Shown piece by piece: positions 1-64,000 of a stretch of DNA of 64,000 nucleotides (its first letter is position 1; each line of letters opens with the position of its first letter). The stretch spans positions 1-64,000 of the forward strand of contig CAJWEV010000001.1 in NCBI GenBank assembly GCA_913031575.1. Reading direction: 5' to 3'. Below the pieces are notes generated by a model. That model made no database searches. It had not been told where the DNA came from and saw only the letters and a list, made by a program, of their open reading frames with translations. The DNA comes from an uncultured Halieaceae bacterium (lineage in GTDB: Bacteria; Pseudomonadota; Gammaproteobacteria; Pseudomonadales; Halieaceae). A program made the position numbers and the translations under genes.

Positions 1-98
1 TCGGGGTCGCTGGTGGGCTTCATTAATAGGCCTGCGACAGCGCTCTGCGCCGTGAGGACCGTAACCGCTATCAAAACCAATTTTCTAACGAATGACAT
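1..98 (-). CDS. Secreted protein, N-terminal signal peptide only (partial)
   Basis: On the minus strand an ATG at 98 opens a frame that stays open to the window edge. It starts MSFVRKLVLIAV, continues as a hydrophobic stretch and ends in a Sec-type cleavage region around AVA/G near residue 23. A ribosome binding site, AGGGAAC, lies just upstream of the ATG. The mature protein is outside the window, so only export is supported and no function can be given. It is divergent from the alpha-hydroxy-acid oxidase gene at 264. Confidence 0.6.
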   Translation of the reverse strand, partial: MSFVRKLVLIAVTVLTAQSAVAGLLMKPTSDP

Positions 99-263
99 AG
101 TGTGTTCCCTAATCAAAAACCTGCTCGTTGTGTTCACCTTTGCTCAGCCCTATGAACTGGACAAAGTAAATCATTGAGCACTATTTATTTTGCCTATTCT
201 GCGATAAACCAAGACTGCTTTATCATGCCGTGCAGAAGATTTACTGCAAACAGGAAATGTCTA

Positions 264-1412
264 ATGCGTTTGACGGACTGTCACAACTTCGCCGACTTTC
301 GGCGCTTGGCAAGTAGGCGCCTACCTGGCCCTATTTTTCATTACATCGACGGTGCCGCCGACGACGAGGTGACTTATCGGCGTAACACTGAGGCGTACGA
401 GCAGGTAGACCTCGTACCGAATGTGTTGAATGGCGTCGATAGTGTCGACATGTCAGTGGAGGTGATGGGTCAGAAGTTGGCTATGCCCCTTTACTGTGCA
501 CCGACCGCGCTTCAGCGATTGTTTCATCACGAGGGAGAACGAGCAGTCGCGAAGGCCGCCACAAAGTTTGGCACCATGTTTGGCGTCTCATCACTGGCCA
601 CGGTCACGGTTGAGGAGATTGCCAAGCTCGCGCCGGGCCCCAAAATGTTCCAGTTCTACTTTCATAAAGATCGAGGTTTGAACGATGCGTTACTCGAGCG
701 AGCACACGCTGCAAACTTCAACGTCATGGCGCTAACGGTGGACACTATCACGGGCGGCAATCGGGAGCGCGATCTCAGAACTGGATTCACATCGCCGCCT
801 CGGCTAAGTCTTCAATCGGCATGGAGTTTCGCGACACACCCCGCTTGGGCATGGAATTTCTTTACCAAAGAAAAGTTCGATATGCCGCATCTCTCGAGTC
901 ACGTAGAGCAGGGCACTAACGTGGCAGTTTCGGTGGGCGAGTATTTTTCCAGCATGTTAGATCCGACGATGTCCTGGAAGGATGCCGAGAAGCTCTGCTC
1001 ACAATGGAACGGACAATTCGCCTTGAAGGGCATCATGTCCGTTGAAGATGCCAAGCGCGCTGTGGACATCGGTTGCACCGGGATCATGGTGTCGAATCAC
1101 GGTGGACGACAGCTGGATGGTTCGCGTGCCCCCTTTGATCAGTTAGCCGAAATTTGTGACGCGGTGGGCGATCAAATTGACGTCGTTTGTGAGGGCGGTA
1201 TTCAGCGAGGAACGCATGTCCTTAAGGCCTTATCAGTTGGCGCGAAGGCGGTTTCCGGCGGTCGCCTGTATCTTTATGCGCTGGCTGCAGCGGGACAGCT
1301 TGGAGTCGAGCGTGCGCTGGGGAACCTGAAGGCTGAGATAGAGCGTGACATGCGCTTGATGGGTGTAAGTCGTGTCAGCGATCTGAGTCGCGATAACTTA
1401 CGCTATCGATGA
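264..1412 (+). CDS. FMN-dependent alpha-hydroxy-acid oxidase/dehydrogenase (L-lactate dehydrogenase family)
   Basis: Predicted flavoenzyme that oxidises an L-2-hydroxy acid such as lactate to the 2-keto acid, with FMN bound in a TIM barrel. The 382-residue protein has the family length. Visible motifs are HYIDGAADDE near the N-terminus, the FMN-contacting Lys in FALKGI (about residue 255), the catalytic base His in SNHGGRQLDG (about residue 279) and the phosphate-binding EGGIQRG and SGGR segments. I chose ATG 264 over an in-frame ATG at 174 because AGGAAA sits 6 bases before it and the family's N-terminal helix begins there. The precise substrate (lactate, glycolate, mandelate) cannot be read from the sequence. 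It stands alone in its direction. Confidence 0.85.
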   Translation: MRLTDCHNFADFRRLASRRLPGPIFHYIDGAADDEVTYRRNTEAYEQVDLVPNVLNGVDSVDMSVEVMGQKLAMPLYCAPTALQRLFHHEGERAVAKAATKFGTMFGVSSLATVTVEEIAKLAPGPKMFQFYFHKDRGLNDALLERAHAANFNVMALTVDTITGGNRERDLRTGFTSPPRLSLQSAWSFATHPAWAWNFFTKEKFDMPHLSSHVEQGTNVAVSVGEYFSSMLDPTMSWKDAEKLCSQWNGQFALKGIMSVEDAKRAVDIGCTGIMVSNHGGRQLDGSRAPFDQLAEICDAVGDQIDVVCEGGIQRGTHVLKALSVGAKAVSGGRLYLYALAAAGQLGVERALGNLKAEIERDMRLMGVSRVSDLSRDNLRYR

Positions 1413-1446
1413 GCCTTCCCGCTATAACTGCACTTGGAAGTAGCAG

Positions 1447-1626
1447 ATGAGCGTTTTTGATTTCAATCAGCGCGCATGGGATCAACTGGGCGGTCAGCTC
1501 GATGCGGGGTTTTTGATTGCTGGTCTGTACGAGGATGACTGGGGTGGAAGTGAGCCCATCGATCAGTTCATCAAGTGTTTCGTTGCTGTCAGAGCGATTA
1601 AGCTGACCACTCAAGCACCTGACTAA
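1447..1626 (+). pseudogene. Internally deleted class I SAM-dependent methyltransferase remnant (59 codons)
   Basis: A 59-codon frame with a good ribosome binding site (GGAAG, 6 bases before ATG 1447) encodes only the two ends of a methyltransferase of about 250 residues. Residues 1-13 (FDFNQRAWDQ) match the usual N-terminus of the family. They run straight into LGGQLDAGFLIAGLYED and FVAVRAIK, which match the usual C-terminal strand region (compare GGQLxAGFxxxGxYED...ATRAVK, from memory of the family). The SAM-binding Rossmann core is missing, so it cannot be an active methyltransferase. The frame stays open across the junction, which indicates an in-frame deletion. Its last four bases overlap the 3' end of the convergent pip gene. 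Translation of the stub is possible but unproven. Confidence 0.6.
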
Positions 1627-2570
1627 GCACCTGAAAATCGATTGGTTGCTGCGACTAATGCACTGGTATTGGCCGGATCGAAGGCTGAGTGGCCCGCGTT
1701 CGCAACCATATGAAAGTTGGCCTCGGGCCAGGCTCGATGCAGTTCCCAGGCTGTTGTGGGCGGGCAAACAACGTCGTAACGGCCCTGAACGATCTCGGTA
1801 GGTATGTGACGAATGGCGTCTATGTTCTCGAGTAACTGATTGGGCGAATCGAAAAATCCACCATTCACGAAGTAATGACACTCGATTCGCGCCATTGCCA
1901 GTGCAGCTTCAGGCTCGTCTAATTTTTCCATGAAATCGGTGTTCTGATGTAGGAAGCTGGTGGACGCTTCCCAGACTGACCAGGCACGGGCTGCTGCGAG
2001 GCGCACGGTTTCGTCCTCGCTAATAAGGCGTCTGTAAAAGGCGCTGACGAGATCCGATCGCTCATCTTCCGGAATCGGTGCCAGATAGTTTTGCCAGGTG
2101 TCCGGATACAGCGAGCTGGCGCCTTCTTGATAGAACCAGCGTATTTCTTCCGGGCGGAGCAGGAATATGCCTCGGAGCACTAGCTCGGTGACGCGCTCGG
2201 GGTGTTTTTGCGCGTAGGCAATACTGAGCGTGCTGCCCCACGATCCGCCGAAAACCAACCATTGATCGATGCCAAGTTCCTCGCGCAGCTGTTCCATGTC
2301 CGCAATGAGATGCCAGGTTGTGTTGGCTTCTAATGAAGCATGGGGGGTTGAGTGACCGCAGCCGCGCTGGTCAAAGAGAACAATGCGATAGCGCTCAGGA
2401 TTAAAGAACTGCCTTGCTGCGGGAGAGGATCCTCCGCCCGGACCGCCGTGTACAAAGACACAGGGCTTACCCTCAGGATTTCCGCTCTCTTCAAAGTAGA
2501 TTGAATGACCATCACCCACCGATAGATATCCGGTTCGACAGGGCTCTAAGGGTGAATAAAGGCTTGGCAT
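1623..2570 (-). CDS. pip: Proline iminopeptidase (alpha/beta hydrolase, S33)
   Basis: Cytoplasmic aminopeptidase that releases N-terminal proline from peptides. The 315-residue protein has the S33 hallmarks: the oxyanion loop HGGPGGGSSP (residues 41-50), FDQRGCGHS (66-74), the nucleophile elbow GGSWGS with Ser110, the acid Asp266 in GRYDVVCPP, and the catalytic His294 in NAGHSAFD. Length and motif order are standard for bacterial Pip. It is convergent with the methyltransferase remnant and overlaps its end by 4 bp. No operon partner is visible. Confidence 0.93.
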   Translation of the reverse strand: MPSLYSPLEPCRTGYLSVGDGHSIYFEESGNPEGKPCVFVHGGPGGGSSPAARQFFNPERYRIVLFDQRGCGHSTPHASLEANTTWHLIADMEQLREELGIDQWLVFGGSWGSTLSIAYAQKHPERVTELVLRGIFLLRPEEIRWFYQEGASSLYPDTWQNYLAPIPEDERSDLVSAFYRRLISEDETVRLAAARAWSVWEASTSFLHQNTDFMEKLDEPEAALAMARIECHYFVNGGFFDSPNQLLENIDAIRHIPTEIVQGRYDVVCPPTTAWELHRAWPEANFHMVANAGHSAFDPANTSALVAATNRFSGA

Positions 2571-2772
2571 CGGTGAATTCTCCGTGACTGAAGCGTGCAG
2601 TGTACTGTTCTTGTGGGGTTTGATGCGATGAACCTGTGACGCATTTGAATGGATTTCTTTGATTTCCGGGGGTGGCTGGGAGTATCTTGATGCGCCTCGT
2701 TGGGCGGGCGAGAGGGCCTAGTTCAGGTCGCCCATAAAGCGTTCACAATACTCTCAAAAAAAAGGAAAGAAC

Positions 2773-5397
2773 ATGAAGCGTATCGATCTTTGGAAGCTGC
2801 TGCTGGTGCTTCCTCTGACATTCACACTCTCTAAACCTGTTTTTGCCCAGGATTCGCCAGCGGCGCCTGAGGCCAAAGAGACCGCACCTGCAGCCGAAGA
2901 GGTCCCGGATTCCTCACAGGATGGTGATTCGAAGGAAAAAGACGAAAAACCTAAAACCATCGCAGACCTGACAGAAGATACCGATCGGTTCGACGGTCTC
3001 TTCACGCTGTTCCGGGACCCGAAGACAGGTGCGACCAAAATGCTGATCGCAGGCGATCAGATCAACAAGGAATTTATCTATTTCAAGCACACCATGAATG
3101 GTGTGGTTGATGCCGGTGCGTTCACAGGGTCGTATGGTGACCAGTTTATCTTCACCATTGAGCGTCGGTTCGACAAAGTCGAGTTTGTACGCCAGAACAC
3201 TGCTTACTATTTCGACCCTGACAACGCGATTTCCCGAGCGTCTGACAAGAATATTTCCCGAGCGGTACTCGCGGTCTTGCCCGTTGCGGCTGAAGACGAG
3301 GAGTCGGGCGATATTCTGATCGATGCAGACTCGCTATTTCTCTCTGAAACTTTCGCCAACGTGGTTCGCGGACGGGGCGGTGACGACGATGGTGATCGAT
3401 TCCGTGTAGGTAAGATGGACTCTGATAAGAGTCAGATCCTTGCGCTGAAAAATTATTCGGAAAATTCGGCTGTGGAAGTCGAGTACGTTTTCAATAATCC
3501 CAAGCCGAAGAACGGTGGCAGCGATGCAGTGACTGATGCACGTAATGTGTCGATCAAGGTGCTGCATACCTTGATTGCGGTTCCCGAAAACGATTACCAG
3601 CCAAGATTTGCCGATGCACGACTCGGGTCGTTTAATGTGCAGGTGACTGACCTTACCTCGACTGATTCAGCGCCTTATCGCGATCTGCTGGAGCGTTGGC
3701 ACCTGGTCAAGAAAGACCCATCAGCGCAGATTTCCGATCCCGTTGAACCCATCACCTGGTGGATCGAAAATACAACGCCCGTAGAGTGGCGTGAGCTGAT
3801 CCGCGACGCGGCACTGGAGTGGAACAAAGCATTCGAACATGCTGGCTTCAGCAACGCCATGGAGGTCAAAGTCCAGCCTGACGATGCAGATTGGGATGCG
3901 GGTGACATTCGTTACAACGTGCTTCGCTGGACGTCATCGCCCCGACCGCCGTTTGGTGGTTACGGTCCAAGTTTTTCCAACCCTCGCACTGGCCAGCTGA
4001 TCGGCGCAGACATCATGCTCGAGTACTCCTTCTTAAACCGCTCCAAATTGACGCGTGAGCTTATTCAGGGGGAGGCCGCAGAGCCCATGATGATTGATGG
4101 CCACGATGCGCGGCTGTGCTCGGTGGGTCGAACGATCGCCGAAGGTGGTTTGATGGCAGAGATTGCACTTCAGATGACGGGCGGCGACGCTCCGATTGAG
4201 GAGCAGCTCAAGCGCGATCGTCTTTACTACCTTATCCTTCACGAGCTGGGTCATACCCTTGGTATGAACCACAACATGAAGGCGACGCAGCTGCTGTCAC
4301 CCGAGGAGCTCGAGGACCCGGCCGTGCTTGAGTCGGGTATCATTTCGGGCTCGGTGATGGACTATCCCGCCGTAAACTACGCGCCAAACCGTGAAGATCA
4401 AACACTGTTTTACACGATTGCCCCCGGCCCGTACGACGACTGGTACATCGAGTATGCCTATTCACCCGGTTTGGATGATGCGGATGCCGAGGCAGCAAGA
4501 CTCGAGGCTATCGCTGCGCGCTCCTCAGAACCTGCACTGGCATTCGGTAACGATGCGGATGATATGCGTCGCCCTGGAACCGGCATAGATCCAAGGGTAA
4601 ACATTTACGACAACAGCTCAGACTCCATTGCCTATGCATCGAATCAGATGCAGATCATGCATGACGCGCTAAATAAGACGGCTGATTGGACACCTGGTGA
4701 GGGTGACTCCTATGAAGATGTTGTCGACGGCGTTGCCTTGTTGGTTCGCTTCTGGGGTATCAACGCTGGCGTCATTTCGCGTTGGGTTGGCGGCGTCTAT
4801 GTCGACCGAGCGGTCGTTGGTCAAGAAGGTGCGACGGAGCCCTTTATTCCAGTTGAGCGCGACCGGCAGAAAGAGGCCATGGCAACGCTGGCTGAGCAAC
4901 TGTTCGGTCCTGATGCGTTTGACGTTGATGGCGGGCTATGGCGTCAAGCAGCGCCTGAGCGACGTGGGTTTGAGCACGGCGGGACAACCGAGGATCCTAA
5001 AGTTCACCGCGCTGTTTTATCGGCCCAACAGCGAGTCCTAGATCACTTACTCCATCCAACGGTGCTTAAGCGAATCACCGATACTGAACTTTACGGAAAT
5101 GAGTATCCGCTGGTTGAAGTCTTGGAAGATCTGACGGATGCGGTATTCGAAGCAGATGCAGAAGATAGCGTTAACAGCTTCCGGCGCAATCTGCAGGCAG
5201 AGTACGTCGACCGGCTAGCCATGATGGCGAGCGAAAAGGGTGCGGCTAAGTATCACAGCACAGCGCAAGCACTTGCCGTTTTGACACTGTCAGAACTCCG
5301 CGATCAGTTAGCGAGTAAGCGCCGAGGAGATCGCGTCTCTCAAGCGCATGCCAAGTTGCTGGTCATGAATATCGATCGGGCTATGGACAACGACTAA
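2773..5397 (+). CDS. Secreted zinc-dependent metalloprotease (DUF5117/DUF5118 type)
   Basis: An 874-residue exported protein with a Sec signal peptide (MKRIDLWKLLLVL..., cleavage near FA/QD at about residue 25) and a low-complexity Ala/Glu-rich linker at about 27-60. The active site HELGHTLGMNH at residues 490-500 has the metzincin form HExxHxxxxxH, followed by SGSVMDYPAVNYAPN, which resembles a Met-turn. The long N-terminal beta-rich part matches the DUF5117/5118 arrangement of bacterial metzincin-like proteins. It is likely periplasmic or outer-membrane-facing and may degrade proteins for nutrition. AAGGAAAG precedes ATG 2773, and a strong terminator follows at 5426, so the gene is probably monocistronic. 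Confidence 0.85.
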   Translation: MKRIDLWKLLLVLPLTFTLSKPVFAQDSPAAPEAKETAPAAEEVPDSSQDGDSKEKDEKPKTIADLTEDTDRFDGLFTLFRDPKTGATKMLIAGDQINKEFIYFKHTMNGVVDAGAFTGSYGDQFIFTIERRFDKVEFVRQNTAYYFDPDNAISRASDKNISRAVLAVLPVAAEDEESGDILIDADSLFLSETFANVVRGRGGDDDGDRFRVGKMDSDKSQILALKNYSENSAVEVEYVFNNPKPKNGGSDAVTDARNVSIKVLHTLIAVPENDYQPRFADARLGSFNVQVTDLTSTDSAPYRDLLERWHLVKKDPSAQISDPVEPITWWIENTTPVEWRELIRDAALEWNKAFEHAGFSNAMEVKVQPDDADWDAGDIRYNVLRWTSSPRPPFGGYGPSFSNPRTGQLIGADIMLEYSFLNRSKLTRELIQGEAAEPMMIDGHDARLCSVGRTIAEGGLMAEIALQMTGGDAPIEEQLKRDRLYYLILHELGHTLGMNHNMKATQLLSPEELEDPAVLESGIISGSVMDYPAVNYAPNREDQTLFYTIAPGPYDDWYIEYAYSPGLDDADAEAARLEAIAARSSEPALAFGNDADDMRRPGTGIDPRVNIYDNSSDSIAYASNQMQIMHDALNKTADWTPGEGDSYEDVVDGVALLVRFWGINAGVISRWVGGVYVDRAVVGQEGATEPFIPVERDRQKEAMATLAEQLFGPDAFDVDGGLWRQAAPERRGFEHGGTTEDPKVHRAVLSAQQRVLDHLLHPTVLKRITDTELYGNEYPLVEVLEDLTDAVFEADAEDSVNSFRRNLQAEYVDRLAMMASEKGAAKYHSTAQALAVLTLSELRDQLASKRRGDRVSQAHAKLLVMNIDRAMDND

Positions 5398-5425
5398 GTC
5401 CGGGATTGCTGGTATGATTAAACGT

Positions 5426-5455
5426 AAAAGGGGCTAGCGATAGCCCCTTTTACTT
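5426..5455 (+). terminator. Rho-independent terminator of the metalloprotease gene
   Basis: A perfect 11-bp stem (AAAAGGGGCTA / TAGCCCCTTTT) closes a GCGA tetraloop 29 bp after the metalloprotease stop and continues into T-rich sequence. The symmetric A and T flanks would allow it to work in both directions. Confidence 0.85.
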
Positions 5456-5602
5456 ATTATTTTCGTTGAATGCATTTATTTGATACCTCAGACTCGGTGT
5501 AGTGATTTTCGGTATCTCCGTGTCGTAACCCGTTGAAGCTGTTACGAACAACACTTAGCATCTCCCCGCCGAGTAAGTGCAGTTAAATTAGGAAATAATT
5601 TA

Positions 5603-6613
5603 GTGTCAAATCCCATTAATGACCTCATCAAAAAGAAAGGCTGGTGCGTTACCGATGGCGCTACGGGTTCCAATTTTTTTGGTCGCGGTTTAGAGGCTGG
5701 GTACCCACCCGAATTGTGGTGCGTTGAGCGTCCCGAGGAAGTGCTTTGGTTGCATGGCGAATTCCTCAAAGCAGGCGCGGACCTTATATTGACCAACAGC
5801 TTTGGTGCGAATGCACCGAGGCTCAAGTTACATAAAAGCCAGGATCGCGTTCGCGAGATTAACAAGGCGGCGGCAGAACTTGCGAGGGAGGCTGTGGACC
5901 AGTTCGCGGATTCTTCGGGTCATGAGGGGATTGTTGCTGGTTCGATGGGACCGACAGGCGAGCTCTTTGAGCCCATGGGCGACCTTACCTATGAACAGGC
6001 GGTCAGCTGCTTTAGTCATCAGGCTCATGCCTTAGCCGAGGGCGGAGTTGACGTTCTTTGGATCGAGACCATGTCTGCAAAGGAAGAGGTTGCGGCGGCC
6101 GCTGAAGCAGCAAAGACCACCGGTTTACCTGTTGCTGCAACACTCACATTTGATACTGCGCGGCGTTCCATGATGGGTGTGACTCCCACGGAGTATGCAG
6201 CGTTCGCCCGTGATATAGGCTTGGATCTGATGGGGTCGAATTGCGGTATTGGTCCTGCAGAGCTCATGGACTCAACAGTCGAGTTGATGAGAGCGGAGAC
6301 TGGTCTGCCGATCATTGCGAAGGGGAACTGCGGAATTCCTCAGTACATCGACGGTGAAATTCACTTTCATGGCAGCCCTGAACTGATGGCTCAGTACGCA
6401 TTGTATGCCCGTGACGCAGGTGCAACGGTTATTGGTGGGTGTTGTGGCGCAACCCCTGAGCACCTCGCCGCCATGGTCGATGCATTGAATTCGACATTAC
6501 TGCGACCACTGGATTCTAAGTCCATGTCAGAAGCGCTGGGTCCTGCCTGGCCGGATCTACCTACTAGCGGCGCCCGGTCGGGTGGGCGTCGAGGTCGCAG
6601 GCGCGAGGCCTAA
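5603..6613 (+). CDS. Homocysteine S-methyltransferase (betaine-homocysteine methyltransferase type)
   Basis: A 336-residue zinc enzyme predicted to transfer a methyl group, probably from betaine or S-methylmethionine, to homocysteine to give methionine. It is a (beta/alpha)8 barrel with the zinc Cys in GSNCG (Cys214) and the Cys pair in GGCCG (Cys280-Cys281), plus TDGATGSNF at the N-terminus and GSMGPTGE at 113-120. The start is GTG at 5603 with AGGAAA about 8 bases upstream. The C-terminal tail is basic and disordered (GRRGRRREA). The roughly 150-bp leader after the upstream terminator shows no riboswitch I can recognise. The methyl donor cannot be read from sequence. Confidence 0.85.
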   Translation: MSNPINDLIKKKGWCVTDGATGSNFFGRGLEAGYPPELWCVERPEEVLWLHGEFLKAGADLILTNSFGANAPRLKLHKSQDRVREINKAAAELAREAVDQFADSSGHEGIVAGSMGPTGELFEPMGDLTYEQAVSCFSHQAHALAEGGVDVLWIETMSAKEEVAAAAEAAKTTGLPVAATLTFDTARRSMMGVTPTEYAAFARDIGLDLMGSNCGIGPAELMDSTVELMRAETGLPIIAKGNCGIPQYIDGEIHFHGSPELMAQYALYARDAGATVIGGCCGATPEHLAAMVDALNSTLLRPLDSKSMSEALGPAWPDLPTSGARSGGRRGRRREA

Positions 6614-6689
6614 TTGTACAAGTAAACTGACCGAGAGCTCGAGCGGCTCACAGCTAGGCGACCTGAGGGTTCAGCGACAAACTCCTGCG

Positions 6690-7178
6690 TTAATCGAGCG
6701 TGAACTCAAATCGGTTGGCTTCGCGATTTTTCCGAACATGTCCCGCTTCAAAGACTTGGCCACTCATGGCGATGTAGACGCCGGGCGCCGCGGTTTGAAG
6801 GGCGCCAACCGCCATTCCAATATTAAAGACGGCATCAGTCGTTCGAAAACGCGCGGGGGTCAGTGCACCGGTTAGCACCACCGTTTTATTTTCAATACCA
6901 CGCAACGCCGCTGCGGTCTCAGGCATCGTATCGGTGCCATGGGTGACGATGAAGTGACTGTGCTCGCTCGCCTCAATGTGAGCACGGATAGTTGCTCGAT
7001 CTTCATTTGTGATATACAAGCTATCTTTCTTCATGATGGCCGTGACCTCGTAGCTGAAATCAACCAGTGCATCGGTCAGCATCGCCTTGACCTGTGAGTC
7101 CCCAACTTCGAACTGACTGAGCGCGTCAAAGTAGATCTTATCGATGGTGCCGCCAGTCGTGATGAATTGAATATGCAA
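6690..7178 (-). CDS. Asparaginase-type N-terminal domain protein (single domain)
   Basis: A 162-residue protein equivalent to the N-terminal domain of L-asparaginases. It has the first catalytic motif TGGTID (residues 8-13) and the second motif HGTDTMPET (around residue 80). Full asparaginases have a C-terminal domain of about 130 more residues that completes the dimer; here the gene ends cleanly at TLD. Stand-alone versions occur in Gammaproteobacteria, so it need not be a truncation. Amidohydrolase activity on asparagine is plausible but unproven. It lies downstream of the SDR gene on the same strand, with a hairpin between them, so co-transcription is uncertain. Confidence 0.7.
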   Translation of the reverse strand: MHIQFITTGGTIDKIYFDALSQFEVGDSQVKAMLTDALVDFSYEVTAIMKKDSLYITNEDRATIRAHIEASEHSHFIVTHGTDTMPETAAALRGIENKTVVLTGALTPARFRTTDAVFNIGMAVGALQTAAPGVYIAMSGQVFEAGHVRKNREANRFEFTLD

Positions 7179-7215
7179 AGGTGAAGTCCTTTTTTTGACG
7201 TATGTGACGATGTTT

Positions 7216-7239
7216 AAGGGCTACTGTGAAGCCCTTTTT
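7216..7239. terminator. Terminator-like hairpin between the SDR and asparaginase-domain genes
   Basis: A 7-bp stem (AAGGGCT / AGCCCTT) with a 7-base loop lies directly after the SDR stop codon. The T-run follows the stem on the plus strand, opposite to transcription of both neighbours, so efficiency in the minus direction is doubtful. Confidence 0.35.
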
Positions 7240-8212
7240 AGCGCTGTGACAACAGTGAGAGGGTTTCACACCAGAGCTTTTTTGCGATGTCTGAATCCAC
7301 AGCCCACTGCCTAACGCCAGTGAAATCGTTACTATCATCCGGCACCACGTGGGAGATATTACAGTCTTCACAGTAGAGGCCACCCATGCCGTTCAATGAC
7401 AGCGCAGTGGCAGCCCACAGTGACGTGGCACAGCCTTGCGAAGGCGACTTGAAAAGCTTTGCTGCCACGGCGGATGGGTTCCCATCGGAGTCTGTCCATC
7501 CAAACTCGGCCATTTCGGCGTTGCCCAAATAGCGTTGTAGCGGGGTGAAGATGCCCCCTGGATGGACCGCAAAGCTGCGTAAGCCGTTACCTTGTTCTCG
7601 GCGGTCGAGCTCGACGGCCATCAATGACTGGGCCGATTTTGCTTGACCGTAGGCCTGCCACTTATCGTAGGGGCGCTCGTCATAATTCATGTCTGAGAAG
7701 TCGACGGCGCCCATCCGATGAGCGATGGACGACAGGGTGATCAGACGTGCACCATTGGCTGCGCGCAAGGGATTTATGATCTGTTGCAACAGAGCAAAAT
7801 GACCCACGTGATTGACGCCTAACTGCCACTCCAGGCCCTGCTGTGTGCGACCCAGTGGGCACGCCATTACACCTGCATTGAAGATGGCGAGATCGATGAC
7901 GGGGTAAGCACTCGATAAATCCTCCCCATACCGGGCCACCGTTGGTAAGTCCGAGAGGTCCATGAAACCAATATGTTCAGCCGGGATGATCCCATCTAGC
8001 GTCTTTATTGCACGACCAACGTCGCGTGAGGGAACGAGAACGGTTGCGCCTGCGTTGGTCAAAGCGCGAACAGTTTCGATGCCGATACCAGAATAGCCAC
8101 CCGTGACAACGGCAGTTTTACCCGAGAGGTCGATGTTCTCCATGACTTCAGTTGCCTCAGGCTTTCGGTCAATGCCGGTATCGATTGGAGTTTGTTGGGT
8201 GGAGATGCTCAT
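7238..8212 (-). CDS. Short-chain dehydrogenase/reductase (SDR, retinol-dehydrogenase-like)
   Basis: A 324-residue NAD(P)-dependent oxidoreductase. The Rossmann motif TGGYSGIG follows a 30-residue N-terminal extension. NAGVMA, the catalytic Ser in LSSIAH and the YGQAK motif (Tyr and Lys of YxxxK) are all present. The about 40 C-terminal residues after the substrate loop, with CEDCN, resemble the retinol dehydrogenase/WW-oxidoreductase-like branch. The substrate is unknown. It is divergent from the ABA4-like gene with a short shared promoter region of about 85 bp. Confidence 0.85.
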   Translation of the reverse strand: MSISTQQTPIDTGIDRKPEATEVMENIDLSGKTAVVTGGYSGIGIETVRALTNAGATVLVPSRDVGRAIKTLDGIIPAEHIGFMDLSDLPTVARYGEDLSSAYPVIDLAIFNAGVMACPLGRTQQGLEWQLGVNHVGHFALLQQIINPLRAANGARLITLSSIAHRMGAVDFSDMNYDERPYDKWQAYGQAKSAQSLMAVELDRREQGNGLRSFAVHPGGIFTPLQRYLGNAEMAEFGWTDSDGNPSAVAAKLFKSPSQGCATSLWAATALSLNGMGGLYCEDCNISHVVPDDSNDFTGVRQWAVDSDIAKKLWCETLSLLSQR

Positions 8213-8296
8213 GGACGGTATTTCCAGTATCGAGTGATCTGTTAGTGTGGCGTGGTCACAAGCAGATGGCTACTACGATATATAGGAATAAAAACA

Positions 8297-8737
8297 ATGG
8301 CCTTAGAAACGATATTCAGCTTATGCAGTGGGCTCGCTATGGTGGGCTGGTTGGGGCTCCTATTTTTGCCTAAGTCGCCCGTCGCTCGAGAGCTATTGCC
8401 GAGCGTCATCATTCCGGTTCTTTTGGGCGTAACCTACGCCTATCTGATGTTTTCTTTCCGGGGAGTGGCGCCAGCAGAGGGCGGCTTTGGCACGCTAGCG
8501 GAGGTCAAGGCACTCTTCAGTGTTGATGCTCTCTTGCTTGCAGGATGGATTCACTATTTGGCGTTCGATCTCTTCATTGGCGCATGGATCGTTAGAGACA
8601 GTCAGACTCACGACTTGCGCCATTGGCTTGTGATTCCGTGCCTGTTCTTCACCCTTATGACGGGCCCGCTCGGACTGCTCATCTATTTGCTACTGAAACG
8701 ACTCAGCGGTAAGCCGCTGAGCCCTAAAACAACCTAG
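8297..8737 (+). CDS. ABA4-like integral membrane protein (DUF4281)
   Basis: A 146-residue protein with about four transmembrane helices. It resembles the family of plant ABA4 (neoxanthin formation) and its bacterial relatives. Visible family features are the conserved stretch WIHYLAFDLFIGAWIVRD, with polar residues inside a helix, and MTGPLGLLIYLLLK at the C-terminus. I chose ATG 8297 because AGGAAT lies 8 bases upstream; an in-frame ATG at 8252 lacks a ribosome binding site. The bacterial function is not established; a role in carotenoid or membrane chemistry would be a guess from the plant homologue. Confidence 0.75.
   Translation: MALETIFSLCSGLAMVGWLGLLFLPKSPVARELLPSVIIPVLLGVTYAYLMFSFRGVAPAEGGFGTLAEVKALFSVDALLLAGWIHYLAFDLFIGAWIVRDSQTHDLRHWLVIPCLFFTLMTGPLGLLIYLLLKRLSGKPLSPKTT
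8702..8721. repeat. Perfect inverted repeat at the end of the ABA4-like gene
   Basis: CTCAGCGG and CCGCTGAG are separated by TAAG, giving a perfect 8-bp hairpin inside the last codons of the ABA4-like gene and just before the convergent isocitrate dehydrogenase gene. It may help end transcription between the two, but no T-run follows. Confidence 0.4.
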
Positions 8738-8743
8738 GAAGTT

Positions 8744-10483
8744 TTACGGGGTTAAATTGTCCGCAATCGCGTCGAGGAATCCATGCATATCGACAATCCG
8801 CTCCGTCTCGGGTGACGTGGTTTTGCCTTTTAGATCTCCGGTAATGGTTCCCTGCGCAACCGTTTCGATCAGCGCTGCCTTGAGGCGCGCGGCATACTCA
8901 TTGAGCGCGGGATTGTCCTCTCTCGTTGCGAGTTCCTCCAGGGCGCTCGCCACAGCGAATATCAGCGCTGACGAATTAAAGTTGGCCTCTTTACCCTCAG
9001 TCTCCAGATAACGCAGGTATAAATCGTGTGCTGTGCCGTGAGGTGCTTCAAATAGCTTGGTTCCATCTTTACTAATAATCACCGAGCTAGCCGTCGCAAG
9101 ACTGCCGCCAAGCGCCGCAGAAATATCAGAGAAGATATCCCCGTCCAGATTCTGCGCCGGATACAGGCCCCACCGAGGCGGATCGCAAATCATTTTGCTC
9201 AGCTGTCGAGAGGGTCGCATGATCATGAACGACGGCGGTGGTGTATCCAGCGCTGCCAGCTCTTTCCTGATCTCGAGAATGATCGAACTGTAGACTTCGT
9301 CGTAGTTAACAAACTCGCGCTTTAAGCCGAAGTAGACTTCTTTCTTGTTGAGCGCCGCGTCTTGAAAGACTTGGCTCACCCAGTCCTTGATGGCTTCTCG
9401 GTCGTTCGACATAAAGAGTACGGGGTCGCCTTCCTCGACATGTCGCGCATGCTTCTCCACGCCGTCGACGATAACCTTGATGACACCTTGCTCGGGTGCA
9501 GGCGTGTTGTAGCTGCCGTATTGGTCTCCACCACCAGCGCTCATGCGGGAAATAGAGACGTGGGCCTTGCGCTCGGGCAAGCCATAACGCTTAAGCTGCT
9601 GAACGAGCTTGAAAAGCTTCATACCACTGACGTTGTCAGGTACGCCCCAGAGTGCACGTTCAGGCGGATTGGAGACGATGCGAGCCGCCTGTGCGTCGAT
9701 CAGTTCGTAGTGATAGCTCAGTCCAGCCGCAGCGACCTTGTCTTTGTAATCTTGCTGGTAGATTTCTTCGATGGCCGCGCGCATAACGCCGTCATATCCC
9801 GAAACCACCGTATCTTTTAGTCCGAGATAGATGTCGCGATTTTCTGCGATGGCGCGTTGGAAAAAGCGATGTGCCCACGCTTTCACCTCGTCGAGGCAGT
9901 TAGTAGCTAACATCCAGGGGTCACCTTTATTTAGCGACCGTCGGTGCAACTCAATTGGATCGCCACTCGAGCCGACAAACATGACTTTGGCGACGCCCGT
10001 GGCATTTGAGAGCTCGCTATAACTGAAGTCCAAGCCCCCAGTCGCCATGGTATCAACTTCGATATCGCGATCGATCCAGTCGGGACGAACACTTTTCAGG
10101 TTGCGAAATTCGATGTCTTCGCGGGTGATATTGCCGCTGATGCCTTTTCGGATAGCGCCGTTTGGTGACTTGGTCGCTAGGGGGTGAAGCGAGCTCTCGG
10201 TAATATCGGGGTAATTTGTGAGCAAGTCATCGAGCTGAGCGCGGTTAACGGTCATGCCTGCGTTCTTGATGCCGACGCCGTGCTCTTTTAACGCAGCGAT
10301 AGCTTCGTGGATGATCTGCCCGTTACTGGTGAAGCGTTTAGGCGCCGAGAGATCAATTTCGACAAGCTCGATATCGAGGGGCAAGGACACAAAACGCGCC
10401 AGAATCTCGGTAAAGGCGACTTGCGCCATTTCATCACCGTGAAGTACGACTAATGGCTTTTCTACCTTTATCTTTTCACTCAA
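8744..10483 (-). CDS. Isocitrate dehydrogenase with internal domain duplication, probably NAD-dependent
   Basis: A TCA-cycle enzyme converting isocitrate to 2-oxoglutarate. The 579 residues compare with about 410 for ordinary dimeric IDH. Substrate residues in SPNGAIR (Ser106, Asn108, Arg112) and Arg121 are kept. So are the catalytic Lys in GLKDTVVSGYDG (Lys223) and the metal Asp residues in NLDGDIFSD (447-453). Residues about 163-285 and 333-445 are two copies of one module: each has KV(M/I) followed by GDP, then an FQxA helix, IY/VY-x-GLK, YD, and NPP/DPP near the end. Copy 2 has lost the KDT motif. In APHGTAHDLY the Arg-His pair that selects NADP in eukaryotic-type IDH (HGTVTRHY) is replaced by Asp487-Leu488, which suggests NAD. 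From memory, NAD-specific long homodimeric IDHs were reported from Congregibacter and a marine alga. Confidence 0.85.
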   Translation of the reverse strand: MSEKIKVEKPLVVLHGDEMAQVAFTEILARFVSLPLDIELVEIDLSAPKRFTSNGQIIHEAIAALKEHGVGIKNAGMTVNRAQLDDLLTNYPDITESSLHPLATKSPNGAIRKGISGNITREDIEFRNLKSVRPDWIDRDIEVDTMATGGLDFSYSELSNATGVAKVMFVGSSGDPIELHRRSLNKGDPWMLATNCLDEVKAWAHRFFQRAIAENRDIYLGLKDTVVSGYDGVMRAAIEEIYQQDYKDKVAAAGLSYHYELIDAQAARIVSNPPERALWGVPDNVSGMKLFKLVQQLKRYGLPERKAHVSISRMSAGGGDQYGSYNTPAPEQGVIKVIVDGVEKHARHVEEGDPVLFMSNDREAIKDWVSQVFQDAALNKKEVYFGLKREFVNYDEVYSSIILEIRKELAALDTPPPSFMIMRPSRQLSKMICDPPRWGLYPAQNLDGDIFSDISAALGGSLATASSVIISKDGTKLFEAPHGTAHDLYLRYLETEGKEANFNSSALIFAVASALEELATREDNPALNEYAARLKAALIETVAQGTITGDLKGKTTSPETERIVDMHGFLDAIADNLTP

Positions 10484-10656
10484 CGCGCGATCCCCCTAAG
10501 AACCATGGCTACAGCATCTGATGGCCGAAATTTTATGGCGCGCAGGGTACCGAATCACCCAATGAAACCCTAGGTTACTTTTGCACAACTGCTGGTTTTA
10601 AGCGCTGAAGCGTGCGTTTTTACCGACGAGGTGTCAGTGCGAAGGTGAGGCCCCGC

Positions 10657-13257
10657 TCAGCGAGGCTCTTCCAATAGGGCTCCAAAGAAGATGCCGTTGA
10701 CGAGCAGCCGCTGTGACCCCCACCAGAAGGCACGAAACGTTGGGCTATCCAGGCTCAGTACAACGGCACCTGCCCCCAGTTCATTCACCACTAAGCCAGC
10801 TGAATTTGCCACCAGCGCTCGGTTTTCGTCTGACATGTACCCAGAGAGCAGCGGGCTATCCGTATAAACGACGGGTGACGAGTAGGCGTTGTCCGAGGGG
10901 TTCATGAAGCGGTTCGTGGTTCTGAAGACGGCGAGCTGCTCCGAGTCATAGCCGTAACCCAGCGGATGTGACACGTCGAGATTGCCCGCTAATATCGCAC
11001 CGCGTACCAGTGTGAATGCGTACTCGTCCGACGCTGAAGCGAAAGAACGTCTCTCGGGTAGATTGCCCGCCTGCTCTTGAGCGCCAGCTCCTCTCTTGGC
11101 GGCTGCTTGGAGCTCGTTGGCTTGCGTTTGCTGGGCCGTTTTTCGCCAGGTGACGTCGGCAAGACCGTTATCAGCCGCCCAGGCTACGGTCGAGGCACCT
11201 TGGGCCCACAAAATGCCGCCCTGCTTGACGAAGCTTTCCATTTGCCTCGCGGCGCCTGATGAGCGCACAGGGCTCGTCATAATCACGTGGCTGTAATTTG
11301 ACAGATTCACTCGCCCTAGTAGGTGACTATCGACCATGGTGATCGGCATATCGACGCGTGTATCGAGGAGGTGCCATACCTCACCGTTGCTGTACGCCGA
11401 CGTATTGGGGCCGGTAATGAGCAAGACCTTCGGTAGAGCGAGCACGGAGAAGCCTCGACTACCGAGATCGATTCCCTCAGGGGTGTAGCTACTTGCTGCA
11501 GCAAAAATGCGCACGCCCAACGCTTTTGCTTCTCGCAAAAGCGCGACGGCATCGCCGGGGATGTCGCCCTTGATGGGTGGCGCAACGAACAGTGTGCCGT
11601 ACCCGAAACGCTGGCTCCCAGCGTCGGTGGTGAGTGCAGTAAACGGCGCCTTAGCCACGCGCACGTTGGCGCCAGTCTCAAGCAAGTCATAGAGCAGAGC
11701 GGGGGCTTTTGAGTCCCGCCAGTCAATCAGATAGCCGATCGGTGACACCGCAAGTTCACGGGTATTGGAGCTTGAACCGGCGCTGGCACCTAGCGGAGCC
11801 GTTTTCACATTGCGAACCGCATCACGTGTATGTGAGAGATTAAAAGCCCAAGGCAGTGTCCAGGTCGACACGTCGTAGAAGACGTTCTCTTCAAATTCCA
11901 GCTGTTCGCGCCACAAGGTTTCAAGGTAGGTTGCCTGGGACTGGTCGAGCGGAATCGCAACTGCCTCACCGGCTCGGAATGACGTGCCGTTCACCGTAAT
12001 GTCTTCCGCTAACCCTTCAACCTCGATCTGGTGTCCTCTTAGAATGCGGACAAATTCATTGAGTCGGGTTGGATCGCCCACGCTGCTTGCGAGGTAGTGT
12101 CCACGACGCTTTGGCTGGTTTTCGTAGAAACCTCGCTGGTAGGTGAGCAGTTCATCCTTCAATGCTGCAGTCGCTTTAATCGAAGAGAGGGATGCCCGGA
12201 ACTGGTTGGAAATACTGAACGGGAACGTGAGCTCGCCGTTGAGCGTGTCTTGCACGGCACCTCGAGACGAGGGCTGCTCAAAGAGAATACCCACTGTGCC
12301 AAAGAGATCGGGGTAGGTTGATCCTTTACCCATGAAAAAGTCGTCATACCCCTCTTCGGTGAAGTAGCGAATACCCTCACCGTCAAACACCTCCGCATGG
12401 AACTCGCCAATTTTGGCGGTCAGTGTTTGATTGATTTCGGGCGTCAGTGGGTTGGTGCGCTCTGGTTTGCCGGGCATAAAAAAGAAATTGCTGTTGCTAC
12501 CTTGCTCGTGAAAGTCGAGCTGGACGTTGGGTTTCCACTCATGGAATAGAGCCAATCGCCCACGGCTCTCTGGGTGCTGATGAGGTAGCCAGTCGCGGTT
12601 TAGGTCAAACCAGTAGTAGTTCGTCCGCCCATTGGGTACCGCCTCAGTGTGCTCACGGTCGTTTGCGTCGTGGCTAGGGTTCATGCCGCGGTGCCCATTC
12701 GTCCAGTAGGCAAATCGATCCAGTCCGTCAGGATTGAGCATGGGGTTAAAGATAATCACCACGTCCTCTAGCTGATCTAGAAGCGCCTCGTCCTGCGCAG
12801 CATTGAGGTAGTAGGCAACAAGCGGTGTTGAGTTAGCACCGCTGGGCTCATTTCCATGGATGCTGTACATCATATGTAGCACCGCGGGCTGGTCTGCGAG
12901 TACGACATTGGCCTTAGGATCGATCATTGAGACTCGTGCGGCTCTAATCTCATCGAGCCTGGCAATGTTCTCAGGCGTTGATATTGCGTAGCTGACCAGG
13001 GGGCGACCGCCATACGATCGTGCGTGCTCGCCAAGTGCTGTCATTCGTGCCGATGCATCCGCAAGCGCATCGAGATACGCCACGATTTCATAGTGATACC
13101 AGTGACGCTCTCCCACATCAACGCCCGTGACTTCCTTGGGAGTTGGCAGCGCGTCATCCAAGGCGGGTAGGTCAGCAAGAACATCATTGAGTGACAAGCT
13201 CACGGCGTGAGCATTAAGCGTCAAAAGAAAGGTCAGAGCAAAGAGTGCGTGTTTCAT
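10657..13257 (-). CDS. Secreted M14-family zinc carboxypeptidase
   Basis: An 866-residue exported peptidase with a Sec signal peptide (MKHALFALTFLLTLNAHA). The M14 zinc ligands are His134 and Glu137 in HGNEPSG and His250 in DFHEQG. The substrate Arg lies in DLNRDW (about 221) and the general base is Glu327 in ILFEQPSS. The C-terminal 450 residues form a class-I-glutamine-amidotransferase-like region (repeated alternating strands and helices, HVIMTSPV) seen in long M14 proteins of marine bacteria. It probably trims peptides in the periplasm. It is divergent from the GPH symporter gene. Confidence 0.88.
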   Translation of the reverse strand: MKHALFALTFLLTLNAHAVSLSLNDVLADLPALDDALPTPKEVTGVDVGERHWYHYEIVAYLDALADASARMTALGEHARSYGGRPLVSYAISTPENIARLDEIRAARVSMIDPKANVVLADQPAVLHMMYSIHGNEPSGANSTPLVAYYLNAAQDEALLDQLEDVVIIFNPMLNPDGLDRFAYWTNGHRGMNPSHDANDREHTEAVPNGRTNYYWFDLNRDWLPHQHPESRGRLALFHEWKPNVQLDFHEQGSNSNFFFMPGKPERTNPLTPEINQTLTAKIGEFHAEVFDGEGIRYFTEEGYDDFFMGKGSTYPDLFGTVGILFEQPSSRGAVQDTLNGELTFPFSISNQFRASLSSIKATAALKDELLTYQRGFYENQPKRRGHYLASSVGDPTRLNEFVRILRGHQIEVEGLAEDITVNGTSFRAGEAVAIPLDQSQATYLETLWREQLEFEENVFYDVSTWTLPWAFNLSHTRDAVRNVKTAPLGASAGSSSNTRELAVSPIGYLIDWRDSKAPALLYDLLETGANVRVAKAPFTALTTDAGSQRFGYGTLFVAPPIKGDIPGDAVALLREAKALGVRIFAAASSYTPEGIDLGSRGFSVLALPKVLLITGPNTSAYSNGEVWHLLDTRVDMPITMVDSHLLGRVNLSNYSHVIMTSPVRSSGAARQMESFVKQGGILWAQGASTVAWAADNGLADVTWRKTAQQTQANELQAAAKRGAGAQEQAGNLPERRSFASASDEYAFTLVRGAILAGNLDVSHPLGYGYDSEQLAVFRTTNRFMNPSDNAYSSPVVYTDSPLLSGYMSDENRALVANSAGLVVNELGAGAVVLSLDSPTFRAFWWGSQRLLVNGIFFGALLEEPR

Positions 13258-13393
13258 GATCGATACCTTAGGTTCAGCCTGTAGATATTAGGCCGGATTC
13301 GTACTGTAAGCGATAACCGACACCTTCTTTAATGCTGGGGGAGAGAGTAATCTCGATAAGAGTGCTAAAAATAACAATCCCATAGGAATCGCA

Positions 13394-14815
13394 ATGAGCG
13401 ATAACCATCGAGTCACTACCGGACGAAAAGTTGCCTATGGCTCGGGTTCTATAGCGTTTGGGGTTAATAGCAACGGCTTTGACTATTTTTTTCTGATCTT
13501 TTACAGCCAAGTGATGGGTGTCAGTGCCTACCTGGTGAGTCTGGCACTGATGATCTCGTTGATCGTCGATGCGCTCAGTGATCCCCTGATTGGCTATTTA
13601 TCGGACAACACACGATCGCGCTGGGGTAGACGTCATCCTTTTATGTACGCTGCCGCCTTACCCGCCGCCATTGCGTATTACTTCATCTGGAATCCGCCCG
13701 CGAGTCTTGAGGGCGATGCGCTTTTTCCCTACATCGTCACTATCGCCATTCTGGTTAGAACATTGGTAACGGTGTACGAAATACCGAGCTCTTCCTTGGT
13801 GGCAGAGATGTCTGACAACTACGATGAGCGCACCAGCATGCTCAGTTACCGATTTTTCTTCGGGTGGACTGGCGGCACACTAATGGGCGCTTTTACTACC
13901 ATCTTTCTTCTGGTTCCGACGGATACGATCAGCAACGGCATGTTTAATGTCGATGGCTACGGTAAATTTGGCGCTGTTGCCGCTTCGGTGATTTTCCTCG
14001 CCATCATAATCTCCTCGGTCGGTACGCATAAAATGATCCCCGATCTGAAGCCACCGCCGCCCCAGAGGAAGCTAAGCCTTGGGCTAATCTATCGCGAGGT
14101 GTTTGAGACTTTGGCAAGTCGGTCTTTTGCCGCCTTGTTTCTCGCGGCGCTTTTCGGGGCGGTTGCCTCGGGCGTTGCCACGACACTAAGCTTTTATCTA
14201 TCCACTTTTTTCTGGGGTTTTTCGTCCGAGCAGATTGGACTCATTTCTCTGAGCGTTGTTATTTCTGCCGTACTTGCATTTTTGTTTGCGCCGATTATTT
14301 CGCGACGTCTGGGCAAAAAGCGCGGTGCGATTTTGGTCGGGCTCTTGGCATTTACCGTTGCGCCAACCCCCATACTGCTGCGGCTATTGGGGTTGATGCC
14401 GGCGAACTCCGATCCTATGCTTTTTCCACTGGTGCTCAGTATTACCGTCATCGATGTCGCATTGATCATTGTTTATCAAACACTGAGTTCGTCAATGATT
14501 GCTGACCTGGTCGAAGAGGCGGAGATCAAGACCAAACGTCGTAATGAGGGTGTTTTTTTCGCGTCGGTAGCCTTCATTCGAAAAGTAACGCAAGGCATTG
14601 GTGCGGCTGTGGCGGGTGTGCTCCTGACAATAAGTCAGTTTCCCGTGGGTGCGATGCCGGATCAGGTGCCCGAGTCCGTACTCAGCAGCTTTGGTTGGCT
14701 TTACGTGCCCGTCATCTTCAGCTTATGGATGATTATGATTGCGAGCCTGTCACTGTACTCGGTGGATCGCGAGAAGCATGAGCAGAATCTAGCCACATTA
14801 AGGGCTGAAGACTGA
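13394..14815 (+). CDS. GPH-family sugar:cation symporter (MFS, MelB-like)
   Basis: A 473-residue inner-membrane carrier with about 12 transmembrane helices. The diagnostic GPH loop DPLIGYLSDNTRSRWGRRHP lies between helices 2 and 3, and GRKVAYGSGSIAFG precedes helix 1. Relatives co-transport glycosides, and in marine bacteria often unknown organic substrates, with Na+ or H+. There is no glycosidase next to it, so the substrate is open. It is divergent from the M14 peptidase gene and convergent with the thioesterase gene. Confidence 0.88.
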   Translation: MSDNHRVTTGRKVAYGSGSIAFGVNSNGFDYFFLIFYSQVMGVSAYLVSLALMISLIVDALSDPLIGYLSDNTRSRWGRRHPFMYAAALPAAIAYYFIWNPPASLEGDALFPYIVTIAILVRTLVTVYEIPSSSLVAEMSDNYDERTSMLSYRFFFGWTGGTLMGAFTTIFLLVPTDTISNGMFNVDGYGKFGAVAASVIFLAIIISSVGTHKMIPDLKPPPPQRKLSLGLIYREVFETLASRSFAALFLAALFGAVASGVATTLSFYLSTFFWGFSSEQIGLISLSVVISAVLAFLFAPIISRRLGKKRGAILVGLLAFTVAPTPILLRLLGLMPANSDPMLFPLVLSITVIDVALIIVYQTLSSSMIADLVEEAEIKTKRRNEGVFFASVAFIRKVTQGIGAAVAGVLLTISQFPVGAMPDQVPESVLSSFGWLYVPVIFSLWMIMIASLSLYSVDREKHEQNLATLRAED

Positions 14816-14833
14816 CTCCCGCCTCGCCCAGCG

Positions 14834-15604
14834 TTAGCGGCGATTTTCGGATCTCGGTAGTAAGCCCGTTTGACTGGAAACTGAGAGTAGCTGACCGTTT
14901 TGCGTGAACTGGTGAGTCACTCCCATCGCCGCGCCGTCTCGAAAGCCTGACATCTGTGTCACGCAAAGAATCCACTCTGTGGAATGTGTTGAGAAAACCC
15001 GGAAGGTGTTATCGAGACTGGTACCCCGAAAGCTCTCCGGATGTAAACCGAGCATAAAGTCAGAGGTGATAGCTAACAGTCCTGCTGTGATGGGAAGTGC
15101 GTCTTTGGAGCGAATCCACATTGCCCCCAAGCCTTTATCAGGCGCTTCTATGGCCATTCTTCGCTCAAACTGCGCAATCAGATCCTGATCATTGTTGTGG
15201 TCAAGGTCGGTTTTAATTGAACAGTCCTCCGGTGCTGCCACCGTCGGCATACTCACGAATTGACGCTCTGTTCCCTGGCGGCCACCGAGAGCTGCAGACA
15301 TCGTCTGAAGAACCGTACCGTCCGCAGTTAGTGTCACCAGGACCTGACTAATGCTCCGACCACCCCCTAATACCTCGACCTCAAAGTCGATTGACTGGTT
15401 CGCGAAGCCGGCGTTTATGAACTGAATCGTCGACCAAAGTAGCGGCTTACCAGAGACGATCTCTGCTGCTTCAATTGCGGCGGCCTGGGCAACACCTCCC
15501 ATGATAAATTCGCGGCCCGCAGGCCCTACACATGCCTGTGTCGATGCTAGAAGACAAAACTTCTTGGGATTTCTACCATTTGGTTTAGGAGACCAGAACA
15601 CCAT
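14834..15604 (-). CDS. Acyl-CoA thioesterase domain protein (double hot-dog, TesB-like)
   Basis: A 256-residue protein. FIMGGVAQAAAIEAAEIVSG resembles the long helix of a hot-dog fold, and the C-terminal half repeats the fold with STHSTEWILCVTQ and GMGVTHQF-like (AAMGVTHQFTQNG) signatures of TesB-type acyl-CoA thioesterases. It would hydrolyse acyl-CoA esters in the cytoplasm. The start ATG 15604 shares one base with the TGA of the upstream transporter gene (TGATG), so the two are translationally coupled. A longer in-frame extension to 15727 would lie within the transporter gene and is rejected. Confidence 0.75.
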   Translation of the reverse strand: MVFWSPKPNGRNPKKFCLLASTQACVGPAGREFIMGGVAQAAAIEAAEIVSGKPLLWSTIQFINAGFANQSIDFEVEVLGGGRSISQVLVTLTADGTVLQTMSAALGGRQGTERQFVSMPTVAAPEDCSIKTDLDHNNDQDLIAQFERRMAIEAPDKGLGAMWIRSKDALPITAGLLAITSDFMLGLHPESFRGTSLDNTFRVFSTHSTEWILCVTQMSGFRDGAAMGVTHQFTQNGQLLSVSSQTGLLPRSENRR

Positions 15605-16488
15605 CAGATGTCCTTGTTGCTGGATCGTATGACGTAAAAACACGCAGCAACAATCACTGCTGCACCTGACCACATTGATGCGCCTGGTAACTCGCCAAAC
15701 AAGAAGAAGCCAATAATCGCCGCCCATATCAGCTGGGTGTAAGTCATCGGCGCGAGTTTGGCCGCTGGCGCATGAGCGTAGGCGATTGTGGTGAGAGACC
15801 AGAAGCTCACCCCAAAAAACGCAGCCAGAACATAGCCGCCAAAAAGTTCAACAGTGGGCTGGATATCTATCAAAAAGAACACGGGAAGCACGTAAAGCGC
15901 AGGCAGGGTGTTAGCAAAGAAAGCTACGACAATTGGATCCTCGCTCTGCGATCGAAAGCGCAGGAGGACGACGGATAAGGCGTGGCAAAGAGAGGCTATT
16001 ATGGGCGCGAGATAGCCCAGCACAGGACCGCGAATATCCCCCGAGAGCAGGTGGGTTTCTGTGTTCACGATAAACAAGGCGCCGGCAAAGCCCACCAAGG
16101 TACCGATGACGACATCGCGCTTGAGCGACTCGCGCAAAAGCAACCAAGCTAGCGGTCCAATCATGAGTGTGCCGGTGAGCCCCAGAGCAGCTGCCGTAGC
16201 CAACGGTATTTGCGTGACCGACCAAAAAAATAAGCTCGCAGCCGAGATTTGAAAAAAGCCTCTGAACACGTGAAAGGGAACAGCAGACCAGCCAGGTAGC
16301 GGGGGCCGAAAGATAAACCACAGCGAGATAACGAGCACTGCACCAAGCGTGTACCGCCAGGCTGTAATGACCAAGACGCTCTCGTGCACTGACAATCCCT
16401 TAATCAAGGCATTCATGCAGGAGGCGCAAAAAATGGCTGTAGCCCCAAGAAAGTAGGGTGAGCGCGCAAATGATAAAATTTGAAGCAT
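15604..16488 (-). CDS. DMT-family transporter (two EamA domains)
   Basis: An inner-membrane protein of about 294 residues with about 10 transmembrane helices in two EamA repeats, each ending in a LLxExL-type motif (WLLLRESLKRD and FFLFGELPG). It is a metabolite or drug exporter of unknown substrate. I chose ATG 16488; a TTG seven codons upstream (16509) is an alternative, and neither has a strong ribosome binding site. It is coupled to the thioesterase gene by a 1-base stop/start overlap. Confidence 0.82.
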   Translation of the reverse strand: MLQILSFARSPYFLGATAIFCASCMNALIKGLSVHESVLVITAWRYTLGAVLVISLWFIFRPPLPGWSAVPFHVFRGFFQISAASLFFWSVTQIPLATAAALGLTGTLMIGPLAWLLLRESLKRDVVIGTLVGFAGALFIVNTETHLLSGDIRGPVLGYLAPIIASLCHALSVVLLRFRSQSEDPIVVAFFANTLPALYVLPVFFLIDIQPTVELFGGYVLAAFFGVSFWSLTTIAYAHAPAAKLAPMTYTQLIWAAIIGFFLFGELPGASMWSGAAVIVAACFYVIRSSNKDI

Positions 16489-16682
16489 AACTTGATGGTG
16501 ACGAGGCAACCGAAGCTTCAGGTATACGCTCGTTGTACAAACCTTTTTAACGCTAATCGCGGTCAGTTCAGATAATGCCCGCGAGACGCCTTGCTAGCGA
16601 ATGTTTTTTTAAAATTAATCTTTCGAAGTAGTTGAAAAATCAAGGCCTTTCCTAACCCCTCTCCATTAGTGGATTTGGTCTA

Positions 16683-16910
16683 TTAGCCGAGAACTTTGCG
16701 ATCTGGTGTTTTGTTCTCGATAAGTCGCAACATGCGGGTTCGATCTTCAGTCGTTACCGATGGTTTGCCCTGTAGGTATTCGCTGCAGGTTCGTGGCCTG
16801 TTGATAAAGTCATTGGCCGTTTTGAGCGCTGTAAATTGCCGCAGCTGCTATTTAGCAGTTAGTTCGCGATGATGGCATTGGCTACCATCGTTTGCTGCTT
16901 CCATCCCCAT
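16683..16910 (-). pseudogene. Possible small gene interrupted by an amber codon, in a 576-bp gap
   Basis: Between the DMT transporter and BVMO genes (16489-17064) no intact gene is seen. On the minus strand an ATG at 16910 with AGGAA 9 bases upstream opens a frame of 20 codons. TAG stands at 16850-16848, and the same frame then runs 54 codons to TAA at 16685-16683. The second part (ending RMLRLIENKTPDRKVLG) has ordinary protein composition; the first part does not look convincing. It could be a decayed small gene or chance. The rest of the gap holds a BVMO promoter region that I cannot define by motif. Confidence 0.25.
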
Positions 16911-17064
16911 CTTGAATTCCTAGTTAGAAAAAATTGATGCCAGAACAAGGTTGCCAAAGTAAGAGTGGTTCCATAAGGGGAAATACAGAGAAGCATCAAA
17001 CGAAGTTAGACTTTGCTACATTACAGGATAGGTCGGCAATTATACCGATTGGTGAGGACATCAC

Positions 17065-18951
17065 ATGACGGCTGCAGTGTCAGAACACATAAGTTTTAAC
17101 CCCGAAAAGTTACGAGAGAAGTATCGGGAGGAACGGGATAAGCGTATCCGTGCTGATGGCAATGATCAGTACATTGAGGTCACTGGTGACTTTTCGCACT
17201 ACATTGATGACCCCCATGTTGAGCCCGGCTTCGAACGCGACGCGCTTCAGACGCGAGTCGAGGTGCTCATTATCGGCGGCGGTTTTGGCGGTATGTTAGC
17301 GGCCGCGCGTTTAAGAGATACCGGGATTAATGATTTACTAATAGTTGAAAAAGGCGGCGGTTTTGGGGGCACGTGGTACTGGAACCGTTACCCAGGTGCT
17401 TCCTGCGATATCGAGTCGCTGGTTTATTTTCCTCTCCTCGAAGAGACCGGCTTCGTTCCTAAGCAGCGCTACACCAATGCGACGGAAACACTCGAGTACT
17501 GTCAGGTCATCGCCGAGCAATACAATCTTCACAACATTGCGCTAATGCAAACCCAGATCCTGAGTACAGACTGGTCGGAAGAGGAAGGGCTGTGGGTCGC
17601 TCGTACCAACCGTGGTGACGTCATCAAAGCAACATTCGTCATTCACTCAAATGGACCGCTGAATCGTCCTAAGTTGCCTGGCATACCTGGCATCGATACC
17701 TATATTGGTCATACCTTCCACACCAGCCGGTGGGATTACGATTACACCGGCGGCGGTCCTTTTGGCGGCCTCGATAAGCTCGCTGATAAGCGTGTGGCTG
17801 TCATCGGTACGGGTGCGACGGCAGTCCAATGCGTGCCGCATTTGGCCGCGGGTGCGAAGGCGCTGTATGTCTTTCAGAGGACACCCTCGTCCATTGACGT
17901 GCGCAATAACACCGATATTGACGCTGAGTGGGTCAAGTCTCAGTCACCGGGTTGGCATCACAAGCGCCGAACAAACTTCGAATCGCTTCTTGCTGGGATC
18001 CCGGTGAAAGAAGATCTGGTGCGCGATGGTTGGACCGAAGCGTTTAGGGATATTTTTGGCGAGCTGCGTCAGTATCGACCGAGTGGCTGGCGTCTTTTGC
18101 TATGGAGCCTGGGGTGGGCGTTTTCCAGTGCGCGCAAAGAGCGCGGCATAAAGCAATATCTTACTGACAAAGCCATGATTAAAATGGGTCTTCAGGAAAA
18201 AATGGAGATGGCGGATTTCACTAAAATGGAGAAGGTCCGAGCACGCGCCGACTCTGTGGTTGATAACGCACAGACTGCTGAATCGCTGAAGCCTTACTAC
18301 CGACAGTTCTGCAAGCGACCCTGTTTCCATGATGAGTATCTACAAGCGTTTAACAATCCAAATGTGACACTCGTAGACACAGACGGCCAAGGTGTTGAGG
18401 CGTTCACGGAAAAAGGGGTGGTTGCCAACGGTAAGGAGTATGAGGTCGATTGCATTGTGTTCGCCACAGGCTTTGAAGTGGGGACTGACTACTCGCGTCG
18501 GGCTGGCTACACCATCAGCGGGGTTGATGGCCTGACCATTTCCGAGAAGTGGGCTGATGGAATGGCGACCTTTCACGGTCTTCATTCGCGAGGTTTCCCC
18601 AACGCCTTCTTTTTTGGTCCTCAACAATCGGGCTTCACCGCAACTTATACCTTCGCGCTCGATGAGAACGCCATGCAAACCGCCTACATTTTGGGCGAAC
18701 TCAAGAAACGTGGCGCTAAACGCGTGGACGCTGCAGAGAAGGCGGAGAACGCCTGGATTAACACTATTAAGCGTGTGGCGAGGCAGACCGAAGAGTTCCA
18801 GAAGTCCTGTACCCCTGGCTATTACAATAACGAGGGCCACGTTGAGTTTGAGTCGCGGAACACCTTTTACGGGGGTGGTCCAATCGAGTTTTTCAACCTC
18901 ATGGCTAAATGGCGCGAAGCGGGCAATTTAAAAGGACTCGAAATTTCCTAG
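17065..18951 (+). CDS. Type I Baeyer-Villiger monooxygenase (FAD, NADPH)
   Basis: A 628-residue flavoprotein predicted to insert oxygen next to a ketone, giving an ester or lactone. It has two Rossmann motifs, GGGFGG (residues 71-76, FAD) and GTGATA (248-253, NADPH), and the BVMO fingerprint YIGHTFHTSRWD (213-224) in the form [FY]xGxxxHxxxW[PD]. GGTWYWNRYPGASCDIES is the conserved FAD/active-site segment. The 65-residue N-terminal extension is typical of BVMOs acting on larger ketones such as steroids, macrocycles or aryl ketones. TGAGGA precedes the start. It heads an apparent operon with the carboxyltransferase (47-bp gap) and biotin carrier genes. Confidence 0.92.
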   Translation: MTAAVSEHISFNPEKLREKYREERDKRIRADGNDQYIEVTGDFSHYIDDPHVEPGFERDALQTRVEVLIIGGGFGGMLAAARLRDTGINDLLIVEKGGGFGGTWYWNRYPGASCDIESLVYFPLLEETGFVPKQRYTNATETLEYCQVIAEQYNLHNIALMQTQILSTDWSEEEGLWVARTNRGDVIKATFVIHSNGPLNRPKLPGIPGIDTYIGHTFHTSRWDYDYTGGGPFGGLDKLADKRVAVIGTGATAVQCVPHLAAGAKALYVFQRTPSSIDVRNNTDIDAEWVKSQSPGWHHKRRTNFESLLAGIPVKEDLVRDGWTEAFRDIFGELRQYRPSGWRLLLWSLGWAFSSARKERGIKQYLTDKAMIKMGLQEKMEMADFTKMEKVRARADSVVDNAQTAESLKPYYRQFCKRPCFHDEYLQAFNNPNVTLVDTDGQGVEAFTEKGVVANGKEYEVDCIVFATGFEVGTDYSRRAGYTISGVDGLTISEKWADGMATFHGLHSRGFPNAFFFGPQQSGFTATYTFALDENAMQTAYILGELKKRGAKRVDAAEKAENAWINTIKRVARQTEEFQKSCTPGYYNNEGHVEFESRNTFYGGGPIEFFNLMAKWREAGNLKGLEIS

Positions 18952-18998
18952 CGGAACACGTTAAGGTCTCCGAGTTGTTCGAGGGAAGTGGAAAATTA

Positions 18999-20552
18999 AT
19001 GACTTGGAAATCTGAAGTCGATGAGATTAAGCAGCGCCGATCCCTGGCGCTGGGTCAGGGCGGCCCAGAAGCGGTTGCCAAGCAGCACAGTCAGAAACGA
19101 CTGACCATACGCGAACGAGTCGATCAGTTACTGGACCGTGGGTCATTCGAGGAGCTGGGACCGGTCGCTGGCACTCCTGTCTATAACGAGGCGGGAGAGC
19201 TCGTCAGCTACGACCCGGCCAACTTCATTTTAGGTTTTGGCAAGGTGAATGGCCGGCGCGTCATTGTTGGGGGCGAGGACTTCACCATGCGCGGTGGTTC
19301 GCCCTCTGCGGCAGGGCTTCGAAAAAGTGTTTACGCTGAAGACCTCGCGGTTCAGTACAAAGTACCGCTGATACGTTTACATGAAGGCTCGGGCGGCAGC
19401 GTGGGCGGCACCAGTGGTAAAGGGACAAATCTTCCGGGCCCCGTGAATGCGCCCTCGCGCTTTCGCTCTGTAGCACAAGCGATGGCGACCGTACCGGTGG
19501 CAACAGCTGCCATGGGTGCTGTCGCTGGACTGCCTGCCGGTCGGCTCGTGGCATCGCACTTCTCGGTCATGTCGAAAAGCACCGCACAAATCATTACGGC
19601 GGGCCCTGCTGTAGTCGAGCGGGCTATGGGTGAGAAGAAAACCAAGGATGAACTGGGTGGTTGGAAGGTGCACACCAAGAACGGGACGGTGGACAACGGC
19701 GCGGACGACGAGAGTGCCTGCATCGAGGAGATAAAGCGCTTCCTTTCCTATATGCCCGATAATGTGAACCAGCTGGCCGCAGTCATCGATTGTGAAGACC
19801 CGGTTGATCGCTGCGATGAGTCTTTGCTTGCGGTCGTGCCCCGTGATCGACGCGTCGCGTTTGAGATGCGCAAGGTCATTCACGCCGTGTTTGACGAAGG
19901 CAGTTTTTTTGAAATGGGGAAAGGGTATGGCCGCTCGCAAATAACGGGGGTTGCTCGCCTCAACGGGCAAACGGTTGGGGTGTGGGGTAACGACTGTAAG
20001 TTTCTTGCTGGCTCGATGACGGCAGATGGTGCACATAAAGCCCGCCGTTTCATGGAGCTATGCGAGACGTTTAGTTTTCCCATTGTGACCTTGGTGGACG
20101 AGCCAGGTTTCATGATTGGGGGTCAGGCTGAGCGCGAGGCAACCATCCGTCATGGAACATCTGCAGTGCTGACGGCGGCTATGACAACTGTGCCTTGGGC
20201 TGCGGTTATGGTTCGGCGCTCGTTTGGTGTCGCGCAGGCAGCGCACTACGGTCCTGAGGCTTACGTGCTGGCCTGGCCCTCCGCTGAGAGTGGACCACTG
20301 CCCGTGGAGGGTGGCGTTGCCGTAGCCTTCCGCCGTGAAATCGAGGCAGCTCCGGACCCTGACGCCAAGCGTCGGGAACTCGAAGAGATGTTAGCCGCGA
20401 AACAGTCGCCATTTCCTCGTGCAGAGGCGCTGTCGGTTCATGATCTGATTGACCCGCGGGAAACTCGGCCCGAACTGTGTAAGTGGTTGGCACGTGTTCA
20501 GCCCTTGCTGCCCGATTTGTTGGGCCCGTCGGCCTTCGCCATTAGACCTTGA
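18999..20552 (+). CDS. Acyl-CoA carboxylase carboxyltransferase (beta) subunit
   Basis: A 517-residue biotin-dependent carboxyltransferase with the two-crotonase-domain plan. The N-terminal half holds RLHEGSGGSVGG and MGAVAGLPAGR. The C-terminal half holds GVWGNDCKFLAGSMTADGA, LVDEPGFMIGGQAE and AAHYGPEAYVLAWPSAE. Substrates of the family include propionyl-, methylcrotonyl- and geranyl-CoA; this one cannot be assigned. I chose ATG 18999 (MTWKSEVDEI) because the in-frame extension to 18909 lies inside the BVMO gene. The biotin carrier gene follows after 17 bp, but no biotin carboxylase subunit is encoded in the window. Confidence 0.88.
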   Translation: MTWKSEVDEIKQRRSLALGQGGPEAVAKQHSQKRLTIRERVDQLLDRGSFEELGPVAGTPVYNEAGELVSYDPANFILGFGKVNGRRVIVGGEDFTMRGGSPSAAGLRKSVYAEDLAVQYKVPLIRLHEGSGGSVGGTSGKGTNLPGPVNAPSRFRSVAQAMATVPVATAAMGAVAGLPAGRLVASHFSVMSKSTAQIITAGPAVVERAMGEKKTKDELGGWKVHTKNGTVDNGADDESACIEEIKRFLSYMPDNVNQLAAVIDCEDPVDRCDESLLAVVPRDRRVAFEMRKVIHAVFDEGSFFEMGKGYGRSQITGVARLNGQTVGVWGNDCKFLAGSMTADGAHKARRFMELCETFSFPIVTLVDEPGFMIGGQAEREATIRHGTSAVLTAAMTTVPWAAVMVRRSFGVAQAAHYGPEAYVLAWPSAESGPLPVEGGVAVAFRREIEAAPDPDAKRRELEEMLAAKQSPFPRAEALSVHDLIDPRETRPELCKWLARVQPLLPDLLGPSAFAIRP

Positions 20553-20569
20553 GAGAGAGGGAAACGTTG

Positions 20570-20782
20570 ATGACAAAGATCGAGCTTGAAACCGGTGGTT
20601 CTGTCTGGAAGCTTCTGGTTGCAAAGGGTGACGCGGTCAAGGAAGGGCAGACCTTGTTTATTCTTGAGGTCATGAAGATGGAGGTGCCTTATGAGGCTCC
20701 TCGGTCGGGAACAGTTACCGCTTTGCATATTGCAGAGGGGGACTCGGTAGCTGAGGACGATATCGCTCTAGAAATTGGTTAA
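20570..20782 (+). CDS. Biotin carboxyl carrier protein (biotinyl domain)
   Basis: A 70-residue single biotinyl domain. The biotin attachment site is Lys36 in EVMKMEVP, between the usual half-motifs GGSVWKLLVAKGD and SGTVTALHIAEGD. It would carry carboxybiotin to the upstream carboxyltransferase. I chose ATG 20570 because AGAGGGAAA precedes it; an ATG at 20549 overlaps the previous gene and lacks a site. Small separate carriers are usual in decarboxylases and transcarboxylases, and also occur in split carboxylases. The gene ends 1 bp before the convergent GH3 gene. Confidence 0.92.
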   Translation: MTKIELETGGSVWKLLVAKGDAVKEGQTLFILEVMKMEVPYEAPRSGTVTALHIAEGDSVAEDDIALEIG

Positions 20783-20783
20783 C

Positions 20784-22724
20784 TTATGGTTCGTAGCTCA
20801 GACCCCAGCCATAGGGGAACAGTGGATTGGCCGTATCATCAGGAACGTCTTCGAGTTGGGCTTCTACCTCAGTCATCGAAGATGGTAGTTCAAACGGTAG
20901 TTTACCCACCGGGTTGTGTCTGCCGAAGACGACATCCAGCATAGCTTCATCCGATACACCGAAGGTTCCTACTAGCGCGTCGCTCATGTCCTTGAGCTCG
21001 GTCAAAACCGCGGGCCGGTTGAGGTCAACCAAGGTCACTAGCTGACTGACTTCGCGGTAGGAATCAGCCTTGGCCAGAATCTCCTCGCTAAACGCAAGAT
21101 TGGTATCCGGGAAGCGTGTGGCCATCATCTTATCAAGGATGCGATCGGTACCCGCCGATTGGTTGCCGTTGAAGACAGTGTTGAGGAACAGCAAAACCAC
21201 GTCTGCTTCATCAGATGTGTCGACAACGGTTCCGTATCGCGCCGCAACACTTGGATCGAGTCCATCGACGAAGATCCGCGTCCCCACCGTTAACGGGAGC
21301 GCAGTACTGCCGTTGTCGAGCAAGACCACGGAGTTTCGCTGTGCCGTCATGCCGAGAGAGACATACGCAGGCAAGTTCACGAGAGCCTTAACCTCAGTCT
21401 CATCGACGAAGGGTGTTTCGAACAGTCCCAGATCGAATTTGTTTCTCAGGATTCGGCGGACTGATTTCTCGATACGGGCCTCGCTGATCGCACCTTGGAT
21501 GACGAGGCGGATAATGTACTCGGGATCACTTTCACCACCGTACTGGTCAACACCCGCTTGAATGGATTTCAGGTAGCGTTCCTCGACCGTGAGGTGCTCA
21601 ACGCCCCATATACGGCCGGTGACGACACCCCAGTCGGTACAGATAACACCCTCGAAGCCCAATTCATCACGCAGAAGGTCAGTCAGTACGTAGCGGTTGT
21701 AGGCCATCGCGACATCTTCATCGGTTTGACCCGTTGGAATGCCGTAGTAGGGCATGACAACACGCATATTGTTCTCAATGGCAGCAATGAAGGGCGCGAG
21801 GTGATAATCAAAATGATCGCCCGGATATACCTGGCTCTCGCCCGATTTAAGGTGTGGATCTAGACCATCCAACTGGGGTCCGCCGCCTGGAAAGTGTTTA
21901 ACCATGGTCATGACGCTTTGATTACTGAGAATCTCGCCCTGAAACCCCTGCATGTAGGCAACAGTCATCTCGGCTGACAGTTCCGCATTTGAGCCAAAGG
22001 TGCCGAAATTCCTAGCCCATCGCGGCTCGGTTGCCATGTCACTCATGGGGTGGAGCGCTGTGGTGAAGCCCATCGCGCGGTATTCAGCAGCGGCGATTTT
22101 CCCAAAGGCTTCGAGCATGCTGGAGTCCCTGCCGGCAGCAAAACCTAACTGCGATGGCCATTTCGAAACGCCGTCCAATGTAAACGAGGCTATCCCGCCG
22201 CCCCTGGGGACTTCGTGAATAGGATCACTACTGATAGAGAGCGGAATACCGAGACGTGTCCTTTCCGCAATTTGCTGCAATTCGTTGAGTCGCTTAGCGA
22301 TGTTTTCAGGGCTAGCATCACCATAAAAATTAAAGTGTGTCATTGACTTTCGGTTAATGAGTTCTTCAATGGACATGCCCGCATTCATGGCTTCGAGGAA
22401 AACGCGGAAGAGGGGGTCTGGCTCAATCAGCACTGGCGGGTGAAACATTTGACCGACTTTTTCTTCGAGGGTCATTTGGCTCAGAAGATTCTCTACTCGA
22501 TCGGCCGTAGCGACGCGGTAGTCCTCGTAGGGATCCAGAGCGCCGTTACGATTTAAGTCGCGAAAAGCTTCCCCGTCGACATTAATGGGTGCGGCGATCG
22601 ATGATTGTGCGAGCGACGCCTTCATCTTACTGATAGGTTTTAAGAAGAGGTTGGTTGCGTAAAGCGCTACAACAACGACAGCGACTATTACCGAGCGAAA
22701 CACAAGCTTAATTATTGTTCTCAT
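20784..22724 (-). CDS. Glycoside hydrolase family 3 (membrane-anchored beta-glycosidase)
   Basis: A 646-residue GH3 enzyme. An N-terminal hydrophobic segment (residues about 6-28) acts as signal anchor. A Ca-binding-like DLNRNGALDPYED motif follows at about 56-68. KHFPGGG is the conserved GH3 strand (about 276-282), and the catalytic nucleophile is Asp364 in VICTDWG. The C-terminal alpha/beta domain ends in the fibronectin-like GKLPFELP...LFPYGWGLSYE signature. Beta-glucosidase-like activity is likely, with the precise sugar unknown. AGGAG before ATG 22724 decides the start over an in-frame ATG at 22787. Confidence 0.88.
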   Translation of the reverse strand: MRTIIKLVFRSVIVAVVVVALYATNLFLKPISKMKASLAQSSIAAPINVDGEAFRDLNRNGALDPYEDYRVATADRVENLLSQMTLEEKVGQMFHPPVLIEPDPLFRVFLEAMNAGMSIEELINRKSMTHFNFYGDASPENIAKRLNELQQIAERTRLGIPLSISSDPIHEVPRGGGIASFTLDGVSKWPSQLGFAAGRDSSMLEAFGKIAAAEYRAMGFTTALHPMSDMATEPRWARNFGTFGSNAELSAEMTVAYMQGFQGEILSNQSVMTMVKHFPGGGPQLDGLDPHLKSGESQVYPGDHFDYHLAPFIAAIENNMRVVMPYYGIPTGQTDEDVAMAYNRYVLTDLLRDELGFEGVICTDWGVVTGRIWGVEHLTVEERYLKSIQAGVDQYGGESDPEYIIRLVIQGAISEARIEKSVRRILRNKFDLGLFETPFVDETEVKALVNLPAYVSLGMTAQRNSVVLLDNGSTALPLTVGTRIFVDGLDPSVAARYGTVVDTSDEADVVLLFLNTVFNGNQSAGTDRILDKMMATRFPDTNLAFSEEILAKADSYREVSQLVTLVDLNRPAVLTELKDMSDALVGTFGVSDEAMLDVVFGRHNPVGKLPFELPSSMTEVEAQLEDVPDDTANPLFPYGWGLSYEP

Positions 22725-22831
22725 ATGACGATCTCCTGCCCGCCGGACATATTCAGTCATGGCCTGTTGGGTTAAGGTAAAACGCATGGCCGTAAGCGTC
22801 CAATAAAAACAATGTCTAGGAGCAAGCGATC

Positions 22832-24280
22832 ATGTTGAATACCAGCGCTAAAGAGCTCGCTATGCGTATGAGGATGGGAGAGCTCTCATCCGTTGAAGTA
22901 ACACAGGCTTACATTGACCGAATAGATAAGCACAACCCAGCGATCAATGCCGTGATTGCAGAACGATTTGAGGTTGCGCTTGACGAGGCTCGACAGGCGG
23001 ATGACAAGCTGCGACGCGGGGAGCCTATGGGTGCTTTGCATGGATTACCCATGACGATTAAAGATGCTTACGAGGTGACCGGTCTGACCTGTGAGGTCGG
23101 ACATCTGCCTTTTAAAGGACGAGTCTCCGATACGGACGCGGTTGTAGTTCAGCGATTGCGAGCTGCTGGGGCTATCATCCTTGGAAAGACGAATACGCCT
23201 TTGCTTTGCGCTGATCTACAGACCTATAACGAGATTCACGGCACCACGAATAATCCTCACAATCTTGCGCATACCCCCGGAGGGTCCTCTGGAGGTTCGG
23301 CAGCGGCGCTGGCCTCGGGTATGACGCCCCTTGAGTTCGGCAGTGATATCGGCGGATCAATCAGAACGCCCTCGCATTTTTGTGGCTTGTTTGGTCACAA
23401 GCCGACCTTCGACATCGTTCCTCAGCGCGGACATGTCCCGCCGGCGCACGGTGCGAAAACAACCGGGGCGCTCAATGTTATGGGACCTCTAGCGCGGTCT
23501 GTGAACGATCTTGAGTTAGCCTTTGATGTCACTGTGGGCTTGGACGAAAAACAAGGCTCAGGTTTGCGACTGGAGCTGCCGCCATCTGCGCTCTATTCGC
23601 CAAATCAGCTGCGGCTGGGATTGTGGTTGGGCGATGATTTTTGCCCTGTAGATAAGGAAGTCCTTGCAGGTATTGAACAGGCGTGTAGAGCTCTCGAGGC
23701 GATGGGTGCGCGCGTTGAGCAGGCTAAGCCCGCTTTCTCACTCGCCGAGCACCATGAAACATATCTCATGAACCTCTCTCCCATCATCGCTGCGGGCTTT
23801 GGTCCTGACGAGATCGCCACTATGGAACAGATTGCCGCTACCAGCTCGCTGGAGGATAAATCCCAAACTACGCTGCAAGCCCGTGGCTCGGTTTTGGTGC
23901 ATCGAGAGTGGCTCCTTTGGAATGAAATCCGAGCACATTTGGCTGATCAGTGGCGCACCTTTTTTAGCGACTACGATGTCCTTATTTGTCCCGTCACGCC
24001 AACTACCGCCATGTCCCATGATCAGGAGACGCCCTTCGGTCAACGAAAGATCTGGGTGAATGGCGAAGCGCGATCGTATCTCGATAATGTGGTTTGGGCG
24101 GGCGTGGCAACACTCTGCAATCTGCCGTCGACGGCGGTGCCTGTAGGCCGGCACAGCAATGGCCTGCCTTTTGGTCTTCAGATTGTGGGCCCCGAGTATG
24201 CTGATCGAACGACGATGGCGGTTGCGCGCTGGTTAGAGGAGGCTGGATACGTTACGACGATGGCAGAGGGCTATCAGTAA
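22832..24280 (+). CDS. Amidase (amidase-signature family)
   Basis: A 482-residue Ser-Ser-Lys hydrolase. The triad is Lys77 in TIKDAYEV, the cis-Ser in GGSSGGS (152-153) and the nucleophile Ser176 in GSDIGGSIRTPS. The C-terminal FGLQIVGPEYAD is typical of the family. It cleaves amides, with the substrate not predictable. AGGAGC precedes the start. It is followed on the same strand, after 127 bp, by the AbgT transporter gene; since AbgT relatives import p-aminobenzoyl-glutamate or similar amides, uptake followed by hydrolysis is a reasonable inference. Confidence 0.9.
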   Translation: MLNTSAKELAMRMRMGELSSVEVTQAYIDRIDKHNPAINAVIAERFEVALDEARQADDKLRRGEPMGALHGLPMTIKDAYEVTGLTCEVGHLPFKGRVSDTDAVVVQRLRAAGAIILGKTNTPLLCADLQTYNEIHGTTNNPHNLAHTPGGSSGGSAAALASGMTPLEFGSDIGGSIRTPSHFCGLFGHKPTFDIVPQRGHVPPAHGAKTTGALNVMGPLARSVNDLELAFDVTVGLDEKQGSGLRLELPPSALYSPNQLRLGLWLGDDFCPVDKEVLAGIEQACRALEAMGARVEQAKPAFSLAEHHETYLMNLSPIIAAGFGPDEIATMEQIAATSSLEDKSQTTLQARGSVLVHREWLLWNEIRAHLADQWRTFFSDYDVLICPVTPTTAMSHDQETPFGQRKIWVNGEARSYLDNVVWAGVATLCNLPSTAVPVGRHSNGLPFGLQIVGPEYADRTTMAVARWLEEAGYVTTMAEGYQ

Positions 24281-24407
24281 GAGTCCGTTTACCTTGGTGT
24301 ATGGATGGCGCGGGTGGTAATGAAAAGCGACGAAGGTAAACTGCTCTTGGAGATCAAACAATACATGGCACGCAGAGTCACTCGATTCAGCGACTGGGGA
24401 GTACACC

Positions 24408-25997
24408 ATGAATACGTCGACGAACGATGCCCAGCACGGCGCGGGTGGATTTTTAGGTTGGATTGAGCGTAGCGGCAATAGATTGCCTGATCCTGTCTTC
24501 CTATTTTTCTGGCTTATTTTGGGCCTTGTTGCCATCTCGGTACTGGCGGTGGTGACTGGTGTATCGGCTGCTCATCCCACAAAAATTGATCACGCAACGG
24601 GTACCAATCAAATCATTTACGCTACGAGTCTCCTGTCCGCAGAGAACATCGCGAAGCTCTGGGTGGATATGCCCAAGACCTTCACGCACTTCCATCCTTT
24701 AGGTTACGTGCTCGTCGTTATGTTGGGTGCCGGTGTCGCCGAGCGTGTGGGTCTGTTCGGTACGGCCATGCGAGCGGGCGTTCGCGATGTGCCCAATGCT
24801 CTTTTAACCCCTACTGTTGTGCTGGTTGGCATGCTGGGTAATCTCGCCGCTGATGCCGCATACGTGGTTCTTATTCCGTTGGCGGGTATTATTTTTTACG
24901 CCGCAGGACGACACCCAATCGCCGGGATAGCGGCGGCCTTTGCTGGTGTGTCGGGTGGTTTCTCGGCGAATCTACTCCCAGGTCAGCTCGATGCATTGTT
25001 GTTTGGTATTACAGAGGCAAGTGTCGAAACGGTATTTGGAGACTTCACTGCGAACATTGCAGGCAACTGGTTCTTTATTGCTGGAATGACCTTCGTTTTC
25101 TTGCCGGTCATTTGGTATGTCACCGATAAGATTATCGAGCCGCGCTTAGGTGCGTTTGACCCCAGTCTCGCTTCGGCGGTGAACACTGACGATGATGGTG
25201 ACCGCGCGCTGACAGAAGAGGAGCGGCGAGGACTCCGCTATGCCGGTTGGGCGGTCCTTTTTGTTATTGGTTTATGGACTTTGTTCACTATCGGACCGGG
25301 GACGCCGCTGATCGATGAAGCCGCCTCTGCAGAAGCGCAAATGGCGCCATTTTATAAGAGCCTGGTTGCCGCATTCTTCATTCTTTTCCTGCTCGCAGGT
25401 TGGGCCTACGGAAAAGGCGCGGGCACTATCAACGATCACCGTGATCTTGTAAAAATGATGACGGGGGCAATGGAAGATCTGGCTTATTATCTCGTGCTTG
25501 CTTTCGCTGCAGCACACTTTGTGGCCATGTTCTCGTGGTCTAACTTGGGTCTCATTTTGGCTGTTCACGGCGCTGAATTCCTGAGCTCGACAAACATGCC
25601 AGCGTGGGCATTGCTGACATCTATCATCCTTGTCTCGTCGCTGCTCAATCTGTTTGTTGGCTCGGCGAGCGCCAAGTGGGCGCTGATTGCCCCGGTGATG
25701 GTGCCGATGTTGATGCTCCTTGGCATTACACCCGAGATGGCGACCGCGGCTTATCGTGTTGGCGATGGTGCTACCAATATCATCACGCCTCTCATGGTTT
25801 ATTTCCCGCTCATCCTTATTTTCTGTCAGCGTTGGCAGAAAAACTTTGGTCTGGGAAGCCTTGCAGCCACGATGCTGCCTTACTCGATCGGCCTCTTGGT
25901 GTCGGGTCTTGCGATAACTATTACTTGGGTCGTTTTGGATTTGCCTCTTGGACCAGGTGCTTCGGTGTTTATGGAGATTCCTACAAGCGTTGAATAA
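24408..25997 (+). CDS. AbgT-family transporter
   Basis: A 529-residue inner-membrane protein with about 11-13 helices. AbgT features seen are the N-terminal WIERSGNRLPDPVFLFFWL, LGAGVAERVGLFG, GNLAADAAYVVLIPLAG, SGGFSANLLPGQLDALLFG, and the C-terminal VGSASAKWALIAPVMVPM followed by RVGDGATNIITPLMVYFPL. Characterised relatives move p-aminobenzoyl-glutamate (import) or sulphonamides (efflux). GGGGAG precedes the start. The neighbouring amidase fits a pair acting on p-aminobenzoyl-glutamate or similar compounds. Confidence 0.92.
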   Translation: MNTSTNDAQHGAGGFLGWIERSGNRLPDPVFLFFWLILGLVAISVLAVVTGVSAAHPTKIDHATGTNQIIYATSLLSAENIAKLWVDMPKTFTHFHPLGYVLVVMLGAGVAERVGLFGTAMRAGVRDVPNALLTPTVVLVGMLGNLAADAAYVVLIPLAGIIFYAAGRHPIAGIAAAFAGVSGGFSANLLPGQLDALLFGITEASVETVFGDFTANIAGNWFFIAGMTFVFLPVIWYVTDKIIEPRLGAFDPSLASAVNTDDDGDRALTEEERRGLRYAGWAVLFVIGLWTLFTIGPGTPLIDEAASAEAQMAPFYKSLVAAFFILFLLAGWAYGKGAGTINDHRDLVKMMTGAMEDLAYYLVLAFAAAHFVAMFSWSNLGLILAVHGAEFLSSTNMPAWALLTSIILVSSLLNLFVGSASAKWALIAPVMVPMLMLLGITPEMATAAYRVGDGATNIITPLMVYFPLILIFCQRWQKNFGLGSLAATMLPYSIGLLVSGLAITITWVVLDLPLGPGASVFMEIPTSVE

Positions 25998-26013
25998 GAC
26001 TATTGCTCAAGGT

Positions 26014-27207
26014 TTAGGCGGATACGGGCAGCGGTGTCCACAGGTCTTTTATGTGACCGCCTGAGAAAACAGCGATTGTTGGGAACTGAAGGAAGACAGC
26101 CTCGCTCTGTGTCGGACGCAAGAAAACATAGTCATCGACTTTGATCGATGCGTTTTTGGGAGCGACCAGCATTTCCTGGTTGCTTGAGCGACCAAAGAGA
26201 CTGCTGTTTCTAAGGCCGCCTGGGTAAACGGGCTCCGCTTTCCAATAGCCGCCGTGCAGAAACACGGTTTTGCCAGACTGTGGTTTGCTGAGCGCTCGGT
26301 TGGCGTATTCGAGGCCAGGTAAGCGAACGCCTTTACTTACCTTGATGGCCGGTGTGGCGATGAAGCTCGCGGGTAAAAATGCTTTCAGTATCGGCAAATC
26401 GAAATCGCTGGGCTTGACAAGCGCCGACCCGGCGGCAATTTCATTGGCCAGTAGCGTATCGGAGTAAAGCCCAAACGTGGGGCTGCCCGCCATGTTCCTT
26501 ACCATATTCGTCGTGTGGTCTTGACCAAAGATCGCTGCAGTTTGCGATAGGGCCAGTTGAAATTGATTAGCTGCCCCCTGCTTGGCGCGTTTGGGCCAGC
26601 CAGCAATATTGGGCAGCTTACTCAGGTGCGGCTCGTAGCCCATTAGACCGGCGAGGGCCAGCTTGTCACTCTGATAAATGGTTTTCAGCGATGCTTCGAG
26701 ATCAGCACCCGGTTCCATCCCACCTCGGTGAAGGCCAACATCGATCTCGAGATTGATCTGTAACTGTATCCCCGCGGACTCGACGAACTCGGCGTACTCT
26801 CCCAGTCGAGCCGGCGTATCGATAAGCCATTGAACCTTATGCTGTAACTGGCTGCGCATTTGGGCATTGGTCTCATCGAAAGTCCGCTTTAGCGCTTGCA
26901 CTGGAATCGGCTTGCCGAGTAACTGATTTGACTCCGGCATGAGCGCAAGGAGCTGCAAGACCATGTTGGTATTGAAGCTCATGAGCCGATTGCTCTCAGT
27001 ATGAGCTGCAACGTACTCAAGCAGTTCGGCACAGGGTAGGGACTTGGCAACAATGCGGTAGGCCATACTCCGGGGAAGCATGGCTTTTAACGCTGCGATA
27101 TTAGTGTCGAGCCGATCCTGATCAATAACCAATACCGGTTCCGCGAGCCCTGCGTCAGCAAGCGCCCGTCGCAGTTGTTGAAAGTAGCTGGCCGAAAGCG
27201 GGTTCAT
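26014..27207 (-). CDS. PLP-dependent alanine racemase/DSD1-like enzyme
   Basis: A 397-residue fold-type III PLP enzyme. The PLP Lys is probably Lys55 in YRIVAKSLPC, at the end of the first barrel strand. NLEIDVGLHRGGM and GLMGYEPHLSK are barrel segments, and the C-terminal DDYVFLRPTQSEAVFLQF is the beta-domain seen in D-threonine aldolase and D-serine dehydratase relatives. The reaction is not assigned. Its ATG 27207 is separated by one base from the TGA of the upstream flavin oxidase gene, so the two are translationally coupled and probably act in one pathway. Confidence 0.78.
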   Translation of the reverse strand: MNPLSASYFQQLRRALADAGLAEPVLVIDQDRLDTNIAALKAMLPRSMAYRIVAKSLPCAELLEYVAAHTESNRLMSFNTNMVLQLLALMPESNQLLGKPIPVQALKRTFDETNAQMRSQLQHKVQWLIDTPARLGEYAEFVESAGIQLQINLEIDVGLHRGGMEPGADLEASLKTIYQSDKLALAGLMGYEPHLSKLPNIAGWPKRAKQGAANQFQLALSQTAAIFGQDHTTNMVRNMAGSPTFGLYSDTLLANEIAAGSALVKPSDFDLPILKAFLPASFIATPAIKVSKGVRLPGLEYANRALSKPQSGKTVFLHGGYWKAEPVYPGGLRNSSLFGRSSNQEMLVAPKNASIKVDDYVFLRPTQSEAVFLQFPTIAVFSGGHIKDLWTPLPVSA

Positions 27208-27208
27208 G

Positions 27209-28495
27209 TCAGGCCTCAAACAGGTCCGAAAGATAGCTGTTGAGAAGTCGGCCATCCGGGTCTAGTTCACGGCGCAACGCGGCGAATTTTTCGAAGTCTG
27301 GATACCAGGCGCGCGCTTGCGCTGATGTCATGCTGTTGAGTTTGCCCCAGTGAGGTCTGCCACCGTATTTCTGGAAAATCGGCTCTACATCGGTGAACAG
27401 GAAGTCGAAGGCATCCTTGTGATAGCAGTGTACGGCCACTGAAATCCTATTGCCGCCATTGAATGGTGACAGCCAAGCGTCATCTCCTTTGGTCTGTCTC
27501 GCCTCGAAGGGGAAGAAAACATCAGGGCGCTTGGTTTCAATGTAGTGCCGCACTTCCTCGAGCGCTTCTAGCCCTCGCTCCACAGGAAGGTGATATTCCA
27601 TTTCGTTAAAACGGACATTTCGTTCGCTGGCCAGCAAATCCCAACTCTCGCCAATGACATTCTCCGTTGGCTCGTTAGCGATAGCGCGCTTAAGAAGCCA
27701 TCGCCTGAGAGGTGTGAACCATTTGAGTGAATCCCTGAGGCTCTTCAGCTGCATCATGCCTGATGTGCTCGTGTCCTCATTTGGCGGAGTTGATGTCTCG
27801 GTGGTTACATTGTGTGTCAGTAGTAAGCTGGTGTCGGAAAACGGGATATAAAAGAACTCGAAGTTGCGGTTCTCATTCCAATACCGCTCAGCGTTTTCCA
27901 GAGTATGTTTGTTTGAGGCAGGCCAGACCTGTCGATGCAGTTTAAAGCGCTCCACAAGCTGCATTTTTATCTCTGTAATAACGCCCAACGCACCCAACGC
28001 GACACGTGCGCCACTCAGCCACTCAGTATTTTGCTGTTCGCCTATTTCTATGTACTCGCCTGTTCCGGTCACGAGCATCAATCCATGGATCTCCGCAGCT
28101 AGACCTTGCAATTCTTTACCTGTGCCATGGGTCCCCGTACTTGTAGCGCCCGCGAGGGTCTGGACATCGATATCACCGAGGTTTCTAAAGGCGTAGCCAC
28201 GCTCCGATAGTTGAGGAGACAGATCATGTAGCTTGGCGCCAGCGCCTAACCACGCCCGATGCGTCGAAGGATCGATATCACCAATGCTCGAGAAATGATC
28301 TAGCTTGACGATGGCATGCTTTGTAGGCACTAGCGGCATCCAGCTATGACCCGAGCCCACGGGTCTAACCCCCTGACTGTGCGACAGCATCAGATCTGAT
28401 AATTCCTGCACAGACGAGGGACTAACCACAGGGGCCGGTGAGGGCGGTAGCGACCTAGACCAGTTCTCCCATTGTTTCTCTGCATTTTCCGTCAT
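27209..28495 (-). CDS. FAD-linked oxidase, D-arabinono-1,4-lactone oxidase (ALO) family
   Basis: A 428-residue VAO-fold flavoprotein. His50 in GSGHSW is positioned for covalent FAD attachment, as in sugar-lactone and alditol oxidases, and TLAGATSTGTHGTG is the second FAD-binding segment. The C-terminal half is an ALO domain ending in GGRPHWGKLN and LDPDGRLLNSYL. The substrate may be a sugar lactone or alditol. I chose ATG 28495 (MTENAEKQW) for its fit to the family N-terminus; the 41-codon extension upstream has no ribosome binding site. It is the first gene of a two-gene unit with the PLP enzyme and is divergent from fhs. Confidence 0.82.
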   Translation of the reverse strand: MTENAEKQWENWSRSLPPSPAPVVSPSSVQELSDLMLSHSQGVRPVGSGHSWMPLVPTKHAIVKLDHFSSIGDIDPSTHRAWLGAGAKLHDLSPQLSERGYAFRNLGDIDVQTLAGATSTGTHGTGKELQGLAAEIHGLMLVTGTGEYIEIGEQQNTEWLSGARVALGALGVITEIKMQLVERFKLHRQVWPASNKHTLENAERYWNENRNFEFFYIPFSDTSLLLTHNVTTETSTPPNEDTSTSGMMQLKSLRDSLKWFTPLRRWLLKRAIANEPTENVIGESWDLLASERNVRFNEMEYHLPVERGLEALEEVRHYIETKRPDVFFPFEARQTKGDDAWLSPFNGGNRISVAVHCYHKDAFDFLFTDVEPIFQKYGGRPHWGKLNSMTSAQARAWYPDFEKFAALRRELDPDGRLLNSYLSDLFEA

Positions 28496-28730
28496 TGGTT
28501 TTGAATCTTTGGCAAGCTGACTGACCTGACGGTAGCACACTCGCAGGCAACTGGGAGTTGATTTAGATGAGGTAGTCAGTGTGCGAGCATTGCGCGCAAC
28601 CTCAGGCCAACTTTTCACTTAAATTTTTCATCTCAGCCCCTTGCTCATGCCTGTTTTTCTCTTTAGTTTGGCGGCGTGTTAGGGGCCGTCCAAATAATGA
28701 TCAACAGAGCCTCGATGGGGGAATCACACC

Positions 28731-30413
28731 ATGGCATCAGATATCGAAATCGCTCAGGCAGCGACGCCGCGCCCAATCTCAGAGATTGCAAATCAGCTTA
28801 GCATTCCCGAGGAAGCGCTGGAGCCTTATGGCCGCATTAAAGGCAAGGTGAATTTGGACTGGTTGCTGCAGCAACCGGTACGCGACAGTGCGCGCATGAT
28901 TTTGGTTACTGCCATCAGTCCGACACCGGCCGGTGAAGGTAAAACCACCACGACAGTGGGTTTGGGTGATGCGCTCCAGCAAATTGGCAAGGACGCGGTC
29001 ATTTGTCTACGTGAGCCCTCGTTAGGTCCCGTCTTTGGCATGAAAGGCGGTGCTGCAGGTGGTGGTCACGCACAAGTCATTCCCATGGAGGATATCAACC
29101 TCCACTTTAATGGTGACTTACACGCCATCGGTGTTGCGAACAATCTATTGGCAGCGCTACTTGATAACCACATTCATCATGGCAATGCGCTCGACATTGA
29201 CGTGCGGCGCATCACCTGGAAGCGTGTGCTCGATATGAATGATCGTGCCTTGCGAGATATCACAGTTGCACTCGGTGGCCCTGGTAACGGCTACCCACGA
29301 CAAGACGGTTTTGACATTGTCGTCGCTTCTGAAATCATGGCGATTTTTTGTTTGGCAACTGATCTTGATGACCTAAAAGCACGTTTAGGCCGCATTGTCG
29401 TCGGGTATACCCGCGAGCGTCAGCCGGTAACGGCCGCTGACCTCAAGGCCGAAGGTGCGTTGACGGCGGTATTGAAGGACGCATTGTCGCCCAACCTGGT
29501 GCAAACCCTTGAGGGCACTCCTGCCCTCGTTCATGGCGGACCTTTCGCCAACATCGCACATGGTTGTAACAGTGTGATCGCAACAACAGCGGGTCTCCGA
29601 CTGGCTGACTATGTGGTCACTGAGGCGGGCTTTGGTGCGGATCTTGGTGCGGAAAAGTTTATTGATATCAAGTGTCGCTCTGCTGGTATTCGTCCGTCGG
29701 CATCTGTGCTCGTGGCCACTATTCGTGCGTTGAAGTTCCACGGTGGTGTTGCCAGAGAGGACCTCACTGAAGAGAATCTGGAGGCTCTTGAGAAGGGACT
29801 TGCCAACCTTGATCGTCATATCACGAATATCCGTGATCACTATGGCGTTCCAACGGTTGTGTCGATTAACCAGTTCATCGCCGATACTCAGTCTGAGATC
29901 GATCTCATTTTGGAACACTGTAGAGTTCGCGGCATTGAGGTGGCGCTATCTAGCCACTGGGCAAATGGCGGAGCGGGTGCGATTGAACTTGCGGAGATGG
30001 TGGTGTCGCTGTGCGATAAAGACGAGACGCCTGCTAATACCCCTCATCAATCATTTGTATACCCAGATTCAGCTACCTTGTTCGAAAAGGTGGAAGCGGT
30101 GGCGACTAAGATATATGGCGCATCTGAGGTGACTTTTAATGCCAAGGTTAAAACACGACTCAGGGAATTAGATGATGGTTACAGCCATTTGCCGATTTGT
30201 ATTGCCAAAACTCAGTACTCATTTTCCACTGACCCTGCTTTGAAAGGTGCGCCATCGGGCCATTCAATGGATATCCGTGAGGTGCGCTTATCCGTAGGGG
30301 CGGGTTTTGTCGTAGTGATTTGCGGTGACGTTATGACTATGCCTGGACTACCCAAGGTACCTGCGAGTCATAGTATTGATGTGATTGACGGACAGATTGT
30401 CGGTCTATTCTGA
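28731..30413 (+). CDS. fhs: Formate-tetrahydrofolate ligase
   Basis: A 560-residue ATP-dependent enzyme making 10-formyl-THF from formate, for one-carbon metabolism. The P-loop is [13 protein letters not shown] (residues 65-77). [27 protein letters not shown]-like ([13 protein letters not shown]) and the C-terminal [16 protein letters not shown] are family signatures, and the length is standard. A G-rich ribosome binding site (GGGGG) precedes ATG 28731. Known family members work as homotetramers in the cytoplasm. It is divergent from the ALO/PLP pair and probably transcribed alone or with the ABM gene 81 bp downstream. Confidence 0.96.
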
Positions 30414-30494
30414 AGAGGGATTGAATTAATTAGCGCCCTTAGATTACTTTGATTCCGAGGCAAAAAGGGCCTAGAAACGGAGGAAAAGAAAAAA

Positions 30495-30800
30495 ATGTCT
30501 GCAATAGTCATCGCACATTTTAAAGCGCAAGAGGGCAAGCTCGCGGAAATGGCTGAGGTATTCAAGGCATCGCTGGGTGCGACTCGAGGCTTCGACGGCT
30601 GTATTGGCCTTGATGTGTATGTAGAAGCTTCAGCCAATACCTATACACTGATTGAAGAATGGGAAAGCGTTGCGCACTACGACGCTTACCTGCAATGGCG
30701 CATTGATACAGGTATCAAAGAGGCGACAGCCAACCTCATACAAGGTGGCTGGGATAACGGCGTTACCATACAGCGACTTGGCGCCAAACTCGATATATAG
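30495..30800 (+). CDS. Antibiotic biosynthesis monooxygenase (ABM) domain protein
   Basis: A 101-residue ferredoxin-like dimer-forming protein. It shows the ABM pattern of an N-terminal strand (SAIVIAHFKAQEGK), a GFDGCIGLDVY turn and TYTLIEEWESVAHYDAYLQW. Members include quinol monooxygenases and small stress proteins; the activity here is unknown. GGAGG upstream supports the start. Confidence 0.75.
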   Translation: MSAIVIAHFKAQEGKLAEMAEVFKASLGATRGFDGCIGLDVYVEASANTYTLIEEWESVAHYDAYLQWRIDTGIKEATANLIQGGWDNGVTIQRLGAKLDI

Positions 30801-30870
30801 TGCCGCCGTTCTCCATTCGGTCAGCTCAAAGTGCGTCTCGTGCGGACGGTAACGAGAAAGAGATTTTGAG

Positions 30871-31344
30871 ATGATCGATTCAGTGCTTCATATTGTTCTT
30901 TGTCAGCCCGAAATTCCCCCTAACACCGGCAACATCATTCGCCTATGTGCAAATGTGGGTGTCGCGCTCCACGTCATTAAGCCTATCGGATTTGAGATGG
31001 ATGATAAGCGGCTGCGCCGCGCGGGGCTCGATTACCACGAATTTGCCGATGTCCAAATTTGGGACTCGCTGCCGGCTTATGTTGATGCTCACGCGGCTCG
31101 TCGACTCATTGCTGTTGAGACCTGCGGCGAGGTCGCGCACTCTGACCTAACTTATAAGCCCGATGATTCGTTAGTTTTTGGTTCTGAAACTAAGGGACTA
31201 TCATCTGAGTTGCTAACATTATTTGATCCCAGTCATATCGTTCGGTTACCCATGCTGCCCGGCAGCCGAAGTCTGAATCTATCGAATGCCGTCGCTGTTG
31301 CTGTTTATGAGGCTTGGCGACAGCTAGGGTATGCAGGCAGGTAA
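30871..31344 (+). CDS. trmL: tRNA (cytidine/uridine-2'-O-)-methyltransferase TrmL
   Basis: A 157-residue SPOUT methyltransferase that modifies the wobble nucleotide 34 of tRNA-Leu isoacceptors using SAM. It has the N-terminal [18 protein letters not shown], the trefoil-knot motif 2 FGSETKGLS and motif 3 [22 protein letters not shown]. The length matches TrmL and not longer TrmH/TrmJ proteins. It is convergent with the GFA gene with a 15-bp gap. Confidence 0.95.
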
Positions 31345-31359
31345 CCGACACATTCTTAA

Positions 31360-31761
31360 CTATCCTTGCTTATCGAGTTTCATATCGCTCTTAACGGATA
31401 CCCAAGAGGGTGCGGAGCAACACCAGATTTGTAGCTTTGGCGGTAACAGGTCTTTCTGATGGCAACCGCCGAGTCTCACGGATAACAAGCCTCGACCATC
31501 GATGTTGCTGGTATGAATACCTGATCCACAATCACTGCAGAAACTGTAGTAGCGCTCGGTGCCACTATCGGCAAGTTTCCCATGCGCTTTAAGTTGCCCT
31601 TTAGTGATTTTAAAGTCATCGCGCTTGATCCGAACGGTATACTGGAATGCTGACGATCCGAGGGTTTGACAGTCGGTGCAGTAACAGACAGCGACTAATT
31701 TGGGGTCAGCGATGGCTTCCCAAGTGATGTTGCCGCAATGGCAGGCTCCGTTAATGTGCAT
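31360..31761 (-). CDS. GFA-family zinc-binding protein
   Basis: A 133-residue protein of the Gfa (glutathione-dependent formaldehyde-activating enzyme-like) fold. The zinc cysteines are in CHCGN (residues 7-9), CYCTDCQ (26-31) and CSDCGSG. Most family members have no proven reaction, and glutathione binding is only possible. ATG 31761 directly precedes the first Cys motif, as in the family. A longer in-frame extension to 31902 is unlikely to be coding. Confidence 0.85.
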   Translation of the reverse strand: MHINGACHCGNITWEAIADPKLVAVCYCTDCQTLGSSAFQYTVRIKRDDFKITKGQLKAHGKLADSGTERYYSFCSDCGSGIHTSNIDGRGLLSVRLGGCHQKDLLPPKLQIWCCSAPSWVSVKSDMKLDKQG

Positions 31762-31920
31762 CAGACTAATAGCTCCTATGTCAATGAGCATCGTTTTAAC
31801 ATGGCAAAGCGCATGCCATATTGTTTTATTGAACGAATAAAAAATGGCTACTGCTGGGGGAACATCGCATAGCCTTAAACATTGCCACTGCCTCACCAAC
31901 AACTTAGAGAAAAGAGACCA

Positions 31921-32076
31921 ATGATCGTACTTCCTATGGTAGAGGGCTATGGCGCATACATCACCGGTGTTGATCCAGCAAAACTATTATATGAAGCCTC
32001 AGAGATGATTTACCTCAAGTGGCTAATGTTCAGTAGCAATGTATCTATGGCGACCCGGGTAAGCGTCCCGTTATGA
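31921..32076 (+). pseudogene. Short ORF (51 codons), possible TauD/TfdA dioxygenase N-terminal remnant
   Basis: The frame starts at ATG 31921 (AGAGAAAAGAGACC upstream) and stops in an ATGA overlap with the next gene at 32073. The pattern GYGAYITGVDPAKLL followed by a helix and MFSSNV resembles the first strand and helix of TauD/TfdA 2-oxoglutarate dioxygenases (GAxIxGVDxxxPL). The rest of that fold is absent. It may be a remnant, or a short leader peptide coupled to the VTT gene. Homology is uncertain. Confidence 0.35.
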
Positions 32077-32741
32077 GGGGTGGGTTTCCTCTCTTTATTT
32101 TCGTCGGAGCGTTGGTAACGCTGCTGCTGGTAGGTCGCTTCTTGGCTGATTACTTCGGTATCGCACTGACACTTGACTCGGTTCACGATTTTCGCAAATG
32201 GATAGATTCCATAGGGTGGTGGGGTCCTCTGGCCTACATTGCTCTCGCAGTGATTCGTTTATTTCTCGGTCTTTCAACGCACTTAGTACTCACGCTTGGT
32301 GGGATGACGTTTGGGCTTACCGAGGCTATTATTTGGGGAGGTGTCGGGCTGACGCTATCAGGTGTTGTCCAATACGGATTGGGTTATTACCTAGGAAGTG
32401 ATTGGGTCACGAAGCGATTGGGCAGCAGAAATGAAGGGTTGCAACGCATTTTATGGCGCAGCGGAGTGCCCGCGCTTTTCCTGATCACGGTTCATCCGCT
32501 CGGGCCCCAGAGCCTCATGACCATTGTAGCTGGTGCTGTGCGCTTCCAATTTATGAAATTTGTCATGATCATGATGATTGCGTCACCCATCCGAGCGAGT
32601 ATTTATGCCGTTTTTGGATTCGCTCTACTCAAGTTCGATCTTTGGCTGATCGCCCAAATCACGGCGGGCTGCATGCTAATGATGATATTGCCTTTTCTGC
32701 ATCGAAGGACGCGGCGGCTGCTACTTGGTATGGACTCTTAA
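32073..32741 (+). CDS. VTT-domain membrane protein (TVP38/TMEM64 family)
   Basis: A 222-residue inner-membrane protein with an N-terminal helix, a VTT core (GPLAYIALAVIRLFLGLSTHL, a GGMTFG re-entrant segment, SGVVQYGLGYYLG) and two or three C-terminal helices. VTT proteins include DedA-like and TMEM41-type proteins linked to lipid movement and membrane homeostasis; the exact role is unknown. The start ATG overlaps the stop of the short upstream ORF (ATGA), so it is probably translated by coupling. Confidence 0.8.
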   Translation: MRGGFPLFIFVGALVTLLLVGRFLADYFGIALTLDSVHDFRKWIDSIGWWGPLAYIALAVIRLFLGLSTHLVLTLGGMTFGLTEAIIWGGVGLTLSGVVQYGLGYYLGSDWVTKRLGSRNEGLQRILWRSGVPALFLITVHPLGPQSLMTIVAGAVRFQFMKFVMIMMIASPIRASIYAVFGFALLKFDLWLIAQITAGCMLMMILPFLHRRTRRLLLGMDS

Positions 32742-32934
32742 CGTGATACTTACTGGACACCTTGCTTACGTGGGAGGTTTAGAGCGTCCGAAAAATAGCG
32801 GCACAGTTGACCTTCTTTACGGTGCCCGTGGCTTCCACTTTTATCTGCACGTGTTTAGGCAGTGGCCTGAGACGGAAATTATGTCAGCAAAGATTATGGG
32901 AAACGGCGTGTCTCAACTAGAGAGGATTTCTTAG

Positions 32935-34539
32935 GTGGGGCTGCTTCGTCGAACACTACTCGCCGGCAGTGCAGCATTTGCTCCGCTGTTAAGCCTGATT
33001 GGCTGCGGCCCTGGTTCTCGTCAGGCAATTCGGCATATTCTCCCTAGTGTTACTGATTCAAGTATTTCGCTGACTTGCTCCCTTACTCAGCCTGTTCAAG
33101 CACTATATGTGCGCATCAGAAACAAGGGTTACGTTGGAAGGCAATGCGATAGTAAAGGATTGCACTGGTCCTTTGTCCTGGAGGGTCTTTCGCCCGACAC
33201 ACACTATGAGTTGCAGTTGCTCGATAGTGATGATCCGGTAGGGGAAGCATGGTCGCTGCGCACCTTCCCAGCAGAAGATGTCGATGCCGACGTACTCACG
33301 TTGGCGGCGTTCACGTGCGCAGGCGGCGGCGACGGATTTGGATTTAACGGCCTGCAGTACTTCAAGCCACATTCGTTTAGACAACATTTGTTTGATGAAC
33401 TCCTGAGCCAATCACCTGATGCCGTGATTGCCATTGGAGATCATATTTACTGGGATCTGCGCGGTGGTGAACGACCCCCGCTAGGCAGGCGACGCTCCGC
33501 TCTGGTCAGGTGGGTTATTGGGGTGTATCTGAAGGCAAAGTATGGCGCCTTCGATCGTAGTCTACCCCTCATCGGAACAGCTAACGAAGCGGTCTTGAAG
33601 CGCATAGCTGACGAGCAAATTGCCGATTTGTACGGAACGCGCTTCAAGTCTACGCCCATTTACTTTGTATCGGATGACCACGACTATTTTGAAAATGATG
33701 ACGCAGAAGAAGATTTGGTGACTTTTCCAGCGGATAGATTTAGTAGGGAAGCCCATCGCGCAGTTGCTGATCTATATTATCCTGCACTGCCGGGATCCCC
33801 TAGTCAGGAGTTGAAGCGCTCATTCGGTATTCTTAGGTACGGATCATTATTTGAAGCCCCCCTGCTTGATTGCGCGGGATTTATGACGCTTGATAATGAA
33901 AACGCCGTTTTAATTCCTCATTCGGTGGAAGACTGGCTTTCTGCCCGCATTGAGCACTCTGATGCGACACATTTAGTGGTGGTGCCATCTCACCCTGTAG
34001 GCTGGACCGCGGGCAAGTGGCGAGAGTGGTACCCCGATGTTGTAGCGCTTGCTGGATTTGAGGGCGTGGTTACTAATGAGCTCAATTTTGATGGCGCAAC
34101 TCAAGGGGTCCTCTCTGCTAACGCGCAAAAATACCTTTGGCAAATCGGTTGGTGGGAGCAGCACCAACGGTTGCTGAAAATGCTTGCTGCGAGATCTGGA
34201 TCTCGATTCATGTTATCGGGTGACATACACGCTCAAGGTGCAGTCAAGGTTCGTCGAAGCGGCGACTATGATCTTTCGCTAAATCCAATCGTGTCGGTGT
34301 TAACTGGCCCCGTAAGTACCTCGGATGCAACCTGGCCTTCATTTGCGCGAGGCATACCGGCAAGCCAACCAGAGTGGTTAAATACAGAGATAATTACACC
34401 TACGAGTGAGGTCAATGGATTTGCCCTCGTTACTTTGACCAAACAAACAGCCACGGTAACCCTGCATAATTGTGATGGTCAGTGTGGAGGCGCTGATGGC
34501 GGTAGTGTCGAGAATATTATTGAGTTCTCCGTTTTGTAG
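32935..34539 (+). CDS. PhoD-like metallophosphatase, lipoprotein
   Basis: A 534-residue calcineurin-like phosphoesterase of the PhoD type. A lipobox, LSLIGC, at about residues 20-25 predicts a lipid anchor. A fibronectin-like N-terminal region (about 40-110) precedes the metallophosphatase core, whose metal ligands lie in GDHIYWD, SDDHDYFEND and SGDIHAQG. It would release phosphate or cleave phosphodiesters outside the inner membrane. The start is GTG 32935 with GAGAGGA 8 bases upstream. galT follows after 12 bp, so the two are probably co-transcribed. The 190 bp before it hold no gene I can support. Confidence 0.8.
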   Translation: MGLLRRTLLAGSAAFAPLLSLIGCGPGSRQAIRHILPSVTDSSISLTCSLTQPVQALYVRIRNKGYVGRQCDSKGLHWSFVLEGLSPDTHYELQLLDSDDPVGEAWSLRTFPAEDVDADVLTLAAFTCAGGGDGFGFNGLQYFKPHSFRQHLFDELLSQSPDAVIAIGDHIYWDLRGGERPPLGRRRSALVRWVIGVYLKAKYGAFDRSLPLIGTANEAVLKRIADEQIADLYGTRFKSTPIYFVSDDHDYFENDDAEEDLVTFPADRFSREAHRAVADLYYPALPGSPSQELKRSFGILRYGSLFEAPLLDCAGFMTLDNENAVLIPHSVEDWLSARIEHSDATHLVVVPSHPVGWTAGKWREWYPDVVALAGFEGVVTNELNFDGATQGVLSANAQKYLWQIGWWEQHQRLLKMLAARSGSRFMLSGDIHAQGAVKVRRSGDYDLSLNPIVSVLTGPVSTSDATWPSFARGIPASQPEWLNTEIITPTSEVNGFALVTLTKQTATVTLHNCDGQCGGADGGSVENIIEFSVL

Positions 34540-34551
34540 AGGGTCGTAGTC

Positions 34552-35601
34552 ATGCGTGATTTCAATCAGTCAGAGCATGCTCATCGCCGGTTCAATCCGT
34601 TAACGGGCAGCTGGGTTCTAGTATCACCGCACCGCAACCAGCGGCCGTGGCAGGGAAAAGAAGAGTCCCCGTCGAGGCCTTTACTTAAATCCTATGATCG
34701 TGGGTGCTATCTGTGCCCCCGTAATAAGCGCATAGGCGGTCAAATAAATCCCGATTACTCAGGCCCCTACGTTTTTCAGAATGACTTCAGCGCGTTACTG
34801 CCCGAGACGCCTGAGGGTCGTAACGAGGACCACGAATTATTAGTGGCAGAGAGTGAGACGGGTATCTGTCGCGTCATCTGTTTTTCCCCGCGTCATGACC
34901 TGACCCTGCCTGAGATGCCAGTTACTGACATTTATGCAGTCGTAGATCTTTTAGCATCGCAATACGCCGAGCTCGGCGCTATTGAAGGCATTAATCATGT
35001 TCAAATTTTTGAGAACAAGGGCGAGATCATGGGCTGCAGCAACCCACACCCTCATGGGCAGATCTGGGCTCAAAAAACGATTCCCGATGAGCCAGCAAAA
35101 AAGTCGGTGCGGATGTCGGCACATTGGGAAAAAACAGGGCGGACCTTGCTTGGTGATTATCTCGAAGTGGAACTGGAGCGTGAATCACGTCTCGTTTGCG
35201 CCAATGAGAGTTTCGTAGTGCTGGTTCCTTTCTGGGCGGTATGGCCATTCGAAACCATGATTCTCTCTAGACGCCACGTGCGCCATTTAGGTGATATGAC
35301 GCCATCAGAGCGCCATGACCTCGCCGATATTATCAAGCTGCTGACCACACGTTATGACAATCTTTTCGAGTGCAGTTTTCCGTATTCGGCTGGCATGCAC
35401 CAGTCGCCAACCGACGGGGCTGATCATGCAGAGTGGGATTGGCACATGCACTTTTACCCACCGTTGCTCCGCTCTGCCAAGGTGAAGAAGTTCATGGTCG
35501 GCTATGAAATGTTGGCGACGCCCCAGCGTGATATCACGCCCGAGGCGAGTGCTGCTCGCTTACGCGCCCTGTCAGAGACACATTACGCGCAGCGTGCTTA
35601 G
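34552..35601 (+). CDS. galT: Galactose-1-phosphate uridylyltransferase
   Basis: Leloir-pathway enzyme exchanging UMP between UDP-glucose and galactose-1-phosphate. The 349 residues carry the active-site motif NPHPHGQIW, with the nucleophile His168. The structural metal residues Cys52 and Cys55 (GCYLC) and His115 sit at the same numbers as in the E. coli enzyme (from memory). GAGGG precedes ATG 34552. galK lies about 1.2 kb downstream on the same strand, separated by a lipoprotein gene in the opposite direction. Confidence 0.95.
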
Positions 35602-35663
35602 TATCGCCACCTCATCTTCCGATATCTTGTTTAGTGGGACGCGGGAGAGCATCAAGGTTATGC

Positions 35664-36725
35664 TTATCGAGGTGCGATGACGCGAGCCTGCCCAGGCTCC
35701 AACGCCCAAAATCGCCGAGCATCGATACGATTGGCCTCGAGCGCGGCACTAAGGTCAATCAAGGGCTGATCGAATGGCTCCCAGGTGAGTTGAAATACAC
35801 CGAAATGTATTCCTAGGCTCTGCTCACTGTGAAGGTCAATATGGGCCTGAACTGCTTCTACAGGATTCAGATGAATATCTTTCATGAACCAGCGAGGCTC
35901 GTACGCGCCAATTGGGAGGATGCTGAGCGCAAAGGAGCCAAAGCGTTCACCTTGCTCCTTAAAGTGTGGCGAATAGCCCGTGTCCCCAGCGAAGTAGATA
36001 TTCCCCTCGCTTGTCTCAACCACAAAGGAACCCCACAGGGTTCGCATTTGATCGAAGACGCCGCGCGCCGATCGGTGCTGGCATTCAACAAAATGCACGG
36101 TCGCATTCTCGACGGACGTGCTGTCACTCCAGTCTAGTTCGATTGCGTGCTCGTAACCGAGTGAGCGGAGTAATGCCGCGTTACCAAGGCCTGACACGAT
36201 GACGGGTTCTTCTTCTTGTTGTTGACGTAACTGTCTAAGTGTCTCCGTGTCAAGATGGTCATAGTGGTTATGGCTGATCAGTATGAGATCTATTTCTGGC
36301 AGTTCGCTTATTGCAATGCCTGGCGGTCGGATGCGTTTTGGACCAGCAAAAGTGACGGGGCTTGCCCTTTCTGACCAGATGGGATCGGTCAAAATGTTCA
36401 GCCCATCCACTTGGATAAGGATGGTCGCGTGATTGATGTAAGTGGCGCGAATGCCGTCCTCCACGCGGTCTGGAATCGCTGATGGCTCAGGATTGGGCAG
36501 TGACTCCGGCCACGCGGACTCATTCCAGAGGCTTTGCCAGAGAAACTGACTGATATTGCTCAGCCCTTTATCCGAACCATCCCGGTTATAAAATCGAGAG
36601 CCGTCCGAGTGGTCGCTGATCGGATAGGGTCTTTCGGTTATCAGACTACAAGCATACAGCAGTGATGCGGTGAGTAAGACGAGTGAGGCGCGGCCAATTT
36701 GTTGTCGATACATCTTCATTTTCAT
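35664..36725 (-). CDS. NAPE-PLD-like metallo-beta-lactamase-fold lipoprotein
   Basis: A protein of about 353 residues with a lipobox (LLYAC, Cys at about residue 26) and an MBL-fold hydrolase domain. HNHYDHLD (His152 to His157) is the HxHxDH zinc motif, and FVECQHRSARG and FAGDTGYSPHF carry further ligands. NHATILIQVDGLNILTDPIW and IGAYEPRWFM are typical of the N-acyl-phosphatidylethanolamine phospholipase D/UlaG-like branch. Phospholipase activity is plausible but unproven. The start is uncertain among ATGs at 36725, 36719 and 36713; none has a strong ribosome binding site. Its 5' end faces galK. Confidence 0.8.
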   Translation of the reverse strand: MKMKMYRQQIGRASLVLLTASLLYACSLITERPYPISDHSDGSRFYNRDGSDKGLSNISQFLWQSLWNESAWPESLPNPEPSAIPDRVEDGIRATYINHATILIQVDGLNILTDPIWSERASPVTFAGPKRIRPPGIAISELPEIDLILISHNHYDHLDTETLRQLRQQQEEEPVIVSGLGNAALLRSLGYEHAIELDWSDSTSVENATVHFVECQHRSARGVFDQMRTLWGSFVVETSEGNIYFAGDTGYSPHFKEQGERFGSFALSILPIGAYEPRWFMKDIHLNPVEAVQAHIDLHSEQSLGIHFGVFQLTWEPFDQPLIDLSAALEANRIDARRFWALEPGQARVIAPR

Positions 36726-36816
36726 GGCCAATTTACGTCGGCTTGTAAAGAGGCGATCATTCAATATGAGCTGCTCTAAGTGCACCTCAACACGCTGGCA
36801 AGAGTGACACCGCATC

Positions 36817-37977
36817 ATGTTTGAGCAGATCCGATCGCAATTCACGGCAATGTTTGGCGATGACAACGACCTTCAGGTCATTATGGCTCCTGGTCGTGTA
36901 AACCTCATCGGAGAATACACTGACTTTAACGAAGGTTTTGTTTTCCCTATGACTGTCGATCGCGGTGTTTACGTGGGTATTAGAGCGCGTGACGACCAGT
37001 GGGTTAGAGTGAAATCTGTTCGGTTTGGTGAGCTCATTAACTATCGGCTCGACGACGTTGAAAAACCGCAGCCCGGCCATTGGTCCTGCTACGTTCTTGG
37101 CGTTATAGAGGAATTAAGGTTACTGGGATTGGTTCCCCGCGGGTTCGATGCTGTTATCGACGGCAATTTAAATTTGGGTGCAGGGCTCAGTTCATCCGCG
37201 GCACTCGAGACAGCGACGGCATTGGCGCTTCAGTCCCTCTTCGGTTTTGACATGAGTCGCGTTGATATCGCGACCTTGTGTCAGCGTGTTGAGCACCGCT
37301 ACGCCAACGTGATGTGCGGCATCATGGACCAGTTCGCGAGCGGTCTTGGCCGCTCAAATCATGCGCTATTGCTCGATTGTCGAACCCTGTCACACGTGAA
37401 CATTCCGGCCCATCTGGATAAGCACCGTATTGTGATTATTTCGAGCGAGGTGAAACGCGAACTCGCATCCTCCGCATACAATGAGCGTCGCGCTCAGTGC
37501 GAGGAGGGCATCGCATTATTCAGGCAGTACGATCCCACGATAGCGTCCCTGAGAGATGTGACCCCCGACTTATTCGATGCCTACGGTGACCAGTTGTCTG
37601 AGGTAGTCTTTCGGCGCTGTCGTCACGTCATCACCGAAAACGCTCGTGTGCTCGATGCCTCGGCAGCGCTTGCAGCGGGCGAGCTCGTGCAATTTGGTCG
37701 ATTGATGATGGCATCGCATAACTCGCTGCGAGACGACTTCGAGGTCAGCTGTGATGAACTCGATTATTTGGTCGACATTGCCAATGGCACCGAGGGTACT
37801 CTCGGGTCTCGTATGACCGGCGCAGGGTTTGGTGGCTGCACCGTGACACTTATTCAAATGGACGCCACAGAGACATTGAGGGCAAATTTGCTCCCTTATA
37901 CGGATCGCTTTGGCCTCAATCCAGAGATGTTTGTTCTTCAGGGTAATCTTGAGGCGGGTCCGGTCAGTGGGTCGTGA
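36817..37977 (+). CDS. galK: Galactokinase
   Basis: GHMP-family kinase phosphorylating galactose at C1. The 386-residue protein shows the galactokinase signature GRVNLIGEYTDF (residues 27-38), the ATP-binding GAGLSSSAALE and the C-terminal GTLGSRMTGAGFGGC. With galT it gives two Leloir steps; UDP-glucose 4-epimerase and mutarotase are not in the window. It is divergent from the lipoprotein gene at 35664-36725, with about 90 bp between the starts. Confidence 0.95.
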   Translation: MFEQIRSQFTAMFGDDNDLQVIMAPGRVNLIGEYTDFNEGFVFPMTVDRGVYVGIRARDDQWVRVKSVRFGELINYRLDDVEKPQPGHWSCYVLGVIEELRLLGLVPRGFDAVIDGNLNLGAGLSSSAALETATALALQSLFGFDMSRVDIATLCQRVEHRYANVMCGIMDQFASGLGRSNHALLLDCRTLSHVNIPAHLDKHRIVIISSEVKRELASSAYNERRAQCEEGIALFRQYDPTIASLRDVTPDLFDAYGDQLSEVVFRRCRHVITENARVLDASAALAAGELVQFGRLMMASHNSLRDDFEVSCDELDYLVDIANGTEGTLGSRMTGAGFGGCTVTLIQMDATETLRANLLPYTDRFGLNPEMFVLQGNLEAGPVSGS

Positions 37978-38082
37978 CTGACACTGTGAAAACCACCTTT
38001 AAATTTGCTGTATCTGGCCTACACTGTTGGAAACGCAATGCTACGTAGTGGGGTAGTCCTCCACTGAGCGAGCAAAACAATA

Positions 38083-38861
38083 ATGAATACAACAAGTCGT
38101 GCGTTATTACTGGCGGTCCTTTTCTCTGCTTATTTCACTGCGTGTGGTGGCGGGGGAGGTTCCTCCTCTGCACCTCCTGCGGCAGTGGTCACGCCACCAC
38201 CGCCCAGCTCCGGTGGCGGCTCATCAGGTGGCGAAGAGCCTGTCGAGCGTGGACCACTCGAGACAGACCTCGAGCTCAATCAGCGATTGATCTCGGCGGC
38301 GTCTACTGACACGAGCCAGCCGGGTTTTCAGCTCTTCGTGAGTCCTCACGTTAATCCCATCTTGGCATTGGGCTCTAATGTCTATGTAACAAACACGCCC
38401 AACGGTACAGTTGATGTACTCGATGCGGACACTCGAGTCGTGGTTCAACAAATTGTAGTTGGGAGTTCACTGAGTTCAATGGTTCCGCGCGTTGCGAGCG
38501 GTCCAATAGGACGATCATCGCTGACGTTGATACGGCCAGCCAGCAAGAGCCCTGGCGTGTGCAAGTGTTCCATAGAGTGCCCATCTACAAGGGCCGAACG
38601 TACACCGCCTGTTTCTCAGCGAGGAGTTCCCTGAATAAGCGGATTTACACCTATCTCGACCGTGGCGCTGATGAGTACCAGCTACTGGGCGCGACCCAGA
38701 AGTTCGCTTCTAACGTCACCACTGATTGGCAAGCGTTTTCCCAAACGTGGACGGTGGATAGGACCGATATCACCAGCCGAATCGCCTTCGATCTCGCCGA
38801 GACGCCGGGTACCGTGGAGCTTTTAGATATAACGCTGGTGGAGGGCGAGTCCTGTCTTTGA
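38083..38861 (+). pseudogene. Chimeric broken gene: YVTN-propeller lipoprotein start joined to a CBM-like end
   Basis: Frame 1 starts at ATG 38083 with a lipoprotein signal (lipobox FTAC, then Gly- and Ser-rich linker) and the first blade of a YVTN-type beta-propeller (NVYVTNTPNGTVDVLDADTR). Coding sense ends near 38463, and frame 1 then runs to a stop at 38634 with no protein-like character. From about 38460 a different frame continues to 38861 and reads as a CBM4/9-type galactose-binding-like module (IIADVDTASQQEPWRVQVFH, KGRTYTACFSAR, ending SRIAFDLAETPGTVELLDI). The two parts belong to different kinds of protein, so a deletion with frame change probably fused two genes. Confidence 0.6.
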
Positions 38862-39132
38862 ATGGCGGTTTACAGTGTTAGCTAACCGTTCTCCTAAGAT
38901 TTATTTAGCGCCATGCCCTCACGGCCCAGGCCAAAAATATGCCGCGCTCGCAACCGCAATCGAACTTCGCGCAATCAAAGAGAAGCGCTTCTAACAGCTT
39001 GACAACTTGGACAGATGTCTAGTTTTTGCATAGACAAAGCCTTAACAAAACGTCGATCGTTCCGGTCTGATTCACAACCTTTACGTACAACACCTACATT
39101 TCTATTAACGAACGGCGTAACGGAGTCATGTA

Positions 39133-41031
39133 ATGCAGTCAGTAAAGTTAGGCCTGACGGCCCATTTGGTTACTCTGGGCCTGGTGTTGCCCGTCCTGTC
39201 TTCGTGTGGCGGTGGCGGAGGCGGCGGCTCTAACTCTAGTGGCTATTCATCGGGCAGTGGCGGATCATACGGTACTATCAACAACGCACCGAGATGGTCC
39301 GCGGACTCTGAAGCGGTCGAAGTAGCGGAAAATTCGACGGAGATTACCCTGTCCGCAACGGCTTCTGACGCCGATGGGGATACATTGGCTTACAGTGTCG
39401 GAGGTGATGATGCGGGTAACTTTACGATTACCTCATCAGGCGTGCTTAGTTTCATCACGGCCCCCGATTTTGAGTCGCCGCAAGACGCAGATACGGACAA
39501 TATTTACGAGCTTTTAATTGATGCATCTGATGGTTCTGCGACCGCCTCGCTAACTGTCAGTGTTAACGTTACCGATGTAGATGAGGGCAGTGGCTCTGGT
39601 GGTCCTGTAACGGGCGTCGTCGTTGCAGGGTCGTACCTCAGCGAGGCAGTGGTATTTCAGGATGTCAACGAGGACGGGGTTAAGAATGAGACGGAAGCGG
39701 GTGCAACAACTGATGCACAAGGTGCTTTCTCTTTTGTTGTGGAAGATTACATCGCTGGCAAGATTCTATCGGTGGGAGGCGTAGCGCCTGAATCCGGTAC
39801 TTCATATGGCACGAATTACGTTTTGAACGGTGGCTTTGCTTCAGAAGAGTCATTGATTATTTCTCCTTTAGGCTCGCTGTTAGAGACCGCTAGGGATAGT
39901 AGCGATGAGGCAGTGGTAGAGATTCTTCAGGCCCTTCAGATTAGTGAGGGAGTCGCGATACGTGATCCTTTAGAAGCCCTAGGTGCAACGAGCGAGGGCG
40001 CGTCGGAAATAGCATTAAGCCATGCTCAGTTGTCAATAATTACTGCTTCGATTTCAGCAATAACAGGCTTGTCAACGAGCGACATCGAAGAAGCGATCGT
40101 AGTGCGTGCTCGGACCACGCCGACGCTGCTCTTGTTCTCTAGTGTGCAGCTGCTGGCTGACGTGGTCGGCGATTTGGATAGTGATTCTTTGAATGCTTAT
40201 GCAACCGAAGTGACAGGTTCACTGGGACGTTTCTTGCAGCAGATGGTTGCCACTGATGCGATTATTTTATCCGAATTTAGTGACGTTGGTTTAAGAGTGG
40301 TCGTTGCTGATTTGGTAGCAATTTCAGCTGGTGATACCGAACTCGCTGAGGAATATCGAGAGAACGTTTTGGCACTAATACAAAGCAGTTCAGCGTTGAC
40401 GGGACTGGCGTCACAATTACCTAACTTCAATGAGTTTAGTTATCGTATAGATGAGGGTGCAGCAGGTGGTTATCAGTATACAATTGACGGCGCCGACGCG
40501 ACGTCTAATGATATCGTCGTCTATGCTCGAATTGGCGATACCATTAGATTTGACAATGTAATCGCTCTAAGTACCCATCCGTTCAGGTTAGGTCGAGTTC
40601 GCGAATCATCCCCTCTGACTGAGGCCGAGGGGGTAGTTTTTGAAAGCAACCACCACGTCGCATTAGTGGTCAATGAGAATACTCCTTCGACGATTTATCC
40701 CTACTGCACACGCCACACGGGTATGTTTGATCGCGGCAGAATAGAGATTGTTGATTCGTTTGAGTCTTTGGATTTCCCGAGACCTGAACAAGGAGCTCTG
40801 CAAGTAAGGGGCGTTGTTGTGGGTGGTAAATATGACGGTGCAGCAGGGTATACATACGATATGTACCTGTCTCAAGAAGAAGCAGAGGCAGCGTCCGACC
40901 AGAATATCCATCAGCATCGAATGGAAGATATGCCGACGGTTCCATTTTTTATGCCTGATGGCCAGGGGTACCACGGTGCAGCTGAGCCATCCAGCCGCTT
41001 AGACTTCAAACCCATAAGCGTTCAAGAGTAG
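39133..41031 (+). CDS. Modular lipoprotein: cadherin-like repeat plus C-terminal cupredoxin-like copper site
   Basis: A 632-residue exported lipoprotein (lipobox LSSC, Cys25, followed by a Gly-rich stalk). One cadherin-like repeat follows (about 52-150, APRWSADSEAVEVAENST, SDADGDTLAYSV, LTVSVNVTDVD). Next come an SdrD-B-like segment with a Ca loop (DVNEDGVKNETEAG, 177-190) and a helical region at 240-430. Residues about 445-542 look like a cupredoxin: His482 in STHPF and YCTRHTGM, with Cys525, His528 and Met531 placed as type-1 copper ligands. The last 90 residues are a His- and Met-rich tail (NIHQHRMEDMP). GGAG precedes ATG 39133. An outer-membrane electron-transfer or copper-binding role is inferred. 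Confidence 0.65.
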   Translation: MQSVKLGLTAHLVTLGLVLPVLSSCGGGGGGGSNSSGYSSGSGGSYGTINNAPRWSADSEAVEVAENSTEITLSATASDADGDTLAYSVGGDDAGNFTITSSGVLSFITAPDFESPQDADTDNIYELLIDASDGSATASLTVSVNVTDVDEGSGSGGPVTGVVVAGSYLSEAVVFQDVNEDGVKNETEAGATTDAQGAFSFVVEDYIAGKILSVGGVAPESGTSYGTNYVLNGGFASEESLIISPLGSLLETARDSSDEAVVEILQALQISEGVAIRDPLEALGATSEGASEIALSHAQLSIITASISAITGLSTSDIEEAIVVRARTTPTLLLFSSVQLLADVVGDLDSDSLNAYATEVTGSLGRFLQQMVATDAIILSEFSDVGLRVVVADLVAISAGDTELAEEYRENVLALIQSSSALTGLASQLPNFNEFSYRIDEGAAGGYQYTIDGADATSNDIVVYARIGDTIRFDNVIALSTHPFRLGRVRESSPLTEAEGVVFESNHHVALVVNENTPSTIYPYCTRHTGMFDRGRIEIVDSFESLDFPRPEQGALQVRGVVVGGKYDGAAGYTYDMYLSQEEAEAASDQNIHQHRMEDMPTVPFFMPDGQGYHGAAEPSSRLDFKPISVQE

Positions 41032-41043
41032 GCTTTCGAGCCA

Positions 41044-42126
41044 TTATATTGCTGCGGATTGATTGGCCCAGCCGGGAAGCTCACAAAATGTATCGGCTGC
41101 TACTTTGACGCTGACCGCCGAGTTGGCATGCGCACCAACGCACCATGATGGCATGACCATCGAATACACCCCCGAGCCGCCCGCCTGCAAAATCAAGATT
41201 TGTTCCGGTTCCTGGAATGCCATGCGGTCTTTAGGGTCGGGTCCTGAAAACTGGCTGAACAGACGCTTGACGATGCTCGCCTCGACAAAGCTTCGCTGGT
41301 ATAGCTCTTGGGCAATGTCCTCTCGTGTGAGTCCGGCCCCGTTTAAAATGGCACTGTGCTCTGGGTTCAATACGACGGTTGCACATCCGCCTGTCAGCGT
41401 GCCGTTGTTGCTGGGCGGGTTAGCTAAGCCCATGGCAAGGAGTTCCAGCAGCGATTTGTAGCTATCCGGGTCATCGCCGTCGCCGGCAAAGATAACTGAG
41501 TGTGGTGCCTCGGAGCCCAGAACCGTGACCACGCTATCGTCGGCATTGAACCCTCGGCTTACGTGCAGCGGTGTGAAAGGACTGGCCTCCTCATCTTCTG
41601 CTAAACAGAAGGTGAACTTTCCAGGATGACCCAGCAGCGCCATGTCGGAACTACCAGGTCGTGCCTTGCCAATATTGATCATGGTGAGCCGGAGTGCTCG
41701 ACCAATGGTCGCGTTCGCGCGGTGGCCAGGACCCAGGGCGCCCGTACCTGACGCAATCGGTCCGCAGGTGTGTCTCGCGGGTCCATTGACAATGATTAAG
41801 GGTGCCGTGCAGTGCGTCGTTGCCTGCATTTCAGTGAGATCGAACTGGGGATCGATCACCGCTTTAACTGCGGCCACCACCACCGGCATATAGTCGGGTA
41901 GACACCCCGCCATGACCGCTGCAATCGCTACTTTCTCGACGGTTGCGATGCCGTGCCCCGGTCCCATGGTGCCCAATATCATGTCCGCTTCGAGACCTGA
42001 TGCCAGAACCATGCGATTGACGCGCTCGGCTGTGGGGATGACGACGGGTAGGCCATCTGTGCAGCCGAGGCGATGGAGTTCTTCGAGTGCTGCCTCTTCG
42101 TCTCGCGCGGATAGGGTATTAGTCAC
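41044..42126 (-). CDS. Conserved protein encoded with a UGSC selenoprotein, function unknown
   Basis: A 360-residue, probably soluble protein with no signal peptide. The N-terminal LGCTDGLPVVIPTAERVNRMV and the core VMAGCLPDYMPVVVAAV, ALGPGHRANATIGRALRL and LGHPGKFTFCLAEDEEASPF look strongly conserved in style, and I recall similar proteins beside UGSC genes; no reaction is known to me. I chose GTG 42126, which overlaps the selenoprotein stop by 8 bases (GTGACTAA) and has GAGG upstream. A TTG at 42150 is an alternative. The overlap implies translational coupling, so the protein probably works with the selenoprotein. Several Cys (in GGCATV, SWCVGAH, TFCELPG) could be redox-active. Confidence 0.65.
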   Translation of the reverse strand: MTNTLSARDEEAALEELHRLGCTDGLPVVIPTAERVNRMVLASGLEADMILGTMGPGHGIATVEKVAIAAVMAGCLPDYMPVVVAAVKAVIDPQFDLTEMQATTHCTAPLIIVNGPARHTCGPIASGTGALGPGHRANATIGRALRLTMINIGKARPGSSDMALLGHPGKFTFCLAEDEEASPFTPLHVSRGFNADDSVVTVLGSEAPHSVIFAGDGDDPDSYKSLLELLAMGLANPPSNNGTLTGGCATVVLNPEHSAILNGAGLTREDIAQELYQRSFVEASIVKRLFSQFSGPDPKDRMAFQEPEQILILQAGGSGVYSMVMPSWCVGAHANSAVSVKVAADTFCELPGWANQSAAI

Positions 42127-42655
42127 TGCTTGCCTCGAGCGCGGCCACAATTTCTTGAGCTACTGAGTCCGCGACTGCGGTCATGTTTTCCGAGCCTGTC
42201 CCTGCTACCGGGTGAGGTAATTGAACTCTTGGCACATCTGACATGCCCAATGATTCAGCTACGAAATTGCCTTGAGCCCAGAACTCCTCAGTGACCAGTG
42301 CTACCGAGGGTATGCCAAGTTTGGCGAGGTTTATGCCGTCACGCACGGTGCCGGTAGTGCAGGAGCCTCAGTGCCCGTAGGCCGCGATAACACCCACGCA
42401 ATCTCCACCAATCTCACCGAGTAGTTTCTCGGGCGCGGCGATGGTGGCGTTGCCCTTGTTGTAGGCCTTGAGGTTGATGCCGGGCCGAAGCCGGCCAATG
42501 GCCTTACCAACCTCATCGAGGAAAGGCACAGAGTCAGGGAATCCGTTGGCAAGCAAGCCGATGGTAGTGGCGTTGCCACCGTCAACCTTTACGGACAAAT
42601 CGTACGGCGTATTTTCAATGCCGACGTCAGCGTCTGGGTTTAAAAACTCAATCAT
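42119..42655 (-). CDS. UGSC-family selenoprotein (in-frame UGA read as selenocysteine)
   Basis: The frame from ATG 42655 (AGAGGA 7 bases upstream) runs 95 codons to a TGA at 42370-42368. The same frame continues without interruption for 82 more codons to TAA at 42121-42119. Across the TGA it reads AAYGH-U-GSCTTGTVRDG, the UGSC motif that names this family; UGSC-containing selenoproteins were reported from marine metagenomes (established knowledge). The product would be 178 residues with Sec96 and Cys99 as a U-x-x-C redox pair. A short hairpin follows the UGA at the distance expected for a bacterial SECIS. Without selenocysteine machinery the product would stop at 95 residues. No sel genes lie in the window. 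Confidence 0.8.
42343..42360 (-). promoter_or_regulatory. Candidate bacterial SECIS hairpin after the UGA codon
   Basis: On the mRNA strand, GCAC at +8 to +11 after the UGA pairs with GUGC at +22 to +25 around a 10-base loop that contains GG at +16/+17. This is the spacing range known for SelB-recognised bacterial elements. The stem is only 4-5 bp, so the call is tentative. Confidence 0.3.
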
Positions 42656-42785
42656 GGGCTATCCTCTTTAACCGTCACTGTTATCGCCAAGAACCCGTGT
42701 GACTGTCAAGAGCGGCGTTAGGTAATGAGGTTCGCTGGCGTTGGTTTTGGCCAGTACAATAGAGGCTCGAGATGAAGGATGACCT

Positions 42786-43676
42786 ATGGAACGAATTGAA
42801 CTAGCACAGGGGCTTTCGTTTAGCCGGCTTGTTTACGGTATGTGGCGGCTGGCAGACGACAGCGATACGTCAGTGAAGCATGTCGACGCAAAAATTAATG
42901 CAGCGCTCGATCAGGGCATTACGACATTTGATCAGGCGGACATTTATGGTGGCTACGCCGCCGAAGCTGTCATGGGAGCGGCAATGAAGGCAAACCCTTC
43001 ACTGCGTCAGCGAATAGAAATTGTCTCCAAGTGCGACATTGTCATCGATGCAGGCCGCCACTCCGGAGCGCGTGTTAAACACTACAACACGACAGCAGCG
43101 CACATTAATGCAAGTGTCGATGCCTCTCTTTCGGAAATGGGCATTGACGACATTGATGTGCTTCTTGTTCATCGGCCAGACCCGCTCATGGATCATTATG
43201 AGACAGGTGCGGCGCTCGATGCGCTGGTAGATGCGGGAAAGAGCCGCGCGGTTGGAGTGTCGAACTTCAGACCCTGGGACTGGAGCTTGCTCCAGTCGGC
43301 CATGCGCCATCCGCTCGTCACCAATCAGATCGAATTGAGCCTTAAACATATTTCGCCTTTCACCAATGGTGATCTTGCCTTCCATCAGCAGCACGGACAC
43401 GTCGTCATGGCTTGGTCTCCCTTGGGTGGTGGCGATCTGATGACCGGTTCAAATGAGTTGACCCATCGCTTGGACAGCATTGCCAAACGATGTGGTGTCG
43501 ATCGGGCCGCGGTAGCTACGGCATTTTTATTAGCTCACCCTGCTAAGATCACGCCTGTTCTAGGTACCAACAACCTCGAGCGAATCTCGGCGATCTCAGC
43601 AGCTGAAACCGTCGAGATTGACCGGCAGGACTGGTTCTCTCTTTACGAAGCCGCGCTTGGAAGTGAGGTACCCTGA
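42786..43676 (+). CDS. Aldo/keto reductase (YdhF-like)
   Basis: A 296-residue NADPH-dependent (beta/alpha)8 oxidoreductase. The catalytic tetrad is visible as Asp and Tyr in DQADIYGGY, Lys in VSKCDI and His in LLVHRPDPL. GVSNFRPWD and the C-terminal TPVLGTNNLERI bind the cofactor. The arrangement is closest to E. coli YdhF-type reductases, whose physiological substrate is not clear. AAGGATG precedes the start. It is divergent from the selenoprotein gene with about 130 bp between the starts. Confidence 0.9.
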   Translation: MERIELAQGLSFSRLVYGMWRLADDSDTSVKHVDAKINAALDQGITTFDQADIYGGYAAEAVMGAAMKANPSLRQRIEIVSKCDIVIDAGRHSGARVKHYNTTAAHINASVDASLSEMGIDDIDVLLVHRPDPLMDHYETGAALDALVDAGKSRAVGVSNFRPWDWSLLQSAMRHPLVTNQIELSLKHISPFTNGDLAFHQQHGHVVMAWSPLGGGDLMTGSNELTHRLDSIAKRCGVDRAAVATAFLLAHPAKITPVLGTNNLERISAISAAETVEIDRQDWFSLYEAALGSEVP

Positions 43677-43809
43677 TCTAGGGGTGATGTCAGCAGTAAG
43701 TCGTGAGCTTCGCTGAAACTAGCGTTAGCAAATATGCGATAGATAGAGACCGCCGATAAAAACTGTCTAAACTGAAAGCAACCTCAAAAAAATAATGAGA
43801 GAGGTGAGA

Positions 43810-44550
43810 ATGAGAATAAGACAAGTTGCTCTCGCAGCGTCCGACCTAGAGAAGACCGACGCGACATTGCGTCATTTACTGGGCTGTGATGAGTCCTACG
43901 CGGACCCAGAGATTATCTACTTCGGGCTAGACAATCGACTCTACACACTGGGTGACACCTTCCTAGAGGTTGTCAGCCCTGCGCAGCCCAATACTGCTGC
44001 CGGTCGTTTTCTTGATCGCCGCGGTGGCGACGGCGGCTACATGGTCATTGTGCAGATCGAGAACCTGGCCCAGGAGCAGGCCCGTTTGGTAGGCACTGCA
44101 ATACGCACCGTGTTTGCCGATGACCGTGGGAACGCGAAAGCTATTCATCTGCACCCCAAGGATGTCCCTGGCGCGATCCCTTCACTCGATGAAATGACCC
44201 CTGCTGAGTCCTGGTTGTGGGCGGGTGATGGCTGGGAGCAGCGCGCGGGACGCTACGTTCGTGGCATCTTGGCCGTGGAAATAAGATCGCTTGATCCAAA
44301 AGCAACGGGCCTGTGCTGGGCCGAGGCCTATGGCATTGAACTAATGCAAGCAGGCAATGGGTGGCGCTTGGAAATGGGCGTAAGCGACATACGCTTTGTT
44401 TTCGATGCGGCGGCCGTTGCACCTGCGCTCATGGCGATTGATTTTGACGCAGTCGATCTGTCCGCCATTTGTACCGCTGCTGATAATATCGGCCTCGAGC
44501 GCAAGGGCCATATCGTGACTGTTTGTGGCGTGGACTTTAACTTTCTTTAA
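43810..44550 (+). CDS. Glyoxalase-like (VOC) domain protein
   Basis: A 246-residue protein whose N-terminal half reads as one VOC module (IRQVALAASDLEKT, HLLGCDESYADPEIIYFGL, TFLEVVSP) and whose second half repeats it weakly. Members bind a divalent metal and act on varied small molecules. I chose ATG 43810 because GAGAGG lies 5 bases upstream; an ATG at 43795 has no site. It is followed after 33 bp by the enoyl-CoA hydratase gene, so a shared catabolic pathway is likely. Confidence 0.75.
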   Translation: MRIRQVALAASDLEKTDATLRHLLGCDESYADPEIIYFGLDNRLYTLGDTFLEVVSPAQPNTAAGRFLDRRGGDGGYMVIVQIENLAQEQARLVGTAIRTVFADDRGNAKAIHLHPKDVPGAIPSLDEMTPAESWLWAGDGWEQRAGRYVRGILAVEIRSLDPKATGLCWAEAYGIELMQAGNGWRLEMGVSDIRFVFDAAAVAPALMAIDFDAVDLSAICTAADNIGLERKGHIVTVCGVDFNFL

Positions 44551-44583
44551 ACCTAATTTTCTCTAAAAGTACTGGGAGGCGAT

Positions 44584-45411
44584 ATGACTCAAGGAATGAT
44601 CGATACGGGGACAGACCATTTACTTGCCAACCTCACTGAGGGCGTATTGACGCTGACGTTTAATCGTCCGGAGACGCGTAATGCCATGTCGGGAGATTTG
44701 CTTCAAGCGCTCGGGGCTCAGCTCAGTGATGCGGAGATTAATCCTGACGTTCGCTGTGTCGTGGTAACCGGCGCTGGCAACGCGTTTTGCGCGGGTGGCG
44801 ACGTGAAGGCCATGTCCGGTGTGAACGCCAAGGGGGCCGGCAGTCCTCTGGAAACGCTGATACACCGGCAGCGACTGAATCAGCGCTCAACCAGCGGGCG
44901 GCTAAATAAAATGCCAAAGCCGACGCTCGCTGTTATCCCGGGTGCCGCCGCAGGCGCGGGTTTGTCCATTGCGCTGGCGTGCGATCTTCGCATTATGTCT
45001 TCTACCGCGTTCATGACCACCGCGTTTGCCAAAGTGGGCTTCTCAGGTGATTACGGCGGCACCCTGTTCATGTCACAGCTTGTCGGCACAGCAAAAGCGC
45101 GAGAGCTGTATTTTCTCTCTGAGCGCATTGGGGCAGAAGAGGCTGAGCGGCTGGGTTTAACCAACTGGGTAGTAGCGCCCGAGGACCTCGAACAGCGCGC
45201 CACGGACATTGCTCAAAAGCTAGCAAATGGGCCCACGGTGGCGTTCAGTTATATGAAAGAGAACCTTGCACGAGCACTGATATCGGCTGACGTCCATGAT
45301 TGCTTGGACTTAGAAGCGTCGCATCACATCCATTGTGGTGGAACGGCTGATCACAAAAACGCGGTTGAAGCGTTTATTGCGAAGCGCGCGCCGGTGTTCG
45401 AAGGCAAGTGA
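44584..45411 (+). CDS. Enoyl-CoA hydratase/isomerase family protein
   Basis: A 275-residue crotonase-fold enzyme. The oxyanion-hole motifs are FCAGGDVKAM and PGAAAGAGLSIALACDLRI. The first catalytic Glu position of true hydratases is occupied differently (TTAFAKVGFSGDYGG), so it may be an isomerase or other crotonase activity. GGGAGG precedes ATG 44584. It follows the VOC gene closely and is convergent with the MpaB gene (8-bp gap). Confidence 0.88.
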   Translation: MTQGMIDTGTDHLLANLTEGVLTLTFNRPETRNAMSGDLLQALGAQLSDAEINPDVRCVVVTGAGNAFCAGGDVKAMSGVNAKGAGSPLETLIHRQRLNQRSTSGRLNKMPKPTLAVIPGAAAGAGLSIALACDLRIMSSTAFMTTAFAKVGFSGDYGGTLFMSQLVGTAKARELYFLSERIGAEEAERLGLTNWVVAPEDLEQRATDIAQKLANGPTVAFSYMKENLARALISADVHDCLDLEASHHIHCGGTADHKNAVEAFIAKRAPVFEGK

Positions 45412-45419
45412 TCGCCGTG

Positions 45420-46769
45420 CTAGGCGCTGGCCGAGGGTGACTGCGTGGCACCCACAAGCTTGTACTCGCTGGCATCAGTAATGAAGTCGGCGTGTCCATA
45501 GGTTTCCAGTAAGCGACCCAGTTTTCGTGTGAGGCTTCTATCAAGCACCTTGGCAAGCCCTGGAATTTTCATGCCGAGGCTGCAGAGATTTGAGCTACCA
45601 ACAATGGTCGTTAGGGCACAGGCAGTAGCCACTTTATCGCTGAACCTGTAATGCACGCCCATTGCCTCGGCACGTGCCACTTTTCCCTCACAGAAGTTCT
45701 GGATCAGGAAGTACTTGGAGAACCCCCGTTCCATCCAGCGGTGGAAACGCCCCGTAATGCTAGGATCAGTAAATAACTCCGCGTCCATGGTTCCACGTAC
45801 TAACTCACCACAGGTTTCATCGTCATAAATCTTGTGAAGAGACATGTCTCTGGCCGTCATCAGATCGACTATTTCCTGAGGTGTTTCGCCCAGCAACTCC
45901 TCGGGTAATCCCAGCAGGAAACAGCGATATCGCGCCATCTCCACACGCGCACGTTCAGTTGGTGTGAAGTCGGTGCGCCCTTGCGCCAAAAGCTTGTAGG
46001 ACAAAAGAAAAATACCAATGAGTCCGGCCGGCATTTGGTCGACTTGCGGAATAGGAATTCCATAAGTTGATACGTCCCACTTACCTGTTCTCATGATGTT
46101 AAATCGCACCATCGAGTGCATCAGACGAACCTTCGCGGCGGCCTTGAATCCGGGATTGAAACGTTCCATCGCCCGCGGCATGGCTGTCGCAGTGAAAAAA
46201 CTCGCAGTTTCAAAGACGCGGCGGACGGATTGTTGATCGGTCAGTGTGCCCGTCATGGTCATGGGCAACGCGGTGTACTTATTCATGAAGGTAGCAATGA
46301 AAGCGCCGCGAATCGCAAAAGGCGAAATGGTCCCCAGCGGTATACGCTCGTGCTTGGCGCCTTCCTCTACCATGGCCATATCAACCCAGTCGGGTGTGGC
46401 CTCCATCGCTCTAATGAAAGTGATGAGTTCGTCAGGCGCGTTCTCGACGCTTTCGATACCCTCATCACAGGCTTTCTCAAGCATGGAGACTAAGGCTCTA
46501 AAACCATACTCAGGTATGAGTGACGCGTAGGCGTCGGCGACCTTGTCACCCATCATGGTGTAGTTACGGATGCGCTTGATGAGCGCTGGGTTTTCAAGGA
46601 CGCGCTCACAATAGTTGCGATGACGAGAAGGGCTAAGCGTCTCAAGATCAAAGTCCCTGACGTAGCGTTCGGGGAGTTGATTGAAATCAACTGATCCGTA
46701 AATCTCAGGGACAAGCGCCTGCTGCTCCAAAACAGATGAGTTAAACAGCTGCTGATGTTCTTGTTGCAT
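45420..46769 (-). CDS. MpaB-family oxygenase (DUF2236, heme-type)
   Basis: A 449-residue protein of the DUF2236 family, which includes the fungal mycophenolate oxygenase MpaB and rubber oxygenase Lcp. Visible family features are AIRGAFIATFMNKYTALPMTMTG (two segments), ATAMPRAMERFNPGF, the His-containing KVRLMHSMVRF and DFTPTERARVEMARY. A b-type heme ligated by His is expected from the family. The substrate is unknown but probably hydrophobic. I chose ATG 46769 because GGGG precedes it and the in-frame extension to 46841 is not protein-like. Confidence 0.8.
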   Translation of the reverse strand: MQQEHQQLFNSSVLEQQALVPEIYGSVDFNQLPERYVRDFDLETLSPSRHRNYCERVLENPALIKRIRNYTMMGDKVADAYASLIPEYGFRALVSMLEKACDEGIESVENAPDELITFIRAMEATPDWVDMAMVEEGAKHERIPLGTISPFAIRGAFIATFMNKYTALPMTMTGTLTDQQSVRRVFETASFFTATAMPRAMERFNPGFKAAAKVRLMHSMVRFNIMRTGKWDVSTYGIPIPQVDQMPAGLIGIFLLSYKLLAQGRTDFTPTERARVEMARYRCFLLGLPEELLGETPQEIVDLMTARDMSLHKIYDDETCGELVRGTMDAELFTDPSITGRFHRWMERGFSKYFLIQNFCEGKVARAEAMGVHYRFSDKVATACALTTIVGSSNLCSLGMKIPGLAKVLDRSLTRKLGRLLETYGHADFITDASEYKLVGATQSPSASA

Positions 46770-46980
46770 TGATCGTGCCCCAGTTGCTCTTTTCACACCA
46801 TAGCCAGTTACGACGGTGTAGGGCAACCGGACTGCTGCCAACGTGTTCGACTAAAAATGTAAATCGACCTAGTGACTTAATCCGTCGCTCTGATGAGCAA
46901 GGGGCTGGCGCCCCATCAGTCTTAACGCTACCTTGATGAGCTGGCGATATAAATCAGGAACTAAAAGAGATCGTGACCCC

Positions 46981-48663
46981 ATGAATATAACAGCCCGACT
47001 TCTCACAGCCGTTGTCTTGGTTTTTCTGAGTCATCAGAGTTACGCAATGGGTGCCGATACGGACAAGGCAGGCCATCACGCTGTGCTAGTGCCCGAATCT
47101 GGCACCTATTCTCGGACAATATCGACAGATGTTGCCCTCGCACAAACCTATTTCGATCAGGGCCTGCGTTTGGCGTGGGGGTTTTACTTCCCCGAGTCGA
47201 TAGCGTCTTATCAAGAGGCCTCGCGCCTCGATCCATCACACCCCATGCCTTACTGGGGTATTGCACATGCGGCGGGGCCTAATCCCAATTCCCGTTACGC
47301 GCAAATGCCCGACGATCCAAAGGGCGCGGGATTGTCAGCGATTGAAGCAGCGTTAGACCGTATCGATCGTGCGACCCCGATGGAAGCAGCGCTGATCAAC
47401 GCGCTTTACGTTTTCTATGATGCGAAGAGCATCCCTGACCCTCGTGAGCGCGACCGCGCCTACCTGGCGGAGATGCGCAAGCTCAACAAGCAGTACCCTG
47501 ATGATCCGGATATCGCAGCACTCTACGCCGGTAGTTTTATGTCGATTCGACGCTGGGACTACTGGGATAAGAGCGGCGAGGCGAAAGGGGAGACGCTCGA
47601 TGTCGCAGAGGCACTCGAGCATGTGATTAACTCCGGAGGTCCGCACCCAGGCGTCTACCATCTACACATACACCTCATAGAGGCCTCGCTTGAGCCCGAA
47701 CGCGCCATGGTCTCTGCGGATGCGCTGGAGGCAACGCTTCCTATTGGCGGGCACGTGGTGCACATGCCCGCGCATATCTTTGTGCGAGTTGGCGATTATC
47801 AGCGAGCGATCGACAACAACTTGCGCTCGCTTGCCGTAGACAAGCAGTTTGCGCAGCACTGGGGTGACCTTCCATTGCCGAACATTGGCACGTACCCGCT
47901 CTCGCACAAAATACATGCCGGGCATGCGCTCGATTTCGTGCGCTATGCAGCCACCATGCAGGGCAGTTCTGAGCTCGCTATCAAATCTGCTAAGCAAATG
48001 GCTGAGGCCATTAGTCAACACGGCACACCCATGGGTCGGAGCCAAAAGCGCGTGGCAGCACCCTGGGTGACACTGAAAATATTTGGGCGGTGGGACGAGT
48101 TGCTCGCGATTGAGGGGTTCAAGTACTCAACACCCTATCTCGATGGCGTCCTGTCGTACGTGAAAGGTAGTGCTTTCATTGCTAAGGGCTCGCTGGATCG
48201 TGCTAAGCAACAACTTAGTGACATTCAACGCATCGCGCAATCGTCCGATGTCTCAGTAAACCGGGCTGGCGCTACGGCTACAGCGGAGCTTCTCGTGCTC
48301 GCGGCACACGCGTTAGATGGTGAGATCAAGCTCGCGGAGGGGGATCTCAAGGGCGCCGTAGCAGCCTTCGAAAAAGGTGTCGCCCTTGAGGATACAAACA
48401 ACTATACAGAGCCACCTGATTGGCCGCAGTCGATGCGGCTTTACCTGGGTAATGCACTGCTGATCGCAGAACGATTCGAGGAAGCTGAAGGGGTTTTCCG
48501 AGAAGATTTGCGTTGGCACCAGAATAATGGTTGGTCCCTGTTTGGTCTGATGAAGGCGCTGGAGGCCCAGGACAAGAAAAATGAAGCAAAAGTGATCCAA
48601 AATCGATGGGAATCCGTGTGGTTGCGCGCCGATGTCGAACTGACATCGCCGGTAATCCTGTGA
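46981..48663 (+). CDS. Exported tetratricopeptide-repeat protein
   Basis: A 560-residue protein with a Sec signal peptide (MNITARLLTAVVLVFLSHQSYA). A TPR pair at about residues 50-105 (AQTYFDQGLRLAWGFYFPES, SYQEASRLDPSHPMPYWGIA) is followed by a conserved region with HLHIHLIEAS and HMPAHIFVRVGDYQRAIDNN and further TPRs near the C-terminus. The repeated His pairs (HxHxH and HMPAH) are a family feature and could bind metal. The function is unknown; periplasmic scaffolding is likely. An alpha/beta hydrolase gene follows after 44 bp. Confidence 0.78.
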   Translation: MNITARLLTAVVLVFLSHQSYAMGADTDKAGHHAVLVPESGTYSRTISTDVALAQTYFDQGLRLAWGFYFPESIASYQEASRLDPSHPMPYWGIAHAAGPNPNSRYAQMPDDPKGAGLSAIEAALDRIDRATPMEAALINALYVFYDAKSIPDPRERDRAYLAEMRKLNKQYPDDPDIAALYAGSFMSIRRWDYWDKSGEAKGETLDVAEALEHVINSGGPHPGVYHLHIHLIEASLEPERAMVSADALEATLPIGGHVVHMPAHIFVRVGDYQRAIDNNLRSLAVDKQFAQHWGDLPLPNIGTYPLSHKIHAGHALDFVRYAATMQGSSELAIKSAKQMAEAISQHGTPMGRSQKRVAAPWVTLKIFGRWDELLAIEGFKYSTPYLDGVLSYVKGSAFIAKGSLDRAKQQLSDIQRIAQSSDVSVNRAGATATAELLVLAAHALDGEIKLAEGDLKGAVAAFEKGVALEDTNNYTEPPDWPQSMRLYLGNALLIAERFEEAEGVFREDLRWHQNNGWSLFGLMKALEAQDKKNEAKVIQNRWESVWLRADVELTSPVIL

Positions 48664-48707
48664 TTGGTTTGGTTTTTCGGTTGAGTAGTGCATTGGAGAG
48701 CGTATTG

Positions 48708-49658
48708 ATGAGACGTTTAATGCTCTTATTCACCCTAGGTTTGGCGCTGTGGCTCGGCGGCGCGACGTTGTATGTATCCGCTCAAAGTCAATATGAGTCG
48801 GTGACCAAAGACGCAGCATTCAGAGCCAGCGTCGAGTTACCCAAGGGTGCGGCGTTTGTCTTGCTATCCGAGGGCTTCACCTACTATCGGTGGGCTAACA
48901 CAGAGTCTTGTACGAGTGCTGATGTCTTGGTTCATGGTTTCTCAGTGCCTTCGTATATTTGGGATCCAACCTACGAGTTTCTCGCCTCGAAAGGACGCTG
49001 TGTCGTTACTCTTGACCTCTACGGACGTGGCTTTTCCGACAATCCGGATGTGGCCTACACCGACCAATTATTTGCCAACCAAGTACTCGAATTGCTTGAT
49101 CATTTAGAGATTGAAAAAGCGACGTTGCTCGGATTATCCAATGGCGGGCGGGTGGTTAGTCAGCTGGTGGGTTTCGCGCCTGAGCGGGTAGAGCAACTAA
49201 TCTATGTGGCGTCGTCCGGCTTTAGAGATGTTAGCCGTGCTACCAATGTTGGCGTGAGCCAAGCGGAAATTGACGCTCTCGTTGCTCGTTACCCTGAGCT
49301 TCCTGCGGGCCAGCTATCGGACTTTAAAGACCCGACTAACTTTCAGGACTGGGACGAAAAATACGCTGAATTACTCGTTCATAAAGGATTTGCTCGCGCA
49401 CTCATATCGACTCGTAAGAATCATGACTCACGAGAACTAGATATTATTCACGCAGCCCTCCAGGCCTCAGATATTCCCGTCACCACCATCTGGGGTGATA
49501 GCGATACCGTCGTTGTGTATGCGGGCTTTGCCGAGAAGTTGGCGCGCTTACTCCCCAAGCGAGTCGAGCATTTTGTGCCCGAGTCTGGTCACTTACCGCA
49601 CATGGAGAACCCGGCGTATTTCGAGGCATTACTTAAAAAACAGCTTTTCGCTCGTTGA
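48708..49658 (+). CDS. Alpha/beta-fold hydrolase, N-terminally anchored or exported
   Basis: A 316-residue hydrolase with an N-terminal hydrophobic segment (MRRLMLLFTLGLALWLGGAT), an oxyanion motif VHGFSVPSYIWDP, the nucleophile elbow LGLSNGGR, an acid Asp in TIWGDSDTVV and the catalytic His in SGHLPHMENP. The substrate is unknown (ester or similar). I chose ATG 48708 because GGAGAG lies upstream; the in-frame extension overlaps the TPR gene. It is probably co-transcribed with the TPR gene. Confidence 0.85.
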   Translation: MRRLMLLFTLGLALWLGGATLYVSAQSQYESVTKDAAFRASVELPKGAAFVLLSEGFTYYRWANTESCTSADVLVHGFSVPSYIWDPTYEFLASKGRCVVTLDLYGRGFSDNPDVAYTDQLFANQVLELLDHLEIEKATLLGLSNGGRVVSQLVGFAPERVEQLIYVASSGFRDVSRATNVGVSQAEIDALVARYPELPAGQLSDFKDPTNFQDWDEKYAELLVHKGFARALISTRKNHDSRELDIIHAALQASDIPVTTIWGDSDTVVVYAGFAEKLARLLPKRVEHFVPESGHLPHMENPAYFEALLKKQLFAR

Positions 49659-49716
49659 GCAAGCTACCTCACCGGGAACGCCTCGAGCAGACCCGTCGAG
49701 ATTGTATGTACAAGCC

Positions 49717-50037
49717 TTATAGGTGCAGGTAAAGGTTCGGGAACAGCCCTGACCTGATGCCCCTGTGATTACAGGCATCGATAAACGCGCGGATCTTCAA
49801 GTCCTTGTCTTTGATGATCAGTGGCGTTCCTGCGGCCGTTCGAGACATAAAATTACCGGCATCCGGGATGGCGGCCTACGGACAAAAGACGGCCAGTCAC
49901 TATCGCAGTACAGCAGCCTCTTACTCGAGGCGGTCTTCGCTTGTGCAGTGCTCTACCGGCTCATGCCATTGCGCGGAGCTAAGGTCGGTCGTCCCCCTCT
50001 CAACATACGCAATAACGTCTTCAATGATTCGTTGCTC
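49717..50037 (-). pseudogene. Decayed Rieske aromatic-ring hydroxylase alpha subunit, N-terminal fragment
   Basis: The 420-bp gap between the hydrolase and CurA genes holds a minus-strand frame with four in-frame stops. From 50037 it reads QRIIEDVIAYVERGTTDLSS, then EPVEHCTSEDRLE, a stop, EAAVLR and two stops, LAVFCP and a stop. It continues AAIPDAGNFMSRTAAGTPLI and LKIRAFIDACNHRG, and ends at TAA 49719-49717. This matches the N-terminus of Rieske oxygenase alpha subunits up to the first C-x-H-x-G Rieske motif. The second Rieske motif and the whole catalytic domain are missing. A plus-strand open frame over the same region (49765-50073) is not protein-like. Confidence 0.7.
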
Positions 50038-50079
50038 CTAATAAGTCCAGGTCATTATTCATTGGCAGCCTGAATCGTT

Positions 50080-51099
50080 CTAACTAGGGTCCCCCAGTTT
50101 AAGCAGTTGCTTACCATGATTTTCGCCTGTGTAGAGGCGACGGAGTGTATTTGGGATGTTCTCGAAACCCTCCTGCACATCCACCTGAAACTTCAGATCG
50201 CCGGACATCACCCAGCCCATGAGATCTTGAATCGCTTCCATTGCCCGTGGCATGTAATCGAGGATGATGAACCCCTCCATGCGCCCTCGGTTTGTCACGA
50301 GATTCATCAGGTTCGAGGGTCCAGGGATCGGTTCTTCCGCGTTATAGCCAGAGATGCCACCGCACATAACGACACGGGAATAGAGATTCAGGTGGTTAAG
50401 GGCCGCTTCTAGTGTGTCGCCGCCCACATTATCGAAAAAGACATCCCACTTATCGGGGCAGGCAGCGGCAATTTGCTCATCCAAGTTGCCCTGCTTGTAG
50501 TCGATAGCTTCGTCCAGCCCTGCCACCCCTGAGAGCCACCGGCATTTCTCCGGACCACCCGCAATGCCGACCACGCGACATCCTTTAATCTTCGCTATCT
50601 GGCTCGCAACAGAGCCTGTGGCACCGGCAGCGCCTGAGACCAATACCGTTTCGCCAGCTTTTGGCTGGCCCAATTCGAGCAGGCCAAAGTAGGCTGTAAT
50701 ACCTGTTAAACCGATGACAGAAAGCATCATCTCCGGCGTGACTCCATCGGGCACTTTGGTAACGCCCATGACGCCTTGACCCGGGGTGATGACAGCATAG
50801 TCCTGCCAGCCACCCATGGTCTGTACAAGGTCACCTTCTGAAAAATCATTGTGGTTAGAGAGCACGACCTGCCCAACGGTACCGGCTCTCATAACCTCTC
50901 CTATACCAACCGGCGGGAGGTAGCTGGGACGGTCGACTGCCCAGCCTCGCTGTGTCGGATCAAAAGAGAAGTACAGATTTTTCACCAAAATTTGCTGGTC
51001 GATGACCTTTGGAACGGTGGTCTCGACAAACTCAAAGTTGGCCTCCCCGATCATTCCTTCGGGGCGTCTTGCGAGACGCCATTGGCGATTAACAGTCAT
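50080..51099 (-). CDS. NADPH-dependent medium-chain reductase (CurA-like, zinc-free MDR)
   Basis: A 339-residue oxidoreductase of the MDR superfamily without zinc cysteines. The N-terminal NRQWRLARRPEGM and DPTQRGWAVDRPSYLPPV, the cofactor motif VSGAAGATGSVASQIAK and the FFDNVGGDTLEAAL segment match curcumin/alkenal reductases and prostaglandin reductases. It would reduce the C=C bond of alpha,beta-unsaturated ketones or aldehydes. The TetR gene lies 43 bp upstream on the same strand and may control it. Confidence 0.9.
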   Translation of the reverse strand: MTVNRQWRLARRPEGMIGEANFEFVETTVPKVIDQQILVKNLYFSFDPTQRGWAVDRPSYLPPVGIGEVMRAGTVGQVVLSNHNDFSEGDLVQTMGGWQDYAVITPGQGVMGVTKVPDGVTPEMMLSVIGLTGITAYFGLLELGQPKAGETVLVSGAAGATGSVASQIAKIKGCRVVGIAGGPEKCRWLSGVAGLDEAIDYKQGNLDEQIAAACPDKWDVFFDNVGGDTLEAALNHLNLYSRVVMCGGISGYNAEEPIPGPSNLMNLVTNRGRMEGFIILDYMPRAMEAIQDLMGWVMSGDLKFQVDVQEGFENIPNTLRRLYTGENHGKQLLKLGDPS

Positions 51100-51141
51100 T
51101 GATTCTGCCTCTCTACTGTAAGTTTTGAATGTCAGGGCGTG

Positions 51142-51762
51142 TTATTGGAATCGTCGTTCGTTTTTATTTCCCGCTACGAGAGCCTCTATGCCCGCAATAA
51201 TGAAGTTGACTGTCAACTCGATAGTCTCTTCCATGCTCAAGCCTCGTTTACCAGCCAACTCGGCTGCTGACCAAGCAGCACCGGATGACAGCTGGACGAT
51301 CAGTCGTGCCGTATCCTCATCAAGGCTGTAGTGTTCAGAGACCTTATCAATAAGGTAGCCGGCGGCTTGTCGCGAGTTTTGCACCAACCTGTTCTGTACG
51401 ACGCTGGCTATTTCCGGCTGAGTGATGAGGATGGGCAGCGCCGTGCCCGGTGCGTAGTGCTCAAAATTACTTCTGACGGCGACACGAACAATATCTTCAA
51501 AGCTTGTTGCTTGCTCCGCGTCGCTTGCGGTTCGCTTGTTAAACCTTGCGAACTCGCGCTTTAGCAGTGTCTGAAGGAGCTCAATTCGGTTCGGAAAGTA
51601 GTTGTAGACCAGTGGTGCGGACACATTTGCTCGCTTTGCGAGCCCCTCCATTGTGAAGCCGGCAATGCCGTCCATTGCGATCATTTCCGCGCTGCAATCA
51701 AGTAAGTGGTCCTGCCGTGCTGCGGGGCTGAGTCTGCTTCGTTTTGGTTTCGGGTCTGACAT
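51142..51762 (-). CDS. TetR/AcrR-family transcriptional regulator
   Basis: A 206-residue DNA-binding protein. The helix-turn-helix lies at about residues 35-60 (FTMEGLAKRANVSAPLVYNY followed by FPNRIELLQ). The C-terminal ligand domain is divergent, as usual. It is transcribed ahead of the CurA-type reductase gene, so control of that gene by an enone-type ligand is a reasonable inference. No ribosome binding site of note precedes ATG 51762. Confidence 0.88.
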   Translation of the reverse strand: MSDPKPKRSRLSPAARQDHLLDCSAEMIAMDGIAGFTMEGLAKRANVSAPLVYNYFPNRIELLQTLLKREFARFNKRTASDAEQATSFEDIVRVAVRSNFEHYAPGTALPILITQPEIASVVQNRLVQNSRQAAGYLIDKVSEHYSLDEDTARLIVQLSSGAAWSAAELAGKRGLSMEETIELTVNFIIAGIEALVAGNKNERRFQ

Positions 51763-51904
51763 GGGTTTATTTTTGAGCGTCTATAGTAACGAGTGTAGTT
51801 TACTAGGCGAGTACCGTAAACCAAATGGTCTTGTCCGGGCGAGCCATGACAGAGCCGGCAATGTCGTTTAACGTTGTCGTCCAGAGGTTGTTGCAGAAGT
51901 AGGT

Positions 51905-53338
51905 ATGACCCTTATGGAATCATCGGCACGTCGACCAAGTCCGCACGCACTGACATCGATTTTTCGCATGTCGTTCTTATCGATATTGCTCTTTACTGTG
52001 GCACTCCAAACGACTGCCTCGCAAGTGCAGCCAGAGGGGCCCATCGCCCTCGTCGGCGCCCAGTTGCTGGATGGCTATGAGGTTGCCCCAATCGCTGACA
52101 GCGTCGTTGTTTACGAAGATGGCGTTATTACCGCGGTCGGATCTGCTAATGATGTGCAGATACCGTCTAATGCAATGGTTATCGATGTGGGAGGTCACAC
52201 GGTGCTTCCCGGGCTCATCGATAATCACGTTCATGTCGATTTGATCGGACATGGCTCTTACGAACGTTATTATGAATTTCTTGGTGGCGATGAACGTTTG
52301 GATGAGGTAATGCCTATTGCCGCCAAGCAAATGTTGAGAGCGGGTGTCACTACAGCACTGGACTTGGGTGCGCCTTTCGAGATTCTCGATGTTCGTAGAA
52401 AAATCGATGCCGGCCAGATCCCTGGCCCTCGTCTGCTGGTGTCGGGTCCTTGGATAACGCGTGTTCAGTACGACACCATCCCCGACAGCTATGAGGAGGT
52501 TATCAGCTCACCAGAGGAGGGCGCCCGTAAAGCCCTCAAGCTAATTGACCGCGGCTCTGACGTCATTAAAACTTGGGAAGGTTTGACCCAGGAGGACTAT
52601 CACGCCATTGTGGCTGCGGCCCATTCTCGCGGCGTCAAGGTTCACGCACACCTTTATGATCCCCAAGCCATCAAGATGGCCATTGAGGCGGGCGTTGATG
52701 TATTTCAACACGTCGGCTCGGCCGGTAACCCGCCTTATGAAGACGCGTTGATTAATACCATCGCACACAAAGAGATTCCCGTCGTCCAAACAATTTCTCA
52801 TCGTGTTTGGGTCTATCCCTCGACGCTGGCATTTCCTTCACGCTTGAAGAGAGCCGAGTACAAAACGGATATGCCAGACGAGATCTACCGAGAGTTCATG
52901 GATTCATTCAAAAACTTTCATCAACTTCCGTACTTTAGGAACGCGGCGACTGAGATAAGGAACTCGAAACAATCCGCCAGCCAGTTCATCGAAGCGGGGG
53001 CCCGCATTGGTGTTGGCACTGACGCAGCTAGTCCGCTCAATATGCATCTAGAGGCCATTTGGCGTGAGATGTCTGCTTTGGTCGATAGTGGAATGGCACC
53101 GATTCAGGTCATATCGGCTGCAACTAAAACCAACGCTGAAATACTCGGAGTGTTCGCTGAGCGCGGCAGTCTAGAGCCCGGAAAGCAGGCTGACATCCTC
53201 GTAGTGGCGGGCAATCCGCTAGAGAACATTGAGGTGCTCGGTCAAGTAGCGTTGGTCGCTAAAGGTGGTGCGCTGTGGGTTACCGAAAATAGTACGCTTC
53301 AGATTGCTGGGCCAATCAACCGTTTCGACATTCCCTGA
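51905..53338 (+). CDS. Secreted amidohydrolase (imidazolonepropionase-like/prolidase-like)
   Basis: A 477-residue metal-dependent hydrolase. A hydrophobic export segment sits near residues 22-38 (MSFLSILLFTVALQTTAS). Metal ligands are His108 and His110 in DNHVHVD, the probable carbamylated Lys222 in DVIKTWEG, His247 and His249 in KVHAHLYD, His269 in FQHVGS, and Asp in GVGTDAAS. Similar enzymes hydrolyse dipeptides or cyclic amides in the periplasm. The start is uncertain: ATGs at 51905, 51914 and 51968 are all possible and no strong ribosome binding site is present. The fused propeller-amidohydrolase gene follows after 90 bp. Confidence 0.83.
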   Translation: MTLMESSARRPSPHALTSIFRMSFLSILLFTVALQTTASQVQPEGPIALVGAQLLDGYEVAPIADSVVVYEDGVITAVGSANDVQIPSNAMVIDVGGHTVLPGLIDNHVHVDLIGHGSYERYYEFLGGDERLDEVMPIAAKQMLRAGVTTALDLGAPFEILDVRRKIDAGQIPGPRLLVSGPWITRVQYDTIPDSYEEVISSPEEGARKALKLIDRGSDVIKTWEGLTQEDYHAIVAAAHSRGVKVHAHLYDPQAIKMAIEAGVDVFQHVGSAGNPPYEDALINTIAHKEIPVVQTISHRVWVYPSTLAFPSRLKRAEYKTDMPDEIYREFMDSFKNFHQLPYFRNAATEIRNSKQSASQFIEAGARIGVGTDAASPLNMHLEAIWREMSALVDSGMAPIQVISAATKTNAEILGVFAERGSLEPGKQADILVVAGNPLENIEVLGQVALVAKGGALWVTENSTLQIAGPINRFDIP

Positions 53339-53428
53339 ATTTTTTCACGACTTTATCGTCGTGCGTCTGACGCTCGCGTCTGCTTATAATTCAAACCAAA
53401 GCGCTCTTTAGAATGGACATGATCAAAG

Positions 53429-56400
53429 ATGAGTCGAATAACGCAGGTATTAGCGGTAGCCACGATGACATTGGTGCCCATCGCGGCGCATTCAGGCTCA
53501 GAACAAGATAGCTTGCCGCTTGAGGGCGCTACCGAAGTTCTCAGCTTCACTACTGATGAAGGTTCATGGCTGTCCATGGATGTGGCACCTGAGGGCGATA
53601 GCCTAATCTTTGATCTCTTGGGCGATTTATACAGGTTACCCGTTGACGGCGGTCAGGCGATGCGGATTACCTCAGGCCTTGGCTACGACAGCCAGCCCGT
53701 GATTTCACCTGATGGGCAGCGGATTGCATTCATAAGCGACCGTGGCGGTGCGACTAATTTGTGGGTTGCTGATATCAACGGTGAAGGTGCCCGACAACTC
53801 TCCTCAGAGCGCCATGCCAGCATGATCTCTCCGCAATGGAGCTCCGATGGCGATTACCTCATCGTTACTCGAGTCGGTACCGATACTGAACTGGTGATGT
53901 TCCATGTCGACGGTGGCTCTGGCGTGACCTTGACGGGCTCAGGGGGAAATGAGCGCTTCTGGGGTGTTGGCGCCGAGCCTTCTCCCGACGGTGAGCATCT
54001 TTATTTCGCTCAGGGTCAGGGTTCTCGGCGGGATATACCGGCATCGCAGATCAGTCGCTACGCGTTTGCCACAGGCGATATCGAACCGTTGACGCAAGGC
54101 GAGGGCGGTGCCTTCCGTCCCGTGCTGTCTCCAGACGGCCAATACATGGTGTACGGCACACGATTCGAAGCTCAGACAGGACTGCGGATTCGCGACCTGA
54201 ACTCCGGTGCAGACCGATGGCTGACTTACCCGATTCAGCGTGACGCGCAGGAGAACTTCCGCCCGCCGAGCCGCGATCTCTTACCAGGTTACTCCTTCAC
54301 GCCCGACGGTAAGCAGGTCATTTTCAATGCCTTCGGCAAAATCTGGCGTGTTGATGTGGCAACAGGCGACCGCGAGGAAATTCCCTTCACGGCAGACGTT
54401 GCACTCGATATTGGACCGGATCTCACTGCGCCTTATCGCGTTGCGCAAGGTGATCTGACGGCCACTCTGATTCAGGACCCGCGACCCTCTCCCGATAAGA
54501 GCAAGGTTGCCGCATCTGTCTTGACCAAAATTTATGTCATGGATGCTGATGGGAAAAACCTCAAGCGTCTCACCAAGAGTAATCAAAGCGAATTTAAGCC
54601 TATCTGGTCGCCGGATGGCCGTTGGATTGCTTACACCACCTGGTCGCATGCGCGCGGTGGTCACATTTACAAGATGCGCTCTGATGGAAAGGGTAAGCCC
54701 AGACAGCTTACTGACATCGAGGCGTTTTATACCGATCTAGCCTTCAGTCCCGACGGCAGTATTATCGTAGCCATGCGAGGAAACGAGTTTCTTCGGAATC
54801 AGACTTTTAGCGAGTTTGGGGGTTTGCGAATTCCACTTGAGTTGATCTCGTTACCTGCCAAGGGCGGTGAGCAAACCGTTATCAAGGCACTCAAAAGCGG
54901 GCGTTATCCTCATTTTGGCCCTGATTCAGATCGCGTGTATCTCACCAATGATGGCGGACTCTTCTCCCTAACCCTTAGCGGCGCCGACCGTCGCGACGAA
55001 ATGATAGTGAATGCACCTCGGGGCAACCGGCGTGGCGATGACCCACCGCGAGCTGAAGCTATTTACATACACCCAGACGGCAATTCGGTGTTGGCGTTTG
55101 CCAACAAGCAGGTGTGGTGGATTGCAAAACCAAAAGCGGGCGCACAAGCAGTTGTTGCCAACCTAAGAGGCGGCGACGTACCGGTTAAGCGGCTAACGCA
55201 CGTGGGGGCGGACTATCTGGGTTGGTCCAGTGACGGCAGTGATCTTTGGTGGGCAATCGGAAACACCTTCCACTCTCGCCCACTCGCTAGTCTGAGCTTT
55301 GAGCCAGACGAAGTGGATTCGGACGACAGCGTTTCCGAGGCCGACAATGACGCTTCAGATTACTTTATTCCAGAAGATGAGCATCCCGCCGTCACCGCAG
55401 TTGATATGGAGGTGGTTGTACCAAGGGCGACTCCAATGGGTGCGCTCTTATTGCAACAGGTCAATCTCATCAGCATGTCCGGAGAGTCGACGGATGCCAT
55501 GGCAGAGGTGAGCGTTTCACGAGATATTCTGATCATCGATAATCGCATTCATGCCATCGGTGATCATGGCACTCTGTCAGTACCCGACGGGGCGACGAGG
55601 CTTGACCTAAACAACAAATTTGTGGTGCCAGGTTTTATCGACACGCATGCTCATTGGGAGTTTAGAACCAGTGATGTGCTTGAGCCTCATAACTGGTCAC
55701 TCGTCGCAAATGTTGCTTATGGTGTAACCACCGGGCTGGATGTGCAGACAGCAACAAACGATTATCTCGCTTACCGCGATTTTGTTGAGACAGGGCAGTC
55801 CATTGGTCAGCGCGCCTTTATGACAGCACGGGGTGTTTTTGGTGATACCGATTTCCAGTCATACGACGAGGCCCACGCTTACCTCCGGCGCTACAGCGCG
55901 CACTATCACACCAATAACATCAAAAGTTATGTCGTAGGAAATCGTGAGCAGCGGCAGTGGGTGGTTCAAGCCAGTCAGGCATTGGGGCTGATGCCCACCA
56001 CCGAAGGGGCGGCCGATCAGAAGATGGGCATAACGCATGCCATCGATGGTATGCACGGCCACGAACATAATCTTCCCGACTCCCCTATTTTTAAGGATGT
56101 GGTCGAGCTCTTCGCGAAAACAAGAACGGCCTACACACCCACACTGGTGGTGCAGTACAACGCACCTACACTTGTCGATTACTTCTTCACTCGAACCGAT
56201 GTGAGGGATGATGCCAAGCTCCGCCGCTTTTATCCGAGCAATCGTCTTGATGAGTTAACATTGCGTCGATCTAGCTGGTATCGGGATAATGAATTTGATT
56301 TCGAGCAAGGTGCTGCTCAGGTCGCAAAAATTCAACGTGCGGGTGGTCTTGTTGGTGTTGGCGGCCATGCCGAACTGCAAGGTCTCGGCTATCACTGGGA

Positions 56401-56722
56401 AATGTGGGCCTATGCCATGGGTGGTATGACACCCGTTGAGGTATTGCGGGCCGCAACCATCGACGGGGCACGTATCATTGGCGTTGATCAAGATTTGGGT
56501 TCCATCGAGGTAGGTAAGCTAGCCGATATGGTCGTACTGAATAGCAATCCGCTAGACAATATTCGCAATACCGTCGATATCGACAGAATCCTAATTAATG
56601 GGCGTCTCTACAACGGTGACACCATGAATCAGGAGTGGCCTGATCGCGTGCCACTGCCCGATTTCTGGTGGTGGAATCAGGCAGATCGCCGGTTTGTTCC
56701 TGCGGAAAAGAGTGATAATTAA
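53429..56722 (+). CDS. Secreted amidohydrolase fused to a TolB-like beta-propeller
   Basis: A 1097-residue exported protein with a signal peptide (MSRITQVLAVATMTLVPIAAHS). Residues about 40-620 form TolB/WD40-like propeller blades (repeats such as SPDGQRIAFISDRGG, SPDGRWIAYTTW, SPDGSIIVAMRG). A Glu/Asp-rich linker at about 630-655 leads to an amidohydrolase domain with the metal motif FIDTHAHWEF at about 731-740, GMHGHEHNLPD, GVGGHAELQG and the C-terminal GSIEVGKLADMVVLNSNPL. The propeller may select or thread peptides. The pair with the upstream amidohydrolase suggests peptide or cyclic-amide scavenging. The linker and size are normal for this fused family. Confidence 0.85.
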   Translation: MSRITQVLAVATMTLVPIAAHSGSEQDSLPLEGATEVLSFTTDEGSWLSMDVAPEGDSLIFDLLGDLYRLPVDGGQAMRITSGLGYDSQPVISPDGQRIAFISDRGGATNLWVADINGEGARQLSSERHASMISPQWSSDGDYLIVTRVGTDTELVMFHVDGGSGVTLTGSGGNERFWGVGAEPSPDGEHLYFAQGQGSRRDIPASQISRYAFATGDIEPLTQGEGGAFRPVLSPDGQYMVYGTRFEAQTGLRIRDLNSGADRWLTYPIQRDAQENFRPPSRDLLPGYSFTPDGKQVIFNAFGKIWRVDVATGDREEIPFTADVALDIGPDLTAPYRVAQGDLTATLIQDPRPSPDKSKVAASVLTKIYVMDADGKNLKRLTKSNQSEFKPIWSPDGRWIAYTTWSHARGGHIYKMRSDGKGKPRQLTDIEAFYTDLAFSPDGSIIVAMRGNEFLRNQTFSEFGGLRIPLELISLPAKGGEQTVIKALKSGRYPHFGPDSDRVYLTNDGGLFSLTLSGADRRDEMIVNAPRGNRRGDDPPRAEAIYIHPDGNSVLAFANKQVWWIAKPKAGAQAVVANLRGGDVPVKRLTHVGADYLGWSSDGSDLWWAIGNTFHSRPLASLSFEPDEVDSDDSVSEADNDASDYFIPEDEHPAVTAVDMEVVVPRATPMGALLLQQVNLISMSGESTDAMAEVSVSRDILIIDNRIHAIGDHGTLSVPDGATRLDLNNKFVVPGFIDTHAHWEFRTSDVLEPHNWSLVANVAYGVTTGLDVQTATNDYLAYRDFVETGQSIGQRAFMTARGVFGDTDFQSYDEAHAYLRRYSAHYHTNNIKSYVVGNREQRQWVVQASQALGLMPTTEGAADQKMGITHAIDGMHGHEHNLPDSPIFKDVVELFAKTRTAYTPTLVVQYNAPTLVDYFFTRTDVRDDAKLRRFYPSNRLDELTLRRSSWYRDNEFDFEQGAAQVAKIQRAGGLVGVGGHAELQGLGYHWEMWAYAMGGMTPVEVLRAATIDGARIIGVDQDLGSIEVGKLADMVVLNSNPLDNIRNTVDIDRILINGRLYNGDTMNQEWPDRVPLPDFWWWNQADRRFVPAEKSDN

Positions 56723-56818
56723 AGCACCTTTGCTCGCCTTTTTTCGCGCCCTATACAGCTTTTTTTAACTGCCCAGTCTGCGTTCCATTTTTGGGGCGCC
56801 TGACAGCGATTTCGTTAC

Positions 56819-56842
56819 ACGCGGGGCTCTCACACCCCGCGT
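56819..56842. repeat. Perfect 8-bp hairpin between the amidohydrolase and small secreted protein genes
   Basis: ACGCGGGG and CCCCGCGT flank the loop CTCTCACA. A second shorter palindrome (CGTCA/TGACG) follows before the next gene. It could terminate the amidohydrolase transcript, although only a short T-run follows, or act as a leader structure of the next gene. Confidence 0.4.
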
Positions 56843-56891
56843 ATCCTTTAATCGTCATACCGTAGTGACGTTAATAAAGGAGTAATGAAAC

Positions 56892-57182
56892 ATGGATAAA
56901 CTTAAATTTAGTGTCGTTTCTGGACTAGTCGTTTTGTGCATAGGCATCGAAGCTAACGCGTCGACCTCTGTGACTGCTGCCTACGGGCAATGCAAGGTTG
57001 CAGTGCTGGAGAAGTTTGGTGGCGATACGCGCATCACGATGAAGGGTAGCAAGAAGTACTCGGGCACCCTCACAGTCAAATTATCTGTTGTACCGGACGG
57101 CGCATCGCGTCAACGGTTGCTATGCAAAGTCAGCAATGGTGCCTTGGTACTAACTGATAAAGAGGGCAAGCCGCTCTCTTAA
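56892..57182 (+). CDS. Small secreted protein, function unknown
   Basis: A 96-residue protein with a Sec signal peptide (cleavage after EANA at about residue 23) and a basic mature part with two cysteines, Cys34 and Cys78, that could form a disulphide. The ribosome binding site AAAGGAG is strong. I do not recognise the family. The LysR-type regulator starts 12 bp downstream, so the two are probably one transcript. Confidence 0.65.
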   Translation: MDKLKFSVVSGLVVLCIGIEANASTSVTAAYGQCKVAVLEKFGGDTRITMKGSKKYSGTLTVKLSVVPDGASRQRLLCKVSNGALVLTDKEGKPLS

Positions 57183-57194
57183 CTAAGGAACGTT

Positions 57195-58091
57195 ATGCAG
57201 GAGCTCAGTTGGGACGATTTGAAGGTGCTATTGGCCTGCAGTCGTCACGGATCTACGCGGACAGCAGCGTGTGCTTTGGGCGTTAGTAACAGCACGGTAG
57301 CTAGGCGACTAGAAGTACTCGAGGCGGCCATCGAAGGCCGCCTTTTTGACAGGACCCCGGACGGGCTTCTCGCCACGGCACTTTGCGAAGAGTTACTGCC
57401 GATCGCGAAAACGGTCGAAGACACCATATCTGATGGACAACTTCGACTAACTGGCAGGGATGCGATGCTAGCGGGAAAGCTTAAGGTGTCGATTGCGGAC
57501 TTTAAGCCTGTAAACGAGCTTCTGTTTCGCAGCTTAAACGAATTCTCACAGGCATACCCTCGCATTCAACTGGACGTGAGGTCGTCTAACGACAAGGTGG
57601 ATCTTTCTAGACGCGAAGCGGATTTCGCTATTCGAGGCCTAAAGCTCGAGGAGCGTCCCTCCAAAGACATTGTTGGTGTAAAGCTTGGTGTACTGACTAC
57701 TGGGCTCTATGTTCATAAGACCCTTTTAGCTGAAGCAAGACTGGGTAAGCGAGAACTAAACTTCATCGATTCATCTCGGACAGCCCCTGCAGGATTGCCA
57801 ACGGCAGCTGACCTTGGGATCAAAGTGAGGCATTCAGTCGATGGCCCTATTGCCCGTCTCGACGCGGTAGCCAATCAAATGGGGGTGGCTGCACTCGCTT
57901 GCTGTAGCGTTGCGGAGGCTGGCTTGATAGACGTCGTGCGCTTGCCTGATACGGAAAGTGTGCCGCATCGACACGTTTGGCTGCTTTATCATAAGGATCT
58001 CCGCCAAAGTGCTCGGATACGGGCTTTGTTTAAGCATCTATTGAAGTTGGAGGAAAACTGGCCGGCGGAGTGGATGGGCCAGCCTGCATGA
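57195..58091 (+). CDS. LysR-family transcriptional regulator
   Basis: A 298-residue regulator. The N-terminal winged helix-turn-helix (LSWDDLKVLLACSRHGSTR, AACALGVSNSTVARRLEVLE, GRLFDR) is followed by a substrate-binding domain from about residue 90. AAGGA lies 5 bases before ATG 57195. The target is unknown: no divergent gene is present, and the only close partner is the small secreted protein encoded just upstream. Confidence 0.9.
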   Translation: MQELSWDDLKVLLACSRHGSTRTAACALGVSNSTVARRLEVLEAAIEGRLFDRTPDGLLATALCEELLPIAKTVEDTISDGQLRLTGRDAMLAGKLKVSIADFKPVNELLFRSLNEFSQAYPRIQLDVRSSNDKVDLSRREADFAIRGLKLEERPSKDIVGVKLGVLTTGLYVHKTLLAEARLGKRELNFIDSSRTAPAGLPTAADLGIKVRHSVDGPIARLDAVANQMGVAALACCSVAEAGLIDVVRLPDTESVPHRHVWLLYHKDLRQSARIRALFKHLLKLEENWPAEWMGQPA

Positions 58092-58209
58092 TTAATTCAT
58101 GGCGCGAGCCATCTGCTTTAATTTTTGCCTAAGCATTTTTGTATAGCTGCCGAAACATGAGCGCAGGCGCTGCGCTTTGACGACACCGCCGTTTGTTTGG
58201 TTTCAACCT

Positions 58210-58224
58210 TGATATATTGTATCA
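58210..58224. promoter_or_regulatory. Candidate Zur-type operator upstream of the Fur-family gene
   Basis: The palindrome TGATATATTGTATCA ends 34 bases before the regulator start codon. On the mRNA-sense strand of the CobW gene the matching site is CGATATAATGTATCA, identical at 13 of 15 positions. Its presence before both zinc-related units suggests control by the Fur-family regulator encoded here. Confidence 0.55.
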
Positions 58225-58258
58225 TTCTCAGTCTGAATGATTATGTTGCAAGTAAATT

Positions 58259-58732
58259 ATGGGGTCATCGACAGCAAGGATTGAAGCTGCGGAGAACCGT
58301 TGTGCTCAGCAAGGCGTAAAACTGACTGAGCGCCGACGAGAAGTACTTTCCGCGTTGATAGAGGCTGGTGGTGCCTTATCGGCTTATGAGCTTTTGGATC
58401 GGTGTAATAAGCGCTTGAGTAAATCCATGCCCGCGATGTCGATCTATAGAATTTTAGATTTTCTTCAAAGTCATTCGCTGGTCCATAAACTGAAAAGCAA
58501 CAATAAGTTTATTGCTTGTGCGCACATTGACTGTGATCACCAGCACTTTTCGCGCTCTCAGTTCTTTATTTGCTCTGATTGCCCTGCGGTTGAGGAAATA
58601 AACATCGATACCAGCGCATACGAGTTTATGCGTAAGGCTGCCGAGCAGGCGGGCTTCAGCCTAAGTAACACACAGCTTGAGTTCACTGGCTCGTGCCAGC
58701 GATGCACAAACAACGGAGGTCAACCCGAATGA
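58259..58732 (+). CDS. zur: Fur-family transcriptional regulator, probable zinc regulator Zur
   Basis: A 157-residue metalloregulator. The winged-helix part (KLTERRREVLSALIEAGGAL, SAYELLDRCNK, SIYRILDFL) precedes a metal-binding part with CAHIDCDHQH and two CxxC pairs, FFICSDC and GSCQRC, for structural zinc. The extra Cys and His residues and the neighbouring CobW and MerC genes favour Zur over Fur. When zinc is ample it would bind the palindrome upstream and repress its own operon and the CobW gene. The MerC gene starts within its stop codon. Confidence 0.82.
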   Translation: MGSSTARIEAAENRCAQQGVKLTERRREVLSALIEAGGALSAYELLDRCNKRLSKSMPAMSIYRILDFLQSHSLVHKLKSNNKFIACAHIDCDHQHFSRSQFFICSDCPAVEEINIDTSAYEFMRKAAEQAGFSLSNTQLEFTGSCQRCTNNGGQPE

Positions 58733-59142
58733 TTAGTCTGTCACCCATCGGACGCGGTCTGGCAGATCGAATGGCAGTTGGATTATCAGGGCTTTGTATT
58801 GCTCATTGCCTTGTCTTACCAATATTGATGACGTTCTATTCGTCGTCGCTATTGTTGATGGTGGGTGATGAGATTTTTCATACAGCCATCGTTTTTATTG
58901 CCATACCCATTAGTGGTTTAGCCTTGTTCTTCGGCTGCAAGAGTCATAGGAATTTCTTAGTTCCTGCCCTTGGGGTAGTGGGTTTGTTCCTGTTGATTGC
59001 CTCGGCTACTTTCGTACATGACGTCTGGGGTGAGTCAGCTGAGGTAGTCGCCACAATCATGGGGTCATTGGCTCTAGCCACCAGCCACGTATTAAATTTC
59101 CGGCTCTGTGCGCGCGCTTCGGATTGCTCTTGCAGTGAGTGA
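58729..59142 (+). CDS. MerC-domain membrane protein
   Basis: A 137-residue inner-membrane protein with four helices. The metal motif LCIAHC (Cys23 and Cys27) lies in helix 1, as in the mercury importer MerC. A Cys-rich C-terminal tail (LCARASDCSCSE) adds possible ligands. Its ATG overlaps the TGA of the Zur-type gene (ATGA) with a strong GGAGGT, so the two are coupled. In this zinc context a role in zinc or related metal uptake is inferred; mercury genes are absent. Confidence 0.8.
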   Translation: MISLSPIGRGLADRMAVGLSGLCIAHCLVLPILMTFYSSSLLLMVGDEIFHTAIVFIAIPISGLALFFGCKSHRNFLVPALGVVGLFLLIASATFVHDVWGESAEVVATIMGSLALATSHVLNFRLCARASDCSCSE

Positions 59143-59236
59143 ACAGAGCGCGTCTGTTCTGAGCGTTCAATAGCCGTATTTAGGATTATTGGCTAATCGT
59201 TGATTCGACTCTCATCTGCCGGCGGCTTCTTCTCAA

Positions 59237-60235
59237 TCACTTTGAGCCCAGACAATCCATAACACCACTTTCCCATTGCTCGCTGATTTCCTGGCAAATG
59301 ATTTCTATCCGGGATTCGAGGCAGTCATCGATCGCAATTTCCTTGAGAATACCGCCCGAAAGATTGTAGGCGAATACACCTGCGTCGGTAATTGTCACAG
59401 CTTTCATGCGCTCAACGGCAAGGGAATTAAAGAACGACATTAGGCGACCATAATTAAAGTGTTTGTCAGCTGAAATTCGCCAACCAATTGTTTTGAATCC
59501 GTCTCCAGCGTTGGTTGCTACTAGTACACCTGTCTCAGGTAAAGGCTTCTCTTCAACTTCCAGCGGTGATGGTGAAGATGCGGTGGTGGGTGTCGATTTC
59601 AGCTCGCCACTGGGCCGCCATAACGTGGGAGCCTCTAATGAGTCTATGGATAGTTGTCCAAATGATACAGCTGTCACAGGCACTTGGGCGCCGCGGCGTT
59701 CTTTGACGAATTCTTCGAGCGCATCTAATTGCTCTGTACTACACAAATCTGGTTTGCTGGCTATAACAATATCAGCCATATCGATCTGTTGAAGAAAGCT
59801 GGGGTGCTGCGCGACGTGAGATTGTTCGATTGAGCGTGGATCAACCAAAGTAAGCGTGCGTTGAATTAATAAATGCTCACTAAAAGATTTTTGGTGCAGG
59901 TTTTGCATCACCTCTTCTGGATGTCCCAGACCGGTTGGTTCAATCAAAATTCGGTCCGGTTGAACTAAGAATATAATTTGACTTAGCGTCATATTCATCG
60001 AGAGACCTGCTGTGCAACACATGCAACCGCCTGGCACCTCGAGGATCACCACGTCATCAACATCACCTAGCTCCCCGTTGATGAGCGCTTTGTCGATGCC
60101 TACCTCCCCAAATTCGTTGACTAGGATGGCCCATGTTTCGTCGGCTGGTCGCGCGGCTAGTAACCCTAAAATTGACGTGGTTTTTCCGGCACCTAGAAAC
60201 CCGGTAACAATGTTGACAGGTATGTTTTTACGCAT
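59237..60235 (-). CDS. CobW/ZNG1-family GTP-dependent metallochaperone
   Basis: A 332-residue G3E GTPase. The P-loop is GFLGAGKTT (residues 12-20), with the metal motif GGCMCC (CxCC), the Walker B-like LIEPTGLGHPEE and the guanine motif ASKPDLC. A CobW C-terminal domain follows (GWRISADKHFNY). Zur-controlled members deliver zinc to enzymes under zinc shortage. The palindrome at 60275-60289, 40 bp before the ATG, matches the one upstream of the Zur-type gene. It is convergent with the MerC gene. Confidence 0.9.
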   Translation of the reverse strand: MRKNIPVNIVTGFLGAGKTTSILGLLAARPADETWAILVNEFGEVGIDKALINGELGDVDDVVILEVPGGCMCCTAGLSMNMTLSQIIFLVQPDRILIEPTGLGHPEEVMQNLHQKSFSEHLLIQRTLTLVDPRSIEQSHVAQHPSFLQQIDMADIVIASKPDLCSTEQLDALEEFVKERRGAQVPVTAVSFGQLSIDSLEAPTLWRPSGELKSTPTTASSPSPLEVEEKPLPETGVLVATNAGDGFKTIGWRISADKHFNYGRLMSFFNSLAVERMKAVTITDAGVFAYNLSGGILKEIAIDDCLESRIEIICQEISEQWESGVMDCLGSK

Positions 60236-60274
60236 GCAACGTGACTCATAAGTGGGTCTAAAACCAAACCCTGT

Positions 60275-60289
60275 TGATACATTATATCG
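60275..60289. promoter_or_regulatory. Candidate Zur-type operator upstream of the CobW-family gene
   Basis: TGATACATTATATCG has half-sites TGATA and TATCG around a 5-base centre, like the site at 58210-58224. It sits 40 bp before the CobW-family start codon. The remaining 210 bp to the PhoX gene hold no convincing gene. Confidence 0.5.
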
Positions 60290-60500
60290 TCTTGGTGCTA
60301 GTACGCTTTTATTTATTTCATCGAATCGGACGGATGATTATTTTTAATTCACTCGCGAATAAAGTGATCAAATGGTCTGGTGCCCAAGAGTATCAAGCGC
60401 TTTGGCCGCGTCATCTTGACCGAACCGAGCCTGCATTGTTGACTAATATTGTGGGGATCCTGCCTTAAGCACTGCGAACTGAGGAACTTTCAGCACGATT

Positions 60501-61844
60501 ATGGAGAGAAGAGCTTTTTTAAAAACAACAGCATCGGCTTTTACGGCACTGGCGGCTAGCGGTTGCGTTCTCCGGTCACTACCAGATCAACCATTTTCAC
60601 GCGCTGTGGGTTATGGCGAATTGGTTCTTGATCCAAAGGGCTTGTTAGACCTGCCACCGGGCTTTTCTTATCGAGTGATATCGGCGTTGGGTGATGTTAT
60701 GAGCGATGGGGCCACAGTTCCTGATAAGGCTGATGGCATGGGGTGTTTTGATCTTGGCGATGGGCGCTGGGCACTTGTGCGCAACCATGAGCTGGTTCCG
60801 ATTGATGCAAGCGGTGGTTTGTTTGAGCTTGGTTTTGGTGCTAAGGACGGTGTTCTTGTCCCCGGTGGCACGACCCACGTCGTAATTGACCAAAATAGTC
60901 TTGAGGTGACGGATCAATTTCGATCACTTGGCGGCACTATTCGCAATTGCTCTGGTGGCGTCACGCCCTGGGGAAGCTGGTTGACATGCGAGGAAGCCCC
61001 AACGGGCCCCGGACAACTATATGGCGAGGGTCTGAGTAAAAATCATGGTTGGGTGTTTGAAGTACCTGCGGCGGCCACTGGTCTCGTTGATCCCGTGCCA
61101 TTGGTTGCAATGGGACGTTTCAACCACGAAGCCGCCTGTGTGGATGCTGCAACAGGCAATGTCTACCTCACAGAAGATCGCGATGATGGCGTGCTCTACC
61201 GATTTATTCCGGCAGTGCCCAGCAAGCTCTCGCGAGGAGGTCGGCTGCAGGCGATGAAAGTGGATGGTATCCCTGACCTGAGGAACTGGTCGAATGTTTC
61301 GATGGCTGTGGGTTCGGTTGCCAATGTCAGCTGGATCGATTTGGATGCGGTGGAGGCACCAAAGGACGATCTGCGGTACCAAGCAGCTGCGAAAGGCGCA
61401 AGTTTGGTGGCGCGCGGTGAAGGCATCCATATGGGTGAGGGCGACGCATATGTGTGCTCAACTAGTGGCGGGTCCCGTAAATTCGGTCAAATTTTTCGCA
61501 TTAAATTAAGTCCGGACGGAGAAACCGATCGCCTGGAGCTCTATTTTGAGAGCGTCTCCAAGCATCAATTCGACTATGGCGACAACGTGGTAGCCGCCCC
61601 CAATGGACATCTCATTGTTTGCGAAGATCAGTACACCATGGTGGTCGATAATCATCTGAGAGGGATCGCGCCTGATGGAAACGCCTACCCACTGGCGCGT
61701 CTCCGACTGCAAACCGAGCTAGCCGGGGCCTGCTTTTCCCCCGATGGGCATACCTTGTTCGTCAACGTATATGCACCAACAAAGACACTCGCTATTACTG
61801 GGCCTTGGGATAGCTTCAATGCCAGGACGATTGTCGTAGCCTGA
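60501..61844 (+). CDS. PhoX-like phosphatase (DUF839), Tat-exported lipoprotein
   Basis: A 447-residue protein. The N-terminus MERRAFLKTTASAF has a twin-arginine motif and ends in a lipobox (AASGC, Cys22), so Tat export with a lipid anchor is predicted. The body is a PhoX-type beta-propeller (NHELVPIDASGG, GGVTPWGSWLTCEE, GRFNHEAACVD, YLTEDRDDGVLYRF, CEDQYTMVVDNH, ELAGACFSPDGHTLFVN), a fold whose alkaline phosphatase members need Ca and Fe. It would release phosphate from organic esters. No Pho-box was identified upstream. Confidence 0.85.
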   Translation: MERRAFLKTTASAFTALAASGCVLRSLPDQPFSRAVGYGELVLDPKGLLDLPPGFSYRVISALGDVMSDGATVPDKADGMGCFDLGDGRWALVRNHELVPIDASGGLFELGFGAKDGVLVPGGTTHVVIDQNSLEVTDQFRSLGGTIRNCSGGVTPWGSWLTCEEAPTGPGQLYGEGLSKNHGWVFEVPAAATGLVDPVPLVAMGRFNHEAACVDAATGNVYLTEDRDDGVLYRFIPAVPSKLSRGGRLQAMKVDGIPDLRNWSNVSMAVGSVANVSWIDLDAVEAPKDDLRYQAAAKGASLVARGEGIHMGEGDAYVCSTSGGSRKFGQIFRIKLSPDGETDRLELYFESVSKHQFDYGDNVVAAPNGHLIVCEDQYTMVVDNHLRGIAPDGNAYPLARLRLQTELAGACFSPDGHTLFVNVYAPTKTLAITGPWDSFNARTIVVA

Positions 61845-61889
61845 GCACACCCGCGTTGCACAGGCCTCACGAAACAACGATGAGCTGAG

Positions 61890-62729
61890 TTACACAACCG
61901 TCACGGACTGCCCTTGAGCGATTGTACCGCTGCGCACGACTTTCGCGTAAACACCCAAGTTGCCCTCTGCTTCAGTTACTAGATGTCGCATGATGTCAGT
62001 ATCTCGGGGGAGGGTTTCGGTTGCGTGTGTGGTCATCGAACAACGCGGGCAGGTATCGATTATTTTGAGAACAACATCGCCCATATGCAGCTCCTTACCA
62101 ATCCAAGCTTGCTCTGGGAACCTCTCGGTCGAGCCACTGACATCGAGAATGAAATTGGCTCTAAATCGCTTTTCATCGAATGCCGAATTTGGTGCCGCTT
62201 GTGACATCGTATCCAGCGATTGCTGTGTCATGAGCATAATAGGAAAGGCATCAAAATAGGTGCCCGGTGGCGACTCGAATTCTAAGACTTCAGTAAAGGC
62301 ACTAAGATCCGGAATTGGCTCGTCAGGGGTGCGGCCGAAGATGTCCCTTAGCTCCTGCTCAAAATCCTCTGAGTCGGGCGCGCCTCGCCGATAGTGCTCG
62401 AGGTTATCGGGGGGGAGTAGCGGCCAGAGGGTGACGCTGTGATCGAGTTTTTCTGATAACCAGTGGTTCATTTCGTCTGAACTCGTTAGGCAGGTCGACC
62501 CATCAGGGGCGGTAATTTCCGATGTATTGTCATCGAGCGATCGCGCGCTAAATAGCATCAGTTTTGGAAGTTTCTTTGCACCCCGAATACCACCGCGGAC
62601 TTCATCTCGCGTCGCCCATGTGCGATCACCTTGGATACCGCGTTTGCTCACTATCACTTCTGAGGGTGTCTCGCCTAACATGGACTTTACGGGGTAGCGG
62701 TGTATTTCTGTAACAGTCACTTCCGACAT
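61890..62729 (-). CDS. MOSC-domain protein (molybdenum cofactor-binding, YcbX-like)
   Basis: A 279-residue protein with an N-terminal MOSC_N beta-barrel (IHRYPVKSMLGETPS, GDRTWATRDEV) and a MOSC domain with DEKRFRANFILD and IDTCPRCSMTT, in which Cys227 or Cys230 would bind the molybdenum cofactor. Relatives (YcbX, mARC) reduce N-hydroxylated compounds with an electron donor. The ferredoxin domain of YcbX is absent here, so a separate partner is needed. The start is supported by AGGAG upstream. Confidence 0.87.
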   Translation of the reverse strand: MSEVTVTEIHRYPVKSMLGETPSEVIVSKRGIQGDRTWATRDEVRGGIRGAKKLPKLMLFSARSLDDNTSEITAPDGSTCLTSSDEMNHWLSEKLDHSVTLWPLLPPDNLEHYRRGAPDSEDFEQELRDIFGRTPDEPIPDLSAFTEVLEFESPPGTYFDAFPIMLMTQQSLDTMSQAAPNSAFDEKRFRANFILDVSGSTERFPEQAWIGKELHMGDVVLKIIDTCPRCSMTTHATETLPRDTDIMRHLVTEAEGNLGVYAKVVRSGTIAQGQSVTVV

Positions 62730-62765
62730 GATCGAGCTCCTCTTAAGATTGCCATGACACGTTAT

Positions 62766-64000
62766 TTACTCTGGAACGTCCAGTGCTGGGTTTCGGTTAA
62801 AGAAGTTACGTGGCTTCAGCGTGATCTCATCCACCTTTGATGGCATCACGGGCCAGTCCTCGGCCATTGGAACATGGTGGAAGCCGATCATGGGCCACGC
62901 CACAAGGTCGGTATTCTCGATGGCCTCATTATCGGCCACATACTGAGGCAGTCCCTTACCAGCACCCGATTGATTGACGGTGAATCCCGTCGAGAAAATC
63001 TCATCGGGCTTGTATCGGGTGACCCATAAATTATTCCTAAGGAATCCAGCGCGCTGATAAATCGGGTCATCGAGCGTCACCAACGGATGTGTATTGGGAA
63101 AGATGAGTTGGTACGAGCTTGGGTAGCCCATCGCATTTTTCGCCGTGTTGCTGGCAAAAGTTAACAGCGCAGGCGTCTCCACCTTCATGACAGTTTGCGC
63201 CTGTTGCTCAGTAAGCACTTGCTCCTGCTTAACTGCCCAGATGCCCGGGCGAGGCGCGCCATCAGGCTGCTCTGTGGCCACTAGCCGCTGACGAACAAAA
63301 TTGTTATCCACACCATCGACATCCATATCTATTCGGTAGCTAAAGAAGTGGTCATGATTGACTCCGATGCGATAGGGAGCGATCAGTGTCCCTGTCTGCG
63401 TTTCTGATAGCGCTCTAGGATCATCTAACGACGCAGAGAAAGCGCCCTTAGTGGCGTCAATGCCCGTCGAAATCAGTCGAATCCGGATGCGTCCATCTTG
63501 CTGGAAAATGTAATCCTGAAAGTAATCATAATTGCCGATCACGGCGACCATACGCACAACGAGATTCGTGGCTCTGCGAGAATTGTGCTTCACCATACCG
63601 GGGACATCGTCATACAAAGACTCGTGGTGGCGCCAACTGGGATAGCCCGGGTCGAACTCAAAAACACAGATGCGATTCTCGGCGATAAATGCTTTCCCGC
63701 TCGCGGTATGCAACACCACATCTTGATAAACAGCGGTTGGTGGGCAATCGTTGCCCTTCAGTTCGGTTGCCATATTGCCAAATCCGTACTCGCCCATATC
63801 GAAGTAGGCGCGGTAGAACCAGTGGGTATCAGGGTCTTGGTAAGGGACAAACATTTCTGACATGGCGATTTCGTAGGCGACGGGTCTGAATCCATCATCG
63901 GAGACAACGCCAATATTGTTGAGAATCGTGCCTTGCCGTGGGTCAAATCGAAGATGGAACTGCCAGTCCTGCCAGTTGATTTGGCTTCCCGAGATGGCGA
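62766..64000 (-). CDS. Copper amine oxidase, C-terminal 411 residues (partial)
   Basis: A quinoprotein oxidising primary amines to aldehydes, ammonia and H2O2. The catalytic core is present: WQDWQFHLRFDPRQGT, DPDTHWFYRAYFDMGEYG, the topaquinone precursor Tyr in VIGNYDYF (at about 63530), the copper ligands in GVNHDHFF and the third His in IGFHHVPM. The frame is open at the right edge and the N-terminal domains lie beyond it, so ATG 63863 is internal and not the start. It probably acts in the periplasm; a signal peptide cannot be seen. Confidence 0.9.
   Translation of the reverse strand, partial: AISGSQINWQDWQFHLRFDPRQGTILNNIGVVSDDGFRPVAYEIAMSEMFVPYQDPDTHWFYRAYFDMGEYGFGNMATELKGNDCPPTAVYQDVVLHTASGKAFIAENRICVFEFDPGYPSWRHHESLYDDVPGMVKHNSRRATNLVVRMVAVIGNYDYFQDYIFQQDGRIRIRLISTGIDATKGAFSASLDDPRALSETQTGTLIAPYRIGVNHDHFFSYRIDMDVDGVDNNFVRQRLVATEQPDGAPRPGIWAVKQEQVLTEQQAQTVMKVETPALLTFASNTAKNAMGYPSSYQLIFPNTHPLVTLDDPIYQRAGFLRNNLWVTRYKPDEIFSTGFTVNQSGAGKGLPQYVADNEAIENTDLVAWPMIGFHHVPMAEDWPVMPSKVDEITLKPRNFFNRNPALDVPE

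Follow-up and report, generated by a model that had tools for sequence, protein, structure and literature searches.

A UGSC-family selenoprotein gene with an in-frame UGA, an overlapping partner gene and a constrained RNA element: a probable two-part reductase

In this marine bacterium, a gene that a stop codon seems to divide very probably makes a single selenoprotein, and sequence comparison, not chemistry, places the locus in a known family of real selenoproteins, UGSC. The gene lies in the window, by which we mean the whole 64,000-nucleotide stretch of DNA analysed here. Our preferred explanation, which we consider probable, is that this protein and the product of the overlapping downstream gene form a two-part, thioredoxin-driven reductase that uses the logic of the D-proline and glycine reductases with a different substrate subunit, its selenocysteine (Sec96) being decoded through a SECIS element. 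The downstream gene, which the original prediction did not include, is the most informative part of the locus; together with it, the present analysis adds a corrected hairpin, a predicted fold and a link to thioredoxin. The features of the locus are as follows.

42119..42655, minus strand: UGSC-family selenoprotein gene, 178 aa, Sec96 in U-G-S-C, TAA stop, with a PF24696 match across the TGA
42368..42370, minus strand: in-frame TGA, read as Sec codon 96 from the frame and from Cys at the equivalent site in plasmid-borne homologues
42662..42667, minus strand: AGAGGA, recognised by eye as the ribosome-binding site for the ATG start at 42655
41044..42126, minus strand: partner gene, 360 aa, GTG start at 42126, sharing 8 bases with the 3' end of the selenoprotein gene
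42336..42354, minus strand: hairpin B, the proposed SECIS element, CCG G CAC [CGUGC] GUG A CGG, at +14 to +32 counted from the UGA

The selenoprotein frame runs from an ATG at 42655-42653 through the TGA at 42370-42368 (codon 96) to a TAA at 42121-42119, the coordinates originally predicted, and translation table 11 splits it into a 95-residue protein and a 75-residue ORF from an internal GTG, much as had been foreseen (95 and about 75 residues). The ribosome-binding site claimed before the start can likewise be seen, as AGAGGA at 42667-42662. Read through the TGA, the protein matches the Pfam UGSC profile (PF24696) at an E-value of 4e-39 over residues 22-174 (134.9 bits vs a gathering score of 25), an alignment that spans the TGA, whereas the separate halves match at 3e-6 and 7e-19, each in the corresponding half of the profile; the proposal of a single frame carrying U-G-S-C is borne out by this comparison. 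The U/C-x-x-C motif of the UGSC family is present, with Sec at the in-frame UGA. Against the NCBIfam equivalog for UGSC_fam (NF041046) the protein scores 106.6 bits, under the cut-off of 125, and it is therefore filed here under PF24696 and not as an equivalog.

Conservation of the TGA was followed in named genomes scanned with the downstream partner protein, the best 80 of 223 being kept. A UGSC gene lies directly upstream of the partner in 77 of these best 80, that is, in all those with room for it; two of the remaining three contain part of UGSC, and the last sequence starts 60 bases before the partner. All 77 readable relatives among the best 80 have the stop at the Sec position as TGA (76, and L097 besides), none has Cys there, and the frame is conserved on both sides of the TGA except in L097, where an additional TAA precedes the Sec codon, and L131, which has a frameshift further on. 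Three loci at contig ends (L087, L112, L122) are outside these counts, and L097 is dropped from later ones for its extra TAA. The family assignment and the Sec reading of the UGA in the original prediction thus both stand. Record titles place the TGA-keeping relatives in Pseudomonadota, Actinomycetota and Acidobacteriota. The next in-frame stop is also TGA in 68 of the 77 selenoprotein genes (L055-L134), so that the same codon mostly serves as Sec and as stop within one gene.

Plasmids supply the Cys forms. Records matching the partner (24) or UGSC (12) amount by our count to 25 distinct plasmid records, of which 13 were examined, and some plasmid UGSC genes, in Variovorax and Roseovarius, were missed by the UGSC search itself. 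Cysteine in place of Sec, the substitution that homologues had been expected to show, is found on plasmids of five other genera (Natrinema, Halorientalis, Arthrobacter, Variovorax and Neorhizobium), and an in-frame TGA is found in the plasmid UGSC genes of Acidovorax sp. T1 and Paracoccus versutus. No homologue read ends at residue 95, which the original prediction had raised as a possible end of the true protein. At least three switches between Sec and Cys are forced by well-supported branches of a 37-row tree in which several rows are long-branched. The Cys-form UGSC protein of an Arthrobacter plasmid (L168:6923-7738) has a NifU-like domain at its C-terminus (E 4e-6), and on a Sporomusa termitida plasmid (L173:6320-8041) a fused UGSC-partner protein has Met in the Sec/Cys place, so that a UGSC form without the redox residue exists. 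The predicted risk of mis-annotation is illustrated by a Paracoccus ferrooxidans plasmid (L200:2396-2965), whose gene table lists two short hypothetical proteins just upstream of the partner and looks like the same error; in the public gene table for the Acidovorax sp. T1 plasmid (L167:7935-8225), only a 97-residue hypothetical protein ending at the in-frame TGA is called.

A search for the selenocysteine machinery, as originally suggested, gave a divided result in the window's own assembly (2.14 Mb, 88 contigs, 79% complete): selA and selD score over their cut-offs, so part of the machinery is present in the genome, and neither selB nor tRNA-Sec does so in this incomplete assembly. The selA gene runs off the end of contig C48, and in the relatives G017 and G018 the same run of peptidase, symporter and selA, compared by eye, continues to selB and then tRNA-Sec; the two missing genes therefore probably lie just past the break. 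SelB is over its cut-off in 11 of the 38 genomes of the relatives search (own included) and a full UGSC gene is present in 10, one of them with two copies, each copy with one TGA. With G004 excluded, because a contig end truncates its UGSC match, 9 of the 37 genomes have both, one (the window's own) has only UGSC, two have only SelB and 25 have neither, an association with a Fisher p of 4e-6. Among 41 UGSC-carrying genomes, drawn from 42 chosen loci and including some already counted in the 38, SelB is over the cut-off in 38 (the exceptions being L083, L126 and L127) and tRNA-Sec in 34, once barely (49.8 vs 47 bits). An IMES-1 RNA motif (L051:9578-9705, minus strand) was noticed near selB and tRNA-Sec of one relative, at a contig end.

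Downstream of the UGA, the evidence for an RNA element is the conservation seen in sequence alignments, not folding energy. Among 42 dereplicated genes (<80% amino-acid identity), codons +6 to +10 are GGC, ACC, GTG, CGT and GAC in every gene that retains the commonest residue at the position concerned (a single codon in 42/42 at +6, +7, +8 and +10, and in 41/41 at +9), and codon +5 is ACC in 40 of 41. The mean z for codon constraint is -11.7 over codons +1 to +11 vs -1.1 over the 53 others, a few of which also reach -5 to -8 singly. Hairpin B sits at the most strongly constrained codons. Its pairs are C14-G32, C15-G31, G16-C30, C18-G28, A19-U27 and C20-G26, with a G17xA29 mismatch and the loop CGUGC, and it folds at -6.0 kcal/mol with a pair probability of about 0.47. 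In 78 sequences (76 loci, the window and L136), bases +16 to +24, +26 to +30 and +32 are invariant, and the sole variable pair of hairpin B is 15-31 (CG in 75, UA in 2, UG in 1), the two U15-A31 sequences being close kin and probably representing one event. Hairpin B explains this invariance because it pairs three third-codon bases with bases that the amino acids fix (C18 with G28, U27 with A19, C30 with G16); the loop bases C21 and G24 are invariant as well. Neatly, the third-codon bases left free in this hairpin are set by the codons of the protein itself.

The hairpin named in the original prediction, a GCAC/GUGC stem with GG in its loop at +16/+17, can form, and it may be an alternative fold, but the constraint pattern favours hairpin B, in which G16 and G17 are stem bases, and the earlier choice was probably the wrong one. 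The GCAC/GUGC hairpin ranks second in energy (-4.1 vs -6.0 kcal/mol), its pair 8-25 is broken in one of the 78 sequences, and it leaves +26 to +32 unexplained. Folding energy does not single out the window's element, with z-scores of +0.96 against dinucleotide shuffles and +0.36 against synonymous shuffles, and unusual stability was found in none of the five clade members tested. Conservation and pairing, not energy, thus indicate what is expected of a SECIS element: a hairpin closely following the UGA whose small apical loop contains a G. Sister subfamilies have ordinary strong hairpins, several with a GGUC loop, and 12 of the 15 tested score better than 288 or more of their 300 synonymous shuffles.

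Neither Pfam nor NCBIfam has a family that matches the partner. Across 369 genomes drawn from the whole class (own included), UGSC and partner occur in the same six, and the two are fused in one chain in G369 and on plasmids of Neorhizobium, Acidovorax and Sporomusa. G369 has at least 11 fused UGSC genes (L137, L141-L148, L181, L182), nine found by a profile scan that scored 9 of 24 candidates and two read separately, each with a TGA at the Sec position; some of their N-termini look by eye like signal peptides, which suggests that part of the UGSC family may be exported. In Haladaptatus no UGSC gene is annotated within about 3 kb of the partner gene, plasmid records matching the partner (24) outnumber those matching UGSC (12), and on a Halorientalis plasmid two partner paralogues (L171:5839-6831 and 7500-8501) flank one UGSC gene. 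The pairing, as read from gene order, is therefore regular and not absolute. The available part of the Global Ocean Sampling (GOS) paper mentions a UGSC/Unknown_1 fusion (PMC2398784), and Unknown_1 is probably the partner found here.

Gene neighbourhoods are consistent with thioredoxin as electron donor. Thioredoxin-system genes stand beside the UGSC-partner pair in four lineages: the gene rows are trxB-trxA-partner-UGSC in Arthrobacter and partner-UGSC-trxB in Roseovarius, a TrxB-like gene begins 2 bp after the fused gene of Neorhizobium, and another ends 15 bp before a fused gene of G369. In Variovorax trxB is two genes from the locus, and in the window's own clade no thioredoxin gene is adjacent to the pair. 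Over 112 partner loci, Roseovarius not counted and some places counted twice, a TrxB match occurs in 10, most of them non-adjacent, four lying 1.7-2.2 kb off on the other strand. The other neighbours in the window's clade are what we take, from sequences read by eye, to be SDR, crotonase, P450 and CoA enzymes; elsewhere they include tricarboxylate or TRAP transporters, CoA transferases, and PEP-mutase-like and phosphosulfolactate-synthase-like genes. No conserved neighbour names the substrate, the commonest gene after the partner occurring in 18 of 77 loci, and the neighbourhoods suggest organic-acid catabolism and no more than that. In the window, an aldo/keto reductase gene (42786-43676, plus strand) diverges 130 bp from the selenoprotein start, its cluster having a divergent member in 9 of 77 loci, and 45420-46841 (minus strand) encodes an mpaB/rubber-oxygenase catalytic family protein (E 4e-8).

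These data allow a mechanism to be proposed for the preferred two-part reductase, in which the reductase role, the electron donor and the catalytic steps are what we infer. The mRNA hairpin just after the UGA would let SelB insert Sec at residue 96, at the start of a helix in a protein of predicted flavodoxin-like fold with the motif Sec96-Gly-Ser-Cys99. The partner would bind and activate the substrate, Sec96 would attack the activated substrate, Cys99 would resolve the intermediate as a selenenylsulfide, and thioredoxin with thioredoxin reductase would restore the selenol. The scheme would be that of the D-proline and glycine reductases, with a substrate subunit unrelated to theirs by sequence.

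The predicted fold bears on an alternative that we regard as unlikely, yet as the strongest of those considered: that UGSC is a general thiol-redox or peroxide-detoxifying selenoprotein whose partner is a dedicated target or chaperone, no specific substrate being reduced. A U-x-x-C motif suits such general work, TrxB neighbours fit it too, and most selenoprotein families in the available part of the GOS paper are homologues of thiol oxidoreductases or have a Trx-like fold, which its authors also guessed for UGSC (PMC2398784). The AlphaFold2 model of UGSC (pLDDT 90), however, alternates five strands with five helices and places Sec where the helix following strand 3 begins; its top PDB structure matches are flavodoxin-like (flavodiiron proteins, azoreductases), with TM-scores below 0.5 by query length among the matches listed. 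The fold is thus predicted to be flavodoxin-like, and a thioredoxin-like topology was set aside on this model. Also counting against this alternative, the partner is twice as long as the UGSC protein and, in the row sets used, more conserved (columns average 73% identity over 29 rows vs 61% over 43), and the neighbours are often metabolic (CoA transferase, SDR, crotonase, tricarboxylate or TRAP transporters).

Less likely again is that catalysis belongs to the partner, as a lyase, hydratase or related enzyme whose substrate is an organic acid or a CoA-type compound, with UGSC only protecting it or regulating it by redox switching. A Foldseek search with the partner model (pLDDT 81) returns class I fumarase first and then cyclic amide hydrolases, and the neighbourhoods are metabolic, but the first match is poor (TM 0.23, rmsd 17) and none is trustworthy; sequence searches of the PDB with the UGSC and partner families gave nothing meaningful (best E 0.05). 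The Met of the Sporomusa fusion and the lone partner gene of Haladaptatus suggest that the partner may work without a redox residue there. In every other UGSC domain read, however, Sec or Cys is retained, and since more frequent loss would be expected of a site that served regulation alone, this retention counts against a regulatory role. Finally, that the TGA is a true stop, leaving two short proteins or a decayed gene, accords with the two pieces of the table 11 annotation and with the lack of selB and tRNA-Sec over cut-off in the incomplete assembly, but is hardly credible given the TGA at one codon in all readable relatives of the best 80, the frame conserved around it and the linkage with SelB.

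On the preferred explanation, UGSC and partner could represent a new class of substrate reductase that is two-part, selenium-dependent and driven by thioredoxin, a broader reading that we offer tentatively and as a single whole. The class would be widespread among marine Gammaproteobacteria that are probably aerobic, and would extend to Actinomycetota, Acidobacteriota, haloarchaea (in the Cys form) and Bacillota; it would combine the selenol chemistry of Stickland reductases with substrate activation by a previously unseen fold and mechanism, lacking a pyruvoyl subunit of the GrdE/PrdA type; and the fused copies, at least 11 in one genome, would serve several substrates. The organisms here are presumably aerobic, unlike those of the Stickland reductases, which counts against the preferred explanation.

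With 255 sequences, UGSC ranks fifth by number among the prokaryotic selenoprotein families of the GOS table (PMC2398784), and the functions of such families are described as largely uncharacterised in the available part of a 2026 review. We found no paper on UGSC function in the open-access literature, in line with the original prediction. With a partner, a fold, a candidate electron donor and named organisms carrying fused and Cys forms, an orphan selenoprotein becomes a system open to expression and assay; the Cys forms are of practical value, since no selenium machinery is needed to produce them.

Among known systems, the closest are the UGSC selenoproteins themselves (PF24696, NF041046 and the GOS survey, whose available part counts 255 Sec and 21 Cys forms; PMC2398784). 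The window protein shares their profile over most of its length, the U-G-S-C motif and the UGA site, and differs in scoring under the NF041046 cut-off and in a model that is flavodoxin-like and not thioredoxin-like. With thioredoxin-fold selenoproteins it has in common a U-x-x-C at the start of a helix, but in the UGSC model Sec follows the third strand of a five-stranded alpha/beta protein. For D-proline reductase, the parts of the literature available describe a PrdB selenol that attacks the substrate held by PrdA, a Cys then resolving the intermediate, and a glycine reductase fed by thioredoxin reductase and thioredoxin (PMC3091704). PrdB and GrdB (PF07355) resemble UGSC in having U-G-[TS]-C ahead of a helix and a GIP-type strand, and in the pairing of a selenoprotein with a second subunit. 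One profile comparison of UGSC with PrdB sets Sec on Sec with U-G-[ST]-C in register (hhalign E 1.3e-4, probability 54%); a second is weak (probability 3.5%), PrdB against the UGSC profile gives E 0.018, below cut-off, and PF07355 has no match to the window protein and is absent from the 11 families that 43 members match at E-values up to 10. GrdB itself has matches in 5 of the 369 genomes of the class, each to part of the profile only and three of them over cut-off. The partner differs from PrdA in being unrelated by sequence: the pyruvoyl-forming GrdE/PrdA family (PF09338) is not among the Pfam matches of 29 members, hhalign gives a probability of 0.1% against four PrdA, and with a pyruvoyl-forming Cys in mind we saw by eye no invariant cysteine across the translations compared. 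Because the PrdB alignment is mixed and the partner is not PrdA-like, membership of that family is unsupported, and what the comparison favours is a system that plausibly works like that of PrdB.
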